Shown here piece by piece: positions 1 to 64,000 of a stretch of DNA of 64,000 nt (position 1 is the first letter of the stretch; every line of letters starts with the position of its first letter). Source of the DNA: Variovorax paradoxus EPS (GTDB lineage Bacteria; Pseudomonadota; Gammaproteobacteria; Burkholderiales; Burkholderiaceae_C); the NCBI RefSeq assembly GCF_000184745.1, contig NC_014931.1:682001-746000 (forward strand). Reading direction: 5' to 3'. Position numbers and translations under genes: made by a program. The notes beneath the pieces are model-generated. The model worked only from the letters and a program-made list of their open reading frames with translations, was not told the DNA's origin and made no database searches.

Positions 1-46
1 CGACATCTTCGGCATCCTTGCCAACCCGCGGCTGCGGCACCGCTGA
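1..46 (+). CDS. ABC transporter permease, C-terminal end only (DppB/OppB-like)
   Basis: Only the last 14 codons lie in the window, read from base 2 to the TGA at 44-46. The visible tail contains N-P-R-L-R and resembles the C-terminus (often DPRLR) of the first permease of Dpp/Opp importers. The next gene is the second permease of such a system, which supports the assignment. Product identity is inferred from context because almost nothing of the protein is present. Confidence 0.6.
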   Translation, partial: DIFGILANPRLRHR

Positions 47-56
47 AGGGAATCTC

Positions 57-962
57 ATGGAAACCTCCACATCTTCAGCCGTTGCGAACGCCGCGGTGCC
101 CGCGGTGCCGGTGCCGCAGAAACGCAGGGGCCGCATGCTGCCGTGGCTCGGCGGCTTCGGCGTCTCGGGCCTGCTGGGCCTCGCGGTGCTCGTGTTCTGG
201 CTGCTCGCGGCGCTGCTCGGCCCGTGGCTGCTCTCGCACGGCACGGCCGCGATGGGCACCTCCAACGTCTTCGAGCCGATCAGCGCGGCGCACTGGCTCG
301 GGACCGACTACCTTGGCCGCGACATGCTGGCGCTCATCATCGAAGGCGCGCGCTACACGATCGGCGTCGCGCTGCTGGCCACGCTGCTGGCCAGCGGAAC
401 CGGCACCACCCTCGCGCTGCTGGCCGCCGCCAGCGGCCGCTGGACCGATTCGGTGCTCAGCCGCGGGCTGGACACGCTGACCGCGATCCCGAGCAAGATG
501 TTCGCGCTCATCATGGTGGCGGGCTTCGGTTCGTCGGTGGCGATGCTGGTGGTCACCGCGGCCATCATCTACGTGCCCGGCGCCTACCGCATGGCGCGCT
601 CGCTGGCCGTGAACATCAACGCGCTCGACTACGTGACCGTGGCGCGCACGCGCGGCGAAGGCACGCTCTACATCATGCTGCGCGAGATCCTGCCGAACAT
701 CCTCGGCCCGATGCTGGCCGACCTGGGCCTGCGCTTCGTCTATGTGGTGCTGCTGCTGGCGAGCCTGAGCTTCCTGGGCCTGGGCATCCAGCCGCCGGCG
801 GCCGACTGGGGTTCGCTGGTGCGCGAGAACATCGGCGCGCTGGCCATGGGCGGTGCCTCGGTGATCGTGCCGGCGCTGGCCATCGCGAGCCTGACCATCG
901 CGGTCAATCTGGTCATCGACAACCTGCCCGGCCGAGCCGCGCGCGAACGGGGGAAGCTCTGA
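57..962 (+). CDS. ABC transporter permease, DppC/OppC family
   Basis: A 301-residue inner-membrane permease of an oligopeptide/dipeptide-type importer. The ATG at 57 is preferred because AAGGG lies 7 bases upstream; a TTG in frame at 18 would overlap the previous gene. A basic tail leads into a membrane segment at about residues 34-56. The family motif HWLGTDYLGRD follows near residue 80. The EAA cytoplasmic loop (ARTRGEG, then REILPN) near 207-226 contacts the ATPase. Several hydrophobic segments lie between these and towards the end. Its stop shares one base with the start of the ATPase gene, so the two are translationally coupled. The substrate cannot be told from the permease; the binding protein is outside the window. 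Confidence 0.92.
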   Translation: METSTSSAVANAAVPAVPVPQKRRGRMLPWLGGFGVSGLLGLAVLVFWLLAALLGPWLLSHGTAAMGTSNVFEPISAAHWLGTDYLGRDMLALIIEGARYTIGVALLATLLASGTGTTLALLAAASGRWTDSVLSRGLDTLTAIPSKMFALIMVAGFGSSVAMLVVTAAIIYVPGAYRMARSLAVNINALDYVTVARTRGEGTLYIMLREILPNILGPMLADLGLRFVYVVLLLASLSFLGLGIQPPAADWGSLVRENIGALAMGGASVIVPALAIASLTIAVNLVIDNLPGRAARERGKL

Positions 963-2620
963 TGGGTGCCTCACTCACTGTCAAGGGCCTGTGCATCTGC
1001 GCAGGCACCAGCACGCTGGTCGACAACCTGAGCTTCTCGGTGCAGCCGGGCGAAGTGCTCGCGCTCATCGGCGAATCGGGCTCGGGCAAGACCACCACCG
1101 CGCTCGCGCTCATGGGCCATGCGCGCGACGGCTGCCGCATCTCGGGTGGCAGCGTGCGCATCGGCGAGACCGACGTGCTGGCGCTCGATGCCCGTGCGCA
1201 GCGCGCATTGCGCGGCCGCACGGTCGCCTACATCGCGCAGAGCGCGGCCGCATCGTTCAACCCGTCGCGCACGATCATGGACCAGGTGGTCGAGCCCACC
1301 GTGATCCACGGCCTGTGCAAGCGCGCCGAGGCCGAGGCCAAGGCGGTGCAGCTCTTTCGCGAGCTCGCGCTGCCCGATCCGGAAGGCATCGGCGCGCGCT
1401 ATCCGCATCAGGTGTCGGGCGGCCAGCTGCAGCGGCTGATGGCGGCGATGGCGCTTATCGGCGACCCCGACCTCGTGATCCTCGACGAGCCGACCACCGC
1501 GCTGGACGTGACCACGCAGATCGAGGTGCTGCGCGCCTTTCGCCGCGTGGTCCGCGAGCGCCGCGCCACCGCGGTGTACGTGAGCCACGACCTCGCGGTG
1601 GTGGCGCAGATGGCCGACCACATCCTGGTGTTGCGCAACGGCGGCATGCGCGAGATGAACGCGACCGCGCAGATCCTCGCCGCGCCGGCCGACGACTACA
1701 CCAGGAGCCTGCTGGCAGCGGCCCGGCCGGTGGTGCGCGCGTCGGCCAAGGCCGCGAACGACGATCCCGAGTTGCTGCTGGAAGTACGCCAGCTCTCGGC
1801 CGGCTACGGGCCGGTGGATGCACAGGGGCGGCCGGCCAAGCCGATCCTGGAAAACATCGACCTCAAGCTCTACCGCGGCCAGGCCATCGGCGTGATCGGC
1901 GAATCGGGCTCGGGCAAGACCACGCTCGCGCGCGCCGTGGCGGGCCTGCTCAAGCCCAGCCACGGCAGCGTGCTGTTCCATGGCCGCGAACTGAAACCGA
2001 CGCTGCAGCAGCGCGAGCGCGACGAGTTGCGCCGCATCCAGATCGTGTTCCAGATGGCCGACACGGCGCTCAACCCGTCGCAGACCATCGAGCGCATCCT
2101 GGCGCGGCCGCTGCAGTTCTACAAAGGCCTGCGCGGCGAGCCGCTGCGCAAGCGCATCCGCGAGCTGCTCGACCTGGTGAAGCTGCCGCAGACCGTGGCC
2201 GGTCGCCTGCCGGGCGGCCTCTCGGGCGGGCAGAAGCAGCGGGTGAACCTCGCGCGCGCGCTGGCGGCCGATCCGGACCTCATCCTCTGCGACGAGGTGA
2301 CCTCGGCGCTCGACACGGTGGTCGGCGCGGCGGTGCTCGACCTCATGGCGGAGCTGCGGCGCGAGCTGGGCGTGTCGTACCTCTTCATCAGCCACGACCT
2401 GCACACGGTGCGCGCGGTGTGCGACGAGATCGTGGTGATGCAGCACGGCAAGAAGCTCGCGCAGGTGGCGCGCGCCGACTACGACCGCGGGCCGCACCAC
2501 CCCTACTACGAACTGCTCGCGCGCTCCGTTCCCGAACTGCGCTGCGGCTGGCTCGACGAGATGGACCGCGCCGCGACCGCGACTGCCACCTCCGCCGCCA
2601 CCACCATCGCCACACCATGA
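962..2620 (+). CDS. Fused double ATP-binding subunit of a Dpp/Opp-type ABC importer (DppD-DppF fusion)
   Basis: A 552-residue protein carrying two complete ABC ATPase domains, so one chain supplies both nucleotide-binding domains of the importer. Domain 1 has Walker A GESGSGKT at 38-45, signature SGGQ at 152-155, Walker B ILDEP at 173-177 and the switch histidine at 209. Domain 2 has Walker A at 313-320, SGGQ at 421-424, a Walker B with CDE at 443-445 and the switch histidine at 478. A linker of about 30 residues joins them. The ATG at 962 overlaps the permease stop (TGATG). The usual DppD and DppF are separate proteins of about 330 residues; here each half is shorter and lacks the long Cys-rich C-terminal extension. 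Confidence 0.93.
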   Translation: MGASLTVKGLCICAGTSTLVDNLSFSVQPGEVLALIGESGSGKTTTALALMGHARDGCRISGGSVRIGETDVLALDARAQRALRGRTVAYIAQSAAASFNPSRTIMDQVVEPTVIHGLCKRAEAEAKAVQLFRELALPDPEGIGARYPHQVSGGQLQRLMAAMALIGDPDLVILDEPTTALDVTTQIEVLRAFRRVVRERRATAVYVSHDLAVVAQMADHILVLRNGGMREMNATAQILAAPADDYTRSLLAAARPVVRASAKAANDDPELLLEVRQLSAGYGPVDAQGRPAKPILENIDLKLYRGQAIGVIGESGSGKTTLARAVAGLLKPSHGSVLFHGRELKPTLQQRERDELRRIQIVFQMADTALNPSQTIERILARPLQFYKGLRGEPLRKRIRELLDLVKLPQTVAGRLPGGLSGGQKQRVNLARALAADPDLILCDEVTSALDTVVGAAVLDLMAELRRELGVSYLFISHDLHTVRAVCDEIVVMQHGKKLAQVARADYDRGPHHPYYELLARSVPELRCGWLDEMDRAATATATSAATTIATP

Positions 2621-2631
2621 CAAGGACCGAG

Positions 2632-3720
2632 ATGACACCGACCTTTCGCATTGCGCTGATCGCCGGCGACGGCATCGGCAAGGAAGTGATGCCCGAAGGC
2701 CTGCGCGTGGTGCTGGCCGCCGCGGAGCGCTTCGGCTTCGAGCTCGATTGCCGCACCTTCGACTGGGCCAGCGCGGACTACTACGCCGCACACGGCCAGA
2801 TGATGCCGGACGACTGGAAGGCGCAGCTCAAGGGCGTCGATGCGCTGTACTTCGGCGCCGTCGGCTGGCCCGCGACCGTGCCCGACCATGTGTCGCTCTG
2901 GGGATCGCTCTTGAAATTCCGCCGCGAGTTCGACCAGTACATCAACCTGCGCCCGGTGCGCCTGTTCGAAGGCGTGCCCTGTCCGCTGGCCGGCCGCAAG
3001 CCTGGCGACATCGACTACCTCGTGGTGCGCGAGAACACCGAGGGCGAATACACCTCGCTGGGCGGCGTGATGTACGAAGGCACGGACCGCGAGATCGTGA
3101 TCCAGGAGTCGGTGTTCTCGCGCCACGGCACCGACCGCGTGCTGCGCTACGCGTACGAGCTGGCCAACAGCCGCAAGCGCAAGCACCTCACGGTCGCCAC
3201 CAAGAGCAACGGCATCGCGATCAGCATGCCCTGGTGGGACGGCCGCGCCGATGCGATCGGCAGCGAATACGCCGATGTGACGGTCGACAAGCAGCACATC
3301 GACATCCTGTCGGCGCGCTTCGTGCTGCAGCCCACGCGATTCGACGTGGTGGTGGCGAGCAATCTGTTCGGCGACATCCTCTCGGACCTCGGGCCGGCGA
3401 CCACCGGCACCATCGGCCTCGCGCCCTCGGCCAACCTCAATCCGGAGCGAAGGTTTCCGTCGCTCTTCGAGCCGGTGCACGGCTCGGCGCCCGACATCTA
3501 CGGCCAGAACATCGCCAACCCGATCGCGATGATCTGGTCGGGCGCGCTGATGCTGGACTTTCTCACGCAAGGCCAGGGCGCCGGCCGCGCGGCGCACGAC
3601 GCCATCCTGGGCGCGATCGAGGCGGTGCTGCGCGAAGGGCCGCGCACGCGCGACCTGGGCGGCACCGCTTCCACGACGGAACTGGGCATCGCCATTGCCG
3701 AACGCGTGGCCGCGGCCTGA
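2632..3720 (+). CDS. Tartrate/D-malate dehydrogenase-like (isocitrate/isopropylmalate dehydrogenase family)
   Basis: About 362 residues, the usual size for the Ttu/DmlA branch of the beta-decarboxylating dehydrogenases. These oxidise and decarboxylate 2-hydroxy acids with NAD and a divalent metal. The N-terminus carries GDGIGKE near residues 12-18. The substrate/metal segment reads RENTEGEY, and the C-terminal family signature NLFGDILSDLG is present. It begins with the previous stop, so the transport and dehydrogenase genes form one unit. Two starts are possible: ATG 2617, overlapping the ATPase stop by 4 bp, or ATG 2632 with AAGGA 5 bases upstream; I chose the latter. The substrate (tartrate, D-malate or another) is not settled by sequence alone. 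Confidence 0.88.
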   Translation: MTPTFRIALIAGDGIGKEVMPEGLRVVLAAAERFGFELDCRTFDWASADYYAAHGQMMPDDWKAQLKGVDALYFGAVGWPATVPDHVSLWGSLLKFRREFDQYINLRPVRLFEGVPCPLAGRKPGDIDYLVVRENTEGEYTSLGGVMYEGTDREIVIQESVFSRHGTDRVLRYAYELANSRKRKHLTVATKSNGIAISMPWWDGRADAIGSEYADVTVDKQHIDILSARFVLQPTRFDVVVASNLFGDILSDLGPATTGTIGLAPSANLNPERRFPSLFEPVHGSAPDIYGQNIANPIAMIWSGALMLDFLTQGQGAGRAAHDAILGAIEAVLREGPRTRDLGGTASTTELGIAIAERVAAA

Positions 3721-3760
3721 AGCGTTCCCTGCCTCAACTCTTTACCGACCTCTTCATTCC

Positions 3761-5239
3761 ATGCCACTCACCCTTCAACGCCAGGACCTGCTGCCGGGCC
3801 TTCATCTCATCGGCGCCGAATGGCGCGACGCCAGCGATGCGCGCCGCCTCGACGTGACCGACCCCGCCACCGACAGCGTCTTCGCGAGCGTGCCCGACGG
3901 CACGGCCGCCGATGCGCGCGCCGCGGTCGATGCGGCGCATGCCGCCTTTCCCGCCTGGCGCGCCGTGCCGGCCAAGCAGCGCGCGCAGATCCTCAAGCGC
4001 TGGAACGACCTGATGCTCCTGCACCAGGAAGACCTGGGCCGCCTGATCTCGCGCGAACAGGGCAAGCCGCTGGCCGAGGGCCGCGGTGAAGTGGCTTATG
4101 CGGCCAGCTATGTCGAGTGGTTCGCCGAAGAGGCCACGCGCGCCAACGGCGAGGTGATTCCCGCGCCGGTGAGCGGCCGCCGCATGCTCGCGCTGAAGGA
4201 GCCCGTGGGCGTGGTCGCCGCGATCACGCCGTGGAATTTCCCGGCCGCGATGATCGCGCGCAAGATCGCCCCCGCGCTCGCTGCGGGCTGCACCGTGGTC
4301 TGCAAGCCGGCCGAAGACACGCCGCTGACTTCGCTCGCGCTCGTGAAGCTGGCCCAGGAAGCGGGCGTGCCGGCAGGCGTGCTCAACATCGTCACCGCCT
4401 CGCGCGAACGCACGCCCGAGGTGGTCGATGTGTGGCTGGCCGATGCGCGCGTGCGCAAGATCAGCTTCACCGGCTCGACACCCGTCGGCAAGCACCTCGC
4501 GCGCGCCTCGGCCGATACGTTGAAGAAGCTGTCGCTCGAACTCGGCGGCAACGCGCCCTTCATCGTGTTCGAAGACGCCGACATCGATGCCGCGGTCGAG
4601 GGCCTGATGGCCGCCAAGTTCCGCAACGGCGGCCAGACCTGCGTGTGCCCGAACCGCGTGTTCGTGCAGGCCAAGGTGCACGACGCCTTCGTCGACAAGC
4701 TGGCGGCGCGCGTCGGTGCGCTCCAGGTCGGCCCGGCCACCGAACCCGATTCGCAGATCGGCCCGATGATCAACGCGCGCGCCGTGGACAAGATGGAGCG
4801 CCACGTGCGTGATGCCGTGTCCCGCGGCGCGCGCATCGCGGTCGGCGGCGAGCGGCTGCGTTCGGCGCGCTGCGACGGCCCCAACTACTACGCGCCGACC
4901 GTGCTGGTGAATGCCGACGCCAGCATGGAATGCAGCTGCGAGGAGACCTTCGGGCCGGTGGTTCCGGTCACGCGCTTCGAGACCGAGGCCGAGGTGATCG
5001 CCGCCGCCAACGACACGCCCTTCGGCCTTGCCGCCTACTTCTATTCGACCGACGCGCGCCGCATCTGGCGCGTGACCGAGGCGCTCGAATCGGGCATCGT
5101 CGGCGTCAACGAGGGCGCGCTGGCCGCCGAGGCGGCGCCCTTCGGCGGCGTGAAGGAATCGGGCTACGGGCGCGAAGGCTCGGTGCATGGCCTGGACGAC
5201 TACATGCACATCAAGTACGTGTGCCAGGGGCAGCTTTAA
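3761..5239 (+). CDS. gabD: NAD(P)-dependent succinate-semialdehyde-type aldehyde dehydrogenase
   Basis: A 492-residue aldehyde dehydrogenase closest in motif pattern to GabD, which converts succinate semialdehyde to succinate. PWNFP near 157-161 is the cofactor/oxyanion segment, Glu260 in LELGG is the general base and Cys294 in GGQTCVCPNR is the nucleophile. The TCVCPNR form with a second Cys two residues on is typical of SSADHs. It starts 40 bases after the dehydrogenase and ends with the usual FGGVKESGYGREG segment. It probably belongs to the same catabolic unit as the ABC transporter and the hydroxy-acid dehydrogenase. The gabD name is likely, but related semialdehydes could be the true substrate. 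Confidence 0.85.
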   Translation: MPLTLQRQDLLPGLHLIGAEWRDASDARRLDVTDPATDSVFASVPDGTAADARAAVDAAHAAFPAWRAVPAKQRAQILKRWNDLMLLHQEDLGRLISREQGKPLAEGRGEVAYAASYVEWFAEEATRANGEVIPAPVSGRRMLALKEPVGVVAAITPWNFPAAMIARKIAPALAAGCTVVCKPAEDTPLTSLALVKLAQEAGVPAGVLNIVTASRERTPEVVDVWLADARVRKISFTGSTPVGKHLARASADTLKKLSLELGGNAPFIVFEDADIDAAVEGLMAAKFRNGGQTCVCPNRVFVQAKVHDAFVDKLAARVGALQVGPATEPDSQIGPMINARAVDKMERHVRDAVSRGARIAVGGERLRSARCDGPNYYAPTVLVNADASMECSCEETFGPVVPVTRFETEAEVIAAANDTPFGLAAYFYSTDARRIWRVTEALESGIVGVNEGALAAEAAPFGGVKESGYGREGSVHGLDDYMHIKYVCQGQL

Positions 5240-5468
5240 CGGCGCATCGTTTCGCCCTGGTTGCGTCGAGAAAAACCCAACCGCAGGCTACCGAACCAGC
5301 CGGTGGACCGCACCTCCTTCTCGACGCGCCAACGGCCACCGCACGATCCATCAGCGCACGCCCGCAAAGACATATTTCCCGCTGTTATCGCCCGCTGGTT
5401 CAGCATCAACGCAGCCGGAATTTTTCTAGCATTGGTTCACCATCCAACCAACGCGAACAGGGTTTCAC

Positions 5469-5822
5469 ATGTCCAAGCTTCTTGTCCCTTTCAACCTCGA
5501 CCAACTCGGCGAACCGCGTGAATACCGGCCGCCGGCGGAACGCGTCATCGAGGGCGATGTCGTATGCCGCAACTGGGACGTCGACAGCGCGAAGGACGGC
5601 AAGGTGCGCGCCGGCGTGTTCGAGTCGACCGTTGGCGTCAATCACTCCATCAAGGGCGAGACGTGGGAGTTCTGCCTGATCCTTTCGGGCGTGGTGGAAA
5701 TCACGGAGCAAGGCCAGCCCCCGTTGACCTACCGAGCCGGCGACTGCTTCATCATGAAGCCGGGCTATGTCGGAACGTGGCGCACCATCGAAACCGTCCG
5801 CAAGGTGTGGGTCATAGCTTGA
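5469..5822 (+). CDS. Small cupin-domain protein
   Basis: A 117-residue single cupin barrel of the short Cupin_3/EutQ-like type. The core runs through GETWEFCLILSGVVEI and the second half through YRAGDCFIMKPGYVGTW. The metal-binding histidines of classical cupins are largely missing: only Glu and Cys/Tyr occupy that region, so it may not bind metal in the usual way. It sits 15 bases upstream of an aldehyde dehydrogenase and near two FAD amine oxidases, a setting common for cupins in polyamine or amine catabolic loci. Its exact role is unknown. The 229 bases before it show no gene and may hold the promoter. Confidence 0.8.
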   Translation: MSKLLVPFNLDQLGEPREYRPPAERVIEGDVVCRNWDVDSAKDGKVRAGVFESTVGVNHSIKGETWEFCLILSGVVEITEQGQPPLTYRAGDCFIMKPGYVGTWRTIETVRKVWVIA

Positions 5823-5837
5823 CCGGAAAGCGCCGTG

Positions 5838-7274
5838 ATGACAACTGAACTACGCATGAACGACGCCCGCTTCTATATCGATGGATGCTGGCAAGACCGC
5901 ACCGATGCCGCAGGCATTGCGGTCGTCGATCCGTTTACCGAAGAAGTCATCGGGCACGTTGCAGCGGGCTCGTCGACGGATGTGGACCTGGCCGTCGCCG
6001 CGGCCCGGAGGGCTTTCGAAACGTTTTCGCGAAGTTCCGTCGAGGCGCGGCTTGCGCTGCTGGGCCGAATCCTGGCGTTGCTGGAAGAACGCGCGGAGTT
6101 GTTCGCCCAAGCCATCGTGGCGGAGATGGGTGCGCCCATCGGATTCGCCAGGGCCGCCCATGTGCCCTTCGGCATCGCGCATGTTCGCGCGCAGATGGAA
6201 GTGCTTCAGCGCTACAGGTTTCTTTCCTTGGATGGCAGCACCGCGATTTCGAAAGAGCCGATCGGCGTCTGCGCACTGATCACGCCGTGGAACTGGCCGC
6301 TGTATCAGATCACCGCCAAGGTCGCGCCGGCAATCGCCGCGGGTTGCACGGTCGTCCTGAAGCCCAGTGAGTTGTCGCCCTACAGTGCGCAGCTTTTCGC
6401 GCAGGTGATGCACGACGCCGACACGCCGGCCGGCGTCTTCAACCTGGTCGGGGGCAGGGGAGAGGTGGTCGGTGCGGCACTGGCAGCGCATCCCGATGTC
6501 GACATGATCTCCATCACCGGATCGACGCGCGCCGGCGTGCTCGTGGCCCAGGCCGCCGCGGTGACGGTGAAGCGCGTCGTGCAGGAACTGGGCGGCAAGT
6601 CGCCGAACCTGTTTCTGGACGACGCCGATTTCGAACAAGGCGTGGCCAAGGGCGTGCTGGCGGGAATGCGCAACGCGGGCCAGTCGTGCAGCGCGCCGAC
6701 ACGGATGCTGGTGCCCGCGTCGCGCCTGGCCGAGGTGGAAGCATTGGCGCAAGCGGCGGTGATGGGCATCAACGTTGGCGATCCACGCGACGAAAAAACC
6801 TCGATGGGTCCGATCGCAAACGCTGCGCAATATGCGAGGGTGCAGGAGATGATCGCCAGCGGCATAGAAGAGGGCGCCAAGCTGGTCTGCGGCGGTCCGG
6901 GCAGGCCGGCCGGTTTGACGCATGGCTACTTTGCACAGCCGACCGTGTTCTCCAACGTAACGCCCGACATGCGGGTGGCGCAGGAAGAAATATTCGGCCC
7001 CGTGCTGGTCATCATTCCGTATCGGGACGAGCAAGAGGCCATTGCGATTGCGAACGACACGGTCTATGGCCTCGGTGCCAGCGTGCAGTCCGGCGACCGG
7101 GAGCGAGCGCAGCGCGTAGCCAGGCAAATTCGCGCCGGCCAGGTGCACATCAACTATCCGGCGTGGAACAGCCATGCGCCGTTCGGCGGATACAAGCGGT
7201 CCGGCAATGGCCGCGAATACGGCGTCCATGGGCTCGAGGAGTACCTCGAAACCAAGGCCATCCTCGGCTATTGA
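5838..7274 (+). CDS. NAD(P)-dependent aldehyde dehydrogenase
   Basis: A 478-residue member of the aldehyde dehydrogenase superfamily. TPWNWP lies at 149-154, Glu250 in VQELGG is the general base and Cys284 in GQSCSAPTR is the nucleophile. The GQSCSAPTR motif and overall order resemble betaine/gamma-aminobutyraldehyde-type enzymes. The ATG at 5838 has GGAAAG 7 bases upstream; a GTG immediately before it (5835) and an ATG at 5856 are alternatives. It follows the cupin closely and precedes an FAD oxidoreductase. An amine oxidase producing an aldehyde and this enzyme oxidising it is a reasonable reading, but the substrate is inferred only from neighbours. Confidence 0.88.
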   Translation: MTTELRMNDARFYIDGCWQDRTDAAGIAVVDPFTEEVIGHVAAGSSTDVDLAVAAARRAFETFSRSSVEARLALLGRILALLEERAELFAQAIVAEMGAPIGFARAAHVPFGIAHVRAQMEVLQRYRFLSLDGSTAISKEPIGVCALITPWNWPLYQITAKVAPAIAAGCTVVLKPSELSPYSAQLFAQVMHDADTPAGVFNLVGGRGEVVGAALAAHPDVDMISITGSTRAGVLVAQAAAVTVKRVVQELGGKSPNLFLDDADFEQGVAKGVLAGMRNAGQSCSAPTRMLVPASRLAEVEALAQAAVMGINVGDPRDEKTSMGPIANAAQYARVQEMIASGIEEGAKLVCGGPGRPAGLTHGYFAQPTVFSNVTPDMRVAQEEIFGPVLVIIPYRDEQEAIAIANDTVYGLGASVQSGDRERAQRVARQIRAGQVHINYPAWNSHAPFGGYKRSGNGREYGVHGLEEYLETKAILGY

Positions 7275-7370
7275 CCTTGCTTCCAAGAAACGAGGAAGCG
7301 AGGAAGCCGCGTCACGCGAAACCAAACCTGTCCTCCAGTTTTCACTGAACTTTCATTGGTAATCACAAGC

Positions 7371-8696
7371 ATGCCCGCACCTCTAGTTTCCGTCGAGTCC
7401 AGTCCAGAACTGCCGACGCACGCCGACGTTGTCGTGATCGGCGGCGGCATCATCGGCGTCTTTGCCGCGTACTACATGGCCAAGCGCGGGATGAAAGTCG
7501 CGCTCGTCGAAAAAGGACGTGTCGGCGCCGAGCAATCGAGCCGCAATTGGGGTTGGTGCCGTCAGCAAAACCGCGACGCCCGCGAGTTGCCGATGGCCAC
7601 GAAGAGCCTGGACCTGTGGGAGCAGTTCGCTGCGGAAACCGGCGAGGTCACGGGGTTCCAGCGATGCGGGTTGCTGTACCTCAGCAACAACGAGAAGGAA
7701 CTGGATGGGTGGGCACGCTGGGGCGAATTTGCGCGCACCGTCGATGTGAAAACCCACATGCTGACGGCCGACGAGGCGGCTCGACACGGTCGTGCCAGCG
7801 GCAAGCCCTGGAAGGGAGGCGTCTTCTCGCCGACCGACGGCACCGCGGACCCCTCGCGAGCGGCCCCCGCCGTGGCGCGGGCCTTGATGAAGCTCGGCGG
7901 CACGATTCACCAGGGCTGTGCGGCGCGAGGTATCGAGACCGAAGGCGGGCGCCTCTCGGCCGTGGTCACCGAGCGCGGCACCATCCGCACCAAGGTCGCG
8001 GTGCTCGCCGGCGGCGCCTGGGCATCGTCGTTCTGCCGCCAATACGGCATCCGGTTTCCGCAGGCGTCGATCCGCCAGACGATGCTGTCGGTTGCCACGG
8101 GCAGCAAGGAGATTCCGCCTGCGCTCCACACGACCGGCGTTTCCATGACGCGGCGCATGAACGGCGGATACGCGATCGCCATCAGCGGCCGTGGTCGCGT
8201 GGACCCGACGCTGCAGCTCTTGCGTTTTGCACCGCAGTTCCTGCCCATGTTCCAGCGGCGATGGCGCAATCTCGCGCCCGGTGGACTCGAAGGCGTCCGC
8301 TCGGGCCATGAAGCCTGGTCCCGCTGGCGGCTCGACAAGCCGACGCCGATGGAGCGGATGCGCGTGCTCGATCCGAAGGCGGACGCCTCGGCTGTTCGCC
8401 TCACGTACAAGCGCGCCGTCGAACTGATGCCGACGCTGAAGGGGAGTTCGGTCACCGCATCCTGGGCCGGCTATGTGGACAGCACGCCCGACGGTGTGCC
8501 GGGCATCGGCGAGATCACGAACCTGCCCGGGCTCGTGCTGGCGGCAGGGTTCAGCGGCCATGGCTTCGGTATCGGTCCAGGGGCCGGGCACTTGATCGCC
8601 GACATCGTCAGCGGTGCAGAACCCCTTGTCGACCCGCGCCCGTATCACCCGGACCGATTCCTGTCTTCGGCCTGGGGCAAGGTCTCGGACTTCTAG
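7371..8696 (+). CDS. FAD-dependent oxidoreductase (DAO family)
   Basis: A 441-residue flavoprotein with the dinucleotide-binding motif GGGIIG at 24-29 and the ADP-ribose acidic end (VALVEKGRVGAEQSSRN) soon after. The RNWGWCRQQNRD stretch is typical of one DAO subgroup. The C-terminal FAD site (PGIGEITNLPGLVLAAGFSGHGFGIGPGAG) is complete. It probably oxidises an amine or amino acid to an imine, giving an aldehyde or keto acid for the adjacent dehydrogenase. The start at ATG 7371 is preferred; an upstream in-frame TTG at 7356 is possible. It is followed 8 bases later by an acetyltransferase gene. Confidence 0.87.
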   Translation: MPAPLVSVESSPELPTHADVVVIGGGIIGVFAAYYMAKRGMKVALVEKGRVGAEQSSRNWGWCRQQNRDARELPMATKSLDLWEQFAAETGEVTGFQRCGLLYLSNNEKELDGWARWGEFARTVDVKTHMLTADEAARHGRASGKPWKGGVFSPTDGTADPSRAAPAVARALMKLGGTIHQGCAARGIETEGGRLSAVVTERGTIRTKVAVLAGGAWASSFCRQYGIRFPQASIRQTMLSVATGSKEIPPALHTTGVSMTRRMNGGYAIAISGRGRVDPTLQLLRFAPQFLPMFQRRWRNLAPGGLEGVRSGHEAWSRWRLDKPTPMERMRVLDPKADASAVRLTYKRAVELMPTLKGSSVTASWAGYVDSTPDGVPGIGEITNLPGLVLAAGFSGHGFGIGPGAGHLIADIVSGAEPLVDPRPYHPDRFLSSAWGKVSDF

Positions 8697-8704
8697 GCCG
8701 TGCC

Positions 8705-9628
8705 ATGACGCTCGACCCCTCTCGTGGCCTGCACGCGCCGGCGCACAAGACGGCGCCGCACCTCATCGCGCTGCGCGCCGATCATTTGCCGGGTGCGGTC
8801 CAACAATCGGTCGCGCTGGGATGGCCGTACCGGGAAGCCGACTGGCGCTTCGCCTTCGATCTCGGCAGCGGCTTCGCGGCGGAAGTCGACGGCCGCCTGG
8901 TCGCCACGGCGCTGTGGTGGCCCTATGGACAGACCCATGCCTCGATGGGCATGGTCATCGTCGATCCGGGCATGCAAGGCCGCGGCCTCGGGCGGGCCTT
9001 GATGGAAAAGCTGCTCGACGAGTCGCGCGATCGCACGGTGTTCCTGAACGCCACCCAGGAAGGTCTTCCGCTCTATACACAGCTTGGGTTCGTTGCCCGC
9101 GGGCAGGTGTTTCAGCATCAGGCGGTACTGCCCGCGGACACCGTTCTTGCCGCGACACCGGCGGGCGTGCGCCCCATGCGAGCGGCAGACGACGAGAGCG
9201 TGCGCCGCCTGGACCTGGCCGCCACGGGGATGGACCGAACCGCATTGCTGAGCGCGTTGTTCGCGGCCGGGACGACGATGGTCGTCGACCGCGGTGCCGG
9301 TGTGTCGGCCTACGCCTGCGCGAGGGAATTCGGACGTGGCGTGGTGATCGGCCCGGTGGTCGCATCGGGCGCAGACAGTGCGGCGGACGCAATGGATCTC
9401 ATCGCCGCACTGGCTGGCCGAACCCGCGGCCGGTTCCTTCGCATCGACGTGACCGAGAGCAGCGGGCTGTCTGCATGGCTGAGCGAAATGGGGCTGCCCT
9501 GCGTTGGCCATGCGGTGCCCATGGTGCGCGACATCCAGGCGCGTGCCATCGGTGCGGATGCAGATGCAGATGCAGATGCAGATGCGGACGCGCGCCTGTT
9601 CGCCCTTTCCAACCAGTCGTTCGGCTGA
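8705..9628 (+). CDS. Tandem GNAT-family N-acetyltransferase
   Basis: A 307-residue protein. The first GNAT domain carries the acetyl-CoA loop QGRGLG at 91-96 after the beta-4 segment MGMVIVDPGM. The second half (about 160-280) has the layout of a second, degenerate acetyltransferase domain (AYACAREFGRGVVIGPVVA). Close to the C-terminus an Ala-Asp repeat is encoded by a 6-bp tandem repeat at 9557-9586. It is co-directional with the FAD oxidoreductases on both sides and probably cotranscribed. The acceptor substrate is unknown; an amine handled by the neighbouring enzymes is plausible. Confidence 0.8.
   Translation: MTLDPSRGLHAPAHKTAPHLIALRADHLPGAVQQSVALGWPYREADWRFAFDLGSGFAAEVDGRLVATALWWPYGQTHASMGMVIVDPGMQGRGLGRALMEKLLDESRDRTVFLNATQEGLPLYTQLGFVARGQVFQHQAVLPADTVLAATPAGVRPMRAADDESVRRLDLAATGMDRTALLSALFAAGTTMVVDRGAGVSAYACAREFGRGVVIGPVVASGADSAADAMDLIAALAGRTRGRFLRIDVTESSGLSAWLSEMGLPCVGHAVPMVRDIQARAIGADADADADADADARLFALSNQSFG
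9557..9592 (+). repeat. Hexanucleotide tandem repeat GATGCA inside the GNAT gene
   Basis: Four perfect copies of GATGCA (9557-9580) are followed by GATGCG and GACGCG, coding Asp-Ala dipeptides. A six-base unit keeps frame, so slippage would change protein length rather than switch the gene off. Confidence 0.85.
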
Positions 9629-9678
9629 CGCCGCGACCCACCTCGCAAATTCGTCCCCAAGACGATGAAAGTTTGTCC

Positions 9679-10956
9679 ATGAAGCTGATGCCCTACTGGC
9701 TCGATACCGCGCCCAAGTTCACCGCCGCACAGACCGAAGCGCCCAGCGGCGATGTCGATGTGGCGGTGGTCGGTGCGGGCTTCACCGGGTTGTCCGCGGC
9801 CATCGCGCTCGCCAAGAAGGGTGCGAGCGTTGCGGTGTTCGACGCCAGCACGGTGGGCAGTGCCGCGTCCGGCCGCAACGGCGGCATGTGCAACAACGGC
9901 TTCGCACAGGACTATGTCGCGTTGTCGGGCAGGCTCGGACGAGAGCGCGCCAACATGCTCTATCGCGCCTTCGACGCGGGTGTGTGCAAGGTGGAATCGC
10001 TGATCGCGGAGGAAGGCATCGACTGCGACTTCAAGCGTGTCGGCAAGCTCAAGCTCGCTGCCAAGCCGGAGCACTACGACAAGCTGGCCCGCGCGCAGGC
10101 ACTGATGGAGAAGGAATGCGATCCGGACACCCACATGGTCACGCGGGCGGACCTGCGCAGCGAGATCGGGTCGGATCGGTACTTCGGCGGCATGGTCTTC
10201 GGCAAGAGCGCCGGCATGCACGTGGGCCGCTATGGCCACGGCCTTGCCGTGGCGGCAGCCCGGCGCGGCGTGCGCATCTACGAGAACGCGCCGGTCGTCG
10301 GCCTGCAGCGCCAGGGCGGTTCGGTGCATCAGGTCGAAACCCCCGACGGCAGCGTTCGCGCCAAGCAGGTGCTGCTCGCGACCGGCACGTCGGCCATAGG
10401 GCCGTTGGCATGGTTCCGCCGCCGCATCGTTCCCGTGGGGGCATTCATCATCGTGACCGAGCCGCTGTCGGTCGATGTGCTCGACCGGCTCACGCCGCGG
10501 CGCCGGATGACGACGGACACGAAGAACTTCGTCAACTACTTCCGCGTCACGCCGGACAACCGCCTGCTGTTCGGCGGCCGCGCGCGTTTCGCGGCGACCA
10601 ATCCCAAGTCGGACATGAAGAGCGGCGTCATCCTGCAACGGTCGCTCGTGGAGGTTTTCCCCGAGCTGAAAGACACCCGCATCGACTACTGCTGGGGCGG
10701 CATGGTCGACATGACACGCGACCGCCTGCCGCGCGCCGGCGAGCGCAACGGCCTTTTCTATTCCATGGGCTACAGCGGGCATGGAACGCACATGTCGACC
10801 TACATGGGCGCGGTCATGGCGGAAGTGCTGGATGGCCGCGCCGACCTGAACCCCTGGCGTGATTTCGACTGGCCTGCGATTCCGGGCCATTTCGGCAAGC
10901 CATGGTTTCTTCCCATCGTCGGGGCGTATTACCGCTTTCAGGATCTGTTGCGCTGA
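9679..10956 (+). CDS. FAD-dependent oxidoreductase, PuuB/OrdL-like (DAO family)
   Basis: A 425-residue flavoprotein resembling gamma-glutamylputrescine oxidase and related amine oxidases. The N-terminal PYWLDTAP segment is typical of that group. GAGFTG at 32-37 binds FAD and is followed by the group motif SAASGRNGGMCNNGF. The C-terminal region has YSMGYSGHGTHMSTYMG, the conserved FAD/substrate segment. It lies 50 bases after the GNAT gene. With the cupin, aldehyde dehydrogenase and the other DAO enzyme it forms a five-gene set suggesting amine or polyamine degradation. The substrate has not been established from the sequence. Confidence 0.87.
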   Translation: MKLMPYWLDTAPKFTAAQTEAPSGDVDVAVVGAGFTGLSAAIALAKKGASVAVFDASTVGSAASGRNGGMCNNGFAQDYVALSGRLGRERANMLYRAFDAGVCKVESLIAEEGIDCDFKRVGKLKLAAKPEHYDKLARAQALMEKECDPDTHMVTRADLRSEIGSDRYFGGMVFGKSAGMHVGRYGHGLAVAAARRGVRIYENAPVVGLQRQGGSVHQVETPDGSVRAKQVLLATGTSAIGPLAWFRRRIVPVGAFIIVTEPLSVDVLDRLTPRRRMTTDTKNFVNYFRVTPDNRLLFGGRARFAATNPKSDMKSGVILQRSLVEVFPELKDTRIDYCWGGMVDMTRDRLPRAGERNGLFYSMGYSGHGTHMSTYMGAVMAEVLDGRADLNPWRDFDWPAIPGHFGKPWFLPIVGAYYRFQDLLR

Positions 10957-11068
10957 ATGCCTTTGCCTCGGTCCACACAGTCGCGAGCGTGAGCAGTGCT
11001 GCGACTCGGCAGTTTGTGCGTTGAGTGCCCAGTTATGAATACAGATCTGATCCGTCAACGCCGAAGCT

Positions 11069-13165
11069 TCAGAGGTCCAGCTTCAGGCTGGCCACGATGC
11101 TGCGTTTTGCTCCGGGAATCACGTACAAGGTGCTCCACGAGGCGGTATAGAAGTTCCTGTTGAAGAGGTTGTGCACATCGATCGACACGCGGGCAGTCTT
11201 GTTGACTTGCCAGAAGCTCACCAGCTTGACGGTGGTGTAGGCGGGCAGGGCATAGGTGTCGGCGCTGTTGCCCGAACGGTTGCCCACGTAGTTGATGCCG
11301 GCACCGATCCCATAGCGGCTGCCATCGGCCAGTGCATCTTCACGGATGGCGAACAGGCCCGCGCTCGTCCTCGGGATGTTCGCGATTCGTGTGCCTGGCG
11401 CCAAGGTGGCGTCCTTGGAGACGCGGGCATCGATATGGGCGAAATTCCCGCTGACCCGCCAGTTCTTGTCGATCTGGCCATAGAGATCCGCCTCGAAGCC
11501 GCTGCTCTTGACTTCGCCCGCCGCCACGGAGAAGCCTGGCGTGTCACTTGCAGTGAGGACGTTGGTCTTCTTGATGTCGAACACGGCCAGGTTGGCCCCC
11601 AGGCGCTGGTCGGGCGTTTGCAATTTCAAGCCGGCCTCGAGCGCGGTGGAGTGCTGGGGATCGAATGCCCGGCCGTTCTTGTCGGTGCCGCTGTTGCCGC
11701 GAAACGACTTGCCGGCAGAGACGTACCAGGAACTCCAGTCGTTCGGCAGATAGGTCAGCCCGGCGCGGGGCGAGACGGCATCGTGCTGCTGAGCACTGTT
11801 GCGGGTCGCGACGCGATCCTCGATGCTCTGTCTGAAGTGGTCGTAGCGGGCGCCCACCAGAAGCTTCCATTGCGGCGAAAGGCTGATCTGGTCTTGCAAG
11901 AAAAGTGCACTCGCGCGCTGATGCTCGTCCGTGCTGGAGGTCAGCGACGCGAGCGGCGGCTGGGGTCTTCCATACACCGGCTGGTAGATGTCGATCGGAT
12001 AGTTGCCCGAGCGAAGGATCTCGGTGTTCATCCAGAGCCTGGACGCTTCCATGCCGATCAACAGCGTGTGGGCCAGGAAACCGGTCGTGAACTTTCCTTC
12101 CAGTTCCGCCTGGAAAGACGTGTCGCGCGACGGCAACTGACGCCAGGTCGCGCGGCGGTTGAGGGTCCGGTTGTCGCCGGCCAGCGAAGTCGCTTCGGTG
12201 TAGTTGCCGGAAAAGGTGCTTTCCTTGTAGCTCGCGCCCATGCGGGCACGCCAGTTCTGCGAGAACTCGTGCTCCAGCGTGAGTTGGTGCGTATTGCTGG
12301 TGAGCGTCATGTTGCCGTCGCCGGGTTCGTTGAGCACCCGGTCGCGAGGCAGGGTTCCTAGCACGCCGCGAACGTTGATCAGTCCGCGGTCGAGCGGCGT
12401 TTTCGAACGCAGGAACTCGGACTCGTAGTTGAGCACTGTCTTGTCGTCGATGACCCAGGTCAGCGCGGGCGCGACCAGGGTGCGTCGGTTGCTCAACAGA
12501 TCGCTTCGGCTGTCGCCTTCTTCCACCGCCAGGTTCAGGCGGTAGGCCACGTTCCGGCTCAGCGCGCCGGTGCTGTCCAGGGTGCTGCGGCGCAGGCCCT
12601 GGCTGCCGATGCTGAAGTCGGCCGTATTGCGGCGCGTGAACTGCGGCTTTTTCGTGACGATGTTGATGGTGCCGCCCGGCTCGCTGCTGCCGTACACGGC
12701 CGAAGCGGGGCCCTTGAGGAATTCGAAGCGCTCGACAGTGGCGGTGTCTCGCTGCGGGTTGTAGCCGCGTGATCCGGGGAAGCCGTTGACCAGAAATCCC
12801 ATATCGGTGCTGCTGAAGCCGCGAATACCGAAGTTGTCCCATGTGCCGCCGAAGTCGTTGAGGCGCGTGATCCCGCTCACAAAATCCACCGTGTCGGCCA
12901 GGCGCGTCGCACCCATGTCTTCGATCATCTGGCTGGAGATGATGCGTACCGATTGCGGCACCTCACGAAGCGGCGTGCTGGTGCGTGTGGCGCCGCTGCT
13001 GTTTGTCGGGTTGTAGCCGCCGGAGTCGGGCTCCGAAACGACATGCACTTCTGGCAGCGAATTGCTCATAGGAGCGGCCGGTACGTTGCCGGTGCCGTCT
13101 TGTGCGGCTGCGAGGGAGGCGAGAGAGGCTAGGGGAAACAAGGCGAAGGCGATACGGAACATCAA
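11069..13165 (-). CDS. TonB-dependent siderophore receptor
   Basis: A 698-residue outer-membrane receptor. It begins with a signal peptide ending near Ala21 (SLAAAQ). A plug domain follows directly (REVPQSVRIISSQMIED, then GIRGFSS and VERFEFLKGPASAVYG), and a 22-strand barrel extends to the end. There is no N-terminal secretin/STN signalling domain, so it should not itself signal to an anti-sigma factor. Segment PGGTINIVTKKP is characteristic of ferric-siderophore receptors. The last residues are KLDL rather than the usual terminal Phe. It is alone and opposite in direction to its neighbours, with a candidate Fur site just upstream, so iron repression is likely. The ligand cannot be told. Confidence 0.93.
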   Translation of the reverse strand: MMFRIAFALFPLASLASLAAAQDGTGNVPAAPMSNSLPEVHVVSEPDSGGYNPTNSSGATRTSTPLREVPQSVRIISSQMIEDMGATRLADTVDFVSGITRLNDFGGTWDNFGIRGFSSTDMGFLVNGFPGSRGYNPQRDTATVERFEFLKGPASAVYGSSEPGGTINIVTKKPQFTRRNTADFSIGSQGLRRSTLDSTGALSRNVAYRLNLAVEEGDSRSDLLSNRRTLVAPALTWVIDDKTVLNYESEFLRSKTPLDRGLINVRGVLGTLPRDRVLNEPGDGNMTLTSNTHQLTLEHEFSQNWRARMGASYKESTFSGNYTEATSLAGDNRTLNRRATWRQLPSRDTSFQAELEGKFTTGFLAHTLLIGMEASRLWMNTEILRSGNYPIDIYQPVYGRPQPPLASLTSSTDEHQRASALFLQDQISLSPQWKLLVGARYDHFRQSIEDRVATRNSAQQHDAVSPRAGLTYLPNDWSSWYVSAGKSFRGNSGTDKNGRAFDPQHSTALEAGLKLQTPDQRLGANLAVFDIKKTNVLTASDTPGFSVAAGEVKSSGFEADLYGQIDKNWRVSGNFAHIDARVSKDATLAPGTRIANIPRTSAGLFAIREDALADGSRYGIGAGINYVGNRSGNSADTYALPAYTTVKLVSFWQVNKTARVSIDVHNLFNRNFYTASWSTLYVIPGAKRSIVASLKLDL

Positions 13166-13186
13166 GGAGCTTTGCTACACGTTATT

Positions 13187-13205
13187 GAGAATGAATCTTA
13201 TTTTC
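13187..13205 (-). promoter_or_regulatory. Candidate Fur box upstream of the TonB receptor
   Basis: The 19 bases GAGAATGAATCTTATTTTC match 13 of 19 positions of the classical Fur consensus. The site lies 22 bases upstream of the receptor start in an AT-rich patch that contrasts with the GC-rich surroundings. It is placed to regulate the minus-strand receptor. Confidence 0.6.
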
Positions 13206-13438
13206 ATTTTATAAGAAGCACTTGGCTATCCGCCAACGATGGCCCCTCGCTCGGCGCGTTGTTGCGCGGCAATGCATCCCGCACGAAGCTGATCCATGTG
13301 CGTGCCGAACAGCGCCGTCAAAAATGCCAGGCCGCTCGCGCATTGACCAAGAATCTGCTCGGTATCCACAGCGATATGGCATCTCCTGCAGAGGGGGCAA
13401 ACCTAGACTTGTTTCCTCTCAACGCAGCAGGTCTACCG

Positions 13439-14104
13439 ATGATCTTCAAACCCAAATTCATCAGCTTCGATTGCTACGGCACGCTCATCAATTTCGAGAT
13501 GGGCCCGACGGCAAAGGTCTTGTTCAAGGACCGCGTTCCAGCCGAGCGGATGCCGGCATTCCTGGACAGCTTCAAGGCCTACCGCCTCGACGAGGTGCTG
13601 GGCGACTGGAAGCCTTTTTTCGACGTGGTGCAAAACGCGACCCAGCGCACCTGCAAGGCGCACGGTATCGAATGCCTGGCATCGGATGCAGTCGCCTTGT
13701 ACGCCGCGGTGCCGACCTGGCAGCCGCATCCGAACGTGGTCGAAGTGCTGGAGGCGATTGCGCCGCATGTGCCGCTGGTGATTTTGTCGAACTCGATGGT
13801 CGACCTCATTCCCCACAGCGTCGCGCACCTCAAGGCGCCTTTCCACGCGGTCTACACCGCCGAGGAAGCGCGCGCCTACAAGCCACGCATGCAAGCCTTC
13901 GAGCACATGTTCGACCGGCTGGGATGCGGACCCGACCGCATGATGCATGTCTCCTCGAGCTTCCGGTACGACCTGATGACGGCGTCCGATCTCGGCTTCA
14001 TGGCCAAGGCCTTCATCGACCGAGGCCACGAACCCACGTCGACCGAATACGGCGTGAACCGCCTGACAGACGTTCGCCAGCTCCCCGCACTGCTGGGACT
14101 CTGA
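13439..14104 (+). CDS. Haloacid dehalogenase type II-like HAD hydrolase
   Basis: A 221-residue HAD-superfamily protein resembling L-2-haloacid dehalogenases. The nucleophile Asp11 lies in FDCYGTL. Ser117 in LSNS is motif II, Lys148 in AYKP is motif III, and the SSSFRYD segment with Asp178 supplies the last acidic residue. The ATG at 13439 begins directly at the first beta strand; an upstream extension is in frame but lacks family similarity. It shares one base with the next start (TGATG), so it is coupled to the kinase gene. In this context it may be a phosphatase or dehalogenase acting on a small metabolite; the true substrate is unknown. Confidence 0.85.
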   Translation: MIFKPKFISFDCYGTLINFEMGPTAKVLFKDRVPAERMPAFLDSFKAYRLDEVLGDWKPFFDVVQNATQRTCKAHGIECLASDAVALYAAVPTWQPHPNVVEVLEAIAPHVPLVILSNSMVDLIPHSVAHLKAPFHAVYTAEEARAYKPRMQAFEHMFDRLGCGPDRMMHVSSSFRYDLMTASDLGFMAKAFIDRGHEPTSTEYGVNRLTDVRQLPALLGL

Positions 14105-15207
14105 TGGCCAGCCTCGACTCCTCCCCTGGCCGCCAGGGAGCGGTGCCCGAAGAGCGCCCGGACGAGGCCGCCGAACTGGGCACCGCAGTGCCCGACCTGG
14201 CGCCGGCCGAGGTGCAGGCGCTGGTGGCGCATCTGTACGGCATGGATGTCGGCGTGAAGGCACTGGCCGGCGAGCGCGACCAGAACTGCGCGCTGGAATC
14301 CTCGGACGGCGCGCGCTACGTATTCAAGATCAGCAACCCTTCGGAGCCGGTGTCGCTGGTCGATTTCCAGATCGCCGCCATCGAGCACATCGCCCGCACC
14401 TCGCCCGGCCAGCCGGTTCCCCGCGTCGTGCGAATGCTCGATGGACGTGCGCGCGGCACCGTGGCGCTCGCCGACGGCACCCCCGCCACCGTGCGCATGC
14501 TCACCTACCTGGAGGGCGTCCAGATCCGGGAGACGCCGCGCACCGCCGCCCAGCGCATCGCGATGGGCAAGGGCCTCGCCGAACTGAACCTTGCCCTGAG
14601 GGACTTCACGCATCCCGCGGCCACGCACGACCTGCTGTGGAACGTGTCGGCAGCGCACCGGCTGACCGCGCAGCTCGACAGCCTGGCCGAAGGACCGCGG
14701 CGTGCGCTGGCCCGGTCGTTCATGGCGCGCTTCACCGCGCGTGTGCTGCCCCGCCTTGCATCGCTCCGGGCGCAGGTGATCCACAACGACTACCACCTCT
14801 ACAACGTGCTGGTCGCGCCCGATGACCCGGCGCGCATCACCGGCATCATCGATTTCGGCGACATGCTCCACGCGCCGCTGGTGGGCGAGGTGGCGACGGC
14901 TGCCGCCTTCCACATGACCGGCAGCGCGGATCCGTTCGAAGGGCCGGCGCAGTTCGTCGGCGCCTACCAGTGCGTGCTGCCGCTGACCGCGCCGGAGCAG
15001 GAAGTCGTGGCCGACCTCATGGCGACGCGCCATCTCATCACTGCGTTGATCTCGGAGTGGCGCGCCCTGCGCTATCCCGAAAACCGCGCCTACATCCTGC
15101 GGCACAACCCCGCGGCCTGGGAGGGGCTGTCGCAGATGGCAGACCTCTCCCGCCACGACGCGCGCGACCGCTTGCTGACCCCCACACGAACCGGAGCCTC
15201 CTCATGA
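14104..15207 (+). CDS. APH/choline-kinase-fold small-molecule kinase, hydroxylysine kinase-like
   Basis: A 367-residue protein with the aminoglycoside phosphotransferase fold. Lys75 in YVFKIS should contact ATP phosphates, HNDYHLYN at 227-234 is the Brenner-type catalytic loop and Asp250 in IIDFGD binds metal. The QNCALES strand near residue 60 replaces the glycine-rich loop. It overlaps the following class III PLP enzyme by 4 bp (ATGA). In known biology, 5-hydroxylysine kinase and ethanolamine kinase pair with class III phospholyases that remove the phosphate by elimination. That context makes a kinase for a hydroxylated amine more likely than antibiotic resistance. This functional reading is inference. 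Confidence 0.75.
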   Translation: MASLDSSPGRQGAVPEERPDEAAELGTAVPDLAPAEVQALVAHLYGMDVGVKALAGERDQNCALESSDGARYVFKISNPSEPVSLVDFQIAAIEHIARTSPGQPVPRVVRMLDGRARGTVALADGTPATVRMLTYLEGVQIRETPRTAAQRIAMGKGLAELNLALRDFTHPAATHDLLWNVSAAHRLTAQLDSLAEGPRRALARSFMARFTARVLPRLASLRAQVIHNDYHLYNVLVAPDDPARITGIIDFGDMLHAPLVGEVATAAAFHMTGSADPFEGPAQFVGAYQCVLPLTAPEQEVVADLMATRHLITALISEWRALRYPENRAYILRHNPAAWEGLSQMADLSRHDARDRLLTPTRTGASS

Positions 15208-16562
15208 AAACCACTGCCGACTTCAACATGGTCAACGCCTACATTCCCGGCCGCGCCAACGTCGGGCCCGCCACCGAGGCGATGATCGAGCGGCGCAATG
15301 CGCTGCTCGGCCCGGCCTACCGGCTGATGTACGAACACCCGCTGCACATCGTGCGCGGCGACGGCGTCTGGCTGATGGACCCGGAAGGCCGCCGCTACCT
15401 CGACGTCTACAACAACGTCACCTCGCTCGGCCACTGCCACCCCGCGGTGACCGAGGCGATCTGCCGCCAGGTGCAGACGCTCGCGACCAATACGCGGTAC
15501 CTGCACGACACCATCCTCGAGTTGGCCGAACGCCTGATCGCCAGCGTGCCTGGCACGGACCTGGCCCACCTGATGCTCACCTGCACCGGCAGCGAGGCCA
15601 ATGACCTGGCCTACCGCATCGCCAAGGTGCGCACGGGCGGCACGGGTGTGATCGTGACCGACACGGCATACCACGGCATCACCGACGCCGTGTCGCAGTT
15701 CTCGCCATCGCTCGGCGTGACGGTCGCCCTCGGCCCGCACGTTCGGCTGGTGCCGGCCCCGCGCCTGTACCACGCCGAAGGCGCCGACCTGGGAGAGCGC
15801 TTCACGCGCGACGTGGAGGCAGCGATTGCCGACCTGCAGCGGCACGGCATCAAGCCGGCGGCATTGATCGTCGATTCGCTTTTCACCAGCGACGGCATCC
15901 TGCCCGAGCCCGCGGGCTTCCTGAAGGGAGCGGTCGAGGCGATCAAGCGCGCCGGCGGGCTCTTCATTGCCGACGAGGTGCAGCCAGGCTTCGGCCGGAC
16001 CGGCGAGCACATGTGGGGCTTCCAGCGCCATGGCCTCGTTCCCGACATCGTCACGCTGGGCAAGCCGATGGGCAACGGCCAGCCGATCGCGGGGCTTCTT
16101 GCGACCGCCGACGCGCTGGCGGAATTCGGCAAGCACTCGCGCTACTTCAACACCTTCGCCGGCAACACGGTCTCTTGCGCGGCCGCGCTGGCGGTGCTGG
16201 AGACCATCGAACGGGAGCGGCTGTTGCCGCACGCCGCCCACGTTGGTCGGTTGCTGCGCGACGGCATCGCCGGGCTCGCCGCAAGGCACGAGGCCATCGG
16301 CGACGTGCGCGGCGCGGGGCTCTTCGTGGGCGTTGAACTCGTATCGAACCGCGCGACACGCGCGCCGGATCGCGGCCTCACCAGCCGGGTGGTCAACCTG
16401 ATGCGCGACAAGGGCGTGCTGCTCAGTGCCTGCGCGCAGGGGCACAACGTGCTCAAGATCCGCCCGCCGCTGGTGCTGTCGGCGGAGCAGGCGGGCATGG
16501 TGATCGAAGCGCTCGACGCCTCGCTCGCCGAGGCGCAGCGCACGCCGCAAGCGTCGGCTTGA
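15204..16562 (+). CDS. Class III PLP-dependent aminotransferase / phospholyase-like enzyme
   Basis: A 452-residue fold-type I PLP enzyme. GS at 129-130 starts the phosphate-binding loop, Asp257 in DEVQPGFGR pairs with the pyridine nitrogen, and Lys287 in TLGKPMGNG is the Schiff-base lysine. The KPMGNGQP segment and NNVTSLGHCHP match the AGXT2L/ETNPPL group of phospholyases as well as ordinary omega-aminotransferases. The overlap with the APH-type kinase strongly favours the phospholyase reading (O-phospho-amine to aldehyde, ammonia and phosphate). Sequence alone does not exclude a true aminotransferase. An Lrp-type regulator follows 15 bases later. Confidence 0.85.
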   Translation: MKTTADFNMVNAYIPGRANVGPATEAMIERRNALLGPAYRLMYEHPLHIVRGDGVWLMDPEGRRYLDVYNNVTSLGHCHPAVTEAICRQVQTLATNTRYLHDTILELAERLIASVPGTDLAHLMLTCTGSEANDLAYRIAKVRTGGTGVIVTDTAYHGITDAVSQFSPSLGVTVALGPHVRLVPAPRLYHAEGADLGERFTRDVEAAIADLQRHGIKPAALIVDSLFTSDGILPEPAGFLKGAVEAIKRAGGLFIADEVQPGFGRTGEHMWGFQRHGLVPDIVTLGKPMGNGQPIAGLLATADALAEFGKHSRYFNTFAGNTVSCAAALAVLETIERERLLPHAAHVGRLLRDGIAGLAARHEAIGDVRGAGLFVGVELVSNRATRAPDRGLTSRVVNLMRDKGVLLSACAQGHNVLKIRPPLVLSAEQAGMVIEALDASLAEAQRTPQASA

Positions 16563-16577
16563 ACGTACGATGGCGCG

Positions 16578-17078
16578 ATGAGATCCGCAGTTTCCTTCGA
16601 CCGGTTCGACCTCAAGATCCTTGTGCATCTGCAGCGCGAGGGGCGCTGCTCGAACGTCGACCTGGCGGAGTCGGTGGGCCTGAGCCCGAGCCCGTGCCTG
16701 CTGCGCACCAAGCGGCTGCAGGAGACCGGGCTGATCCGCGGCTACGGTGCCGACATCGCGCTGGAAAAGCTGGGCGACCACGTCATCGTGTTCTCGGAGG
16801 TCACCATCGGCAGTCACCGCCCGCACGATTTCCGCAAGTTCGAGGAGGCCGCCGCGAAGTACGAGGAAATCGTCGAGTGCTACAACGTCAGCGGCGGCTA
16901 CGACTACCTGCTGAAGATCGTGGCGCCGGGCATCGGCTACTTCCAGGCGGTGATGGACAAGATGCTGGAAGAAGACATCGGCATCGAACGCTTTGCCAGT
17001 CGAATCGTCCTTCGCCACTCGATGGGACGGCGTGGATATCCGCTGGGCATCATCGCGACGCAAAAGCGGTGGGAGTGA
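16578..17078 (+). CDS. Lrp/AsnC-family transcriptional regulator
   Basis: A 166-residue regulator with an N-terminal winged helix-turn-helix (about 8-50: DLKILVHLQREGRCSNVDLAESVGLSPSPC in two pieces) and a C-terminal RAM ligand-binding domain (about 68-150: VSGGYDYLLKIV). The SPSPCLLRTKRL recognition helix is typical. It is co-directional with, and only 15 bases downstream of, the class III PLP enzyme. It is therefore a natural candidate to regulate the HAD-kinase-PLP unit in response to an amino acid or its product. That target is inferred from position only. Confidence 0.9.
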   Translation: MRSAVSFDRFDLKILVHLQREGRCSNVDLAESVGLSPSPCLLRTKRLQETGLIRGYGADIALEKLGDHVIVFSEVTIGSHRPHDFRKFEEAAAKYEEIVECYNVSGGYDYLLKIVAPGIGYFQAVMDKMLEEDIGIERFASRIVLRHSMGRRGYPLGIIATQKRWE

Positions 17079-17343
17079 GGTTGTGGGTCTCACGCCCGAT
17101 GCGAGGAGTGGCAGGATCGCACCGTGCGCCTCTTCATCGCTGGGCTCGAAGTTATTCAGCTTGCCGGATCTTTGCTTCACATCACGGTCCGGGGCAGTGT
17201 CCTGTTTGATATCGGCGGCGTGTTGAATGCGGGGCGTGCAGCTGGAGCAGTGCGCATCCCGACCACGATTTCACTCGCTTGCCCTGCAGTTCTTTTTGGG
17301 GCCAGTAAAGTACCGGGCACTTTTTGAACTCCGCTTGCTTGCT
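17079..17343. other. Intergenic stretch before gph
   Basis: No convincing gene is seen in these 265 bases. They contain a short AAAGT/ACTTT inverted repeat followed by Ts near 17307-17326, possibly a weak terminator after the Lrp gene. The 10-base direct repeat TTTGAACTCC occurs at 17323 and 17343; the second copy contains the proposed TTG start of gph. Confidence 0.4.
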
Positions 17344-18036
17344 TTGAACTCCACCAGCCTCGACCTCATTTATTTCGATGCCGCCATCGTCGACCTCGAC
17401 GGCACCATGGTCGACACGCTCGGCGATTTCGCCGAGTCCCTGAACCGCATGCTGCGCGACCTCGACCTGCCGCCGGTGGCGCCCGCCGCCATCGAACGGA
17501 TGGTGGGCAAGGGCTCCGAGCACCTGATTCACTCGGCGCTCGTGCATGTCATGACGCCCGCCGGCGCGGTCGATGTCCAGGCCAGGGCACAGGCGCTCTT
17601 CGAGCGCGCCTGGGACCGTTACCAGCACCACTACCTGGCGATCAACGGCCAACACTCGGCGTTGTACCCGGGGGTGATCGAGGGGCTGAATGCGTTGCGC
17701 GCGCGGGGCTTGCGGCTGGCCTGCCTCACCAACAAGCCGACCTCGTTCGCCAGACCGCTGCTGGCCGCGAAAGGTCTGGATGGTTTCTTCGAGCTGGTGT
17801 TCGGTGGCGATGCCTTCGAGCGCAAGAAGCCCGATCCGCTGCCGCTCCTGAAGACCTGCGAGGCGCTGTGCACGGTGCCGGCGCGCACGTTGATGGTCGG
17901 CGACTCGAGCAACGATGCGCGCGCCGCAAGGGCCGCCGGTTGCCCGGTCGTGCTCGTGACCTACGGCTACAACCACGGCGAGCCGGTGCGCGGCGTGGAT
18001 GCGGACGGCTTCGTGGATTCGTTGGCCGATCTCTAG
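17344..18036 (+). CDS. gph: Phosphoglycolate phosphatase (HAD family)
   Basis: About 230 residues, the usual size for Gph, which hydrolyses 2-phosphoglycolate formed by RuBisCO side reactions or DNA repair. The HAD nucleophile and acid/base pair are Asp17 and Asp19 in VDLDGTMVDT. Motif II lies in LACLTNKP, motif III Lys in FERKKPDP, and motif IV in MVGDSSNDARAA. A cap domain occupies about residues 30-95. No ATG lies near the conserved N-terminus; the TTG at 17344 puts the first strand at the right distance, but no strong Shine-Dalgarno is visible, so the start is uncertain. In many betaproteobacteria gph lies immediately upstream of trpE, as it nearly does here. Confidence 0.88.
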   Translation: MNSTSLDLIYFDAAIVDLDGTMVDTLGDFAESLNRMLRDLDLPPVAPAAIERMVGKGSEHLIHSALVHVMTPAGAVDVQARAQALFERAWDRYQHHYLAINGQHSALYPGVIEGLNALRARGLRLACLTNKPTSFARPLLAAKGLDGFFELVFGGDAFERKKPDPLPLLKTCEALCTVPARTLMVGDSSNDARAARAAGCPVVLVTYGYNHGEPVRGVDADGFVDSLADL

Positions 18037-18046
18037 CCTCCAGTGG

Positions 18047-18649
18047 CTAGGAGGACTTGCCGAGCAGCGCGTCCTTGAGCTTCCAGTCGGCGGGGCTCGG
18101 GCCGAGCCAGATGCGCAGCAGCGCATTGAAGAAGGCCGGCTCCTTCACTGGATCGGGCTGCGGCACGCCGCGCACGGTGATCACCGTGCCGGTGCCGGGC
18201 AGCCAGTCGATGGTGAAGGTGTCGCCGGTCTTCAACTGCTTCTGGTCCGCGAACATCTGGCCCATGCGCAGCAGGCCCGGAATGAGGTTGACCATTTCGC
18301 TCTTCGGCGAGTTCTCTTCCACACCCTTGGTGAAGAGCTTGCCCAGTTCGTTGGCGTCGATGTCGCGCAGCATCGTGATCGCCACGCGCTTGGGGCCGGG
18401 GGCGGCCAGCGCCTCTTCGGGAGTGGACACCTTCTTGCCGACGTACAGGCCTGCCGTGTAGACCTTGAAGATCGCCTTGAAGCGAACGCCCGCGCCGTTG
18501 AGCTGCAGCGGGGTGCCGCGCAGGTCGAGGTGGTCTTCCAGCTTGACGCCGGCGACATCCACTTGCGCGGCCGAGGCGCCGAGCGCCGACGCCAGGCAGG
18601 CCAGCAGGGCGAGACGCGAGAACACCTTGGGGATCGAGAATGCGGGCAA
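18047..18649 (-). CDS. Secreted chalcone isomerase-like protein
   Basis: A 200-residue protein of the bacterial chalcone-isomerase-like family (CHI fold, usually non-catalytic). It has a signal peptide of about 28 residues (FSRLALLACLASALGASAAQ). The fold runs through KLEDHLDLRGTPLQLNGAG, FKVYTAGLYVGKK and KRVAITMLRDIDANEL. The start is taken as TTG at 18649 because a perfect AAGGAGG lies 6 bases upstream of it; a TTG further upstream has no such site. It is convergent with gph, ten bases apart, and divergent from the trp leader. Its function is unknown in bacteria; a periplasmic ligand-binding role is often suggested. Confidence 0.85.
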   Translation of the reverse strand: MPAFSIPKVFSRLALLACLASALGASAAQVDVAGVKLEDHLDLRGTPLQLNGAGVRFKAIFKVYTAGLYVGKKVSTPEEALAAPGPKRVAITMLRDIDANELGKLFTKGVEENSPKSEMVNLIPGLLRMGQMFADQKQLKTGDTFTIDWLPGTGTVITVRGVPQPDPVKEPAFFNALLRIWLGPSPADWKLKDALLGKSS

Positions 18650-18780
18650 GTGAAGCCTCCTTGAATTTGCGAACGGTCGTGCGAATGTATCTTTTCGTGT
18701 TACCGCCAAGGCTTCGGGGGAACCCTGAAACCGGCTTTATTGCTCAATCGGCCGTTTTCGTGGGCTAAACTCCCGCTTCC

Positions 18781-18864
18781 ATGTTCGTTCATCACATCAA
18801 TCAAACAGGTGAAGGCAGCCGGGGAGCCTGGCCCTGGCGTAGCCATACTTCGCTGACTGTTTGA
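18781..18864 (+). CDS. Putative trp operon leader peptide (TrpL-like, Trp-Pro-Trp)
   Basis: A 27-residue ORF opening at ATG 18781 and closing at TGA 18862-18864, about 118 bases before trpE. It contains two Trp codons separated by one Pro codon (18829-18837) and encodes G-A-W-P-W-R. Two tryptophans in such a short peptide directly upstream of trpE are what ribosome-mediated attenuation predicts. An inverted repeat flanks the Trp codons. No strong Shine-Dalgarno precedes the ATG, which lowers confidence. Confidence 0.65.
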   Translation: MFVHHINQTGEGSRGAWPWRSHTSLTV

Positions 18865-18884
18865 TTGCACGGCGCACGCCGTGC
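18798..18884 (+). promoter_or_regulatory. Candidate trp attenuator structure
   Basis: A perfect 11-bp inverted repeat, CAATCAAACAG at 18798-18808 and CTGTTTGATTG at 18857-18867, encloses the Trp codons; its right arm covers the leader stop codon. Immediately after, GCACGGC (18867-18873) and GCCGTGC (18878-18884) form a 7-bp hairpin with a GCAC loop. The hairpin has no U-tract, so a classical intrinsic terminator is not evident. Control might be Rho-dependent or at trpE translation. A ribosome stopped at the leader end would mask the right arm, whereas one stalled at the Trp codons would not. Confidence 0.55.
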
Positions 18885-18982
18885 GCCCGCGGCGCCGGAT
18901 CGATCCCTTCGACTCCGGGCCACCAGTGAATGACCTTGCCACCGACCGAAGAAGCGTCGGCCGGCAATTGGAGAACGAATCC

Positions 18983-20485
18983 GTGATCACCGAACTTGAA
19001 TTCAAGAGCCTCAGCGCCCAGGGCTACAACCGCATCCCGCTGATGGCCGAGGCCTTTGCCGACCTCGAAACGCCCCTTTCCCTCTACCTCAAGCTCGCCC
19101 ATTCGCAGGGCGGCGGCAAGCACAGCTTCCTGCTCGAATCGGTCGTGGGCGGCGAGCGCTTCGGGCGCTACAGCTTCATCGGCCTGCCCGCACGCACCTT
19201 GCTGCGCGCAAGTGGTTTCGGCGCCGATGCCGTGACCGAAGTGGTGACCGACGGGCAGGTCGTCGAGACCGCCGCCGGCAATCCACTCGACTTCATCGCC
19301 GACTACCAGAAGCGCTTCAAGGTGGCGCTGCGGCCGGGCCTGCCGCGCTTCTGCGGCGGCCTCGCCGGCTACTTCGGCTACGACACGGTGCGCCACATTG
19401 AGCGCAAGCTCGAAAAAAGCTGTCCGCCCGACACGCTCGGCTGTCCCGACATCCTGCTCTTGCAGTGCGAGGAGCTCGCGGTCATCGACAACCTCTCGGG
19501 CAAGCTCTACCTCATCGTCTACGCCGACCCGAAGCAGCCCGAGGCTTACGCCAACGGCAAGCGGCGCCTGCGCGAGCTGAAGGAAAAGCTCAAGTACTCG
19601 GTGAGCGCGCCCATCGTGAAGCCCACGCAGGCGCATCCGCCCGAGCGCAGCTTTGCCAAGGCCGACTACCTTGCGGCCGTGGAGCGCGCCAAGGAAATGA
19701 TCGCCGCCGGCGACTTCATGCAGGTGCAGGTGGGCCAGCGCATCAGCAAGCGCTACACCGAGTCGCCGCTGTCGCTGTACCGCGCGCTGCGGTCGCTGAA
19801 CCCGTCGCCCTACATGTACTACTACCACCTGGGCGACTTCCATGTGGTGGGCGCATCGCCCGAGATCCTGGTGCGCCAGGAAAACACGGACGATGGCGAG
19901 CAGAAGATCACCATCCGCCCGCTGGCCGGCACGCGCCCGCGCGGTGCTTCGCTCGAGCTGGACAAGGCGGCCGAGGAAGAACTGATCAACGACCCGAAGG
20001 AGCGCGCCGAGCACGTGATGCTGATCGACCTCGCGCGCAACGACATCGGCCGCATCGCCAAGACCGGCACCGTGAAGGTGACCGAGGCCTTCGCGGTGGA
20101 GCGCTACAGCCACGTGATGCACATCGTGAGCAACGTCGAAGGCACGCTGAAGGACGGCATGACCGCCATCGACGTGCTCAAGGCCACGTTCCCGGCCGGC
20201 ACGCTGACCGGCGCGCCCAAGGTGCATGCGATGGAACTCATCGACCAGCTCGAGCCCACCAAGCGCGGCCTCTACGGCGGCGCCTGCGGCTACATCAGCT
20301 ATGCGGGCGACATGGACGTGGCGATCGCGATCCGCACCGGCATCGTGAAGGACCAGATGCTGCACGTGCAGGCCGCGGCCGGCGTGGTCGCCGACTCGGT
20401 GCCCGAGCTGGAATGGAAAGAAACAGAGGCCAAGGCGCGCGCACTCCTGCGTGCCGCCGAACTGGTCGAGGAAGGTTTGGAATGA
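18983..20485 (+). CDS. trpE: Anthranilate synthase component I
   Basis: A 500-residue chorismate-binding enzyme that makes anthranilate with the TrpG glutaminase, the first step of tryptophan synthesis. The feedback site LLES at 50-53, paired with RYS at 62-64, is present, so inhibition by tryptophan is expected. The catalytic region includes the SPEILVR and IRPLAGTRPRG segments and ends with the GACGYISYAGDMD motif. The GTG at 18983 is chosen because it starts the conserved N-terminus and has GGAG 9 bases upstream. It is the first structural gene of the cluster, behind the leader ORF. Confidence 0.96.
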   Translation: MITELEFKSLSAQGYNRIPLMAEAFADLETPLSLYLKLAHSQGGGKHSFLLESVVGGERFGRYSFIGLPARTLLRASGFGADAVTEVVTDGQVVETAAGNPLDFIADYQKRFKVALRPGLPRFCGGLAGYFGYDTVRHIERKLEKSCPPDTLGCPDILLLQCEELAVIDNLSGKLYLIVYADPKQPEAYANGKRRLRELKEKLKYSVSAPIVKPTQAHPPERSFAKADYLAAVERAKEMIAAGDFMQVQVGQRISKRYTESPLSLYRALRSLNPSPYMYYYHLGDFHVVGASPEILVRQENTDDGEQKITIRPLAGTRPRGASLELDKAAEEELINDPKERAEHVMLIDLARNDIGRIAKTGTVKVTEAFAVERYSHVMHIVSNVEGTLKDGMTAIDVLKATFPAGTLTGAPKVHAMELIDQLEPTKRGLYGGACGYISYAGDMDVAIAIRTGIVKDQMLHVQAAAGVVADSVPELEWKETEAKARALLRAAELVEEGLE

Positions 20486-20546
20486 GCGCAGCGCCGGGCC
20501 GCCCCAAGCAAGCTCGCACCGCAGTGCGCAGCACGGAGGTAATACG

Positions 20547-20939
20547 ATGAATTCCGCACCCGATATTCAGAACGATTTTTCGCACGAGATCATCGGCGCG
20601 GCTGTCGAAGTACAGCGCGTGCTTGGCACGGGGCTCGACGAAAGCGCCTACGCCGCGGCGCTGGCCATCGAACTGGCCGAGCGCGAGATCGGCTTCACGC
20701 GCGACGTGGCGCTGTCGGCCACCTACAAGGGCCGCTCGCTCGGCGAGGTGTACCGCGCGGGGTTCGTGATCGAGCAATCGGTCATCGTCGAGCTCAAGGC
20801 GGTCGATGTGCTGACCGACCTGCACCGCGCCCAAGTGCTCGCGGCGCTGCGTCTCTCTGGCCTCAAGCTGGGCCTTCTCATCAACTTCAACGTGTTCCCC
20901 GTCGTCAAGGGCGTGCACCGGATTGTGAGCAAGCCATGA
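20547..20939 (+). CDS. GxxExxY-family protein
   Basis: A 130-residue protein of the GxxExxY family. The name-giving motif appears as G29-L-D-E32-S-A-Y35 in GTGLDESAY, followed by the usual basic/hydrophobic core and the C-terminal GLLINFNV segment. The fold is related to PD-(D/E)XK nucleases: [13 protein letters not shown] carries an E-x-K after an upstream acidic residue. Its function is unknown. A strong GGAGGT Shine-Dalgarno lies 6 bases before the ATG. It is inserted between trpE and trpG and shares ATGA with trpG, so it is part of the operon. This placement is odd for a family usually found singly. Confidence 0.85.
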
Positions 20940-21520
20940 AACTGCTGATGATCGACAACTACGACAGCTTCACCTACAACATCGTCCAGTACTTCGGCGA
21001 GCTGGGTGCGGATGTGCAGGTGCATCGCAACGACGAGATCACCGTCGCGCAGATCGGCGAGCTGATCGCCTCCGGCGTGACGCGGCTCGTGGTGTCGCCG
21101 GGGCCGTGTTCGCCGGCCGAGGCCGGCGTGTCGGTGGCGGCCATCGAGGCCTTCGCGGGCAAGCTGCCCATCCTGGGCGTGTGCCTCGGCCACCAGGCCA
21201 TCGGCGCGGCGTTCGGCGGAAAGATCGTTCGGGCGCAGCAACTGATGCATGGCAAGACCAGCGAGATCACGACCACGCAAGAGGGCGTGTTCGCCGGGCT
21301 GCCCGAGAAGTTCATCGTCAATCGCTACCACTCGCTCTCGATCGAGCGCGAGAGCTGCCCGAAGGAATTGGCTGTCACCGCGTGGACCGAGGATGGCGAG
21401 ATCATGGGGGTGCGGCACACCGGATTCGCGCACGGCGTGCGCATCGAAGGTGTGCAGTTCCACCCCGAATCGATCCTCACCGAGCACGGTCACGCCATGC
21501 TCAAGAACTTCCTGGACTGA
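20936..21520 (+). CDS. trpG: Anthranilate synthase component II (glutamine amidotransferase)
   Basis: A 194-residue class I glutaminase that delivers ammonia to TrpE; in many bacteria the same subunit also serves PabB in folate synthesis. The catalytic triad is visible as Cys83 in GVCLGHQ, His176 and Glu178 in QFHPES. The oxyanion strand PGPCSP at 56-61 and the N-terminal [10 protein letters not shown] are canonical. Its start overlaps the stop of the GxxExxY gene by 4 bp and it is followed 6 bases later by the threonine aldolase, indicating a tightly packed operon. Confidence 0.96.
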
Positions 21521-21526
21521 CCCACC

Positions 21527-22585
21527 ATGACCGAACGCACTTCCGTCGTCGACCTGCGCAGCGACACCGTCACCCAACCCACGCCCGCGATGCGTGAAGC
21601 CATGATGGCCGCGCCGCTCGGCGACGACGTCTTCGGCACCGATCCGACCGTCAACGCGCTGCAGGAAAAGATCGCCGCGCTGCTGGGTTTCGAGGCGGCG
21701 CTGTTCGTGCCGACCGGCACGCAGAGCAACCTCTGCGCGATCCTGTCGCACTGCGGTCGCGGCGACGAATACATCGTCGGCCAGCAGGCGCACTGCTACC
21801 GCTGGGAAGGCGGCGGCGCCGCGGTGTTCGGCAGCGTGCAGCCGCAGCCGCTGGACCACGCACCCGACGGCACGCTGCCGCTCGCGCAGATCGAGGCGGC
21901 GATCAAGCCCGACGACGCGCATTTCGCGCGCACGAAGCTGCTGGCACTGGAAAACACGCTGGGTGGCAAGCTGCTGCCGTTCGAGTATGTGCAGGCCGCA
22001 ACGGATCTCGCCAAGAGCAAGGGCCTGCAGCGGCATCTGGACGGGGCGCGCCTCTTCAATGCCGCAACGGCGCAGGCTGCGCTGAATAAGCGCAGCGATA
22101 TCCGCGCCGAAGCCCGGCGCATCGCGCAGTGCTTCGACAGCGTGTCGGTGTGCTTCAGCAAGGGCTTGGGCGCGCCCATCGGCTCGGCGCTGGTCGGTTC
22201 GCGTGAGTTCATCGCGCGGGCGCACCGCATCCGCAAGATGGCGGGCGGCGGCATGCGGCAGGCGGGGCTGCTGGCTGCGGCTGCGTCGCATGCACTCGAT
22301 CACCATGTCGATCGCCTGGCTGACGACCACGCGCTGGCCCAGCGCCTCGCGCAGGGGCTCGAAGGCATCGAAGGCCTGACCGTCGAAGCGCCGCACACGA
22401 ACATCGTTTTCGTCGATCTCACGGGTGCGGCGCAGGCGCGTTCGTCGGAACTGCTCGCGAGCCTCAACAGCCAGGGCATCCTCGCGACGGGCCTCTACCG
22501 CCTGCGCTTCGTGACGCACCTGGATGTCGACGCGGCCGGTGTGGACCGGGCCGTCGCTGCGATCCGCGACTTCTTCAAGTCCTGA
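21527..22585 (+). CDS. ltaE: Low-specificity L-threonine aldolase
   Basis: A 352-residue fold-type I PLP enzyme that cleaves threonine/allo-threonine to glycine and acetaldehyde. The N-terminus [11 protein letters not shown] is the family hallmark, His89 stacks on the cofactor, [11 protein letters not shown] supplies the aspartate and arginine, and Lys212 in [11 protein letters not shown] is the Schiff-base lysine. It is co-directional in the trp cluster only 6 bases after trpG. Amino acid catabolism inside a tryptophan operon is unusual, although PLP enzymes of this family can accept several beta-hydroxy amino acids including beta-hydroxy-tryptophan analogues. No direct link to tryptophan can be shown here. 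Confidence 0.92.
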
Positions 22586-22601
22586 GCCCGGCGAGGACGC
22601 G

Positions 22602-23261
22602 ATGCCTGATCTTCCCCATCTGCTCGCCTTCATCGCCGCCGGCTGGCTGCTGAATCTCACGCCCGGGCCCGACGTGCTCTACGTCGTGACGAACTCGCTG
22701 CGCTCCGGCGTGCGCGCAGGCATCGTCGCCGGGCTCGGCATCACCGCCGGCTGCTTCGTCCACATCTTCGCGGCGGCGGTCGGCGTCGGCACGCTGATGG
22801 CGACATCGGCAGCGGCCTTCACCGTGCTCAAGTACATCGGCGCGGCCTACCTGCTGTACCTGGGCGTGCGCATGGTGCTGTCGCGACCAGCGCCGCCTGC
22901 AGATCTCGGCAGGGCGGCCGCAGCAGACGGGGAACGCGGCCTCAAGGCGATCTTCCTCGGCGGTTTCTGGACGAACGTGCTCAACCCCAAGGTGGCGTTG
23001 TTCTTCCTGGCCTTCGTGCCGCAGTTCATTGCGCCCGGCGCCGATGACAAGGCGCTGTACTTCGTGCTGCTGGGCGTGCTGTTCAACCTCAACGCCATCC
23101 CGGTCAACGTGGGATGGGCCGTGGCGGCGGGCTGGATGGCGCGCCGCGGCGCCGTGCAGAAGGGCATGCACTGGCTCGACCGTGCGGCCGGCGTTCTCTT
23201 CATCGGCTTCGGCCTCAAGCTCGCGTTCACCGACGCACCGGCCGGTCGCGTCGGCCACTGA
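22602..23261 (+). CDS. LysE/RhtB-family amino acid exporter
   Basis: A 219-residue inner-membrane exporter with about six hydrophobic segments. The N-terminal signature LNLTPGPDVLYV is that of the LysE/RhtB family, followed by the G-rich AGIVAGLGITAG segment. The central FLGGFWTNVLNPKVALFFLAFVPQF is also typical. It lies between the threonine aldolase and trpD. It could export threonine, homoserine or an aromatic amino acid; position in the trp cluster is suggestive, but the substrate cannot be read from sequence. Confidence 0.92.
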   Translation: MPDLPHLLAFIAAGWLLNLTPGPDVLYVVTNSLRSGVRAGIVAGLGITAGCFVHIFAAAVGVGTLMATSAAAFTVLKYIGAAYLLYLGVRMVLSRPAPPADLGRAAAADGERGLKAIFLGGFWTNVLNPKVALFFLAFVPQFIAPGADDKALYFVLLGVLFNLNAIPVNVGWAVAAGWMARRGAVQKGMHWLDRAAGVLFIGFGLKLAFTDAPAGRVGH

Positions 23262-23288
23262 CCACAGACAGACACCAGGAGACTTCCC

Positions 23289-24311
23289 ATGATCACCCCC
23301 CAGGAAGCGCTGCAGCGCACCATCGAGCACCGCGAGGTCTTCCACGACGAGATGCTGCACATCGTGCGGCTCATCATGAGCGGCGAGTGCTCGCCCGTGA
23401 TGATGGCCGCGCTGATCACGGGCCTGCGCGTGAAGAAGGAAACCATCGGCGAGATCACCGCCGCCGCGCAGGTGATGCGCGAGGTCTCGACCAAGGTGCC
23501 CGTGACCGACACCACGAATCTCGTGGACATCGTGGGCACCGGCGGCGACGGCTCGCACACCTTCAACATCTCGACCTGTTCGATGTTCGTTGCGGCCGCG
23601 GGCGGCGCGAAGGTGAGCAAGCACGGCGGGCGCAGCGTGTCGAGCAAGTCGGGCAGTGCCGATGTGCTGGAGTCGCTGGGCATCAACATCAACCTGAAGC
23701 CCGAGCAGATCGCGCGCTCCATCGAGCAGTGCGGCATCGGCTTCATGTTCGCGCCCAACCACCATCCGGCGATGAAGAACGTCGCCCCGGTGCGCAAGGA
23801 GTTGGGCATCAAGACCATCTTCAACATCCTCGGCCCGCTGACCAACCCCGCGGGCGCGCCGAACATCCTGATGGGCGTGTTCCACGCCGACCTCGTGGGC
23901 ATCCAGGTGCGCGCGCTGCAGCGCCTGGGCACCGAGCATGCATTGGTGGTCTACGGCCGTGACGGCATGGACGAGATCTCGCTGGGCGCCGCCACGCTGG
24001 TGGGTGAGCTCAAGAACGGCGAAATCCGCGAGTACGAACTGCACCCCGAGGACTTCGGCTTCGCGATGTCGAGCAATCGCGCGCTGCGTGTGGAAACGCC
24101 CGAGCAGTCGAAGGCGATGCTGCTGGGGGTGCTCGACAATCAGGCCGGTCCGGCGCTCGACATCGTGCTGCTGAACGCCGGCGCGGCGCTGTATGCGGCC
24201 AACGTGGTCGACTCGGTGGCCGCGGGCGTCGAACGCTCGCGCGACGTCATCGTGTCGGGCGCGGCGAAAGCCAAGCTCGCCGAGTTGGTCAAGGCCTCCG
24301 CGACCGTTTGA
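23289..24311 (+). CDS. trpD: Anthranilate phosphoribosyltransferase
   Basis: A 340-residue enzyme that joins anthranilate and PRPP. The glycine-rich PRPP-binding loop [15 protein letters not shown] near residues 79-94 and the second loop [18 protein letters not shown] are intact. [20 protein letters not shown] lines the anthranilate tunnel. It has its own Shine-Dalgarno (AGGAGA) and starts 27 bases after the exporter. trpC follows 29 bases downstream. Confidence 0.96.
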
Positions 24312-24340
24312 GCCCCTAAAAAAAGAAAGCATCACAAGCC

Positions 24341-25141
24341 ATGTCCGACATCCTCGACAAGATCGTTGCCGTCAAGCGCCAGGAAGTGGCGGCGGCGCTG
24401 AAGCGCGCACCGCTCGAAGCCGTTCGCTTCGACGCCGAAAGCCGCGTGCTCACGCGCGATTTCGAAGCCGCCCTGCGCGCCAAGATCGCTGCGGGCCAGG
24501 CCGCCGTGATCGCCGAAGTCAAGAAAGCCAGCCCGAGCAAGGGCGTGCTGCGCGAAGACTTCATTCCAGCGGACATCGCGCAGAGCTACGCCGAGGGTGA
24601 TGGCAAGGTCAGCGCGGCATGCCTCTCGGTGCTGACGGACAAGCAGTTCTTCCAGGGCGGCGTGGACTATCTCAAGCAGGCCCGCGCCTCGTGCGACCTG
24701 CCGGTGCTGCGCAAGGACTTCATCATCGACGCGTACCAGGTGTACGAGTCGCGCGCGATGGGCGCCGATGCCATCCTGCTGATCGCCGCGTGCCTGGACG
24801 ATGCGCAGATGAAGGACTACGAAGCGATCGCGCGCGGGCTCGGCATGGCGGTGCTGGTGGAGGTGCACGATGCGGCCGAACTCGATCGCGCGCTGAAGCT
24901 CAAGACGCCGCTCATCGGGGTCAACAACCGCAATCTGCGCAACTTCGAGGTGTCGATCCAGGCCACGATCGATTTGTTGCCGCGGCTTCCGGCCGATCGG
25001 TTGCCGGTGACCGAATCGGGTATCGGCACGCGCGAAGACGTTGCCACGCTGCGTGCGGCGGGCGTCAACGCCTTCCTGGTCGGTGAAGCCTTCATGCGCG
25101 CCAAGGAACCCGGCGAGGCACTCGCTGCGTTGTTCGAATGA
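24341..25141 (+). CDS. trpC: Indole-3-glycerol phosphate synthase
   Basis: A 266-residue (beta/alpha)8 barrel closing the indole ring from CdRP. The N-terminal motif [12 protein letters not shown], the substrate segment [12 protein letters not shown], the strand LRKDFIID and the C-terminal phosphate-binding [10 protein letters not shown] are all conserved. It is monofunctional: no trpF half is fused. Its stop overlaps the start of ung by 4 bp (ATGA), the last coupling of the cluster. trpF, trpB and trpA are not in the window, as is usual for this lineage. Confidence 0.96.
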
Positions 25142-25845
25142 ACCGGCCGGATCAGCTGTCGAGCAGCGATCCTGCCGACTGGCCTGTGGCGTCGGGCTGG
25201 CAGCCGCTGGTCGACGATTTTTTTGCGGGCGTCGTGGGACAGAAACTGCTCGGCTTCCTGCGCGAGCGCCTCGATGCGCACGCCGTGATCTTTCCGCCGC
25301 AACCGCTGCGGGCACTGGAATTGACGCCGCCTGAAGACGTGCGCGTCGTGATCCTGGGCCAGGACCCGTACCACGGTCGCGGACAGGCCGAAGGACTCGC
25401 GTTCTCGGTCGCGCCCGGCGTGGCGCTGCCGCCGTCGCTGCGCAACATCTTCAAGGAACTCCAGCGCGACCTTGGCACGGCGCCGCCGCAGTTTCCGAAT
25501 CCAGGTGGCAGCCTGGTGAAGTGGGCGACGCATGGCGTGCTGCTGCTCAACACCTGCCTCACGGTGGAAGAAGCCCAGCCGGCGAGCCATTCAGGGCGGG
25601 GTTGGGAAGTGCTGACCGATGCCGTCATCCGACATGTATCAGACGGCGCAAAACCTGTTGTTTTTATGCTGTGGGGTTCGCATGCGCAAAGTAAGCGTGC
25701 GTTGATCGATGTTGGGCGCCACAAGGTGCTGATGTCGAATCATCCGTCGCCACTTTCCGCGTTGCGTCCGCCGGTGCCGTTCATCGGATGCGGTCATTTC
25801 GGCGAAGCGCGAGCTTGGCGGGAAGCGCATCAGGAAGGCGGCTGA
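25138..25845 (+). CDS. ung: Uracil-DNA glycosylase, family 1
   Basis: A 235-residue repair enzyme that removes uracil from DNA. GQDPYHG carries the catalytic Asp, AFSV is the uracil-stacking segment, [10 protein letters not shown] supplies the specificity Asn, and SNHPSPLSA is the DNA-intercalation loop with the catalytic His. All family 1 motifs are intact. It overlaps trpC by 4 bp, so its expression may follow the tryptophan operon. A stretch of 107 bases separates it from the tRNA cluster. Confidence 0.96.
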
Positions 25846-25934
25846 ATTCGCGGATAATCCGCGCAGTTCATGCCTCGGGCAGTTCTCTCGCTTCTTCTTG
25901 GTGCCGGGAGTTCTGTGTAGTCACAAAACCGTGC

Positions 25935-25940
25935 TATATT
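25935..25940 (+). promoter_or_regulatory. Candidate -10 element of the tRNA-tuf transcription unit
   Basis: TATATT lies 13 bases before tRNA-Tyr in an otherwise GC-rich region. The -35 is poor, so this is a weak call based on position. Confidence 0.35.
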
Positions 25941-25952
25941 TCGAGGTTCGCC

Positions 25953-26038
25953 GGAGAGGTGGCCGAGTGGTTAATGGCAGCAGACTGTAAATCTGCCCTC
26001 TTACGAGTACGCTGGTTCGAATCCAGCCCTCTCCACCA
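25953..26038 (+). tRNA. tRNA-Tyr (anticodon GTA)
   Basis: An 86-base type II tRNA with a long variable arm and encoded CCA end. The acceptor GGAGAGG pairs with CCTCTCC, anticodon GTA is at 25987-25989 and the T-loop TTCGAAT is intact. First member of a Tyr-Gly-Thr array before tuf. Confidence 0.97.
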
Positions 26039-26103
26039 GCGATGAATTTGGTTTCTAAGAGCGATTGGATCTAGCGCTTTGGGTGCCTTGAAGTGCCCCC
26101 GAT

Positions 26104-26177
26104 GCGGGAGTAGTTCAATGGTAGAACCCCAGCCTTCCAAGCTGATGACGCGGGTTCGATTCCCGTCTCCCGCTCCA
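26104..26177 (+). tRNA. tRNA-Gly (anticodon TCC)
   Basis: A 74-base tRNA with acceptor GCGGGAG pairing to CTCCCGC and encoded CCA. Anticodon TCC is at 26136-26138 and the T-loop TTCGATT is intact. Confidence 0.97.
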
Positions 26178-26217
26178 GAGACCCGGTTCGACGCCGGAAG
26201 CGATTGGTTAGACAAAA

Positions 26218-26292
<75 letters not shown>

Positions 26293-26365
26293 GTTTCTGG
26301 GGGTTGCAACGGCAGATTTGCAACCCATCTGCATACGTTGAAATCGTTTTTTTCGGAGTCGAAAA

Positions 26366-27559
<1,194 letters not shown>

Positions 27560-27580
27560 GCCGAGCGAAAAGAGTACCGG

Positions 27581-27656
27581 AGGGGTATAGCTCAATTGGC
27601 AGAGCGTCGGTCTCCAAAACCGAAGGTTGTAGGTTCGATTCCTACTGCCCCTGCCA
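27581..27656 (+). tRNA. tRNA-Trp (anticodon CCA)
   Basis: A 76-base tRNA with acceptor AGGGGTA pairing to TGCCCCT (one G-T pair) and encoded CCA. Anticodon CCA is at 27614-27616. It is 21 bases after tuf and probably processed from the same transcript. Confidence 0.97.
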
Positions 27657-27675
27657 CCTAGGTGGCACTCCGAAA

Positions 27676-27700
27676 AAGCCCATCGTGACCCGATGGGCTT
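27676..27700. terminator. Perfect 10-bp hairpin between tRNA-Trp and secE
   Basis: AAGCCCATCG and CGATGGGCTT pair perfectly around a TGACC loop. On the plus strand no T-run follows. On the minus strand the hairpin is followed by TTTTT, so it reads as an intrinsic terminator for antisense transcription or as an RNA processing site. Confidence 0.5.
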
Positions 27701-27759
27701 CGGCGTCTCAAGAGGCGCATTGAATTGAAGGTCGAAAGACCACAGGAAATCAGCCGAAC

Positions 27760-28143
27760 ATGGCCACTTCTCAAATCGAAACCGTGAGCACGGGCGCCGA
27801 CAAGGCCAAATTGGCCGCAGCCGTGGTGCTGGCAGTGGGCGCCATCGTGGCGTTCTACCTGCTGTCCCGCCAAGGCTCGCTGGTGCAATGGGCTGCGCTG
27901 CTGGTCGGTCTGGCTGCAGCCGTGGGCGCGTTCGGCAGTTCGGAGAATGGCCGTCAGTTGTGGGCCTTCGGCCGCGACTCGTGGCGCGAGGTCAAGAAGG
28001 TCGTCTGGCCGACCCGCAAGGAAGCGATGCAGATGACGGCCTATGTGTTCGCCTTCGTGGCGATCATGTCCGTCTTCCTCTGGCTCACCGACAAGACGCT
28101 CGAATGGGTGTTTTTCGACCTCATTCTGGGCTGGAGAAAATAA
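27760..28143 (+). CDS. secE: Preprotein translocase subunit SecE
   Basis: A 127-residue membrane subunit of the SecYEG channel. It has the long proteobacterial form with three membrane segments: two N-terminal ones (about 25-60) and the essential C-terminal one (about 95-118). They flank the conserved amphipathic helix [19 protein letters not shown]. Its stop codon overlaps the nusG ATG by one base (TAATG), so secE and nusG are coupled. Confidence 0.96.
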
Positions 28144-28754
28144 TGACCGACGACGTAGTTGAAACCACGCCGAGCGCGCCCGAGGAAGAAAACACCTCCG
28201 TGCTGGCTCCCGCCGCCAACCCTGATCTGCGTTGGTACGTGGTGCATGCCTATTCGGGCATGGAGAAGGCCGTCGAGCGCAACATCACCGAGCGCATCAA
28301 CCGCGCCGGCATGCAAGACAAGTTCGGCCGCATCCTGGTCCCGACCGAAGAAGTGGTCGAGATCAAGAACGGCCAGAAGCGCACCACCGAGCGCCGCTTC
28401 TTCCCAGGCTACGTGCTGGTCGAAATGATCATGGACGACGAGAGCTGGCACTTGGTGAAGCACACCAACAAGGTGACCGGTTTCGTGGGCGGCGCCAAGA
28501 ACCGTCCGGCCCCGATCTCGCAGAAAGAGGTCGAGGACATCGTCAGCCAGATGCAGCAGGGCACCGAGAAGCCGCGCCACAAGGTCGAGTTCACCGTTGG
28601 CGAATTCGTGCGCGTCAAGGAAGGCCCGTTCACCGACTTCAATGGCACGGTGGAAGACGTCAATTACGAGAAGAGCAAGGTCAGCGTGTCGGTCATGATT
28701 TTCGGCCGCTCCACGCCCGTCGAGCTCGAATTCAGCCAGGTCGAGAAGACCTGA
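28143..28754 (+). CDS. nusG: Transcription termination/antitermination factor NusG
   Basis: A 203-residue protein with an N-terminal NGN domain (from about residue 29, [19 protein letters not shown]) that contacts RNA polymerase. A C-terminal KOW domain (from about 150, [21 protein letters not shown]) binds Rho or ribosomal S10. It has a slightly longer acidic N-terminal extension than E. coli NusG (181 residues). It precedes the L11 operon by 135 bases. Confidence 0.97.
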
Positions 28755-28889
28755 GCCTTGGGCCGAGAGGCCTGAACCATTTCCGGCTGCGCGCTGTCCG
28801 ACTCGGCGCGCGGCCTTGAGCAGAAGAGTCGTTAAACCCCGGGGAGCCGCGGCGAAAGCCAAGGCGATATCACCCGCAAGGAGCAAAAA

Positions 28890-29321
28890 ATGGCGAAAAA
28901 AATCGTCGGCTTCGTCAAGCTGCAAGTGCCAGCTGGTAAAGCCAACCCATCACCACCGATCGGTCCCGCACTGGGCCAACGTGGTTTGAACATCATGGAG
29001 TTCTGCAAGGCGTTCAATGCGCAAACGCAGAGCTACGAGCCGGGTCTGGCGCTGCCGGTGGTCATCACCGCGTTCGCCGACAAGAGCTTCACCTTCATCA
29101 TCAAGTCGCCGCCCGCTGGCGTGCTGATCAAGAAGGCGATCAAACTGGACAAGGGTTCGGCTCGCCCGCACCTGGACAAGGTCGGCAAGATCACGCGCGC
29201 TCAGCTCGAAGAAATCGCCAAGACCAAGATGAAGGACCTGACGGCCGCCGACATGGACGCCGCGGTTCGCACCATCGCCGGTACTGCCCGCTCGATGGGC
29301 GTGAATGTGGAGGGCGTGTAA
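28890..29321 (+). CDS. rplK: 50S ribosomal protein L11
   Basis: A 143-residue protein of the GTPase-associated centre; length and motifs ([31 protein letters not shown] in two halves) are canonical. The upstream 135-base leader may contain the L1-binding site known for rplKA autoregulation, but I did not resolve a clear fold. Its stop directly abuts the rplA start. Confidence 0.98.
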
Positions 29322-30020
29322 ATGTCCAAGATCACCAAGAAGCAAAAAGCGCTCGAAGGCAAGGTCGACAGCAACAAGCTGTACCCGCTGGCTGACGCGA
29401 TCGTCATCGTCAAGGACGCCGCCACCGCCAAGTTCGACGAATCGATCGACGTGGCCGTGCAACTGGGCATCGACGCGAAGAAGTCGGACCAGGTCGTTCG
29501 CGGCGCCGTCGTGCTGCCCAACGGCACCGGCAAGACCAAGCGCGTGGCCGTGTTCGCCCAAGGCGCCAAGGCTGAAGAAGCCAAGGCCGCCGGCGCCGAC
29601 ATCGTCGGCATGGACGACCTCGCTGCGATGGTCAAGGCTGGCGACATGCCTTTCGACGTCGTGATCGCTGCCCCCGATGCCATGCGCGTCGTCGGTACGC
29701 TCGGCCAGATCCTCGGCCCGCGCGGCCTGATGCCCAACCCCAAGGTTGGCACCGTGACCCCGGACGTCGCCACGGCAGTGAAGAACGCCAAGGCTGGCCA
29801 GGTTCAGTTCCGCGTCGACAAGGCCGGCATCGTGCACGGCACGATCGGCCGTCGTTCGTTCGACAACGACAAGCTGCAGGGCAACCTCGCCGCGCTGATC
29901 GACGCTCTGGTCAAGGCCAAGCCGGCGACCAGCAAGGGCGTGTACCTGCGCAAGGTGGCTGTGTCGTCGACCATGGGTCTGGGTGTCCGCGTGGACACGC
30001 AAACCATCTCGGCGAGCTAA
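29322..30020 (+). CDS. rplA: 50S ribosomal protein L1
   Basis: A 232-residue L1-stalk protein with the usual features: [30 protein letters not shown] and the C-terminal [11 protein letters not shown]. In E. coli L1 represses its own operon by binding the rplK leader. It starts immediately after rplK with no gap. Confidence 0.98.
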
Positions 30021-30266
30021 AGAGATTGGCCCGGCTCCGAAAGGAGCAGGGCGAATGTGGTGGGTCGCAGCAGCTTCGGTTGCCGTGAGCCATCCAAGAC
30101 CGCTGGTGTGCAGGGCGCTGCACTTAATGGCCGGATCGATCCTTCCGGTGTCCAGCGCAGATGGCGATCCCGCTGCGAGGAATTTGATTTTTGTTCCGAA
30201 CAGTTGGTCGCTGCATGAAGCGCGATCCGAGGCCCCGGCCGAAGGTCGCATTAAAAGGAGTAGACC
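30021..30266 (+). ncRNA. L10 leader (autoregulatory mRNA structure before rplJ)
   Basis: A 246-base untranslated gap separates rplA and rplJ, and several complementary GC-rich segments suggest folding. In bacteria this position carries the L10-(L12)4 binding site that represses rplJL translation. The assignment is by position and length; I did not draw the kink-turn in full. Confidence 0.6.
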
Positions 30267-30803
30267 TTGAGTCTGAATCGCAGTGAGAAAGAAGCGGTCA
30301 TCAGTGATGTGACCAGCCTCGCCGCTAAAGCTCAAACGCTCGTGATGGCGGAATACCGTGGCATCACGGTTGCCGATATGACCAAACTGCGCAGCGAAGC
30401 TCGCAGCAAGGGTGTGACCCTCAGCGTGTTGAAGAACACGCTGGCACGCCGTGCTGTCGCTGGTAGCGCATTCGAAGTCGTCGGTGACCAGATGACCGGT
30501 CCGCTGATCTACGGCTTTTCCGAAGACGCAGTGGCCGCCGCCAAGGTGGTGGCCGACTTCGCGAAGACCAACGACAAGTTGGTGATTCGCGGTGGCGCGT
30601 TTGGCGGCAAGGCCCTGGACGTCAACGGCGTGAAGCAACTGGCCAGCATCCCTTCCAAGGAAGTGCTGCTGTCCCAATTGCTGGGCTTGATGCAATCCCC
30701 CGTTTCCCGTACGGCACGCGTTCTCGCGGCGCTGGCTGCGAAGCGTGGCGAAGGCGAAGCTGCACCCGTCGCCGAAGCACCGGCAGAAGCGCAGGCTGCT
30801 TAA
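30267..30803 (+). CDS. rplJ: 50S ribosomal protein L10
   Basis: A 178-residue stalk base protein (E. coli: 165), extended by an Ala-rich C-terminus. The family start (S-L-N-R-S-E-K) fixes a TTG initiation codon at 30267, with AAAAGGAG about 6 bases upstream. A rare start codon combined with an upstream L10 leader fits strong translational control. Motifs [12 protein letters not shown] and NTLARRA are conserved. Confidence 0.97.
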
Positions 30804-30846
30804 GCCTTGCGTTTGAAGTATTCAACCCAATTGTTAGGAAACAAAA

Positions 30847-31224
<378 letters not shown>

Positions 31225-31525
31225 TTCAGACCCCCTAGAGGGCTGGAGGCGCCTGAAAAGGCCCTCCAGCCTTTGCCGCTTTCAGAGCGCACCCAAAAGC
31301 CGGCTCGATGCCCGCTTTCCCCGAGACCATCAAGGCCGACGGAAAGCCAGATCAAGACGATTTTTGAGTGTCTTCTGACCCCGACTGCAGAAGACCCCTT
31401 GGTTCGGGCGATGTGCAACGCATCGCTGTCCGCCAACGGCTGGTAGTGGCCAGCCGCCAAGCAGTGGTGCCGTTCGTCCCGGCATTGCTGACAAGTCGCT
31501 GAAGATCTCAAGCTCCGGAGCTCTC
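31225..31525 (+). promoter_or_regulatory. rplL-rpoB intergenic attenuator region
   Basis: No gene in this 301-base gap. A 9-bp perfect stem, GGCTGGAGG at 31241-31249 and CCTCCAGCC at 31263-31271, is followed by TTTG. It is placed like the partial rplL-rpoB attenuator of E. coli, which lowers polymerase gene expression relative to ribosomal proteins. The rest of the gap shows no further clear signal. Confidence 0.6.
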
Positions 31526-34500
31526 ATGGCCCAATCGTCCGCGTACAGTTACACCGAACGCAAGCGCATCCGAAAAAGTTTCGGTAACCGCGACAGCGTC
31601 GTCGAAATCCCCTACCTGCTGCAGATGCAGAAAGACGCGTACACCGCGTTCCTGCAAGCCGGCATCGCCCCCAAACAACGCACCGTCGAAGGCCTGCAGG
31701 CCGCGTTCGACGCCGCGTTCCCGATCGTCTCGCACAACGGTTTTGTCGAGATGAAGTTCCTCGAGTACAACCTCGCGAAGCCGGCTTTCGACGTGCGTGA
31801 GTGCCAGACCCGCGGTCTGACCTTCGCCTCGGCCGTGCGCGCCAAGGTCCAGCTCATCATCTATGACCGCGAGTCGTCGACGTCGCAGTCCAAGGTGGTC
31901 AAGGAAGTGAAGGAACAAGAGGTCTACATGGGCGAAGTGCCGCTCATGACCGAAAAGGGTTCGTTCATCATCAACGGCACCGAGCGCGTGATCGTGTCGC
32001 AGCTGCACCGTTCGCCCGGCGTGTTCTTCGAACACGACAAGGGCAAGACGCACAGCTCGGGCAAGCTCCTGTTCTCGGCCCGCGTGATTCCTTACCGCGG
32101 TTCGTGGCTCGACTTCGAATTCGATCCGAAGGACATGCTGTACTTCCGCGTGGACCGTCGCCGCAAGATGCCGGTCACCATCCTGCTGAAGGCCATCGGC
32201 CTGAACCCGGAATCGATCCTCGCGAACTTCTTCGTGAACGACAACTTCCGCCTGATGGACAGCGGCGCGCAGATGGAGTTCGTCTCCGAGCGCCTGCGCG
32301 GCGAAGTCGCGCGCTTCGACATCACCGACAAGTCGGGCAAGGTCGTGGTTGCCAAGGACAAGCGCGTCACCGCGCGCCACACGCGCGAACTGGAGCAGTC
32401 GGGCACCACGCACATCAGCGTGCCGGAAGACTTCCTGGTCGGCCGCGTGATCGCCCGCAACATCGTGGACGCCGACTCGGGTGAAATCCTGGCCAAGGCC
32501 AACGACGAACTGACCGAAGCGCTGCTCAAGAAGCTGCGCACGGCCGGCGTGCAGGACATCCAGGTCATCTACACGAACGAACTGGACCAGGGCGCGTACA
32601 TCTCGCAGACCCTGCGCATCGACGAAACGGTCGACGAGTTCGCAGCCCGCGTGGCCATCTACCGCATGATGCGCCCCGGCGAGCCGCCGACGGAAGACGC
32701 GGTGCAGGCTCTCTTCCAGCGCCTGTTCTACAACCCGGACACGTACGACCTGTCGCGCGTGGGCCGCATGAAGTTCAACGCCAAGGTCGGCCGCGACGAA
32801 TCCACCGGCCCGATGGTGCTGACCAACGAAGACATCCTGGCCGTGGTCAAGATCCTCGTTGACCTGCGCAACGGCAACGGCGAAGTCGACGACATCGACC
32901 ACCTGGGCAACCGCCGCGTGCGTTGCGTCGGCGAACTCGCCGAGAACCAGTACCGCACCGGCCTGGCACGTATCGAGAAGGCCGTGAAGGAACGTCTGGG
33001 TCAAGCGGAACAAGAGCCGCTGATGCCGCACGACCTGATCAACAGCAAGCCGATCTCGGCCGCGCTGAAGGAATTCTTCGGTGCCTCGCAGCTGTCGCAG
33101 TTCATGGACCAGACGAACCCGCTGTCGGAAATCACCCACAAGCGCCGCGTGTCGGCCCTTGGCCCGGGTGGTCTGACGCGTGAACGTGCAGGCTTCGAAG
33201 TGCGCGACGTGCACGTGACCCATTACGGCCGCGTCTGCCCGATCGAAACGCCCGAAGGCCCGAACATCGGCCTGATCAACTCGCTGGCCCTGTACGCCCG
33301 CCTGAACGAATACGGCTTCATCGAGACGCCGTACCGCCGCGTGGTCGACAGCAAGGTCACCAACGAGATCGACTACCTGTCGGCCATCGAAGAAGGCAAG
33401 TACGTCATCGCCCAGGCCAATGCGGCCCTGGACAAGGACGGCGTGCTGACCGGCGACCTGGTTTCGGCACGTGAAGCCGGTGAATCGATCCTGGTCGGTG
33501 CCGAGCGCATCCAGTACATGGACGTGTCGCCCGCGCAGATCGTGTCGGTGGCTGCCTCGCTCGTGCCGTTCCTGGAGCACGACGATGCGAACCGCGCGCT
33601 GATGGGTGCCAACATGCAGCGTCAGGCCGTGCCCGTGCTGCGCCCCGAAAAGCCGATGGTCGGTACCGGTATCGAGCGCGTTTCCGCGGTCGACTCGGGC
33701 ACCGTGGTCACGGCTTCGCGCGGCGGTATCGTCGACTACGTCGATGCGACCCGCGTGGTGGTGCGCGTGAACGACGCCGAAGCGGCAGCCGGTGAAGTCG
33801 GTGTGGACATCTACAACCTGATCAAGTATCAGCGTTCGAACCAGAACACCAACATCCACCAGCGTCCGATCGTCAAGCGCGGCGACAAGATCGCCAAGGG
33901 CGACGTGATCGCCGACGGCGCATCGACCGATCTGGGTGAGCTGGCTCTCGGCCAGAACATGCTGATCGCGTTCATGCCCTGGAACGGCTACAACTTCGAA
34001 GACTCGATCCTGATCTCCGAACGCGTCGTCGCCGAAGACCGCTACACCTCGATCCACATCGAGGAACTGGTGGTGATGGCTCGCGACACGAAGCTGGGCG
34101 CGGAAGAAATCACGCGCGACATCCCGAACCTGGCAGAGCAGCAGCTCAACCGCCTCGACGAATCCGGCATCATTTATGTCGGCGCCGAAGTGCAGCCGGG
34201 CGACACGCTGGTGGGCAAGGTCACGCCGAAGGGCGAGACCACGCTGACGCCGGAAGAGAAGCTGCTTCGCGCCATCTTCGGCGAGAAGGCTTCCGACGTG
34301 AAGGACACCTCGCTGCGTGTGGATCAGGGCTCGCAAGGCACTGTGATCGACGTGCAGGTGTTCACCCGCGAAGGCATCACGCGCGACAAGCGCGCCCAGC
34401 AGATCATCGACGACGAGCTCAAGCGCTTCCGCCTTGATTTGAACGACCAGCTTCGCATCGTCGAAGCCGACGCGTTCGACCGTATCGAGAAGCTCCTGAC

Positions 34501-35650
34501 CGGCAAGGTCGCCAACGGCGGCCCGAACAAGCTGGCCAAGGGCACCAAGCTCGACAAAGCCTACCTGTCGTCGGTCGAGAAGTTCCACTGGTTCGACATC
34601 CGCCCGGCGGAAGACGAAGTGGCGACGCAGCTCGAATCGATCAAGAACTCGCTGGAGCAAACGCGCCACAGCTTCGACCTCGCGTTCGAAGAAAAGCGCA
34701 AGAAGCTCACGCAGGGCGACGAGCTGCCCGCGGGCGTGCTCAAGATGGTCAAGGTCTACCTGGCCGTCAAGCGCCGCCTGCAACCCGGCGACAAGATGGC
34801 CGGCCGCCACGGCAACAAGGGTGTGGTGTCCAAGATCGTTCCGGTCGAAGACATGCCCCACATGGCCGACGGCACGCCGTGCGACATCTGCCTGAACCCG
34901 CTGGGCGTGCCTTCGCGGATGAACGTGGGTCAGGTGCTCGAAGTGCATCTGGGCTGGGCCGGCAAGGGCATCGGCCAACGCATTGGCGACATGCTGCAGC
35001 AGGAGGCCAAGGTGGCTGAAGTGCGCAAGTTCATGGAGCAGCTGTACAACGGCTCGGGCCGTCCGGAAGACCTCTCCCAGCTCAGCGATACCGACGTGCT
35101 CGCCATGGCGGCCAACCTGCAAAGCGGCGCGACCTTCGCCACGCCGGTGTTCGACGGCGCCTCGGAAGAAGAAATCCGCGGCATGCTGAAGCTCGCCTAC
35201 CCGGACGACATCGCCAAGCTCAAGGGCCTGACCGATACGCGCACGCAGGCCTACCTGTACGACGGCCGCTCCGGCGACCAGTTCGAGCGTCCCGTCACCG
35301 TGGGCTACATGCACTTCTTGAAGCTGCACCACTTGGTGGACGACAAGATGCACGCCCGCTCGACCGGCCCGTACTCGCTCGTCACGCAGCAACCGCTGGG
35401 CGGCAAGGCACAGTTCGGCGGCCAGCGTTTCGGGGAAATGGAAGTGTGGGCGCTGGAAGCTTACGGCGCTGCCTACGTCCTGCAGGAAATGCTGACCGTG
35501 AAGTCCGACGACGTGCAAGGCCGTACCAAGGTGTACGAAAGCATCGTCAAGGGCGAGCATTCGATCGAAGCCGGCATGCCGGAATCGTTCAACGTGCTGG
35601 TCAAGGAAATTCGTTCGCTGGGGCTCGACATCGAGCTCGAGCGTTCTTAA
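31526..35650 (+). CDS. rpoB: RNA polymerase beta subunit
   Basis: A 1374-residue catalytic subunit, in the size range of betaproteobacterial RpoB. The rifampicin region ([26 protein letters not shown] in two parts, near residue 530) is wild type. GNKGV with the surrounding [10 protein letters not shown] segment and the C-terminal [21 protein letters not shown] are canonical. It is followed 21 bases later by rpoC. Confidence 0.98.
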
Positions 35651-35671
35651 GTTGAAAAGGGAAAGAGTCTT

Positions 35672-39901
<4,230 letters not shown>

Positions 39902-39934
39902 CCGGCTAGCATCACCGGCCATGACCGGTACCCC

Positions 39935-39970
39935 ACGCCCCCCGACCGCCTCCGGTTGGGGGGCGTTTTT
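39935..39970 (+). terminator. Intrinsic terminator after rpoC
   Basis: ACGCCCCCC (39935-39943) pairs with GGGGGGCGT (39958-39966); the stem continues inward through GACCG/CGGTT around a CCTC loop and is followed by TTTTTC. A textbook GC-rich hairpin plus T-run ends the rpoBC unit. Confidence 0.92.
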
Positions 39971-40008
39971 CTTTGTGCTTTCCTGATGATGATGAGGTGT
40001 CGTTTCCG

Positions 40009-40617
40009 ATGAGCGTGTTGCCCGAATCGCTGGCCAGCTGGATCGTCATCGCGGTGCTGTTGTTCTGGTTTGTCGGCGCCTACAACCGGCTGGTGCGCCT
40101 GCGCGCGGCAGTGCTGCAGTCCTATGCGACGCTCGACGCGGCATTGGGCAGGCAGCTCGATTTCGTCCAGGCCAGCATCAGCGCCGCACCGCAACAGGAC
40201 CCGCCGTCGCAGGAGCTCCTGTCGTCGATCGCGCCGCTGCAGGCGGCCACCACCCAGCTGGCCACCTTGCTGGGCGCGACGCGGCTGCATCCGCTCGATG
40301 CCGGCGGCATGGCCGCGCTGGGCACGGCACTGCAGGTGCTGATTTCCGCCTGGCAGCGCCAGCATCCGGATGCGGTGACGGTCTTCGATGCCGACGGGAC
40401 GCTGTCGCGGCCCGTGCCGGCGCAGCCTGGCGCTGTCGCTGTCGCGGCGCCGAATACGGTCGAGCCGATCGCCTGGCCCGAACCCTCGGCGGCCGCGGAA
40501 ATCGCTCGCAGCCAGTTCAACCTGGCGGTGAGGAACTACAACGAGGCGATCGTCCAGTTCCCTGCGCTGCTGGTGGCATGGGCCGTGCGTCTGCGTCCGG
40601 CCGCACCCCTGCGCTGA
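40009..40617 (+). CDS. LemA-like membrane-anchored protein
   Basis: A 202-residue protein with one N-terminal membrane helix (about 9-25, WIVIAVLLFWFVGAY). The LemA-type start of the soluble domain follows: YNRLVRLRAAVLQSYATLDAALGRQLDFV. The rest is predicted mostly helical and Ala-rich, as in LemA. The N-terminal anchoring and the N-x-L-V/L-x-L-R pattern support the family, but the C-terminal half is divergent. Located between the rpoC terminator and rsmB; the function is unknown. Confidence 0.7.
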   Translation: MSVLPESLASWIVIAVLLFWFVGAYNRLVRLRAAVLQSYATLDAALGRQLDFVQASISAAPQQDPPSQELLSSIAPLQAATTQLATLLGATRLHPLDAGGMAALGTALQVLISAWQRQHPDAVTVFDADGTLSRPVPAQPGAVAVAAPNTVEPIAWPEPSAAAEIARSQFNLAVRNYNEAIVQFPALLVAWAVRLRPAAPLR

Positions 40618-40696
40618 GAGGCTGACAGGCCGTCGTTTCCTTTTTTACATTGCATGGCGTAGTGCCTTCGGCCCGCCCCTTACCATCCGCCCCAAC

Positions 40697-42067
40697 TTGT
40701 CCGAACTACCTTCCGATTCCCCCGGCAACGCAGCGCCCTCGCTGCAGCCACCGCTCTGGCGCCAACTGCAATTGACGGCAGGGGCGCTGGCGTCGATTCG
40801 CGCCGGCACCTCGGGCTCCGTCGCGTTCGAGGCCGTCGAACCCGCGCTGCGGCCCGGCGTGCAGGCGCTCGGCTTCCAGGTGCTGCGCTGGCTCGGCCGC
40901 GCCGAGGCGCTGCGCCGCCACCTGGCCAAGCGCACGCCGCCGCCGCTGCCCGACGCCTTGCTCTGCACCGCGCTCGGCCTGGCCTGGGACCCCGAACGCG
41001 CGCCCTACGAGCCCTTCACGCTGGTCGACCAGGCCGTCGAAGCGGCCAAGCGCAACCCGGCGACCCGGGCGCAGGCGAGCTTCATCAACGCGTGCCTGCG
41101 CCGATTTCTTCGGGAGCGCGACGAACTCGTCGCCATCACCGACCAGGAACCGGTCGCGCAGTGGAACCATCCGCGCTGGTGGATCGAGAAGCTCAAGCGC
41201 GACCATCCCCGTGACTGGCAGCGGATATTGAATGCGGACAATGCCCAGGCGCCGATGACTTTGCGCGTCAACGCCCTGAAGTCTACGGCTGCTGCTTATT
41301 TATCAGAGCTGGAGGCCGCGGGCCTTGCGGCCACGCGCGTCGGCGCCAGCGGCCTTCAGCTGGGACGCGCGCGGCCAGTGCAGCAGTTGCCCGGTTTCGC
41401 CGACGGTGCCTGCTCGGTGCAAGACGCGGCCGCGCAGATGGCGGCGCCCCTGTTGCTCGAAGGACTGCTGCCGGCGAAGCCCGGCGTCGCGCCCCTGCGT
41501 GTGCTCGACGCCTGCGCCGCCCCGGGCGGCAAGACCGCGCACTTGCTCGAACTGGCCGGCCCGGGCGCCGCTGAAGTGATCGCCCTTGAGGTCGACCCCA
41601 TCCGCAGCCGACGGATCGACGAGACCCTCGCCCGCCTCGGCCTGCAGGCCAAGGTGGTGGTGGCCGATGCGGCGCGTCCCGCCGACTGGTGGGACGGCAC
41701 GCCTTTCGACGCCATCCTGCTCGACGCCCCGTGCACTGCGTCGGGGATCGTCCGGCGTCATCCGGACGTCCGGTGGCTGCGCCGCGAGAGCGACACCGCC
41801 CAGTTGGCGGGCCAGCAAGCCGCGCTCCTAGCCGCGCTCTGGCCACTTGTAAGGCCCGGCGGCCGGCTCCTTTACTGCACCTGTTCCGTCTTCCGGGAAG
41901 AGGGCTCGCAACAAATTGATGCGTTCCTTGCACACAACACTGACGCACGATTGCAACCGTCCCCGGGCCATTTGCTGCCCCAAAGCGGGGGGAATGTCCG
42001 TGGCGTCCCGGACAATCCCTCAGGTGACCACGACGGCTTCTTCTACGCCCTGCTTGAAAAACGCTGA
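40697..42067 (+). CDS. rsmB: 16S rRNA (cytosine-967-C5)-methyltransferase RsmB
   Basis: A 456-residue enzyme with an N-terminal NusB-like RNA-binding domain (about 20-150) and a C-terminal SAM-dependent methyltransferase. The SAM loop is DACAAPGGKT at 271-280. The two RNA m5C cysteines are Cys346 in DAPCTASG and Cys396 in CTCSVF. Family-size match and intact catalysis make the call secure. The start is a TTG at 40697, the first that fits the N-terminus; a short extension is conceivable. Confidence 0.94.
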   Translation: MSELPSDSPGNAAPSLQPPLWRQLQLTAGALASIRAGTSGSVAFEAVEPALRPGVQALGFQVLRWLGRAEALRRHLAKRTPPPLPDALLCTALGLAWDPERAPYEPFTLVDQAVEAAKRNPATRAQASFINACLRRFLRERDELVAITDQEPVAQWNHPRWWIEKLKRDHPRDWQRILNADNAQAPMTLRVNALKSTAAAYLSELEAAGLAATRVGASGLQLGRARPVQQLPGFADGACSVQDAAAQMAAPLLLEGLLPAKPGVAPLRVLDACAAPGGKTAHLLELAGPGAAEVIALEVDPIRSRRIDETLARLGLQAKVVVADAARPADWWDGTPFDAILLDAPCTASGIVRRHPDVRWLRRESDTAQLAGQQAALLAALWPLVRPGGRLLYCTCSVFREEGSQQIDAFLAHNTDARLQPSPGHLLPQSGGNVRGVPDNPSGDHDGFFYALLEKR

Positions 42068-42695
42068 GTCCGCTCGGCCGCGCCGAGCGGTCCTGCTGGC
42101 CGTGTTCCTGCTGGTCTGGGCGCTGATGCTGGCCTTCCTGCCGCCCCCCGCGGCCGCCCAGAACCGCCCGGGCGCGGCGATCACCCAGATGCGGCTGGAG
42201 CAGTCCGACGACGGCGTCTATCTCAGCGCTGCCGTGCAGTTCGAACTGCCGTCGCTGGTCGAGGAGGTGCTGGACAAGGGCATCGCCATCTACTTCGTGG
42301 CCGAGGCCGAGATGTACCAGGAGCGCTGGTACTGGACCGACCGCAAGGTCGCCCAGGTCACGCGCCACATGCGGCTGGCCTACCAGCCGCTCACCCGCCG
42401 CTGGCGGGTCAACGTGTCGCCGGTGCCGATCACCGGTGCCGCGGGTTTCGGCATTTCCCTGAACCAGAATTTCGACAGCCTCGGCGACGCGCTCGAGGCC
42501 ATCAAGCGCATCGGCCGGCTGCGGATGGGCGATGCGGCCGAGATCGGCGACGACCCACTGCACCAGGTGACGTTCCGCTTCCGCCTCGACACCTCGCAGT
42601 TGCCGCGGCCGTTCCAGATCGGCGTGGTTGGGCAGGCCGACTGGAACATCTCGGCCGAACGCACCGCGAAGCTCGCGCTGGAGAAGCAGCGGTGA
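42054..42695 (+). CDS. DUF4390-like exported protein
   Basis: About 213 residues: a basic N-terminus and a hydrophobic signal segment (AVLLAVFLLVWALMLAFL) ending near AAAQ, then a soluble domain (ITQMRLEQSDDGVYLSAAVQFELP). This matches the DUF4390 family that precedes the NtrY-like kinase in betaproteobacteria. It overlaps the rsmB 3-prime end if started at TTG 42054; a GTG further in is an alternative. It shares GTGA with the downstream kinase. A sensor-associated periplasmic role is inferred from this conserved order. Confidence 0.78.
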   Translation: MKNAESARPRRAVLLAVFLLVWALMLAFLPPPAAAQNRPGAAITQMRLEQSDDGVYLSAAVQFELPSLVEEVLDKGIAIYFVAEAEMYQERWYWTDRKVAQVTRHMRLAYQPLTRRWRVNVSPVPITGAAGFGISLNQNFDSLGDALEAIKRIGRLRMGDAAEIGDDPLHQVTFRFRLDTSQLPRPFQIGVVGQADWNISAERTAKLALEKQR

Positions 42696-45022
42696 GCAGC
42701 AAACCGCGCAGCGGCGCAGCGGCCACACCCGCCGCACGCCGCTCGCGCGCGATGCGCTGGGCCGTGGGCGTCGGCGCGGCCATGGTCACGGCCATCGGCC
42801 TGGTGCTGATGTTCCTGCTGGCCCAGGCCACCAACAACCGGGAGCTCTACGAGCGCTACTACGTGCGCCTGTTCGGCATCAACGTCGTGGTGGCGGTGCT
42901 GCTGGTGCTGGTGATCGGCTGGGTCGCCTTCCGGTTGGCGCGGCGGTTGCGCCAGGGCAAGTTCGGCAGCCGGCTGCTGATCAAGCTGGCGGCGATCTTC
43001 GCGCTGGTGGGCGTGGTGCCGGGGGCGCTGGTGTACGTCGTGTCGTATCAGTTCGTCGAGCGCTCGATCGAGAGCTGGTTCGACGTCAAGGTCGAAGGCG
43101 CACTGGACGCCGGCCTGAACCTCGGGCGCGCCACGCTCGATTCGCTCTCCGACGACCTCGCGGCCAAGACGCGCGCCGCCAGCGCCCAGCTCTCGCAGGT
43201 GTCCGATGCGAGCGCCGGCCTCGCGCTGGAGCGCATCCGAGACCAGCTCGAGGCGAGCGACGTGGTGCTGTGGACCGGGACCGGCCAGCTCATCGCCGGC
43301 GCGGGCACCTCGCGCTTCCAACTCAATCCCGAGCGGCCGACCGCGCAGCAGTTTCGCCAGGTGCGTCCCGACCGCCCGCTTGCGCACATCGAGGGTCTGG
43401 ACGAAACCGCCGCGCCCGGCGCCACCCAGCCCGTCGCGAGCGTGCGCGCGCTTGCCATGGTGCAGCGGCCCGGTTTCGATTTCGACACCGCGCCGCGCTA
43501 CCTGCAGGTCACGCGGCCGCTGCCGCCGGCCGTGGTCAAGAACGCGCTCGACGTGCAGGAAGCCAATCGCGAATATCAGGAGCGGGCGCTCGCGCGCGGG
43601 GGCCTGCGCCGCATGTACATCGGCACGCTCACGCTGAGCCTGTTCCTCGCGGTGTTCGGCGCGGTGCTGCTGGCCGTGCTGTTCGGCAACCAGCTCGCGC
43701 GTCCGCTGCTCGTGTTGGCCGACGGCGTGCGGCAGGTGGCGGCCGGCGACCTGCGCCCCACCGCCGTGCTGCAGGGCAAGGACGAACTGGGCGGCCTCAC
43801 CCGCTCGTTCGCCGTCATGACGCAGCAGCTGGCCGACGCCCGCGGCGCAGTCGAAAAGACCATGGGCCAGCTCGACGCGGCCCGCGCCAACCTGCAGACC
43901 ATCCTGGACAACCTGACCTCGGGCGTGATCGTGCTCGACGCCAAGGGCACGGTGCTCTCGACCAACCCCGGCGCCACCCGCGTGCTGCGTGCGCCGCTCG
44001 CGGCCTACGAAGGCCAGGCGCTTGTCGATGTGCCGGGGCTGGCGGACTTCGGCGCCAAGGTGCAGCAGCAGTTCGACGACTTCCTGGTCGAGCGCATGCA
44101 GCACGGCCTCGATCATTGGCAGCACGCCTTCGAGCTGCACGCCACCGGCATGGACCTGCCGCAGCAGGACGGCGCGATCAACATCGTCGCGCGCGGCGCG
44201 GAGCTGCCCGGCGCCGCGCGGCTCTTGGTGTTCGACGACATCTCCGAGATCGTCTCGGCCCAGCGCGCGCAGGCCTGGGGCGAGGTGGCGCGGCGCCTGG
44301 CGCACGAGATCAAGAACCCGCTCACGCCGATCCAGCTTTCGGCCGAGCGCCTCGAGATGAAGCTCTCGGGCAAGGTCGCGGCGCCCGAGCAGGCGATCCT
44401 GGTGAAGTCGGTGAAGACCATCGTCGACCAGGTCGATGCGATGAAGCGGCTGGTGAACGAATTCCGCGACTACGCGCGGCTGCCCGCGGCCGACTTGAAG
44501 CCGGTCGATCTGAATGCGCTGCTGGCAGATGTGCTCCAGCTCTACAACGCCGAGAACCTGCCGATCGTGCTGCGCTCCGAGCTCGATGTGCGCTGCCCGC
44601 CGATCCGCGGCGACGAGCAGCAGATCCGCCAGGTCATTCACAACCTGCTGCAGAACGCGCAGGACGCCGCGGAGGCGGCAGCCAGCAGCACGGGGCGAGC
44701 GGGCGAGGTCGTCATTCGCACCCGGCTGGGCGATTCGGGACAGCGCGTGCGCCTCACGGTGCAGGACAGCGGCCCGGGCTTTGCAGAAAACATCTTGAAG
44801 CGCGCGTTCGAACCCTACGTCACGACGAAAACAAAAGGTACCGGTTTGGGGCTCGCGGTGGTCAAGAAGATCGCCGACGAGCACGGCGCGCGCATCGAGC
44901 TTTCCAACCGCGTTGTCGACGGGGCTGTGGCAGGGGCGCAAGTCTCGCTATCATTCGCGCTGGCAGGCGAGCCGCGGGCAGCGGCCGCTCACACCGAAGA
45001 CTCGAAGTCTTCCACCGCCTGA
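42692..45022 (+). CDS. NtrY-like sensor histidine kinase
   Basis: A 776-residue membrane kinase. Two membrane helices lie near 25-46 and 62-82, another near 100-118, then an extracytoplasmic region of about 180 residues and a further helix near 310-330. A HAMP segment follows (QLARPLLVLADGVRQVAAGDL), then a PAS domain (about 395-500) and the H-box EVARRLAHEIKNPLTPIQL. The ATPase domain shows NLLQNAQDA, DSGPGFAENIL and TKGTGLGLA. The HEIKNPLTP form and the topology are those of NtrY. GTG start overlapping the DUF4390 stop (GTGA). It probably phosphorylates the regulator 80 bases downstream. Confidence 0.9.
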   Translation: MSSKPRSGAAATPAARRSRAMRWAVGVGAAMVTAIGLVLMFLLAQATNNRELYERYYVRLFGINVVVAVLLVLVIGWVAFRLARRLRQGKFGSRLLIKLAAIFALVGVVPGALVYVVSYQFVERSIESWFDVKVEGALDAGLNLGRATLDSLSDDLAAKTRAASAQLSQVSDASAGLALERIRDQLEASDVVLWTGTGQLIAGAGTSRFQLNPERPTAQQFRQVRPDRPLAHIEGLDETAAPGATQPVASVRALAMVQRPGFDFDTAPRYLQVTRPLPPAVVKNALDVQEANREYQERALARGGLRRMYIGTLTLSLFLAVFGAVLLAVLFGNQLARPLLVLADGVRQVAAGDLRPTAVLQGKDELGGLTRSFAVMTQQLADARGAVEKTMGQLDAARANLQTILDNLTSGVIVLDAKGTVLSTNPGATRVLRAPLAAYEGQALVDVPGLADFGAKVQQQFDDFLVERMQHGLDHWQHAFELHATGMDLPQQDGAINIVARGAELPGAARLLVFDDISEIVSAQRAQAWGEVARRLAHEIKNPLTPIQLSAERLEMKLSGKVAAPEQAILVKSVKTIVDQVDAMKRLVNEFRDYARLPAADLKPVDLNALLADVLQLYNAENLPIVLRSELDVRCPPIRGDEQQIRQVIHNLLQNAQDAAEAAASSTGRAGEVVIRTRLGDSGQRVRLTVQDSGPGFAENILKRAFEPYVTTKTKGTGLGLAVVKKIADEHGARIELSNRVVDGAVAGAQVSLSFALAGEPRAAAAHTEDSKSSTA

Positions 45023-45101
45023 GCGCCAACGAAATCCAGCGCGAGGGCGCTGGACAGGCCAGCGGACAAACACATACCAGCGCACACAACAAGCAGCACT
45101 C

Positions 45102-45803
45102 ATGGCAAACATTCTCGTGGTCGATGACGAGCTGGGCATCCGGGACCTGCTCTTCGAAATTCTCAATGACGAAGGCCACAACGTGGAGCTCGCGGAGAAC
45201 GCAGCCGAGGCACGCGCCGCACGTCAGCGCGCGCGGCCCGATCTCGTATTGCTCGATATCTGGATGCCCGACACCGACGGCGTCACGCTGCTCAAGGAAT
45301 GGTCCACCGCCGGCCTCCTGAGCATGCCCGTCATCATGATGAGCGGCCACGCTACCATCGACACCGCGGTCGACGCGACGCGCATCGGCGCCTTCGCCTT
45401 CCTCGAAAAACCCATCACGCTGCAGAAGCTGCTCAAGGCCGTGGAGCAGGGGCTCGCACGCGAGAGCGCACGGCGCGCCGCGGCAGGCGTGGTGCCCGCA
45501 CCAGTCGGCGGCCACCAGGCGGCAGCGATCACCACGACGGGCGACAGCATGCTGATGGCGTCGCTGGCCTCGGTGCCGGTTCCGGATGCAGGTCCGCAAT
45601 CGACCCAGAGCTTCGACCTCGACCGCCCGCTGCGCGATGCGCGCGATGGATTCGAGAAGGCGTACTTCGAATTCCACCTGGCGATGGAGAACGGTTCGAT
45701 GACCCGCGTCGCCGAGAAGACCGGCCTGGAGCGCACCCATCTTTATCGCAAGCTCAAACAATTGGGTGTCGATCTTTCAAGAGGGCGCAGAAGCGCTGTA
45801 TAA
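45102..45803 (+). CDS. NtrX-like response regulator lacking the sigma-54 AAA+ domain
   Basis: A 233-residue regulator. The receiver domain (1-120) has Asp8, Asp9, the phospho-acceptor Asp52 in LLDIWMPD and Lys103 in LEKPI. A low-complexity linker (about 128-175) follows. The C-terminus is a Fis-type helix-turn-helix (TRVAEKTGLERTHLYRKLKQLGV). Classical NtrX has a sigma-54 interaction AAA+ domain of about 230 residues between these two; none is present. It should therefore act like PrrA/RegA/ActR-type regulators, without sigma-54 activation. The sensor gene upstream makes the pair clear. The tRNA-Phe promoter appears to lie within its last codons. Confidence 0.88.
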   Translation: MANILVVDDELGIRDLLFEILNDEGHNVELAENAAEARAARQRARPDLVLLDIWMPDTDGVTLLKEWSTAGLLSMPVIMMSGHATIDTAVDATRIGAFAFLEKPITLQKLLKAVEQGLARESARRAAAGVVPAPVGGHQAAAITTTGDSMLMASLASVPVPDAGPQSTQSFDLDRPLRDARDGFEKAYFEFHLAMENGSMTRVAEKTGLERTHLYRKLKQLGVDLSRGRRSAV

Positions 45804-45804
45804 T
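45799..45804 (+). promoter_or_regulatory. -10 element (TATAAT) of tRNA-Phe
   Basis: A perfect TATAAT lies 17 bases before the tRNA-Phe gene; it overlaps the stop region of the response regulator. The -35 (TTTCAA at 45775-45780, 18-base spacing) is weak. Confidence 0.6.
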
Positions 45805-45821
45805 CTAGGGCTGCACACAAA

Positions 45822-45897
45822 GGCCCGGTAGCTCAGTTGGTAGAGCAGCGGATTGAAAATCCGCGTGTCGGTGGTTCGATTCCGCCCCAGGCCACCA
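45822..45897 (+). tRNA. tRNA-Phe (anticodon GAA)
   Basis: A 76-base tRNA with acceptor GGCCCGG pairing to CCAGGCC (one C-A mismatch, seen in this family), encoded CCA, and anticodon GAA at 45855-45857. It marks the left edge of the accessory island. Confidence 0.97.
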
Positions 45898-45928
45898 ACA
45901 TTACTTTCGCGGTTGTCCGCGTAAGTCC

Positions 45929-45966
45929 AAAAGCCCTAAGTAAATCAACTACTTAGGGCTTTTTCT
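45929..45966 (+). terminator. Intrinsic terminator after tRNA-Phe
   Basis: AAGCCCTAAGTA (45931-45942) and TACTTAGGGCTT (45950-45961) pair perfectly around AATCAAC, and TTTT follows. It ends the tRNA-Phe transcript. Confidence 0.9.
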
Positions 45967-46344
45967 ATTGCGCTTGCCTCCACATCTTTCCGGGTGCTTC
46001 CGAGGCATTGTGCAGTAACAGCGTCAGTAACAGCGCCCTCCTGCAAAGAGGCGTGTGAAAGTTACTGCAGCATGTCCCCATTATTCACGCATCCGTTTAC
46101 CCAGCCCCCTCAAGTGAACCTTGAGCCGTCGGTCCACACGGAAGCCTGACCGTTGTTGATCCAAACATATTGGTTGCAAATCAGATCTTTCCGTATACCT
46201 ACCAGACGTTAGTTCCACAGTCAGCTTGAGACTGGATGCAGCCGGTCATTGAGCTGCCACAGGATGACCGCTGCCACCAAGAGCAGCCTCTGTCGACTCC
46301 CGGCGCCAGAGCACTCAAGGATCTCTCCCAGCAGGTTCTCGTCC
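45967..46344. other. Left edge of the island: no gene seen
   Basis: No open frame of recognisable product in these 378 bases. They hold a 12-base tandem repeat (46013-46036) and an inverted copy of its core at 46061-46068. A segment at 46230-46248 resembles one at 51474-51492. No integrase or transfer gene is visible. Confidence 0.5.
46013..46036 (+). repeat. Tandem 12-bp repeat CAGTAACAGCGY with inverted half-copy
   Basis: Two adjacent copies differ only at the last base (T or C). GCAGTAAC at 46012-46019 recurs inverted as GTTACTGC at 46061-46068. It sits between tRNA-Phe and the first defence gene, a place where recombination or regulatory sites are common. Confidence 0.6.
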
Positions 46345-49300
46345 TCAATATGAGCCACAAGGCACAGGCCAAACGCCATCTGCATCAACGTCCGGATGGC
46401 GCGGTTCTTCCATCAAGCGTCCATGCGTGTCCCGCAGTCGCTCGATGTGATCGAGGCAGGCGCTAGCCACTGAGGCAGTTGAATCGCCGCCAGCGGTCAT
46501 GGCAAAAAGGGTCCGGCGAAACTCAGGCAAAGGCGCACTGAACCCCTCGAACCACCCCGATTGGCCCTCGACGTCCTTGCGGCCGACAGCAAGTTCTTCT
46601 ATGACGTTCGCCAGGGCTGCGCCGTAGTGGCGAGCGTCCTTGCCGTAGCTGCGAACGAATGCGAGGGCGATCTCTTCTGTGCGATTCTCGGCCAACGTCT
46701 GTTCGAGGATTGCCTTCATAGCACCAGGCGGTTGCCTTTCATACTCCTCGTACAGCAATTTGCCGAACGCTGGCAGCGCCTGGGCCAATTTGCTCAGCTC
46801 TTCGGCGGCGGTGCGCGCCTCCCTCCAGGCAGGCGGGCTATCCCCGGCAGCTTCATCGGTGATGACCTTCAGCAAGAGCATGGCCGCGGGCTCGGACCGG
46901 ATTTGCAGCACGGCTTCCCGCCAATGGCGGTTCTTCGCGAGCTTGGGCTGCAGGTTGGCCAGCGCTTCGAGTATGAGCAATGCATCCGCCGAAGGCGTCT
47001 GGCTAAGCGCCTGGAGCAGATAGTCCATTAAGTCCGGGCTCAAAGGACGCCCCTGCAAGGTCGGCAAAATGTCGACGACCGCGAAGGGGCGGTCAGAGAA
47101 TGGAAACAACTCGATCCAATCTCGGACCTCTTCATATCGCCATTGCTGGATGGCTGCCTCCTGCAAGAGCTCCGCAAGCGCTGCTTCAAGATCCGCAGCA
47201 GGCAGTGTGAGGCCAGCTCTCGCCATGCCGGTCAGCAACTTCAGCTTGAATGCCCGAGGTTGGGGTAGCTCAAGCAGGGAGGCCGCTTCCGCAGCTTTAT
47301 CGCCATGAGGCAAGGCCAACCCGGCGGCGGCCAGCTTGATGGCATGGCGCTGCGCCTCGTCCGATGACGGTGAAATCAGGAGCTGCCTCACCACTCGGAA
47401 AATCGCTTCCGCCGAATTGCAGGTTGGGGATGTATTCCCGGCCAAGGCGCGTTGTTGCCAGAGGTCCCTAGCTTGGGAAAATTTGTGCCGACTCCCGGGC
47501 CATGAATCCTCCAGGCTCGCTTGCGATCTCAGCCAGATCTCCACCAATCCCTGCGCCGCCATCTCCCCCACCTGCAGATCGGGAAGCCATTTCGCGAGTA
47601 CCTGTTCTGCGGCAGCTCCGCCGATCAGGATAAATGCAAGTCGATACCGCTGTTCGAAGCTTGTGATGCCCCGTGCGGGATGAAGCTCTCGCTGGCGGGC
47701 CGATTCAGCTTGATCACGCTCCAACAGCCGGTCGATGTCGGGAAGAAGCTGCGGGTCACCCAAGGTGCCTGCCGCCTGCGCAAGCGTGGCAAGCTGTTCG
47801 CGGTTCGGCATCGATTCACCCAGAAGAAGATCGACCCACTGCTTCAGAGCGCCCACTAACGCGGACTTCGCCTCAGCCGGGATATCCCGGCGGGTTCGAG
47901 CGCCTTCCTGGCGCTGCACAAGGAGATCGGCCATCAGGCCAGCTTGCCTGGCGTTCGCAGCATGAGCTCGGCTCAGCAACGACGTGAAGAAGGCCATATC
48001 GCGGCTGCCGGCGACCAATGTTTGCAGAACCCGAAGCTTGTCGCCTCCTTCCTGCTCGGGCGCCAGGATCGCATCGAGAATCTTCAGGATTGAACTTGTG
48101 CTTGCGAGTGCGCTCGCGATGCCTGCAAGCTCGGAGATGTGGGTACTACCGAGTACGGTGTCCGCGATCGCCCCACCCTCATCGAAGTTTTCGTGCGGGG
48201 ACAACGTCTTGGCGAAATCAACCGGAGGCCGCATTCCGCGTTGGGCCTGCATCCAAAACGCCTGAGCCATCTCCTGTGGGTAGGTCTTCGCGCCTTCTTG
48301 CAGAAAGTTGTAGATCCGGTGCTCGTTCCGGTCCAAATTCGTGGACTGCAGGAGCTGCAAGAACTCCTCGTGAGAGGAGGCGTCGTGCGCGCCGGCCTCC
48401 ACTAGCCGGCATAGTTTGCGAATCGGGTCGGGTGATCCATCTGCTTGAAGATTCTTCTCGGCCTTCACTCGAGCCGCATGAGCTGGATCTTCAAGATCCT
48501 CGGGGCGCAGCCTCGCCGCCACTTGCGCCCAAACCGCGTTGCTCGCATTCGCCAGGATTTGCGCGACATGACGATCGGCGCGACGAAAAACAAGCGCCTG
48601 CAGTACCTCGGCAACCACCTGCGGATTCGGATCGGTGAGTGCGATCGAGGTCGCGAGCTCCATGCCGTCGAAACCGCTTTCCTCTGCGATTAGCGTGACG
48701 ATATCGTCACGCTTCTCGTCGGGCAGCCCGGCCAATTGCTGCGCAGCGGCCTCCCCCAGCACCGATGGTCGGAAGCGAGGCGCGACGCGCATCGTGTCAA
48801 CGCGGACATTCTCGGCGTCCGAGGCGATCAGCGGCCACACGAGCGGCGCGAACTCGGACTTGCCGGTGATGATCATGAAGCGTACCGCGCGATCGACCTT
48901 GCCCGGAGAGTGCCATTTCTTCACGAAAATCTGGATCTGGTCTCGCATCAGTTGCCAAGCCGCCATCGAGGACCTGTAGATCATCTGTGCCGCGAGCATC
49001 GGATCGATGTTCAGGGCCAAGAGCACTGCCCGCGCGACGGCGTCAGCCCCTGCGGGGGCACTGCGAGACATCCGCTCGCAGGCGAACAAGATAGATTCCT
49101 CCCAGGCAGGGCGATCCAGGATTTCCTTTCGAAAGGCCGCCAGGGCGGCTTGGTCACCCGACGCACTTTCCATCATCAACTGCTCTACAAACTGGGCGGC
49201 ATACCACTCCTGAAACTGATGATGCTGGAACTGCACGTTGTCGCCTGCACCACCCGATTGCACAAGCAAGTGAACGCCGACCAGGACCTTCAGGGCTCTG

Positions 49301-50715
49301 CTTGGCTCGATGGCATTGACGAGTTGTCCCTGGTTGACCAACTTCCTGCCTGCATCGACAAAAGCGCGGCGTGCGTCGGCCGCGGGAATGAGCGTGCTGG
49401 TGATTCGATTCGCCTGCGCCCCCAACTCGCCAAGGAAATTGTCATGGAAGCCGTGCAACTCCTGTTCGAGGAGCTCGGCGCGCTCGGGCAGTGAAACGTG
49501 TTGCTGGACGAAGGTGCGAAGAACTTCCTCCTTGGTCTGCGGTAGGGCACTGCCAGCTGTGGTCTTGAGCAATGCGGTTAGGTAGAGAGGCGTCGCGATC
49601 AGCTCTCGCAAGCCCTCCGTGCGCCAGGCTTGGTCGACCAGCGCGGCTCCTTCGTCGCCTCTGTGCATGCGCGCTAGTTCCAACTGCTGATCTTCGGAAA
49701 GCGCTTCAATGTGAACCACCGGACTGTCGGCGACGAACAGGTCCGTACGGGTGCCTGCGATCATGCACAGCAGCGGGTAGTCGCGCTGCAACATGCCGAG
49801 CTCCCGAATGGCGCCCAGCCGGGCTTGGGGGGCCAGTTCATTCCAGCCGTCAAGCAGAAGGACAAGGCGGCCTGCATAGGCAAGCTGCATGAAGTGTTGA
49901 GCTGAGAAACCCAAAAACGCGCTGCGGTGCGTAAGGTGCTCAAGGATGCCTTCAGCGCGATCGGACCATTCGCCAAGGGGGACGAGTACGGGCACCGAGC
50001 GCCCTTGCGCAATGATGTTGTCGCAGAGCTGAACGAGGGTGGTTGTTTTTCCCGTACCTGGAGGGGCGACGATCGCGAGAGTTGAGGTGGCCTGCACGCT
50101 CGCAGCCAGGCCGCTGATCGTCACCGGGCGGTGGTCGCCTGACGACTCGAGGGTGAACTGAAGTTGGAGAACATGTTCCGGCCAGCTTCTCGCGCGTCGG
50201 AACGCGGTGATATCCGTGGCTGCCGCTTCCAGCATGCGCTTCGTCGCCGATTCCAGGTCGTCTGCGGCGGGAAGGGAAAGTGCTCTCGCGAATTGGAGAT
50301 CGGCCTCGTCCTCAGGAATCGTTGCGGAGCGCGGCGGTGCCTGTCCGCCGGCCAAGGCTGCCAAGGCTCGCTGCGTTGCCGCCTTTTTCCATTCCTGCAG
50401 AAGCTCGACGGGGTGGCCCTTCACATCGGAATCGATGAGCTTGCCGCAGTTCTGGCAGAGCCAGATGCCGTTGCCCGCCGCCTTGCGATCTGCCGGGCTC
50501 ATCGCCGCGTCATAGCGAGGGCCGCCTGGCGATGCTGCGGCGATGTGAGATGCGACCCCCAGATTCACCGTCCCGCTCTCATCGTCGGCGGGGCCGGCGG
50601 TTGGCCGGCCGCACTTCGGGTTTGAGCAGGAGAAACCCGCTCGAGTAGACAAGAGCCTGACGGTCTGCGCTAAAAAGTTGTCTCGCACTTCGGACGTTCG
50701 ATCTATGGGACGCAA
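46345..50715 (-). CDS. HNH-NACHT STAND NTPase with C-terminal helical repeats (bNACHT/Avs-type immune protein)
   Basis: A 1456-residue protein. Residues 1-115 form an HNH-like zinc module: Cys30-x4-Cys35, His57 in ASHI, then NGIWLCQNC with Cys87 and Cys90. A NACHT/STAND ATPase follows, with Walker A APPGTGKT at 217-224, Walker B LVLLLDG at 284-290, and a sensor-like GTRTD at 321-325. About 900 residues of helical, HEAT/ARM-like repeats (from about 560) end the protein. The layout is nuclease effector, NTPase switch, sensor, as in bacterial NLR-like antiphage proteins. The start is a TTG at 50715 with no clear Shine-Dalgarno; an in-frame stop lies just upstream. No partner gene is adjacent. 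Confidence 0.8.
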   Translation of the reverse strand: MRPIDRTSEVRDNFLAQTVRLLSTRAGFSCSNPKCGRPTAGPADDESGTVNLGVASHIAAASPGGPRYDAAMSPADRKAAGNGIWLCQNCGKLIDSDVKGHPVELLQEWKKAATQRALAALAGGQAPPRSATIPEDEADLQFARALSLPAADDLESATKRMLEAAATDITAFRRARSWPEHVLQLQFTLESSGDHRPVTISGLAASVQATSTLAIVAPPGTGKTTTLVQLCDNIIAQGRSVPVLVPLGEWSDRAEGILEHLTHRSAFLGFSAQHFMQLAYAGRLVLLLDGWNELAPQARLGAIRELGMLQRDYPLLCMIAGTRTDLFVADSPVVHIEALSEDQQLELARMHRGDEGAALVDQAWRTEGLRELIATPLYLTALLKTTAGSALPQTKEEVLRTFVQQHVSLPERAELLEQELHGFHDNFLGELGAQANRITSTLIPAADARRAFVDAGRKLVNQGQLVNAIEPSRALKVLVGVHLLVQSGGAGDNVQFQHHQFQEWYAAQFVEQLMMESASGDQAALAAFRKEILDRPAWEESILFACERMSRSAPAGADAVARAVLLALNIDPMLAAQMIYRSSMAAWQLMRDQIQIFVKKWHSPGKVDRAVRFMIITGKSEFAPLVWPLIASDAENVRVDTMRVAPRFRPSVLGEAAAQQLAGLPDEKRDDIVTLIAEESGFDGMELATSIALTDPNPQVVAEVLQALVFRRADRHVAQILANASNAVWAQVAARLRPEDLEDPAHAARVKAEKNLQADGSPDPIRKLCRLVEAGAHDASSHEEFLQLLQSTNLDRNEHRIYNFLQEGAKTYPQEMAQAFWMQAQRGMRPPVDFAKTLSPHENFDEGGAIADTVLGSTHISELAGIASALASTSSILKILDAILAPEQEGGDKLRVLQTLVAGSRDMAFFTSLLSRAHAANARQAGLMADLLVQRQEGARTRRDIPAEAKSALVGALKQWVDLLLGESMPNREQLATLAQAAGTLGDPQLLPDIDRLLERDQAESARQRELHPARGITSFEQRYRLAFILIGGAAAEQVLAKWLPDLQVGEMAAQGLVEIWLRSQASLEDSWPGSRHKFSQARDLWQQRALAGNTSPTCNSAEAIFRVVRQLLISPSSDEAQRHAIKLAAAGLALPHGDKAAEAASLLELPQPRAFKLKLLTGMARAGLTLPAADLEAALAELLQEAAIQQWRYEEVRDWIELFPFSDRPFAVVDILPTLQGRPLSPDLMDYLLQALSQTPSADALLILEALANLQPKLAKNRHWREAVLQIRSEPAAMLLLKVITDEAAGDSPPAWREARTAAEELSKLAQALPAFGKLLYEEYERQPPGAMKAILEQTLAENRTEEIALAFVRSYGKDARHYGAALANVIEELAVGRKDVEGQSGWFEGFSAPLPEFRRTLFAMTAGGDSTASVASACLDHIERLRDTHGRLMEEPRHPDVDADGVWPVPCGSY

Positions 50716-51010
50716 TGCTGAGCATTAGATCAAAAGTCCTTTTGAGGCCGTCTGCAATGGGGACCGGTCACACCGACCCGCTGGACAGCGATGCCCGCAA
50801 CGAGATCTTCCCGTCGTCAATACTCTATGTGGCGCATGGTTTTGAGAGGGAGCTATCCCGCCGCCTGCCTTCACACATGCGCGCCACCGCCGTTCCGGCC
50901 GATCGAATCGCCGGTCACCGGCGAGGCATTGCTCAAGTGGCTGGATGAGTTGGAACTGCGGGACGTCCCGCTGCCAATGGTCGACAGGACGCCAAGCAGC
51001 GGGGGGCATC
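50716..51010. other. Gap upstream of the HNH-NACHT gene
   Basis: No gene is supported. Contains a 17-base near-perfect palindrome (TCGCCGGT-C-ACCGGCGA, 50908-50924). It may include the promoter of the HNH-NACHT gene; the right end merges into decayed transposase sequence. Confidence 0.4.
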
Positions 51011-51440
51011 ATGTCGTCCCGTCTTGAGAGCGGAATGCCGCGTCTGCGCGCGGCGCTGAGCAGGCACTGCCTGCGCTTGTCGGGGAAGGTGTTCCTGCGC
51101 CTGATGAAGTAGGAGGTCTGGTCGTCGCCAAGCCAAAGCGCCGCCGGTACGACTCCCATCTGGGGGAGATCAGCCTGGCGCCGGAGAACCTACTCGCCCG
51201 CGACTTCACGGCCGCCGCCCCAAATGAGAAATGGCTCACCGACATCTCAGAGCTCCAGATCGCCGCCGGCAAGATGTACCTGTCACCCATGATCGACTGC
51301 TTCGACGGTAGGTCGTCAGTTGGTCGACGGGCAGGCGCGTGGACGCTGAACTTGTAAACACGATGCTGGACGCCGCCATCGAGGCGATTTCCGGTTGCGG
51401 CAAACGGCCTGTCGTCCACTTCGATCGCCGATGGGAAGCA
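51011..51440 (+). pseudogene. Decayed IS3-family transposase (OrfB, IS150-like)
   Basis: Three fragments in different frames read like a DDE transposase. First, RLRAALSRHCLRLSGKVFLRLMK (51038-51112, seen in two parts) stops at a TAG. Then VVAKPKRRRYDSHLGE runs on from 51121, with PNEKWLTDISELQI and KMYLSPMIDCFDG, to a TAA at 51355. Last, DAELVNTMLDAAIEAI and RPVVHFDRRW follow from 51342. These match the IS3-type helix-turn-helix tail and DDE core. At least two frameshifts mean it is inactive; no terminal inverted repeats were identified. Confidence 0.82.
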
Positions 51441-51625
51441 ATCGAGACTTTATTTTTGACCTGTCGGGGTGAACGTCAGCTGGTTGCAGCCAGTCATGCT
51501 TCGGGGAGGAACGGCGGCAAAGGCCGATATCAAATATTGGGTGTCTCAACCCGCTTGCGGCAGCCGCGCTTTGGGATTGAATCCGTGCGACGGCGGGCCT
51601 ACGCCGCGACGAATGACTCGAGCCG
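51441..51625. other. Short gap between transposase remnant and GHKL-Shedu gene
   Basis: No gene is seen. A segment near 51474-51492 (CTGGTTGCAGCCAGTCAT) matches 46231-46248 (CTGGATGCAGCCGGTCAT) in 16 of 18 bases, suggesting a shared degenerate repeat on both sides of the HNH-NACHT gene. Confidence 0.4.
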
Positions 51626-53617
51626 TTAGGCTACCTTTTTTTGAAGATCGGCGATGAGCTCCATACGGGACGAGCCTGCGAACGAGTCGCGCTTCAATTT
51701 AAGTGCGTCAATCATGGCCTGGTTGGTCAGCAGGAAGTTGTCCAGCAACGTGTACCAGTTAAGCACAAAGCGCTTCATGCGCTCGTCGTCGCTGATCAGG
51801 CCAGGCAATCCTTTCGCGACCTGGCCCTGCATGCGACTACGAATCTCTGTGTCCGCCTCGGATATCTTGCGCCCGATCAGAATGAGCTCGAAGTGCATTG
51901 CCTCGCTGTTAAATTCCGCGTGCTTCTTAATGAGCTGTGCATAGCCATCGAGTTGCTGGAGGTGCTTGTAGTTAAGCGCGATGCTTGGGCGCTTGATCTC
52001 CACCACGATGCAACGATAAATCTTGCGGCCCATCGAATCGTGGTGCGGAACCTTGCGGGCGAGAAACAAATCCGTCTGCTTGCTCGCGCCCTCGATGGCT
52101 GCGGATTCATTTACTTCCAAGTCGTCCAGGGTAATGTCGTCGATCCCCTTGACCGCGTCGCGAAGCGATTTGGCGATCTTGGTGAACGTATCCTCCTCGG
52201 CCCCAAGCGTCTCGTAGGAGCTGCCAAAAAGCCAAGTGTTGGCCTCGATGATTCCTTGCAAGTCCGGCGTCTCGAGCGTCTCCAAATAGTGGTCGTTCAT
52301 CAGCGTCCGCAGCTTGTCGGCTACCTCGTGCCTACGGCGGAGAACTTCGATCGCTGACACGATGCTTTGCAGCGATACGCTCTTGAGCTGCTTGGCGAAC
52401 AGCTTAGTCGAGACTTCGTCGAGATCCAGCACGCTGTTGAGCACCTCGAAGATGGCGTCGTTCTCGTTCGAGATCGCCAGCTTGTCGAGGAGCCGAACGA
52501 TGATCTTTTTCTGGTTCTTCTTTAGCGACTTCAACGCCGTCGGATCGGCGGTGTAGATGGCGCGCAGGATGCTCTTGGTGTTCTCAAAGCGCCAGTTCTT
52601 GTAGTCCTCCGGCAGGCCCGCGTAGGTAGGAAAGACGCCGTCGGCGACGTAGCCTTCAATCTCCCGCTCGAACTGCTTGCGCAGAAAGTCCTCATACACA
52701 GACTTGGTGATCTTGTTGAGCTCGCGCGCCACCTTTCGCCACGTCTCCGACTCGAAGCCCGTCGCATCTGGGCTGGCCAAGTCACCTCCGCTCGGCTCGA
52801 AAGCGTCAACCCACTTTGAGCCGACGTAGATGCTGGTGTGGAAGTCCCCCTTGTGGTTGAAGGTGCTCAGCCTCTTATCAACTGTCTTGCCCGAAGAGTT
52901 CAAGAGATAGACGTAGGACTTCTCAGAGCCTGGTTTTAGGTCCCAGCGAAGGACCGACACTTCGAAGTCATGGCCGTCGATGGAGAGCTTGCGCTGTGTG
53001 AGGTCGTGCGACGGTACCGCCACCTCCGTCTCATTAAGGCGGAGTTTCTTCGTGGGATTGAGTCCGAGGAACCAACCGAACTCGATGGAAAGCAGCTTAT
53101 GAAGTTCCGCGGTGGTCGGCAGTGCAGCATGTAGGTTGAACAGTTCCGCGGTCGTGCCGGTCTTGCCTACGTCCATCCCTGCGGGCAATGCCGACGACTC
53201 CACTGACCAGCCCTCATATTTCGTGAGCGCCGCGCCGTTCACTTCGATCCGCGCGGGTCCCGATCCGGCCGCATTCGTCCACCAAACGGCTCGTTCGGCG
53301 AGTCTGTGAAAGGACAGTCTGCCGCGACCATGTGAGCCATGCGTCGTCACGTCCTCCTTCTTACTCGAGTCGTTGAATCGGCCAAACGTTTCGGCATGCG
53401 TCTCGAGCTCAATGCCTTCTCCGTCATCGGAGACATCCACTCGCGTCGCGCCGCCCATCGGGCCCTCGTCAACCAGCACTCCGACATTAAGCGCCTTGGC
53501 GTCGAAGCCATTCCAAACCAACTCGGCAATCGCGCGCCACGGATCGGTGGTTCGAAAATGCTTCTTGATTCCCTCCCCGTTGAGTTCCGTCTTTCCTGAG
53601 ATTTGTCGAGTCGCCAT
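51626..53617 (-). CDS. GHKL ATPase fused to Shedu-like PD-(D/E)XK nuclease
   Basis: A 663-residue protein on the minus strand. The N-terminus is a Hsp90/MutL-type GHKL ATPase: N-box E32-x3-N36-x2-D39 in AELVWNGFDA, G1 DDGEGI at 64-69 and G2 GSHGRGR at 94-100. A linker/transducer follows. The C-terminal third starts with EANTWLFG (458-465), as in Shedu/DUF4263 proteins. It then has Asp516 in KQTDLFLAR and E540-I-K542 in VVEIKRP, a D-x23-E-x-K nuclease site. A coiled or helical tail ends the protein. Such an architecture could couple ATP-driven dimer closure to DNA cutting. It is alone, with no visible partner gene, between an IS remnant and the Gabija-like pair. Fold calls are by motif; activity is inferred. 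Confidence 0.78.
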   Translation of the reverse strand: MATRQISGKTELNGEGIKKHFRTTDPWRAIAELVWNGFDAKALNVGVLVDEGPMGGATRVDVSDDGEGIELETHAETFGRFNDSSKKEDVTTHGSHGRGRLSFHRLAERAVWWTNAAGSGPARIEVNGAALTKYEGWSVESSALPAGMDVGKTGTTAELFNLHAALPTTAELHKLLSIEFGWFLGLNPTKKLRLNETEVAVPSHDLTQRKLSIDGHDFEVSVLRWDLKPGSEKSYVYLLNSSGKTVDKRLSTFNHKGDFHTSIYVGSKWVDAFEPSGGDLASPDATGFESETWRKVARELNKITKSVYEDFLRKQFEREIEGYVADGVFPTYAGLPEDYKNWRFENTKSILRAIYTADPTALKSLKKNQKKIIVRLLDKLAISNENDAIFEVLNSVLDLDEVSTKLFAKQLKSVSLQSIVSAIEVLRRRHEVADKLRTLMNDHYLETLETPDLQGIIEANTWLFGSSYETLGAEEDTFTKIAKSLRDAVKGIDDITLDDLEVNESAAIEGASKQTDLFLARKVPHHDSMGRKIYRCIVVEIKRPSIALNYKHLQQLDGYAQLIKKHAEFNSEAMHFELILIGRKISEADTEIRSRMQGQVAKGLPGLISDDERMKRFVLNWYTLLDNFLLTNQAMIDALKLKRDSFAGSSRMELIADLQKKVA

Positions 53618-54256
53618 GCTAAGTATCTGAGTTGTTCATCTCGCCCGTGCGAGGTGCGGGCGAGTTCAGCATGCAGTTTAGTGGCCTAGAGCGTCGAGAC
53701 GCCGAAAACCGACCCTTCGTTTCTCCGGGCAAGAATGGCTGGCGAGGGGAAGTTGAATCGAATGCATCGCATGTCGATCGGCGGTAGTAGCGTCGGCATC
53801 ACTTCTTTTCCTGGCTATCCGGTTGCTGGCCTGAAAGGAATGCACCGATGAGTGCCATCGGTTGATCCCTTGGCCTGCGGACCGCACACGCCTGCTACTG
53901 GAGAGCCGCCATAAAGCATTCTTTCCTTTGCGGCAGGTCGTGAGATTGCGAGCCACGCGTCCGTATGGAATAGCTGCTTCGGTTTTAACCGGTCAACAAG
54001 AGTTGCTGTCCAAGCGGCCGCAACCGCTGCATAGCAGCCGCCATCGGCGTGGCCGTCTGGCATTCGTTCATGGCGTAAGGCCGGCTGTGCCTGCAGTCCG
54101 CCCATGACGCATTCCGAGACCAAGACGGCAGGCATATCGCGATTGCGAGGTGCCGACGCCGCTCGCATAACATTGGGGTCTGATTGAGGTGCCGCGCCTG
54201 GGAGGGCGGCCCTCGAAGTCGACCCGTGTGCCGAAGCGAAAAAACTGGGAGCGAGG
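53618..54256. other. Long divergent intergenic region
   Basis: No supported gene in 639 bases. The DNA is moderately GC-rich and full of short degenerate repeats (for example GCAGCCGC and GGCCGCAACCGC segments near 54020-54050). It separates the minus-strand GHKL-Shedu gene from the plus-strand Gabija-like pair, so both promoters should be here; none can be named with confidence. Confidence 0.5.
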
Positions 54257-55822
54257 ATGCCAACGATTGAAAGGCTGGTGCTGTCGAACTTCAAGAAGTT
54301 CGACAACTTGGAACTCGAGTTTGATCCGGAGCTGAACCTCCTCATCGGGGACAACGAGGCGGGGAAAAGCTCAGTGCTGCTGGCGCTGGAACTTGTGATG
54401 AGCGGAAGTCGCAGCAGGGTCGAAACCATCGGACTCGAGACGCTACTCAACGCCGACGCTGTCAGGGCATTTCAGGCAGGGCCATGTACCGTAGGCCGAC
54501 TACCGGAACTGTTCGTTGAGGTCTACCTCTCGGCCGACAAAAAGCCTGGCCTGAATGGAAAGAACAACTCTAAGGTTCTCGAGCGTGACGGGCTGCGCAT
54601 GTCGTTTGAGCCGATTCTCGACTTCAGCAAGGACATCGCTGAAGCGCTGAAGGAAGACCCGACCAACTTCCCCTTCGAGTACTACGGCGTCCAGTTCTAT
54701 ACGTTTGGGGGCGAGGCGTATTCCAGCGTCAAAAGGCACGTCCGACACCTGGCAATCGATAGCTCCAGAATCGACAGCGAGTATGCGGCGCGGGAATACA
54801 CCCGTTCGGTGTTCGCGATGCACGTGGACGTCGGGAACCGGAGCAGGCTCGAGAACGCCTATCGACAAAGCAAAGGCGGATTCGAGAACGCCCAACTGAG
54901 GGAGCTGAACGACAAACTGGTGGACTACAAGTTCGGCGTGCGCACGAGCGCAAAGGCCAACCTGGAGTCCGACCTGGTCATCACCGAAGACGAGATCCCC
55001 ATCGAGAGTAAGGGCAAGGGGCGGCAGTGCTTCATCAAGACTGAGTTCGCGCTGAGTAAGAAGGGCGTAAAAAGTGGCCTGGATGTCCTGCTCCTAGAGG
55101 AACCTGAGAACCACCTGAGCCACGCGACGATGCACCAGCTCATCGAGCGAATCGCTCAATCGGTGAACAAGCAACTGTTTATCGCAACTCACAGCAGCCT
55201 GATCTCCGCTCGGCTTGACTTGCGCAAAGCCATCCTGCTTGGAGAGCAAGGTCAGCAGGCGCGGCTCAACAAGCTCCCATCTGACACCGCGAAGTTCTTC
55301 ATGAAAGCGCCTGATAACAACGTCCTCGAGTTTGCGCTGTCGAGAAAGGTGATCCTCGTGGAGGGCGATGCCGAGTTCATCCTCCTGGATGCGCTCTACC
55401 AAAAGCACTCAGGGTCCACGTTGAGGAAGGACGGTGTCCACGTCATCTCGGTGGGAGGTACGAGCTTTAAGCGCTATCTAGACCTCGCCAAGCTGCTGGG
55501 CGTGCGCACTGCGGTCATTCGCGACAACGACGGCGACTACCAGAAGAACTGCGTCGACAACTATGCAGAGCACATGATGCCGCATGCCAAAGTCTTTGCA
55601 GACGCCGACTACAAGCAACGAACAACCTTCGAGATCTGTCTGTACGAAGACAACAAGGCCGTTTGCGACGAGGTCTTCCGCAAGCCAAAGCGTAAGCTTG
55701 AGCCGTTGGCGTACATGCTCGCCAACAAGGCTGACGCCGCGTTTGACCTCCTGCTGGCGAAGGAGGCCGAGCTGGTGGCCCCTGGGTACATGCAGGAGGC
55801 CATCAAGTGGATAAACGAGTAG
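54257..55822 (+). CDS. OLD-family ATPase-TOPRIM nuclease (GajA-like)
   Basis: A 521-residue class 2 OLD-type protein. The N-terminal ABC-type ATPase has Walker A GDNEAGKSS at 31-39, a weak signature near GKGRQCF, Walker B DVLLLEEPENHL at 276-287 and the switch His in ATHSS. The TOPRIM half has Glu369 in VEGDAE and Asp423/Asp425/Asp427 in DNDGD, the metal ligands of the nuclease. It overlaps a UvrD-like helicase gene by 16 bp. ATPase-TOPRIM plus UvrD-like helicase in tandem is the hallmark of Gabija, in which GajA nicks DNA when nucleotides are depleted. A start at ATG 54257 with GAGCGAGG upstream is well placed. Confidence 0.85.
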   Translation: MPTIERLVLSNFKKFDNLELEFDPELNLLIGDNEAGKSSVLLALELVMSGSRSRVETIGLETLLNADAVRAFQAGPCTVGRLPELFVEVYLSADKKPGLNGKNNSKVLERDGLRMSFEPILDFSKDIAEALKEDPTNFPFEYYGVQFYTFGGEAYSSVKRHVRHLAIDSSRIDSEYAAREYTRSVFAMHVDVGNRSRLENAYRQSKGGFENAQLRELNDKLVDYKFGVRTSAKANLESDLVITEDEIPIESKGKGRQCFIKTEFALSKKGVKSGLDVLLLEEPENHLSHATMHQLIERIAQSVNKQLFIATHSSLISARLDLRKAILLGEQGQQARLNKLPSDTAKFFMKAPDNNVLEFALSRKVILVEGDAEFILLDALYQKHSGSTLRKDGVHVISVGGTSFKRYLDLAKLLGVRTAVIRDNDGDYQKNCVDNYAEHMMPHAKVFADADYKQRTTFEICLYEDNKAVCDEVFRKPKRKLEPLAYMLANKADAAFDLLLAKEAELVAPGYMQEAIKWINE

Positions 55823-56868
55823 TCTTCGCGGTCGCAGGCTCAGGGAAGACGACCCGCCTTATCAACGAACTGGATCTTGCGAAGCGGGTCTTGCTCATCA
55901 CCTACACAGACAGTAACTGTGAAGAAATTCGTCGCCGCGTTCTTGCAAAGTTCGGGTATCTCCCGGACAACATCACCGTCTGCACCTACTTCACATTCTT
56001 GAACTCGTTCTGCTATCGACCCCTGCTTCTGATGAAGATGCAGACCATGGGAATTTCGTTCGATAGGCCGAGTGAGTACTCATCGCGCCAGAAGCTCGAG
56101 AGCCGTGACCGGTACGTCACAACAGGCGGCCGCATCTACCACGCGAGAATGGCGAAGGTCTTGGATGTGCATGATTGCATTCCGACGCTCCAGCGTCGAC
56201 TGGAGCGCTACTACGACAAAGTCTGCATCGACGAGGTTCAGGATTTCGGCGGACATGACTTCAATCTGCTCAAGCAGATTGTCCAGGCCAACGTCGAGGT
56301 TCTGTTAGTCGGTGACTTCTATCAGCACACGTACTCCACCAGCGCTGATGGCGCGGTCAACAAAGGGCTGCACGACAGTTATGACCGCTTCAAGGATGCC
56401 TTGCGATCTGCCGGCTTGGTGGTTGACACGACGTCCTTGCTCAAGAGCCACCGCTGCAGTTCCTCAGTGTGCTCGTTCATCCGAGACAACATCGGTGTGG
56501 ACATCTATGCGCACTCGGATCGCACCACCCAAGTCTCAGTCGTCCACGAACCATCACTGGCGGCAGAGCTCCACGCTGCTGCAGGCACTATTAAGCTGTT
56601 TTATCAAGAGCACGGACGGTACGGCTGCTACTCGCAGACCTGGGGCGACTCAAAGGGGCGCGACCACTATCAGGACGTCTGCGTCGTCCTGAACGCCGAG
56701 TCTTGGAAGCACTTCTCGTCAGGTACGCTGACCGAGATGGCTGCGACCTCACGGAACAAGCTATACGTCGCGTGCTCGCGTGCGCGCGGCGACCTCTATG
56801 TGATGCCGGACACGATGCTGAAAGTGTTCAAAAAAGCCCGGGATGTTCGTCACGTCCGCTCAGCTTGA
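55807..56868 (+). CDS. Compact UvrD-like helicase (GajB-like)
   Basis: A 353-residue superfamily 1 ATPase. Walker A AGSGKTT lies at 10-16, Ia is YTDSNCEEI (33-41), motif II is IDEVQD at 141-146 with Asp142/Glu143, motif III is GDFYQH at 169-174, a IV-like SHR is at 214-216 and VI is SRNKLYVACSRAR at 315-327. The 1B and 2B insertions of full-size UvrD/Rep (about 700 residues) are reduced or absent, so it is shorter than typical GajB (about 490). Start at GTG 55807 inside the upstream gene (16-bp overlap), which means coupled translation. Paired with the OLD-type gene it fits a Gabija-like system. Confidence 0.82.
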   Translation: MDKRVVFAVAGSGKTTRLINELDLAKRVLLITYTDSNCEEIRRRVLAKFGYLPDNITVCTYFTFLNSFCYRPLLLMKMQTMGISFDRPSEYSSRQKLESRDRYVTTGGRIYHARMAKVLDVHDCIPTLQRRLERYYDKVCIDEVQDFGGHDFNLLKQIVQANVEVLLVGDFYQHTYSTSADGAVNKGLHDSYDRFKDALRSAGLVVDTTSLLKSHRCSSSVCSFIRDNIGVDIYAHSDRTTQVSVVHEPSLAAELHAAAGTIKLFYQEHGRYGCYSQTWGDSKGRDHYQDVCVVLNAESWKHFSSGTLTEMAATSRNKLYVACSRARGDLYVMPDTMLKVFKKARDVRHVRSA

Positions 56869-57198
56869 ACATCTTGACTGCGCGGCCCCCAGCCCTTCCG
56901 CTCGGAATGGCAGGTCCGCCATGAACTGCTTCGATAGTGGCGGTCGTTCGAGTCCTCGCCGTGACCGACAGCAGCCGCTGCGCAGTCCTTCGCGTACGCA
57001 CGCGTCAGACTGGGAGCGGAAACTGATCGTGACCAATTCATAGTCGCCGATCGGCTAAAAGCAGGCGACCTTCCCTTGCCTATCACGCGCTTCTGGGGAA
57101 GTCCATCGCGCATGCCGGCTATGGGTCGGACCGTTCTATTTGATATGCTGAATCGAATTGTTGCAGCGGGCTTCCGCGGCGAAATTTGGAGGAACATC
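56869..57198. other. Gap between Gabija-like pair and Wadjet-like operon
   Basis: No gene is supported over 330 bases. The last 60 bases turn AT-rich and include TTGATATGCT (57140-57149), a possible extended -10, leading into the AGGAGG-type site before the short leader ORF. No terminator with a T-run was recognised after the helicase gene. Confidence 0.4.
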
Positions 57199-57231
57199 AT
57201 GCAGAACGGCCGCGGGGCGCCGCACCCGTGA
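57199..57231 (+). CDS. Ten-codon leader ORF coupled to jetA-like gene
   Basis: ATG at 57199 with GGAGG 6 bases upstream, ending in TGA at 57229-57231. The peptide is ten residues (M-Q-N-G-R-G-A-P-H-P). Its last bases form GTGA, where GTG (57228) is the in-frame start of the jetA-like gene. The only good Shine-Dalgarno in this area belongs to this mini-ORF, so it looks like a translational coupler. Alternatively, jetA could start at TTG 57186 and the mini-ORF be chance. Confidence 0.45.
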   Translation: MQNGRGAPHP

Positions 57232-58691
57232 GAGAGCCTTCGCTTCCCGCAGGCGCCCTCGATTCCAGCCGAAGCAACGCCGGGCTGCTGGACTTATCGC
57301 GCCAGCAGAGGAACGTGCTGCTCTTTCGGCCCATGTTTCAGTTGGAACGATCCAAGGCACTTGTGCTGGAGGCCGACGGCTCTAGCCCGTTCGATGGCGT
57401 TGACACCCATTATTTGGCGCTGTCGGCACTGGATCACATGATGGAGGCCACAACGATCTCCATGGGCAGTATGTCGTCCGAGGTGCTGCAGCATGTCGCT
57501 GACACGGCCGCCCGTATGCGTCCTAGCTTGACTTTGACCCAGGCGCAGAGGGTGGCCACTGCCGTCCTCGACGCCCTGGACAACAAAGCCAACAAACACC
57601 GGGAATTCGAGGCCGAATACTTTGACGCCCCTTCCGGAAGCGTGCGGATGTTCCGGTTCCGGCTGGTGCAGTTCCAGCCGGATCCCCAGGATGTCTACCG
57701 GTACACCCCCACCGCCGAGGGATACCTTGTGTACCTGGGCATGCTGGACCTGTCGCCGGAGGACTCCCAGGAGCTGATGGAGAAGATGTTGGACCTGCTA
57801 GTCCGGCGCGGTCGGTTCGAGGCGGCGCTGGACATTGCCCGGCGCGCCCGGAAGCTCTCCATTGAATTCCGCCAGCTGATTAGCGACAAGCTGCATCAGG
57901 CATACCGGGCCCCGTCGTCGGTGAACTGGAGCAAGGAGATGCAGGGCCGGCTGGCTGAGGCCCGCAAACACGTCAGCGACCGTCAGGCGGAGGATTTCCG
58001 AATGGAGCAGGCAGTCGGCGACGCGCTTCACGAAGCTACAGAACTACATACTCGGGAAAACTTGGTGCTGCTGCGAGAAACTCTGCGCGGCGCCGGCGAC
58101 ATCCGGATGAAGCTGGTACGGGACATCTCCGCCTCCAACGAGCTGTTTATTGCAGCCCAGAAGGCTGCCTTCCGGGCGCGCCGGCCCATGGGGTTGCCAG
58201 ACCTCGAAAGCGTTATCTTCCCTAACGTCATGCAGCTGCACTCGCCGGTGCTGCTGGCCGAGGCCGACAACTTCCTCTGTGCCCTGTATCCGCCCCAGCC
58301 GCTGAAGATGTTCGACCTGAACACCGCCTTCACGATCCTGCGGGAGACCCGTACCAACGATACGCCCTCAGCGGAGAACGAGGGTGAGCTGGAGCAGTTC
58401 AACCCCGTTCCCGACCCCTTTCCCAAAGCCCTCGTGGACGAGGCTCGCAACTGGCTCGCGGCCAAGTTCGAAACGGACGCCACCTGGCAGGCGGATTTCC
58501 TGCTCGAGCTCGCGCGCGAAGACGGCCTTTCTGCGGCGTCCCAGCGCTGCCTAGTCTTCATCCTCTACCAGTCCTTTGCCCAGAGTGAGAGCACCTTTGA
58601 GGGTATGGCGTCACGCAAGAGCGGCGAGGAGTTCATCCTGGACTTTGTACGCGGCGACAACCTCGAATTCTTCAAGAAAGACGGCCAGTGA
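57228..58691 (+). CDS. jetA: Wadjet JetA-like (MksF/kleisin-type) subunit
   Basis: About 487 residues with no catalytic motif I can recognise; largely helical, with a helical C-terminus. It is the first gene of a four-gene set (about 490-, 242-, 1463-residue and a following TOPRIM-like gene) that matches the JetABCD order of Wadjet plasmid-defence SMC systems. There JetA is the MukF/MksF-like kleisin that bridges the SMC heads. Its stop overlaps jetB in GTGA. The start is uncertain (GTG 57228 versus TTG 57186). It does not look like DUF3375 (type I) or DUF2397 (type II), so a type III-like origin is favoured. Assignment rests on operon order and size, not direct motif. Confidence 0.7.
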   Translation: MREPSLPAGALDSSRSNAGLLDLSRQQRNVLLFRPMFQLERSKALVLEADGSSPFDGVDTHYLALSALDHMMEATTISMGSMSSEVLQHVADTAARMRPSLTLTQAQRVATAVLDALDNKANKHREFEAEYFDAPSGSVRMFRFRLVQFQPDPQDVYRYTPTAEGYLVYLGMLDLSPEDSQELMEKMLDLLVRRGRFEAALDIARRARKLSIEFRQLISDKLHQAYRAPSSVNWSKEMQGRLAEARKHVSDRQAEDFRMEQAVGDALHEATELHTRENLVLLRETLRGAGDIRMKLVRDISASNELFIAAQKAAFRARRPMGLPDLESVIFPNVMQLHSPVLLAEADNFLCALYPPQPLKMFDLNTAFTILRETRTNDTPSAENEGELEQFNPVPDPFPKALVDEARNWLAAKFETDATWQADFLLELAREDGLSAASQRCLVFILYQSFAQSESTFEGMASRKSGEEFILDFVRGDNLEFFKKDGQ

Positions 58692-59416
58692 ACGGACCAG
58701 AACCATCGGTCAAGAACGCGGCGACATTGATCTACAAGGCGCTGCAGACAAGCCTAACGACCGCCGGCGACACCGAGTACCGGGAGCTGGCCGCGCTGTT
58801 TCGCGTGGACGCAAGTTTCCGGCGAATGTGCGAGGACGTGGCCACCGGGCTTACCTTGCAGATCATTGACGCCAGCGAGCTGCGCGGGCTGGTGCTCGTG
58901 CCTCAATCGAAGGACAGCCGCTTTGCCGTGCGGCTAGGCGATATCCGTGCGCACGGCATGGAGCAGCCTCACCGGGTCGCCCTGGTGTTAGCGCACATCT
59001 CAATCTGTGCGGCGTTCTATCCAACCAGCGAGTCGCTCGACGACGACAGCCTGATCCCGCCACCAGTGACGATCGCAACCTGCCGCGACACCCTTTATAG
59101 CCTCGCGCAACGCCTGAAGGACGCCAATCCGCTGCCTGCGGACATCCCGCTGGACTTAGCACCGGGCTGGGAGGCGGTATGCGCGCTTCCTCAAACCCTG
59201 CGCGAAAGCGTCCGCGCAGCTCCGTCCTCGGGTGCAGGTATCGTGAAGATCGCGTTGAACCAGATGGTGGAAGGCGGCCTCGTGCGGCTTGATCGGGGTA
59301 CAGAGGATGACCCGCAGGCCAGCTACACCGCCACCCACCGCCTTCGCGTGCAGTTGCGGGAGATCGCACTGCGCCGCCTGTTCGAGATGGCCCAGCTCTG
59401 CACGGCCCGTCGCTAG
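58688..59416 (+). CDS. jetB: Wadjet JetB-like (MksE/KITE-type) subunit
   Basis: A 242-residue protein with no catalytic motif, the size expected for the MukE-like KITE subunit JetB. It begins with GTG in a 4-bp overlap with jetA and ends 9 bases before jetC. A winged-helix-like segment near the C-terminus (AGIVKIALNQMVEGGLVRLDRG) fits a KITE fold. Its part is to bind the kleisin and DNA next to the SMC heads. Identification is by order and length. Confidence 0.65.
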   Translation: MNGPEPSVKNAATLIYKALQTSLTTAGDTEYRELAALFRVDASFRRMCEDVATGLTLQIIDASELRGLVLVPQSKDSRFAVRLGDIRAHGMEQPHRVALVLAHISICAAFYPTSESLDDDSLIPPPVTIATCRDTLYSLAQRLKDANPLPADIPLDLAPGWEAVCALPQTLRESVRAAPSSGAGIVKIALNQMVEGGLVRLDRGTEDDPQASYTATHRLRVQLREIALRRLFEMAQLCTARR

Positions 59417-59425
59417 GAGAAGACC

Positions 59426-62400
59426 ATGCAGCGAATTAGTCGCTTTTATTTGGGGCACTGTGGCTACCGCACGGCTTGGTTTGATGGGGAGATCCTGCCG
59501 CTGACCGACCCGATCACCGACGCCCCCACCGACGCCATCCTCCATTTGGAGAACGGCGGCGGCAAAACGACCTTAATGAGCTTGATCTTTTCTTGCTTCG
59601 AGACCGAGCAGAACAAGTTCTTGAAGCACCTTCAAGAGGCGAACAACCGCTTCTCGCAGTACTTTGACCAGACCGGCATCCCAGGCTTCATTGCCGTGGA
59701 ATGGGTGCTGCCGTCCCGCACGGCCAAAGGAAAACCGATCCGCCTCGTTGTGGGGCAGGCAGTGTCCGTGCGTGCCACCGTGGAGCCGGCGGATGTCGAT
59801 AGGATCTTCTTTTCGTTCCAGGAACAGGCTGACCTGCGGCTGGAAAACCTTCCGGCGCCGCGGCTCGGCCCGACGCCTGCCGCTAGTCTCGCCGAAGTGT
59901 CCCGGTGGCTGCAGGAGCAGAAGGCAGCCAACCCCGACGTCTTCTTCGTCAAGAACCAAGCGGAGTGGAAGAGGCACCTGCAGGTCGACCGGCTGATCGA
60001 CCTGGAAATGCTGCAGATGCAAGTGGGGTTTTCGGCGCAGGAGGGAGGCTTCGACGCCTTCATCCGCATGAAGAATGAGTCCGAGTTCATTCACCGGTTC
60101 TTCTCCCTCACGCTGGACACCACCCGCGCCGATGAGGCGCGCAAGCTCGTGGTCGAGGTCTGCGAAAAGCACAGTCGCAAGCCCGAGTACCAGGCCCGTC
60201 ATAGCCAACTGACTCTCTTCAGGAGCCAGATGTCCACGTTCGCGGACGCATCCCGCGCCTATTTGGACTCGGTAGCGCAGCAGGGGCAGATCCAGCTTCA
60301 GGGCGCCCTGACTAGCCTCGCATTGCAGAAGCGCCAGGTCACATCCGCAGAAGCAGAGAAGGAACATCGCCGGGAGGAGCAGCTGCAGTTGCAGATTCGC
60401 CAACTTGCCGACGCCGAGGGCGGCCGGCTGGCGCGGGAGTACACGACGGCATTGCACGTGCTGCACCAGAAAAAACAAGCGATGGCCAAGTTCGAGCGCG
60501 AAGCCGCGGACAAGCAGGTGAACGACCTGCAGGACAAGGAGCGGTTCGTGCGCGCCGCTGTTCTCCAGAAGGACATCCTTGCCTGCGAGCAGCGGATCAA
60601 GGACCTCGAGGCCGTGGCAGAGGCCCAGGCGGAAGGCCTGAAGCCAATCAAGGATCATGCTGAAGTGCAGGGCTCCTTGTTGCGCGCGGCCCTGTTCCTG
60701 GAAGAAACCCGGCTGACCCGGCTGCTGCAGGACCTGACCACCAAGCAGAAGATCAGGCACGACCTTCGCGGAACGCTCGGTGAGGCTCGCGACGATGCCG
60801 ACCGGAAAGAGCGAGCCCTGGCGCAGGAGCAGTCGAACCTGAATGGCGCCGAGGCCCGTCGAGCCCAGCGCCTGGACGCTTTTGTAGCGGAGGGCCTCAT
60901 CGAGTCCGTGGAGAGGGATGCGAGCGCTGCGGCGGTCAATTGGCAGCATGCGGTTGTGCAGCACCAACGCGACCGCGAGAGCCACCACGCCACGCGCCGG
61001 CAACAGCGGGAGACCGCCAAACAGTTGCGCCGCGAATCCAGGGCCGAGACGGAGCGGGCGGTGCAGCTGGAGCAGGACGTACGCCGGCTGCAGGAGCTCA
61101 TCGCGCAAGGAGAGCACGCGCGGGAGGCTCTGTCGCAGCATCCCGCGTTGACGGAAGCAGCGGAGGCAGACCTCGCCGATCCGTTCTCGCCAATCCTTCA
61201 CCAGCGGCTGGCCACGCTAGTGGCCTCCTACAGTCGCCAGATCGCGACGATCGACGTCCGATATGCAGAGCTGAACCTCACCAAGAGCGCGATCGAGAGC
61301 ACGGGCGTTGCCGGCGCCGGTGCCGAGGTGGCCCACGTGGTGCGCGTGCTGCGGGACGCTGGGGTCCGGTCTGCTCGTCCGTTCAACGAGTACCTGGCCG
61401 AAACAATCAAGGATGCGGAGCGGTCCAGAGCATTGGTCCAGAGCGACCCGGGGCGCTTTCTGGGCGTGTGCGTCGCCCGGACTGAATTCGAGAAGGCCGC
61501 CGGCGTGGCATGGACCGGCCGGCTGCCCCGCAAGCCCGTCACGGTGTCCGTGGCCAGCCTGGATCCAGCAGCGCCTCAAGCCGACCGCTGCGTGGTTGTC
61601 GCCGAGGACGATTCGGCCTTCAACACCGCGGCTGCCGCACAACTCGCCCCGAAGCTCGCCGCGGCCATGGACGCGGACAGCCAAGAACGCAAGGCATTGG
61701 AAAAGCGGTATGAGCGCTGCGTAAAGGCACAGCAGGAGCTCGAGTCCTTCTTGGCCACCTATGGGGAAGGGCGCCTGGCGGAAGCTCATGCTAAGGAGCA
61801 AGTCACCGCCGAGGACTCGCAGGCAACCCGAGCGCGCGCCGCGAGCCTGGACGAAGACGCTGTCCGGCAGGAGGCGGCCGCTGAAGAAAGCGAAGAAAAG
61901 GCGAGACAGAGCGAGGAACAGCGCGCCGCGGCTGCGGAAGCCATGCGCCGAGTGGAAGAATTCATTCGGGACCACGATGCCGGTCGAGCCCAACGCCTGC
62001 ATCGCCTCGGTGAATTGCCGGCCCTGATCGCTGCCGCAGAGGAAGACCGCGCGGCTGCGGTCGTTGAACTGGAAGAACTGATGGTCGAGGAATCGACGGA
62101 CGCGACGGTGCGGGCCGAAGAAACGGTTAAGCGCGATGGCATGGCCACGGAGCGCGGCCAGATCGAGTACTACGACAAGAACTACGACGCGGCGAAGCAC
62201 CTGAAGGAGCATCCGCGCGCCCTGGACATCCTGCGCGGCCAGTACAAGGACGCCGCATCGATCTATCGCACTAAGGAGGAGGATGTACTGGGCAAGCTCC
62301 ACGAAAAGCTTCAAAGTGAGCGGGACAAGAAGACCGAGAAGGCCAACCAATTCGCCAAGACCTGCAAGGGTGTGACGGCCACGGACATGAAGCCGTACCT

Positions 62401-63817
62401 GCATGTCGATCACGATGCTGTACTGCGGGAAACGAGCAGTGAGATGGAGCAGGCCCGCGGCACGCAGGTCGACAAAAAAACGATCGAGCAACTAGCGATA
62501 AGGGACGCCGAGCGCTGGTACGCCAGCAACAAGAGCCTCGTGAACGCTCCGCCGAATCCTGCGATCGTCGCCATGGGGGTTGATGACCTGCAGGGCGAGG
62601 TTGCTCGTCTCGACGAACTGCATAGAGTTGAGGTGACTCGCTCCGAGACGGCAATTGAAGCCGGCAAGCGGGCACGACTGCGTGCCGAGGAAAAGAAGTC
62701 GCAGGCCGATATGGATCAGAACGCCGACCAAATGCTTTGCGGCGCCCTGGGCCTCACCGAGCAGACTACCGTCGTGCAGATCGTGGCCGAAACACACGCG
62801 CTGACCGGCCTAACTCTCGACGCTGGAGACCCCGTCGTTCTGGAGCAACCTGCCGCCGCGCAGGTCGCTGCCTTGGGCAGGTCGTACGGGCAGAAGGGCG
62901 CGGCTGTGAAGAAGCTTGGCAACAAGGCGCGTGAGGAATTCGACGACCTCAAGCAGGCAGCTGCATCACCAGATTTCGCCAAGGCGGATGCGGCCGTTGC
63001 GCAGCAGATGCAGGTCAATAGCTTCGAAGACACGTGCCGCGCGGCTGAGAAGATCCTGACCGCCCTGGATGATCGCATCTCTACCACCAAGTCCACTCTC
63101 GACACCATGCAAGCGGATTTCGACGCTTGCATCGAGGAGGTGACCGAAGTCGTGCGCATCGCCATCTCGACCCTGAACAAGGCGACCAGCTCCGACAAGC
63201 GCGTGCCAGCCGGCGCCCCGTACATCGGGGGCAAGCAAGTGCTGCGGATGCGGGCGAACTTCAGCAACATCAACACGGATCTGCGAAAGCAACGGATGCG
63301 TGATTACCTTGACATCCTGGCCGCTAGCAAAGCAATTCCGGTGACCGGCACGGACCTGATCTCTGAATCGGTGATGCGTGTGTACGGCGCCCCGCTCGGC
63401 ATCCAGATGCTCAAGATGTCGGTGGAGGAAACGGAGCAGTACGTGGTCGTCGACCGGATCTCGAACTCGGGAGGGGAGGGTGTGGTTATGGCCATGTTCC
63501 TGTACCTGCTGATCAACGAGCTGAGGGCAGAAAATTACGCCAGCGTCCAGAAGTCCGCCGGGGGGCCGCTGCTGCTGGACAATCCGTTCGCAAAGGTCAC
63601 CTCGGGGGCCATGTGGAAAGCCCAGCGCCTGCTGGCCGCCTCAATGGGGGTGCAACTCATCTTCGCGACCGCGGTAGAGGACTACAACGCGTTGGCCGAG
63701 TTCAACCGATTCGTGCGCCTGCGTAAGGCCGGACCCCATACCGGAACGAGACGCTGGCACCTGGAGGTAGCCAATTACACCTTCACGCCGAAACACGAGG
63801 AGGCACCGGCTACGTGA
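59426..63817 (+). CDS. jetC: Wadjet JetC-like SMC ATPase
   Basis: A 1463-residue SMC-like motor. The N-terminal head has Walker A ENGGGKTT at 42-49. From about 280 to 1200 the protein is rich in Glu, Gln, Lys and Arg with heptad-like spacing, two coiled-coil arms around a hinge near 550-800. The C-terminal head carries the ABC signature SNSGGEG at 1346-1352. The Walker B region GGPLLLDNPFA follows, where the residue after Asp1385 is Asn1386, not the usual Glu; FATAVEDY supplies the switch region. It is longer than typical type I JetC. Start ATG 59426, with AGGAG upstream. JetC-type motors extrude DNA loops and drive plasmid cleavage by JetD. Confidence 0.82.
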   Translation: MQRISRFYLGHCGYRTAWFDGEILPLTDPITDAPTDAILHLENGGGKTTLMSLIFSCFETEQNKFLKHLQEANNRFSQYFDQTGIPGFIAVEWVLPSRTAKGKPIRLVVGQAVSVRATVEPADVDRIFFSFQEQADLRLENLPAPRLGPTPAASLAEVSRWLQEQKAANPDVFFVKNQAEWKRHLQVDRLIDLEMLQMQVGFSAQEGGFDAFIRMKNESEFIHRFFSLTLDTTRADEARKLVVEVCEKHSRKPEYQARHSQLTLFRSQMSTFADASRAYLDSVAQQGQIQLQGALTSLALQKRQVTSAEAEKEHRREEQLQLQIRQLADAEGGRLAREYTTALHVLHQKKQAMAKFEREAADKQVNDLQDKERFVRAAVLQKDILACEQRIKDLEAVAEAQAEGLKPIKDHAEVQGSLLRAALFLEETRLTRLLQDLTTKQKIRHDLRGTLGEARDDADRKERALAQEQSNLNGAEARRAQRLDAFVAEGLIESVERDASAAAVNWQHAVVQHQRDRESHHATRRQQRETAKQLRRESRAETERAVQLEQDVRRLQELIAQGEHAREALSQHPALTEAAEADLADPFSPILHQRLATLVASYSRQIATIDVRYAELNLTKSAIESTGVAGAGAEVAHVVRVLRDAGVRSARPFNEYLAETIKDAERSRALVQSDPGRFLGVCVARTEFEKAAGVAWTGRLPRKPVTVSVASLDPAAPQADRCVVVAEDDSAFNTAAAAQLAPKLAAAMDADSQERKALEKRYERCVKAQQELESFLATYGEGRLAEAHAKEQVTAEDSQATRARAASLDEDAVRQEAAAEESEEKARQSEEQRAAAAEAMRRVEEFIRDHDAGRAQRLHRLGELPALIAAAEEDRAAAVVELEELMVEESTDATVRAEETVKRDGMATERGQIEYYDKNYDAAKHLKEHPRALDILRGQYKDAASIYRTKEEDVLGKLHEKLQSERDKKTEKANQFAKTCKGVTATDMKPYLHVDHDAVLRETSSEMEQARGTQVDKKTIEQLAIRDAERWYASNKSLVNAPPNPAIVAMGVDDLQGEVARLDELHRVEVTRSETAIEAGKRARLRAEEKKSQADMDQNADQMLCGALGLTEQTTVVQIVAETHALTGLTLDAGDPVVLEQPAAAQVAALGRSYGQKGAAVKKLGNKAREEFDDLKQAAASPDFAKADAAVAQQMQVNSFEDTCRAAEKILTALDDRISTTKSTLDTMQADFDACIEEVTEVVRIAISTLNKATSSDKRVPAGAPYIGGKQVLRMRANFSNINTDLRKQRMRDYLDILAASKAIPVTGTDLISESVMRVYGAPLGIQMLKMSVEETEQYVVVDRISNSGGEGVVMAMFLYLLINELRAENYASVQKSAGGPLLLDNPFAKVTSGAMWKAQRLLAASMGVQLIFATAVEDYNALAEFNRFVRLRKAGPHTGTRRWHLEVANYTFTPKHEEAPAT

Positions 63818-64000
63818 ACACATTCCTGAAGAATCTCCGGACATGCCCCCGCCGACGTGTCCAGCTCGATGAGATTCGGCGGCACTTCTACGCTGCCTTC
63901 CCTGAGGTGCAAGACAGCGCTCAACGTGGGGCCCAGCTCCTGAAAGGCCTGCAGGAGCTGGAAATCGCCGGCCACCTCAAGCTGCCGGCCCGCGGGAGCT
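63814..64000 (+). CDS. jetD: Wadjet JetD-like subunit, N-terminus only (partial)
   Basis: The first 62 codons from GTG 63814, which overlaps the jetC stop (GTGA). The visible part is a short basic N-terminus and a winged-helix-like segment (LDEIRRHFYAAFPEVQDSAQ, then LLKGLQELEIAGHLKLP). JetD proteins begin with an arm/winged-helix domain before their TOPRIM nuclease, which would lie beyond the window. The call is by operon position; the catalytic domain cannot be seen. Confidence 0.65.
   Translation, partial: MNTFLKNLRTCPRRRVQLDEIRRHFYAAFPEVQDSAQRGAQLLKGLQELEIAGHLKLPARGS

Follow-up and report, generated by a model that had tools for sequence, protein, structure and literature searches.

In 2008, Iyer, Abhiman and Aravind defined paraMORC3, in which GHKL and S5 domains are joined to a C-terminal restriction-fold domain with an E-D-ExK signature (PMC2292703). 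The available text of that paper describes the family as prevalent in proteobacteria and bacteroidetes, with a standalone subset that has no conserved neighbours (PMC2292703). VcSduA, a GHKL protein with a DUF4263 domain from the WASA lineage of Vibrio cholerae, was reported in Nature Microbiology in 2025 (PMC12137116). According to the accessible parts of that report, it protects E. coli from Drexlerviridae and V. cholerae from phage X29, and the substitutions E27A and K557A each abolish defence (PMC12137116). It is a single gene on a genomic island and is reported to work independently of its neighbours. Protection held at every tested MOI, which the authors read as direct restriction with survival of the host (PMC12137116). 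Their model is an entwined dimer, and they hypothesised that the nuclease is under the control of the ATPase, related such proteins to paraMORC3, and cited Gu et al. 2025 for a 'type I-D' Shedu (PMC12137116). A 2026 review of Shedu states that EcSduA senses DNA ends, and its available portion makes no mention of GHKL (PMC12904381).

Here we describe a gene in a 64,000-nt stretch of Variovorax paradoxus EPS (NC_014931.1, 682,001-746,000; hereafter the window, whose positions serve as coordinates). A sequence-only reading had proposed that it encodes a GHKL ATPase fused to a Shedu-like nuclease, set among defence genes, and that this could be a new mode of defence. The domain reading and the defence context stood up to analysis, and the newness did not. 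As the available text of both papers indicates, the layout was predicted in 2008 (PMC2292703) and an antiphage member was demonstrated in 2025 (VcSduA, PMC12137116), so we rejected the idea of a novel architecture.

Predicted domain layout of the 663-residue protein

The gene is intact on the minus strand, with 663 codons and an ATG at 53617, while the plus-strand reading from 51626 is interrupted by stops. Every residue quoted in the sequence-only reading, including N36/D39, Asp516 and E540-x-K542, lies at the position it gave, in a chain of the length it gave. The Bergerat motifs ExxxNxxD, DxGxG and GxxGxG occur within a matching predicted fold and place the protein in the GHKL ATPase superfamily. 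In the structural model, residues 3-315 adopt the GHKL fold seen in MORC, MutL and Hsp90/TRAP1. To our knowledge, none of these carries a PD-(D/E)XK nuclease domain. Residues 204-266 of the middle region are beta-rich in the model, residues 11-315 align to TRAP1 with an rmsd of 5.7, and GyrB-43K and MORC appear among the Foldseek matches, which bears on the S5-like assignment of this region. From motifs and models together, the chain runs from a predicted GHKL ATPase at the N-terminus through a middle domain and a long helical stalk to a predicted PD-(D/E)XK nuclease at the C-terminus. We found no sigma-70-like site in a promoter scan of 50700-54300; the same interval holds seven terminator-like sites against 3.1 expected, none of them clearly placed.

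Table 1. Positions of the gene, its predicted domains and other features of the carrier element
Feature	Position	Strand	Remarks
GHKL-nuclease gene	51626..53617	-	663 aa; predicted GHKL ATPase, middle/stalk and PD-(D/E)XK nuclease
GHKL (Bergerat) ATPase domain	53018..53617	-	Residues 1-200; E32, N36, D39, D64xGxG68, G94xxGxG99
Beta-rich middle (transducer/S5-like) region	52673..53017	-	Residues 201-315
Helical linker/stalk	52292..52672	-	Residues 316-442; DSSP on models
PD-(D/E)XK nuclease	51629..52291	-	Residues 443-663; E458, D516, E540-x-K542, WxFG motif
tRNA-Phe, attachment site of the element	45822..45897	+	ARAGORN
Left 15-bp direct repeat	45884..45898	+	At the end of tRNA-Phe
NACHT/STAND-like protein	46345..50715	-	1456 aa; Pfam NCAB2 1.1e-19, NACHT 0.029; PADLOC PDC-M68A 6.8e-24
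IS3-family transposase remnant	51045..51427		~79% identity to IS3-family transposases, query 330-712
GajA-like ATPase-TOPRIM	54257..55822	+	PADLOC GajA 3.5e-109
GajB-like UvrD-type helicase, short	55807..56868	+	PADLOC GajB 5.5e-52
Wadjet JetA	57186-58691	+	PADLOC 7.2e-243
Wadjet JetB	58688-59416	+	PADLOC, weak, 0.004
Wadjet JetC	59426-63817	+	PADLOC E = 0
Wadjet JetD	63814 to 64818		Ends beyond the window; PADLOC 2.6e-94
Tyrosine integrase	81542-82873		Just inside the right repeat; Pfam 1.2e-16
Right 15-bp direct repeat	82926-82940 (= L085:18926-18940)		Beyond the window

Compared by description only, the protein has the restriction-endonuclease-fold E-D-ExK domain of paraMORC3 at its C-terminus. 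It also shares with VcSduA, as the available text presents it, a one-chain layout of GHKL motifs, middle domain and C-terminal PD-(D/E)XK nuclease (PMC12137116). By motif spacing, the sole basis of this comparison, E27 and K557 of VcSduA correspond to E32 and K542; the Glu-to-Lys distance is 530 in VcSduA and 510 here, within a range of 477-538 in the sampled class (PMC12137116). A DUF4263 domain is described in VcSduA (PMC12137116), whereas our protein falls short of that Pfam model.

The nuclease domain is related to Shedu SduA

Aligned with hhalign, the nuclease core matched SduA at 93% (score 55.9, 94 columns), against at most 16.6 for 30 column-shuffled SduA alignments, 33.1 for HSDR_N_2 and 18.6 for Mrr_cat. 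These control sets were small (HSDR_N_2: 12 rows, 2 empty and 2 short; Mrr: 13 rows, 2 empty), the empty and short rows coming from loci that end early or from the choice of another frame. The SduA set held 14 of the 19 places above the cut-off; it excluded L035, L073, L080 and L082, while L083 was assigned to the fusion set. With PADLOC, the SduA model PDLC00401 matched 28 of 44 homologues at E<=0.1 (best 4.5e-4). These two results extend the homology to SduA beyond the reach of Pfam, and with the Bergerat motifs and fold they bear out the one-chain combination that had been proposed.

The 663-residue protein had no match to Pfam SduA_C (PF14082, DUF4263) by hmmscan at E<=1, a search of its own genome with SduA_C gave no match at E<=0.001, and SduA_C is absent from the 25 listed of the 47 Pfam families found in 44 homologues. 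In the PADLOC scan of the protein itself, a REase_II model (0.0018, on the GHKL part) outranks SduA. Foldseek returned nothing at E<=0.001 for the nuclease model alone; Shedu structures (8ti8/8ti9, 8ps5) were among the best structural rows for the core. Canonical SduA from B. cereus (8ti8/8ti9) and E. coli (8ps5) has the same W-x-F-G helix, Asp and ExK core. The N-terminal halves differ: a predicted GHKL ATPase here, and an N-terminal clamp in EcSduA as described in the available part of the review (PMC12904381).

Two predicted active sites are conserved

From 634 homologues, 120 were listed and six outside 630-720 aa were dropped, leaving 114 for comparison. Of these, 111 retain the full set of 12 key residues. 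In the other three, E32 is replaced by Gln (two proteins) or N36 by Ile (one), with the remaining key residues kept, and E458, D516, E540 and K542 are present in 114/114. The E32Gln homologues, P0114 and P0115, could be natural ATP-binding, hydrolysis-dead proteins or sequence errors. Compared with three relatives, L001, L002 and L003, dN/dS is 0.068-0.080 overall and 0.050-0.130 for the ATPase, middle and nuclease parts taken separately, by a simple Nei-Gojobori count in which dS runs from 0.44 to 1.66, the upper values being near saturation. In a much more diverse set of 21 GHKL-nuclease proteins, E32, N36, D39, D64, D516, E540 and K542 are identical throughout, and E458 is kept in 15. These patterns show that both predicted active sites are intact and under purifying selection.

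The subfamily to which the protein belongs is separate and patchy. A tree of 28 rows, rooted at the midpoint and with several deep branches long and unsure, groups it with good support in an 11-member clade that also contains other Burkholderiales-type proteins, one Acinetobacter protein and one Micavibrio protein. Outward from this clade lie Bacteroidota/Clostridia/Deinococcus proteins, followed by a group from plasmids and phages and finally by the L037 and L083/L084 groups. The L037 subfamily (P0122-P0241) also combines GHKL with an ExK nuclease, and its catalytic positions align with ours, but it forms a deep branch apart. A search with L037 gave 2926 matches among 7995 scored candidates; VcSduA was not seen by name among its 120 listed homologues. 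In L037, SduA_C scores just below the cut-off (22.5 bits versus 27).

Seven of 31 loci (L023-L029, all Sphingobacterium) encode versions of 422-450 aa that lack the nuclease domain. Their alignment to the 663-residue protein stops at residue 399-412, close to where the stalk meets the nuclease, and they represent a natural separation of the ATPase and nuclease parts. Four nuclease-domain queries found no such domain in these loci by tblastn at 1e-3, and no common neighbour emerged within 5 kb at the thresholds used. GHKL motifs are retained, except that the DNGxG pattern is unmatched in L028.

A 37-kb integrative element carries the gene

The defence cluster is an integrative element at tRNA-Phe, with an integrase, direct repeats at both ends and empty sites in relatives. 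The two 15-bp repeat copies are spaced 37,042 bp apart. In 7 of the 40 relatives searched besides the own genome (G810, G818, G819, G823, G825, G826 and G833), the tRNA-bearing left flank runs directly into the right flank, with an overlap of 12-15 bases. We read the junction in 11 relatives. Five have right-flank sequence straight after the tRNA (69-75% identity, versus 39-47% to the element interior), and four are ambiguous, at 55-58% to the right flank versus 43-46% to the interior. The last two, L106 and L108, are closer to the interior (67% and 56%); other elements may be present there. The GHKL-nuclease gene as cargo of this element is newly described here.

The setting between an IS remnant and Gabija and Wadjet genes, proposed from the sequence, was recovered, with the IS3 remnant lying between the NACHT and GHKL-nuclease genes and GajA/B-like genes and JetABCD on the other side. 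The Gabija-like pair is short (521 and 353 aa), with a 16-base gene overlap. Further cargo includes an HNH protein, a DUF3800 protein, PDC-M65A/B-like proteins and AlpA. Near the PDC-M65A/B-like genes, L085:5686-9903 (69686-73903) encodes 1405 aa with GT4-conflict (9.6e-81), B12-binding and radical SAM domains.

The NACHT/STAND-like protein resembles PDC-M68A and SAVED-HNH effectors at its N-terminus and carries NCAB2 at its C-terminus. At L003:4968-9698 (Bordetella ansorpii), a blastp relative of it adjoins a GHKL nuclease in the opposite order; a PADLOC match at 1e-5 was not found for this relative. We considered a two-gene module with the NACHT-like protein and rejected it, as the pairing occurs in only 2 of 25 loci and its order is reversed in L003.

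Relatives are sporadic and occur on mobile elements

A search for the same fusion in other genomes, suggested by the sequence-only reading, recovered sporadic relatives in genomes and in plasmid and phage records. Counting full-length matches only, and among the matches listed, two of the 300 Burkholderiales genomes sampled encode the protein (its own and G399). Partial matches among those listed reach the nuclease part in G250, G305, G359 and G373. As many as 222 of the 300 genomes give a match at E<=0.001, most of those listed covering about residues 26-180 or less; we infer that these short matches are MutL and other GHKL proteins. Within the genus, one of 100 besides the own genome matches at 1e-20, with 26% identity. 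Among 72,556 plasmid records, 31 carry relatives (all below 60% identity, 16 covering at least 80% of the query), as do 2 of 50,697 phage records, both Pasteurella, and four IMG/VR contigs. In Pasteurella phage Pmp14 (L087, 4941-6899), the relative has 25% identity and is flanked by tail genes.

The sequence-only reading had seen no partner gene next to it. Consistent with this, and with the standalone paraMORC3 subset, a given family adjoins the gene at four of the 25 loci at most, and the one found at four is integrase-like; neighbour ORFs were selected on length, which may overlook small or overlapping genes. Six neighbour families common to all three Acinetobacter loci are attributed to one lineage. 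We ran PADLOC on ten neighbours of relatives, chosen by size out of 415 neighbour ORFs. Four are clear defence genes (HsdM, RT-Toprim, DRT UG5-nitrilase and RT-Protease), one is a RecD-like helicase with weaker matches, and five have none at 1e-5. Other defence neighbours of relatives are Drt2, a LlaMI-family restriction enzyme and an abortive-infection gene. Non-defence contexts also occur: L011, L015 and L018 (Acinetobacter) adjoin metG, called by Pfam for L011 and by blastp kinship for L015 and L018, and L019 lies near gyrB. The metG position is perhaps a fixed insertion spot.

Discussion

The 663-residue protein looks like a new relative of an established type of defence enzyme, because it has a VcSduA-like layout and lies on a mobile element with other phage-defence genes. 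It is probably a single-gene antiphage nuclease of the GHKL plus Shedu-like kind (paraMORC3/VcSduA), carried as cargo of the tRNA-Phe element. An ATP-gated nuclease acting on phage DNA is most likely. By analogy, we infer antiphage action, a dimer and ATP control. ATP binding would shut the N-terminal gate of the dimer, with E32 as the presumed catalytic base and N36 and D39 as nucleotide contacts. The closed state would be reached on phage DNA or DNA ends and would release the nuclease (E458, D516, E540, K542) to cut phage DNA. The host would survive the cutting, as the accessible report states for VcSduA (PMC12137116).

Clamp action is hypothetical for this protein, as it is for VcSduA. A bolder version is tentative: the protein might be an ATP-gated topological DNA clamp that has to close before the nuclease can act. 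As a self-contained sensor, it would respond to DNA topology or ends, and ATP turnover would set self from non-self with no role for a partner or methyl mark. The Sphingobacterium forms might then be a freed clamp, acting as a MORC-style silencer.

Methylase and helicase genes near distant plasmid relatives keep alive an unlikely restriction-type reading, in which the enzyme works with a linked or unlinked methylase or helicase and GHKL drives loop formation between the site recognised and the site cut, a scheme put forward for other paraMORCs. L037 adjoins an apparent C5-methyltransferase (motif recognised by eye), L089 is near dcm and a LlaMI-family enzyme, L090 is near a DNA methyltransferase, and L091 directly follows a DEAD/DEAH helicase. 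The available 2008 text links most paraMORC families to restriction-modification operons, but it also notes the standalone paraMORC3 subset (PMC2292703). VcSduA is reported to be independent of its neighbours (PMC12137116), and the only family adjoining as many as four of the 25 loci is the integrase-like one. That the protein is instead an abortive-infection effector, cutting the host chromosome on triggering and so killing the cell, is quite unlikely. Shedu systems can be toxic in foreign hosts according to the available review text (PMC12904381), but VcSduA, in the accessible report, protected at all tested MOIs, which was read as direct restriction (PMC12137116).

A housekeeping role in MutL-like DNA repair is highly improbable. 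The GHKL part is similar to MutL, 6 of 120 listed homologues bear the source name 'DNA mismatch repair protein', and metG and gyrB neighbours occur in some loci. Nearly all sampled genomes of the order and genus, however, lack the gene. Relatives travel on an integrative element, plasmids, Pasteurella phages and IMG/VR contigs, and have defence neighbours. The C-terminal half is a predicted PD-(D/E)XK nuclease, from which the C-terminal endonuclease of MutL differs. On distribution and genomic context we rejected a MutL-type repair gene.

The subfamily is sporadic and mobile. Because the Pfam and PADLOC models used either overlook its nuclease or scarcely register it, catalogues that rely on these models may give too low a count of its members. 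VcSduA is the one experimentally tested GHKL-Shedu member found in the literature (PMC12137116). The subfamily provides an independent system for asking whether the nuclease is gated by the ATPase.
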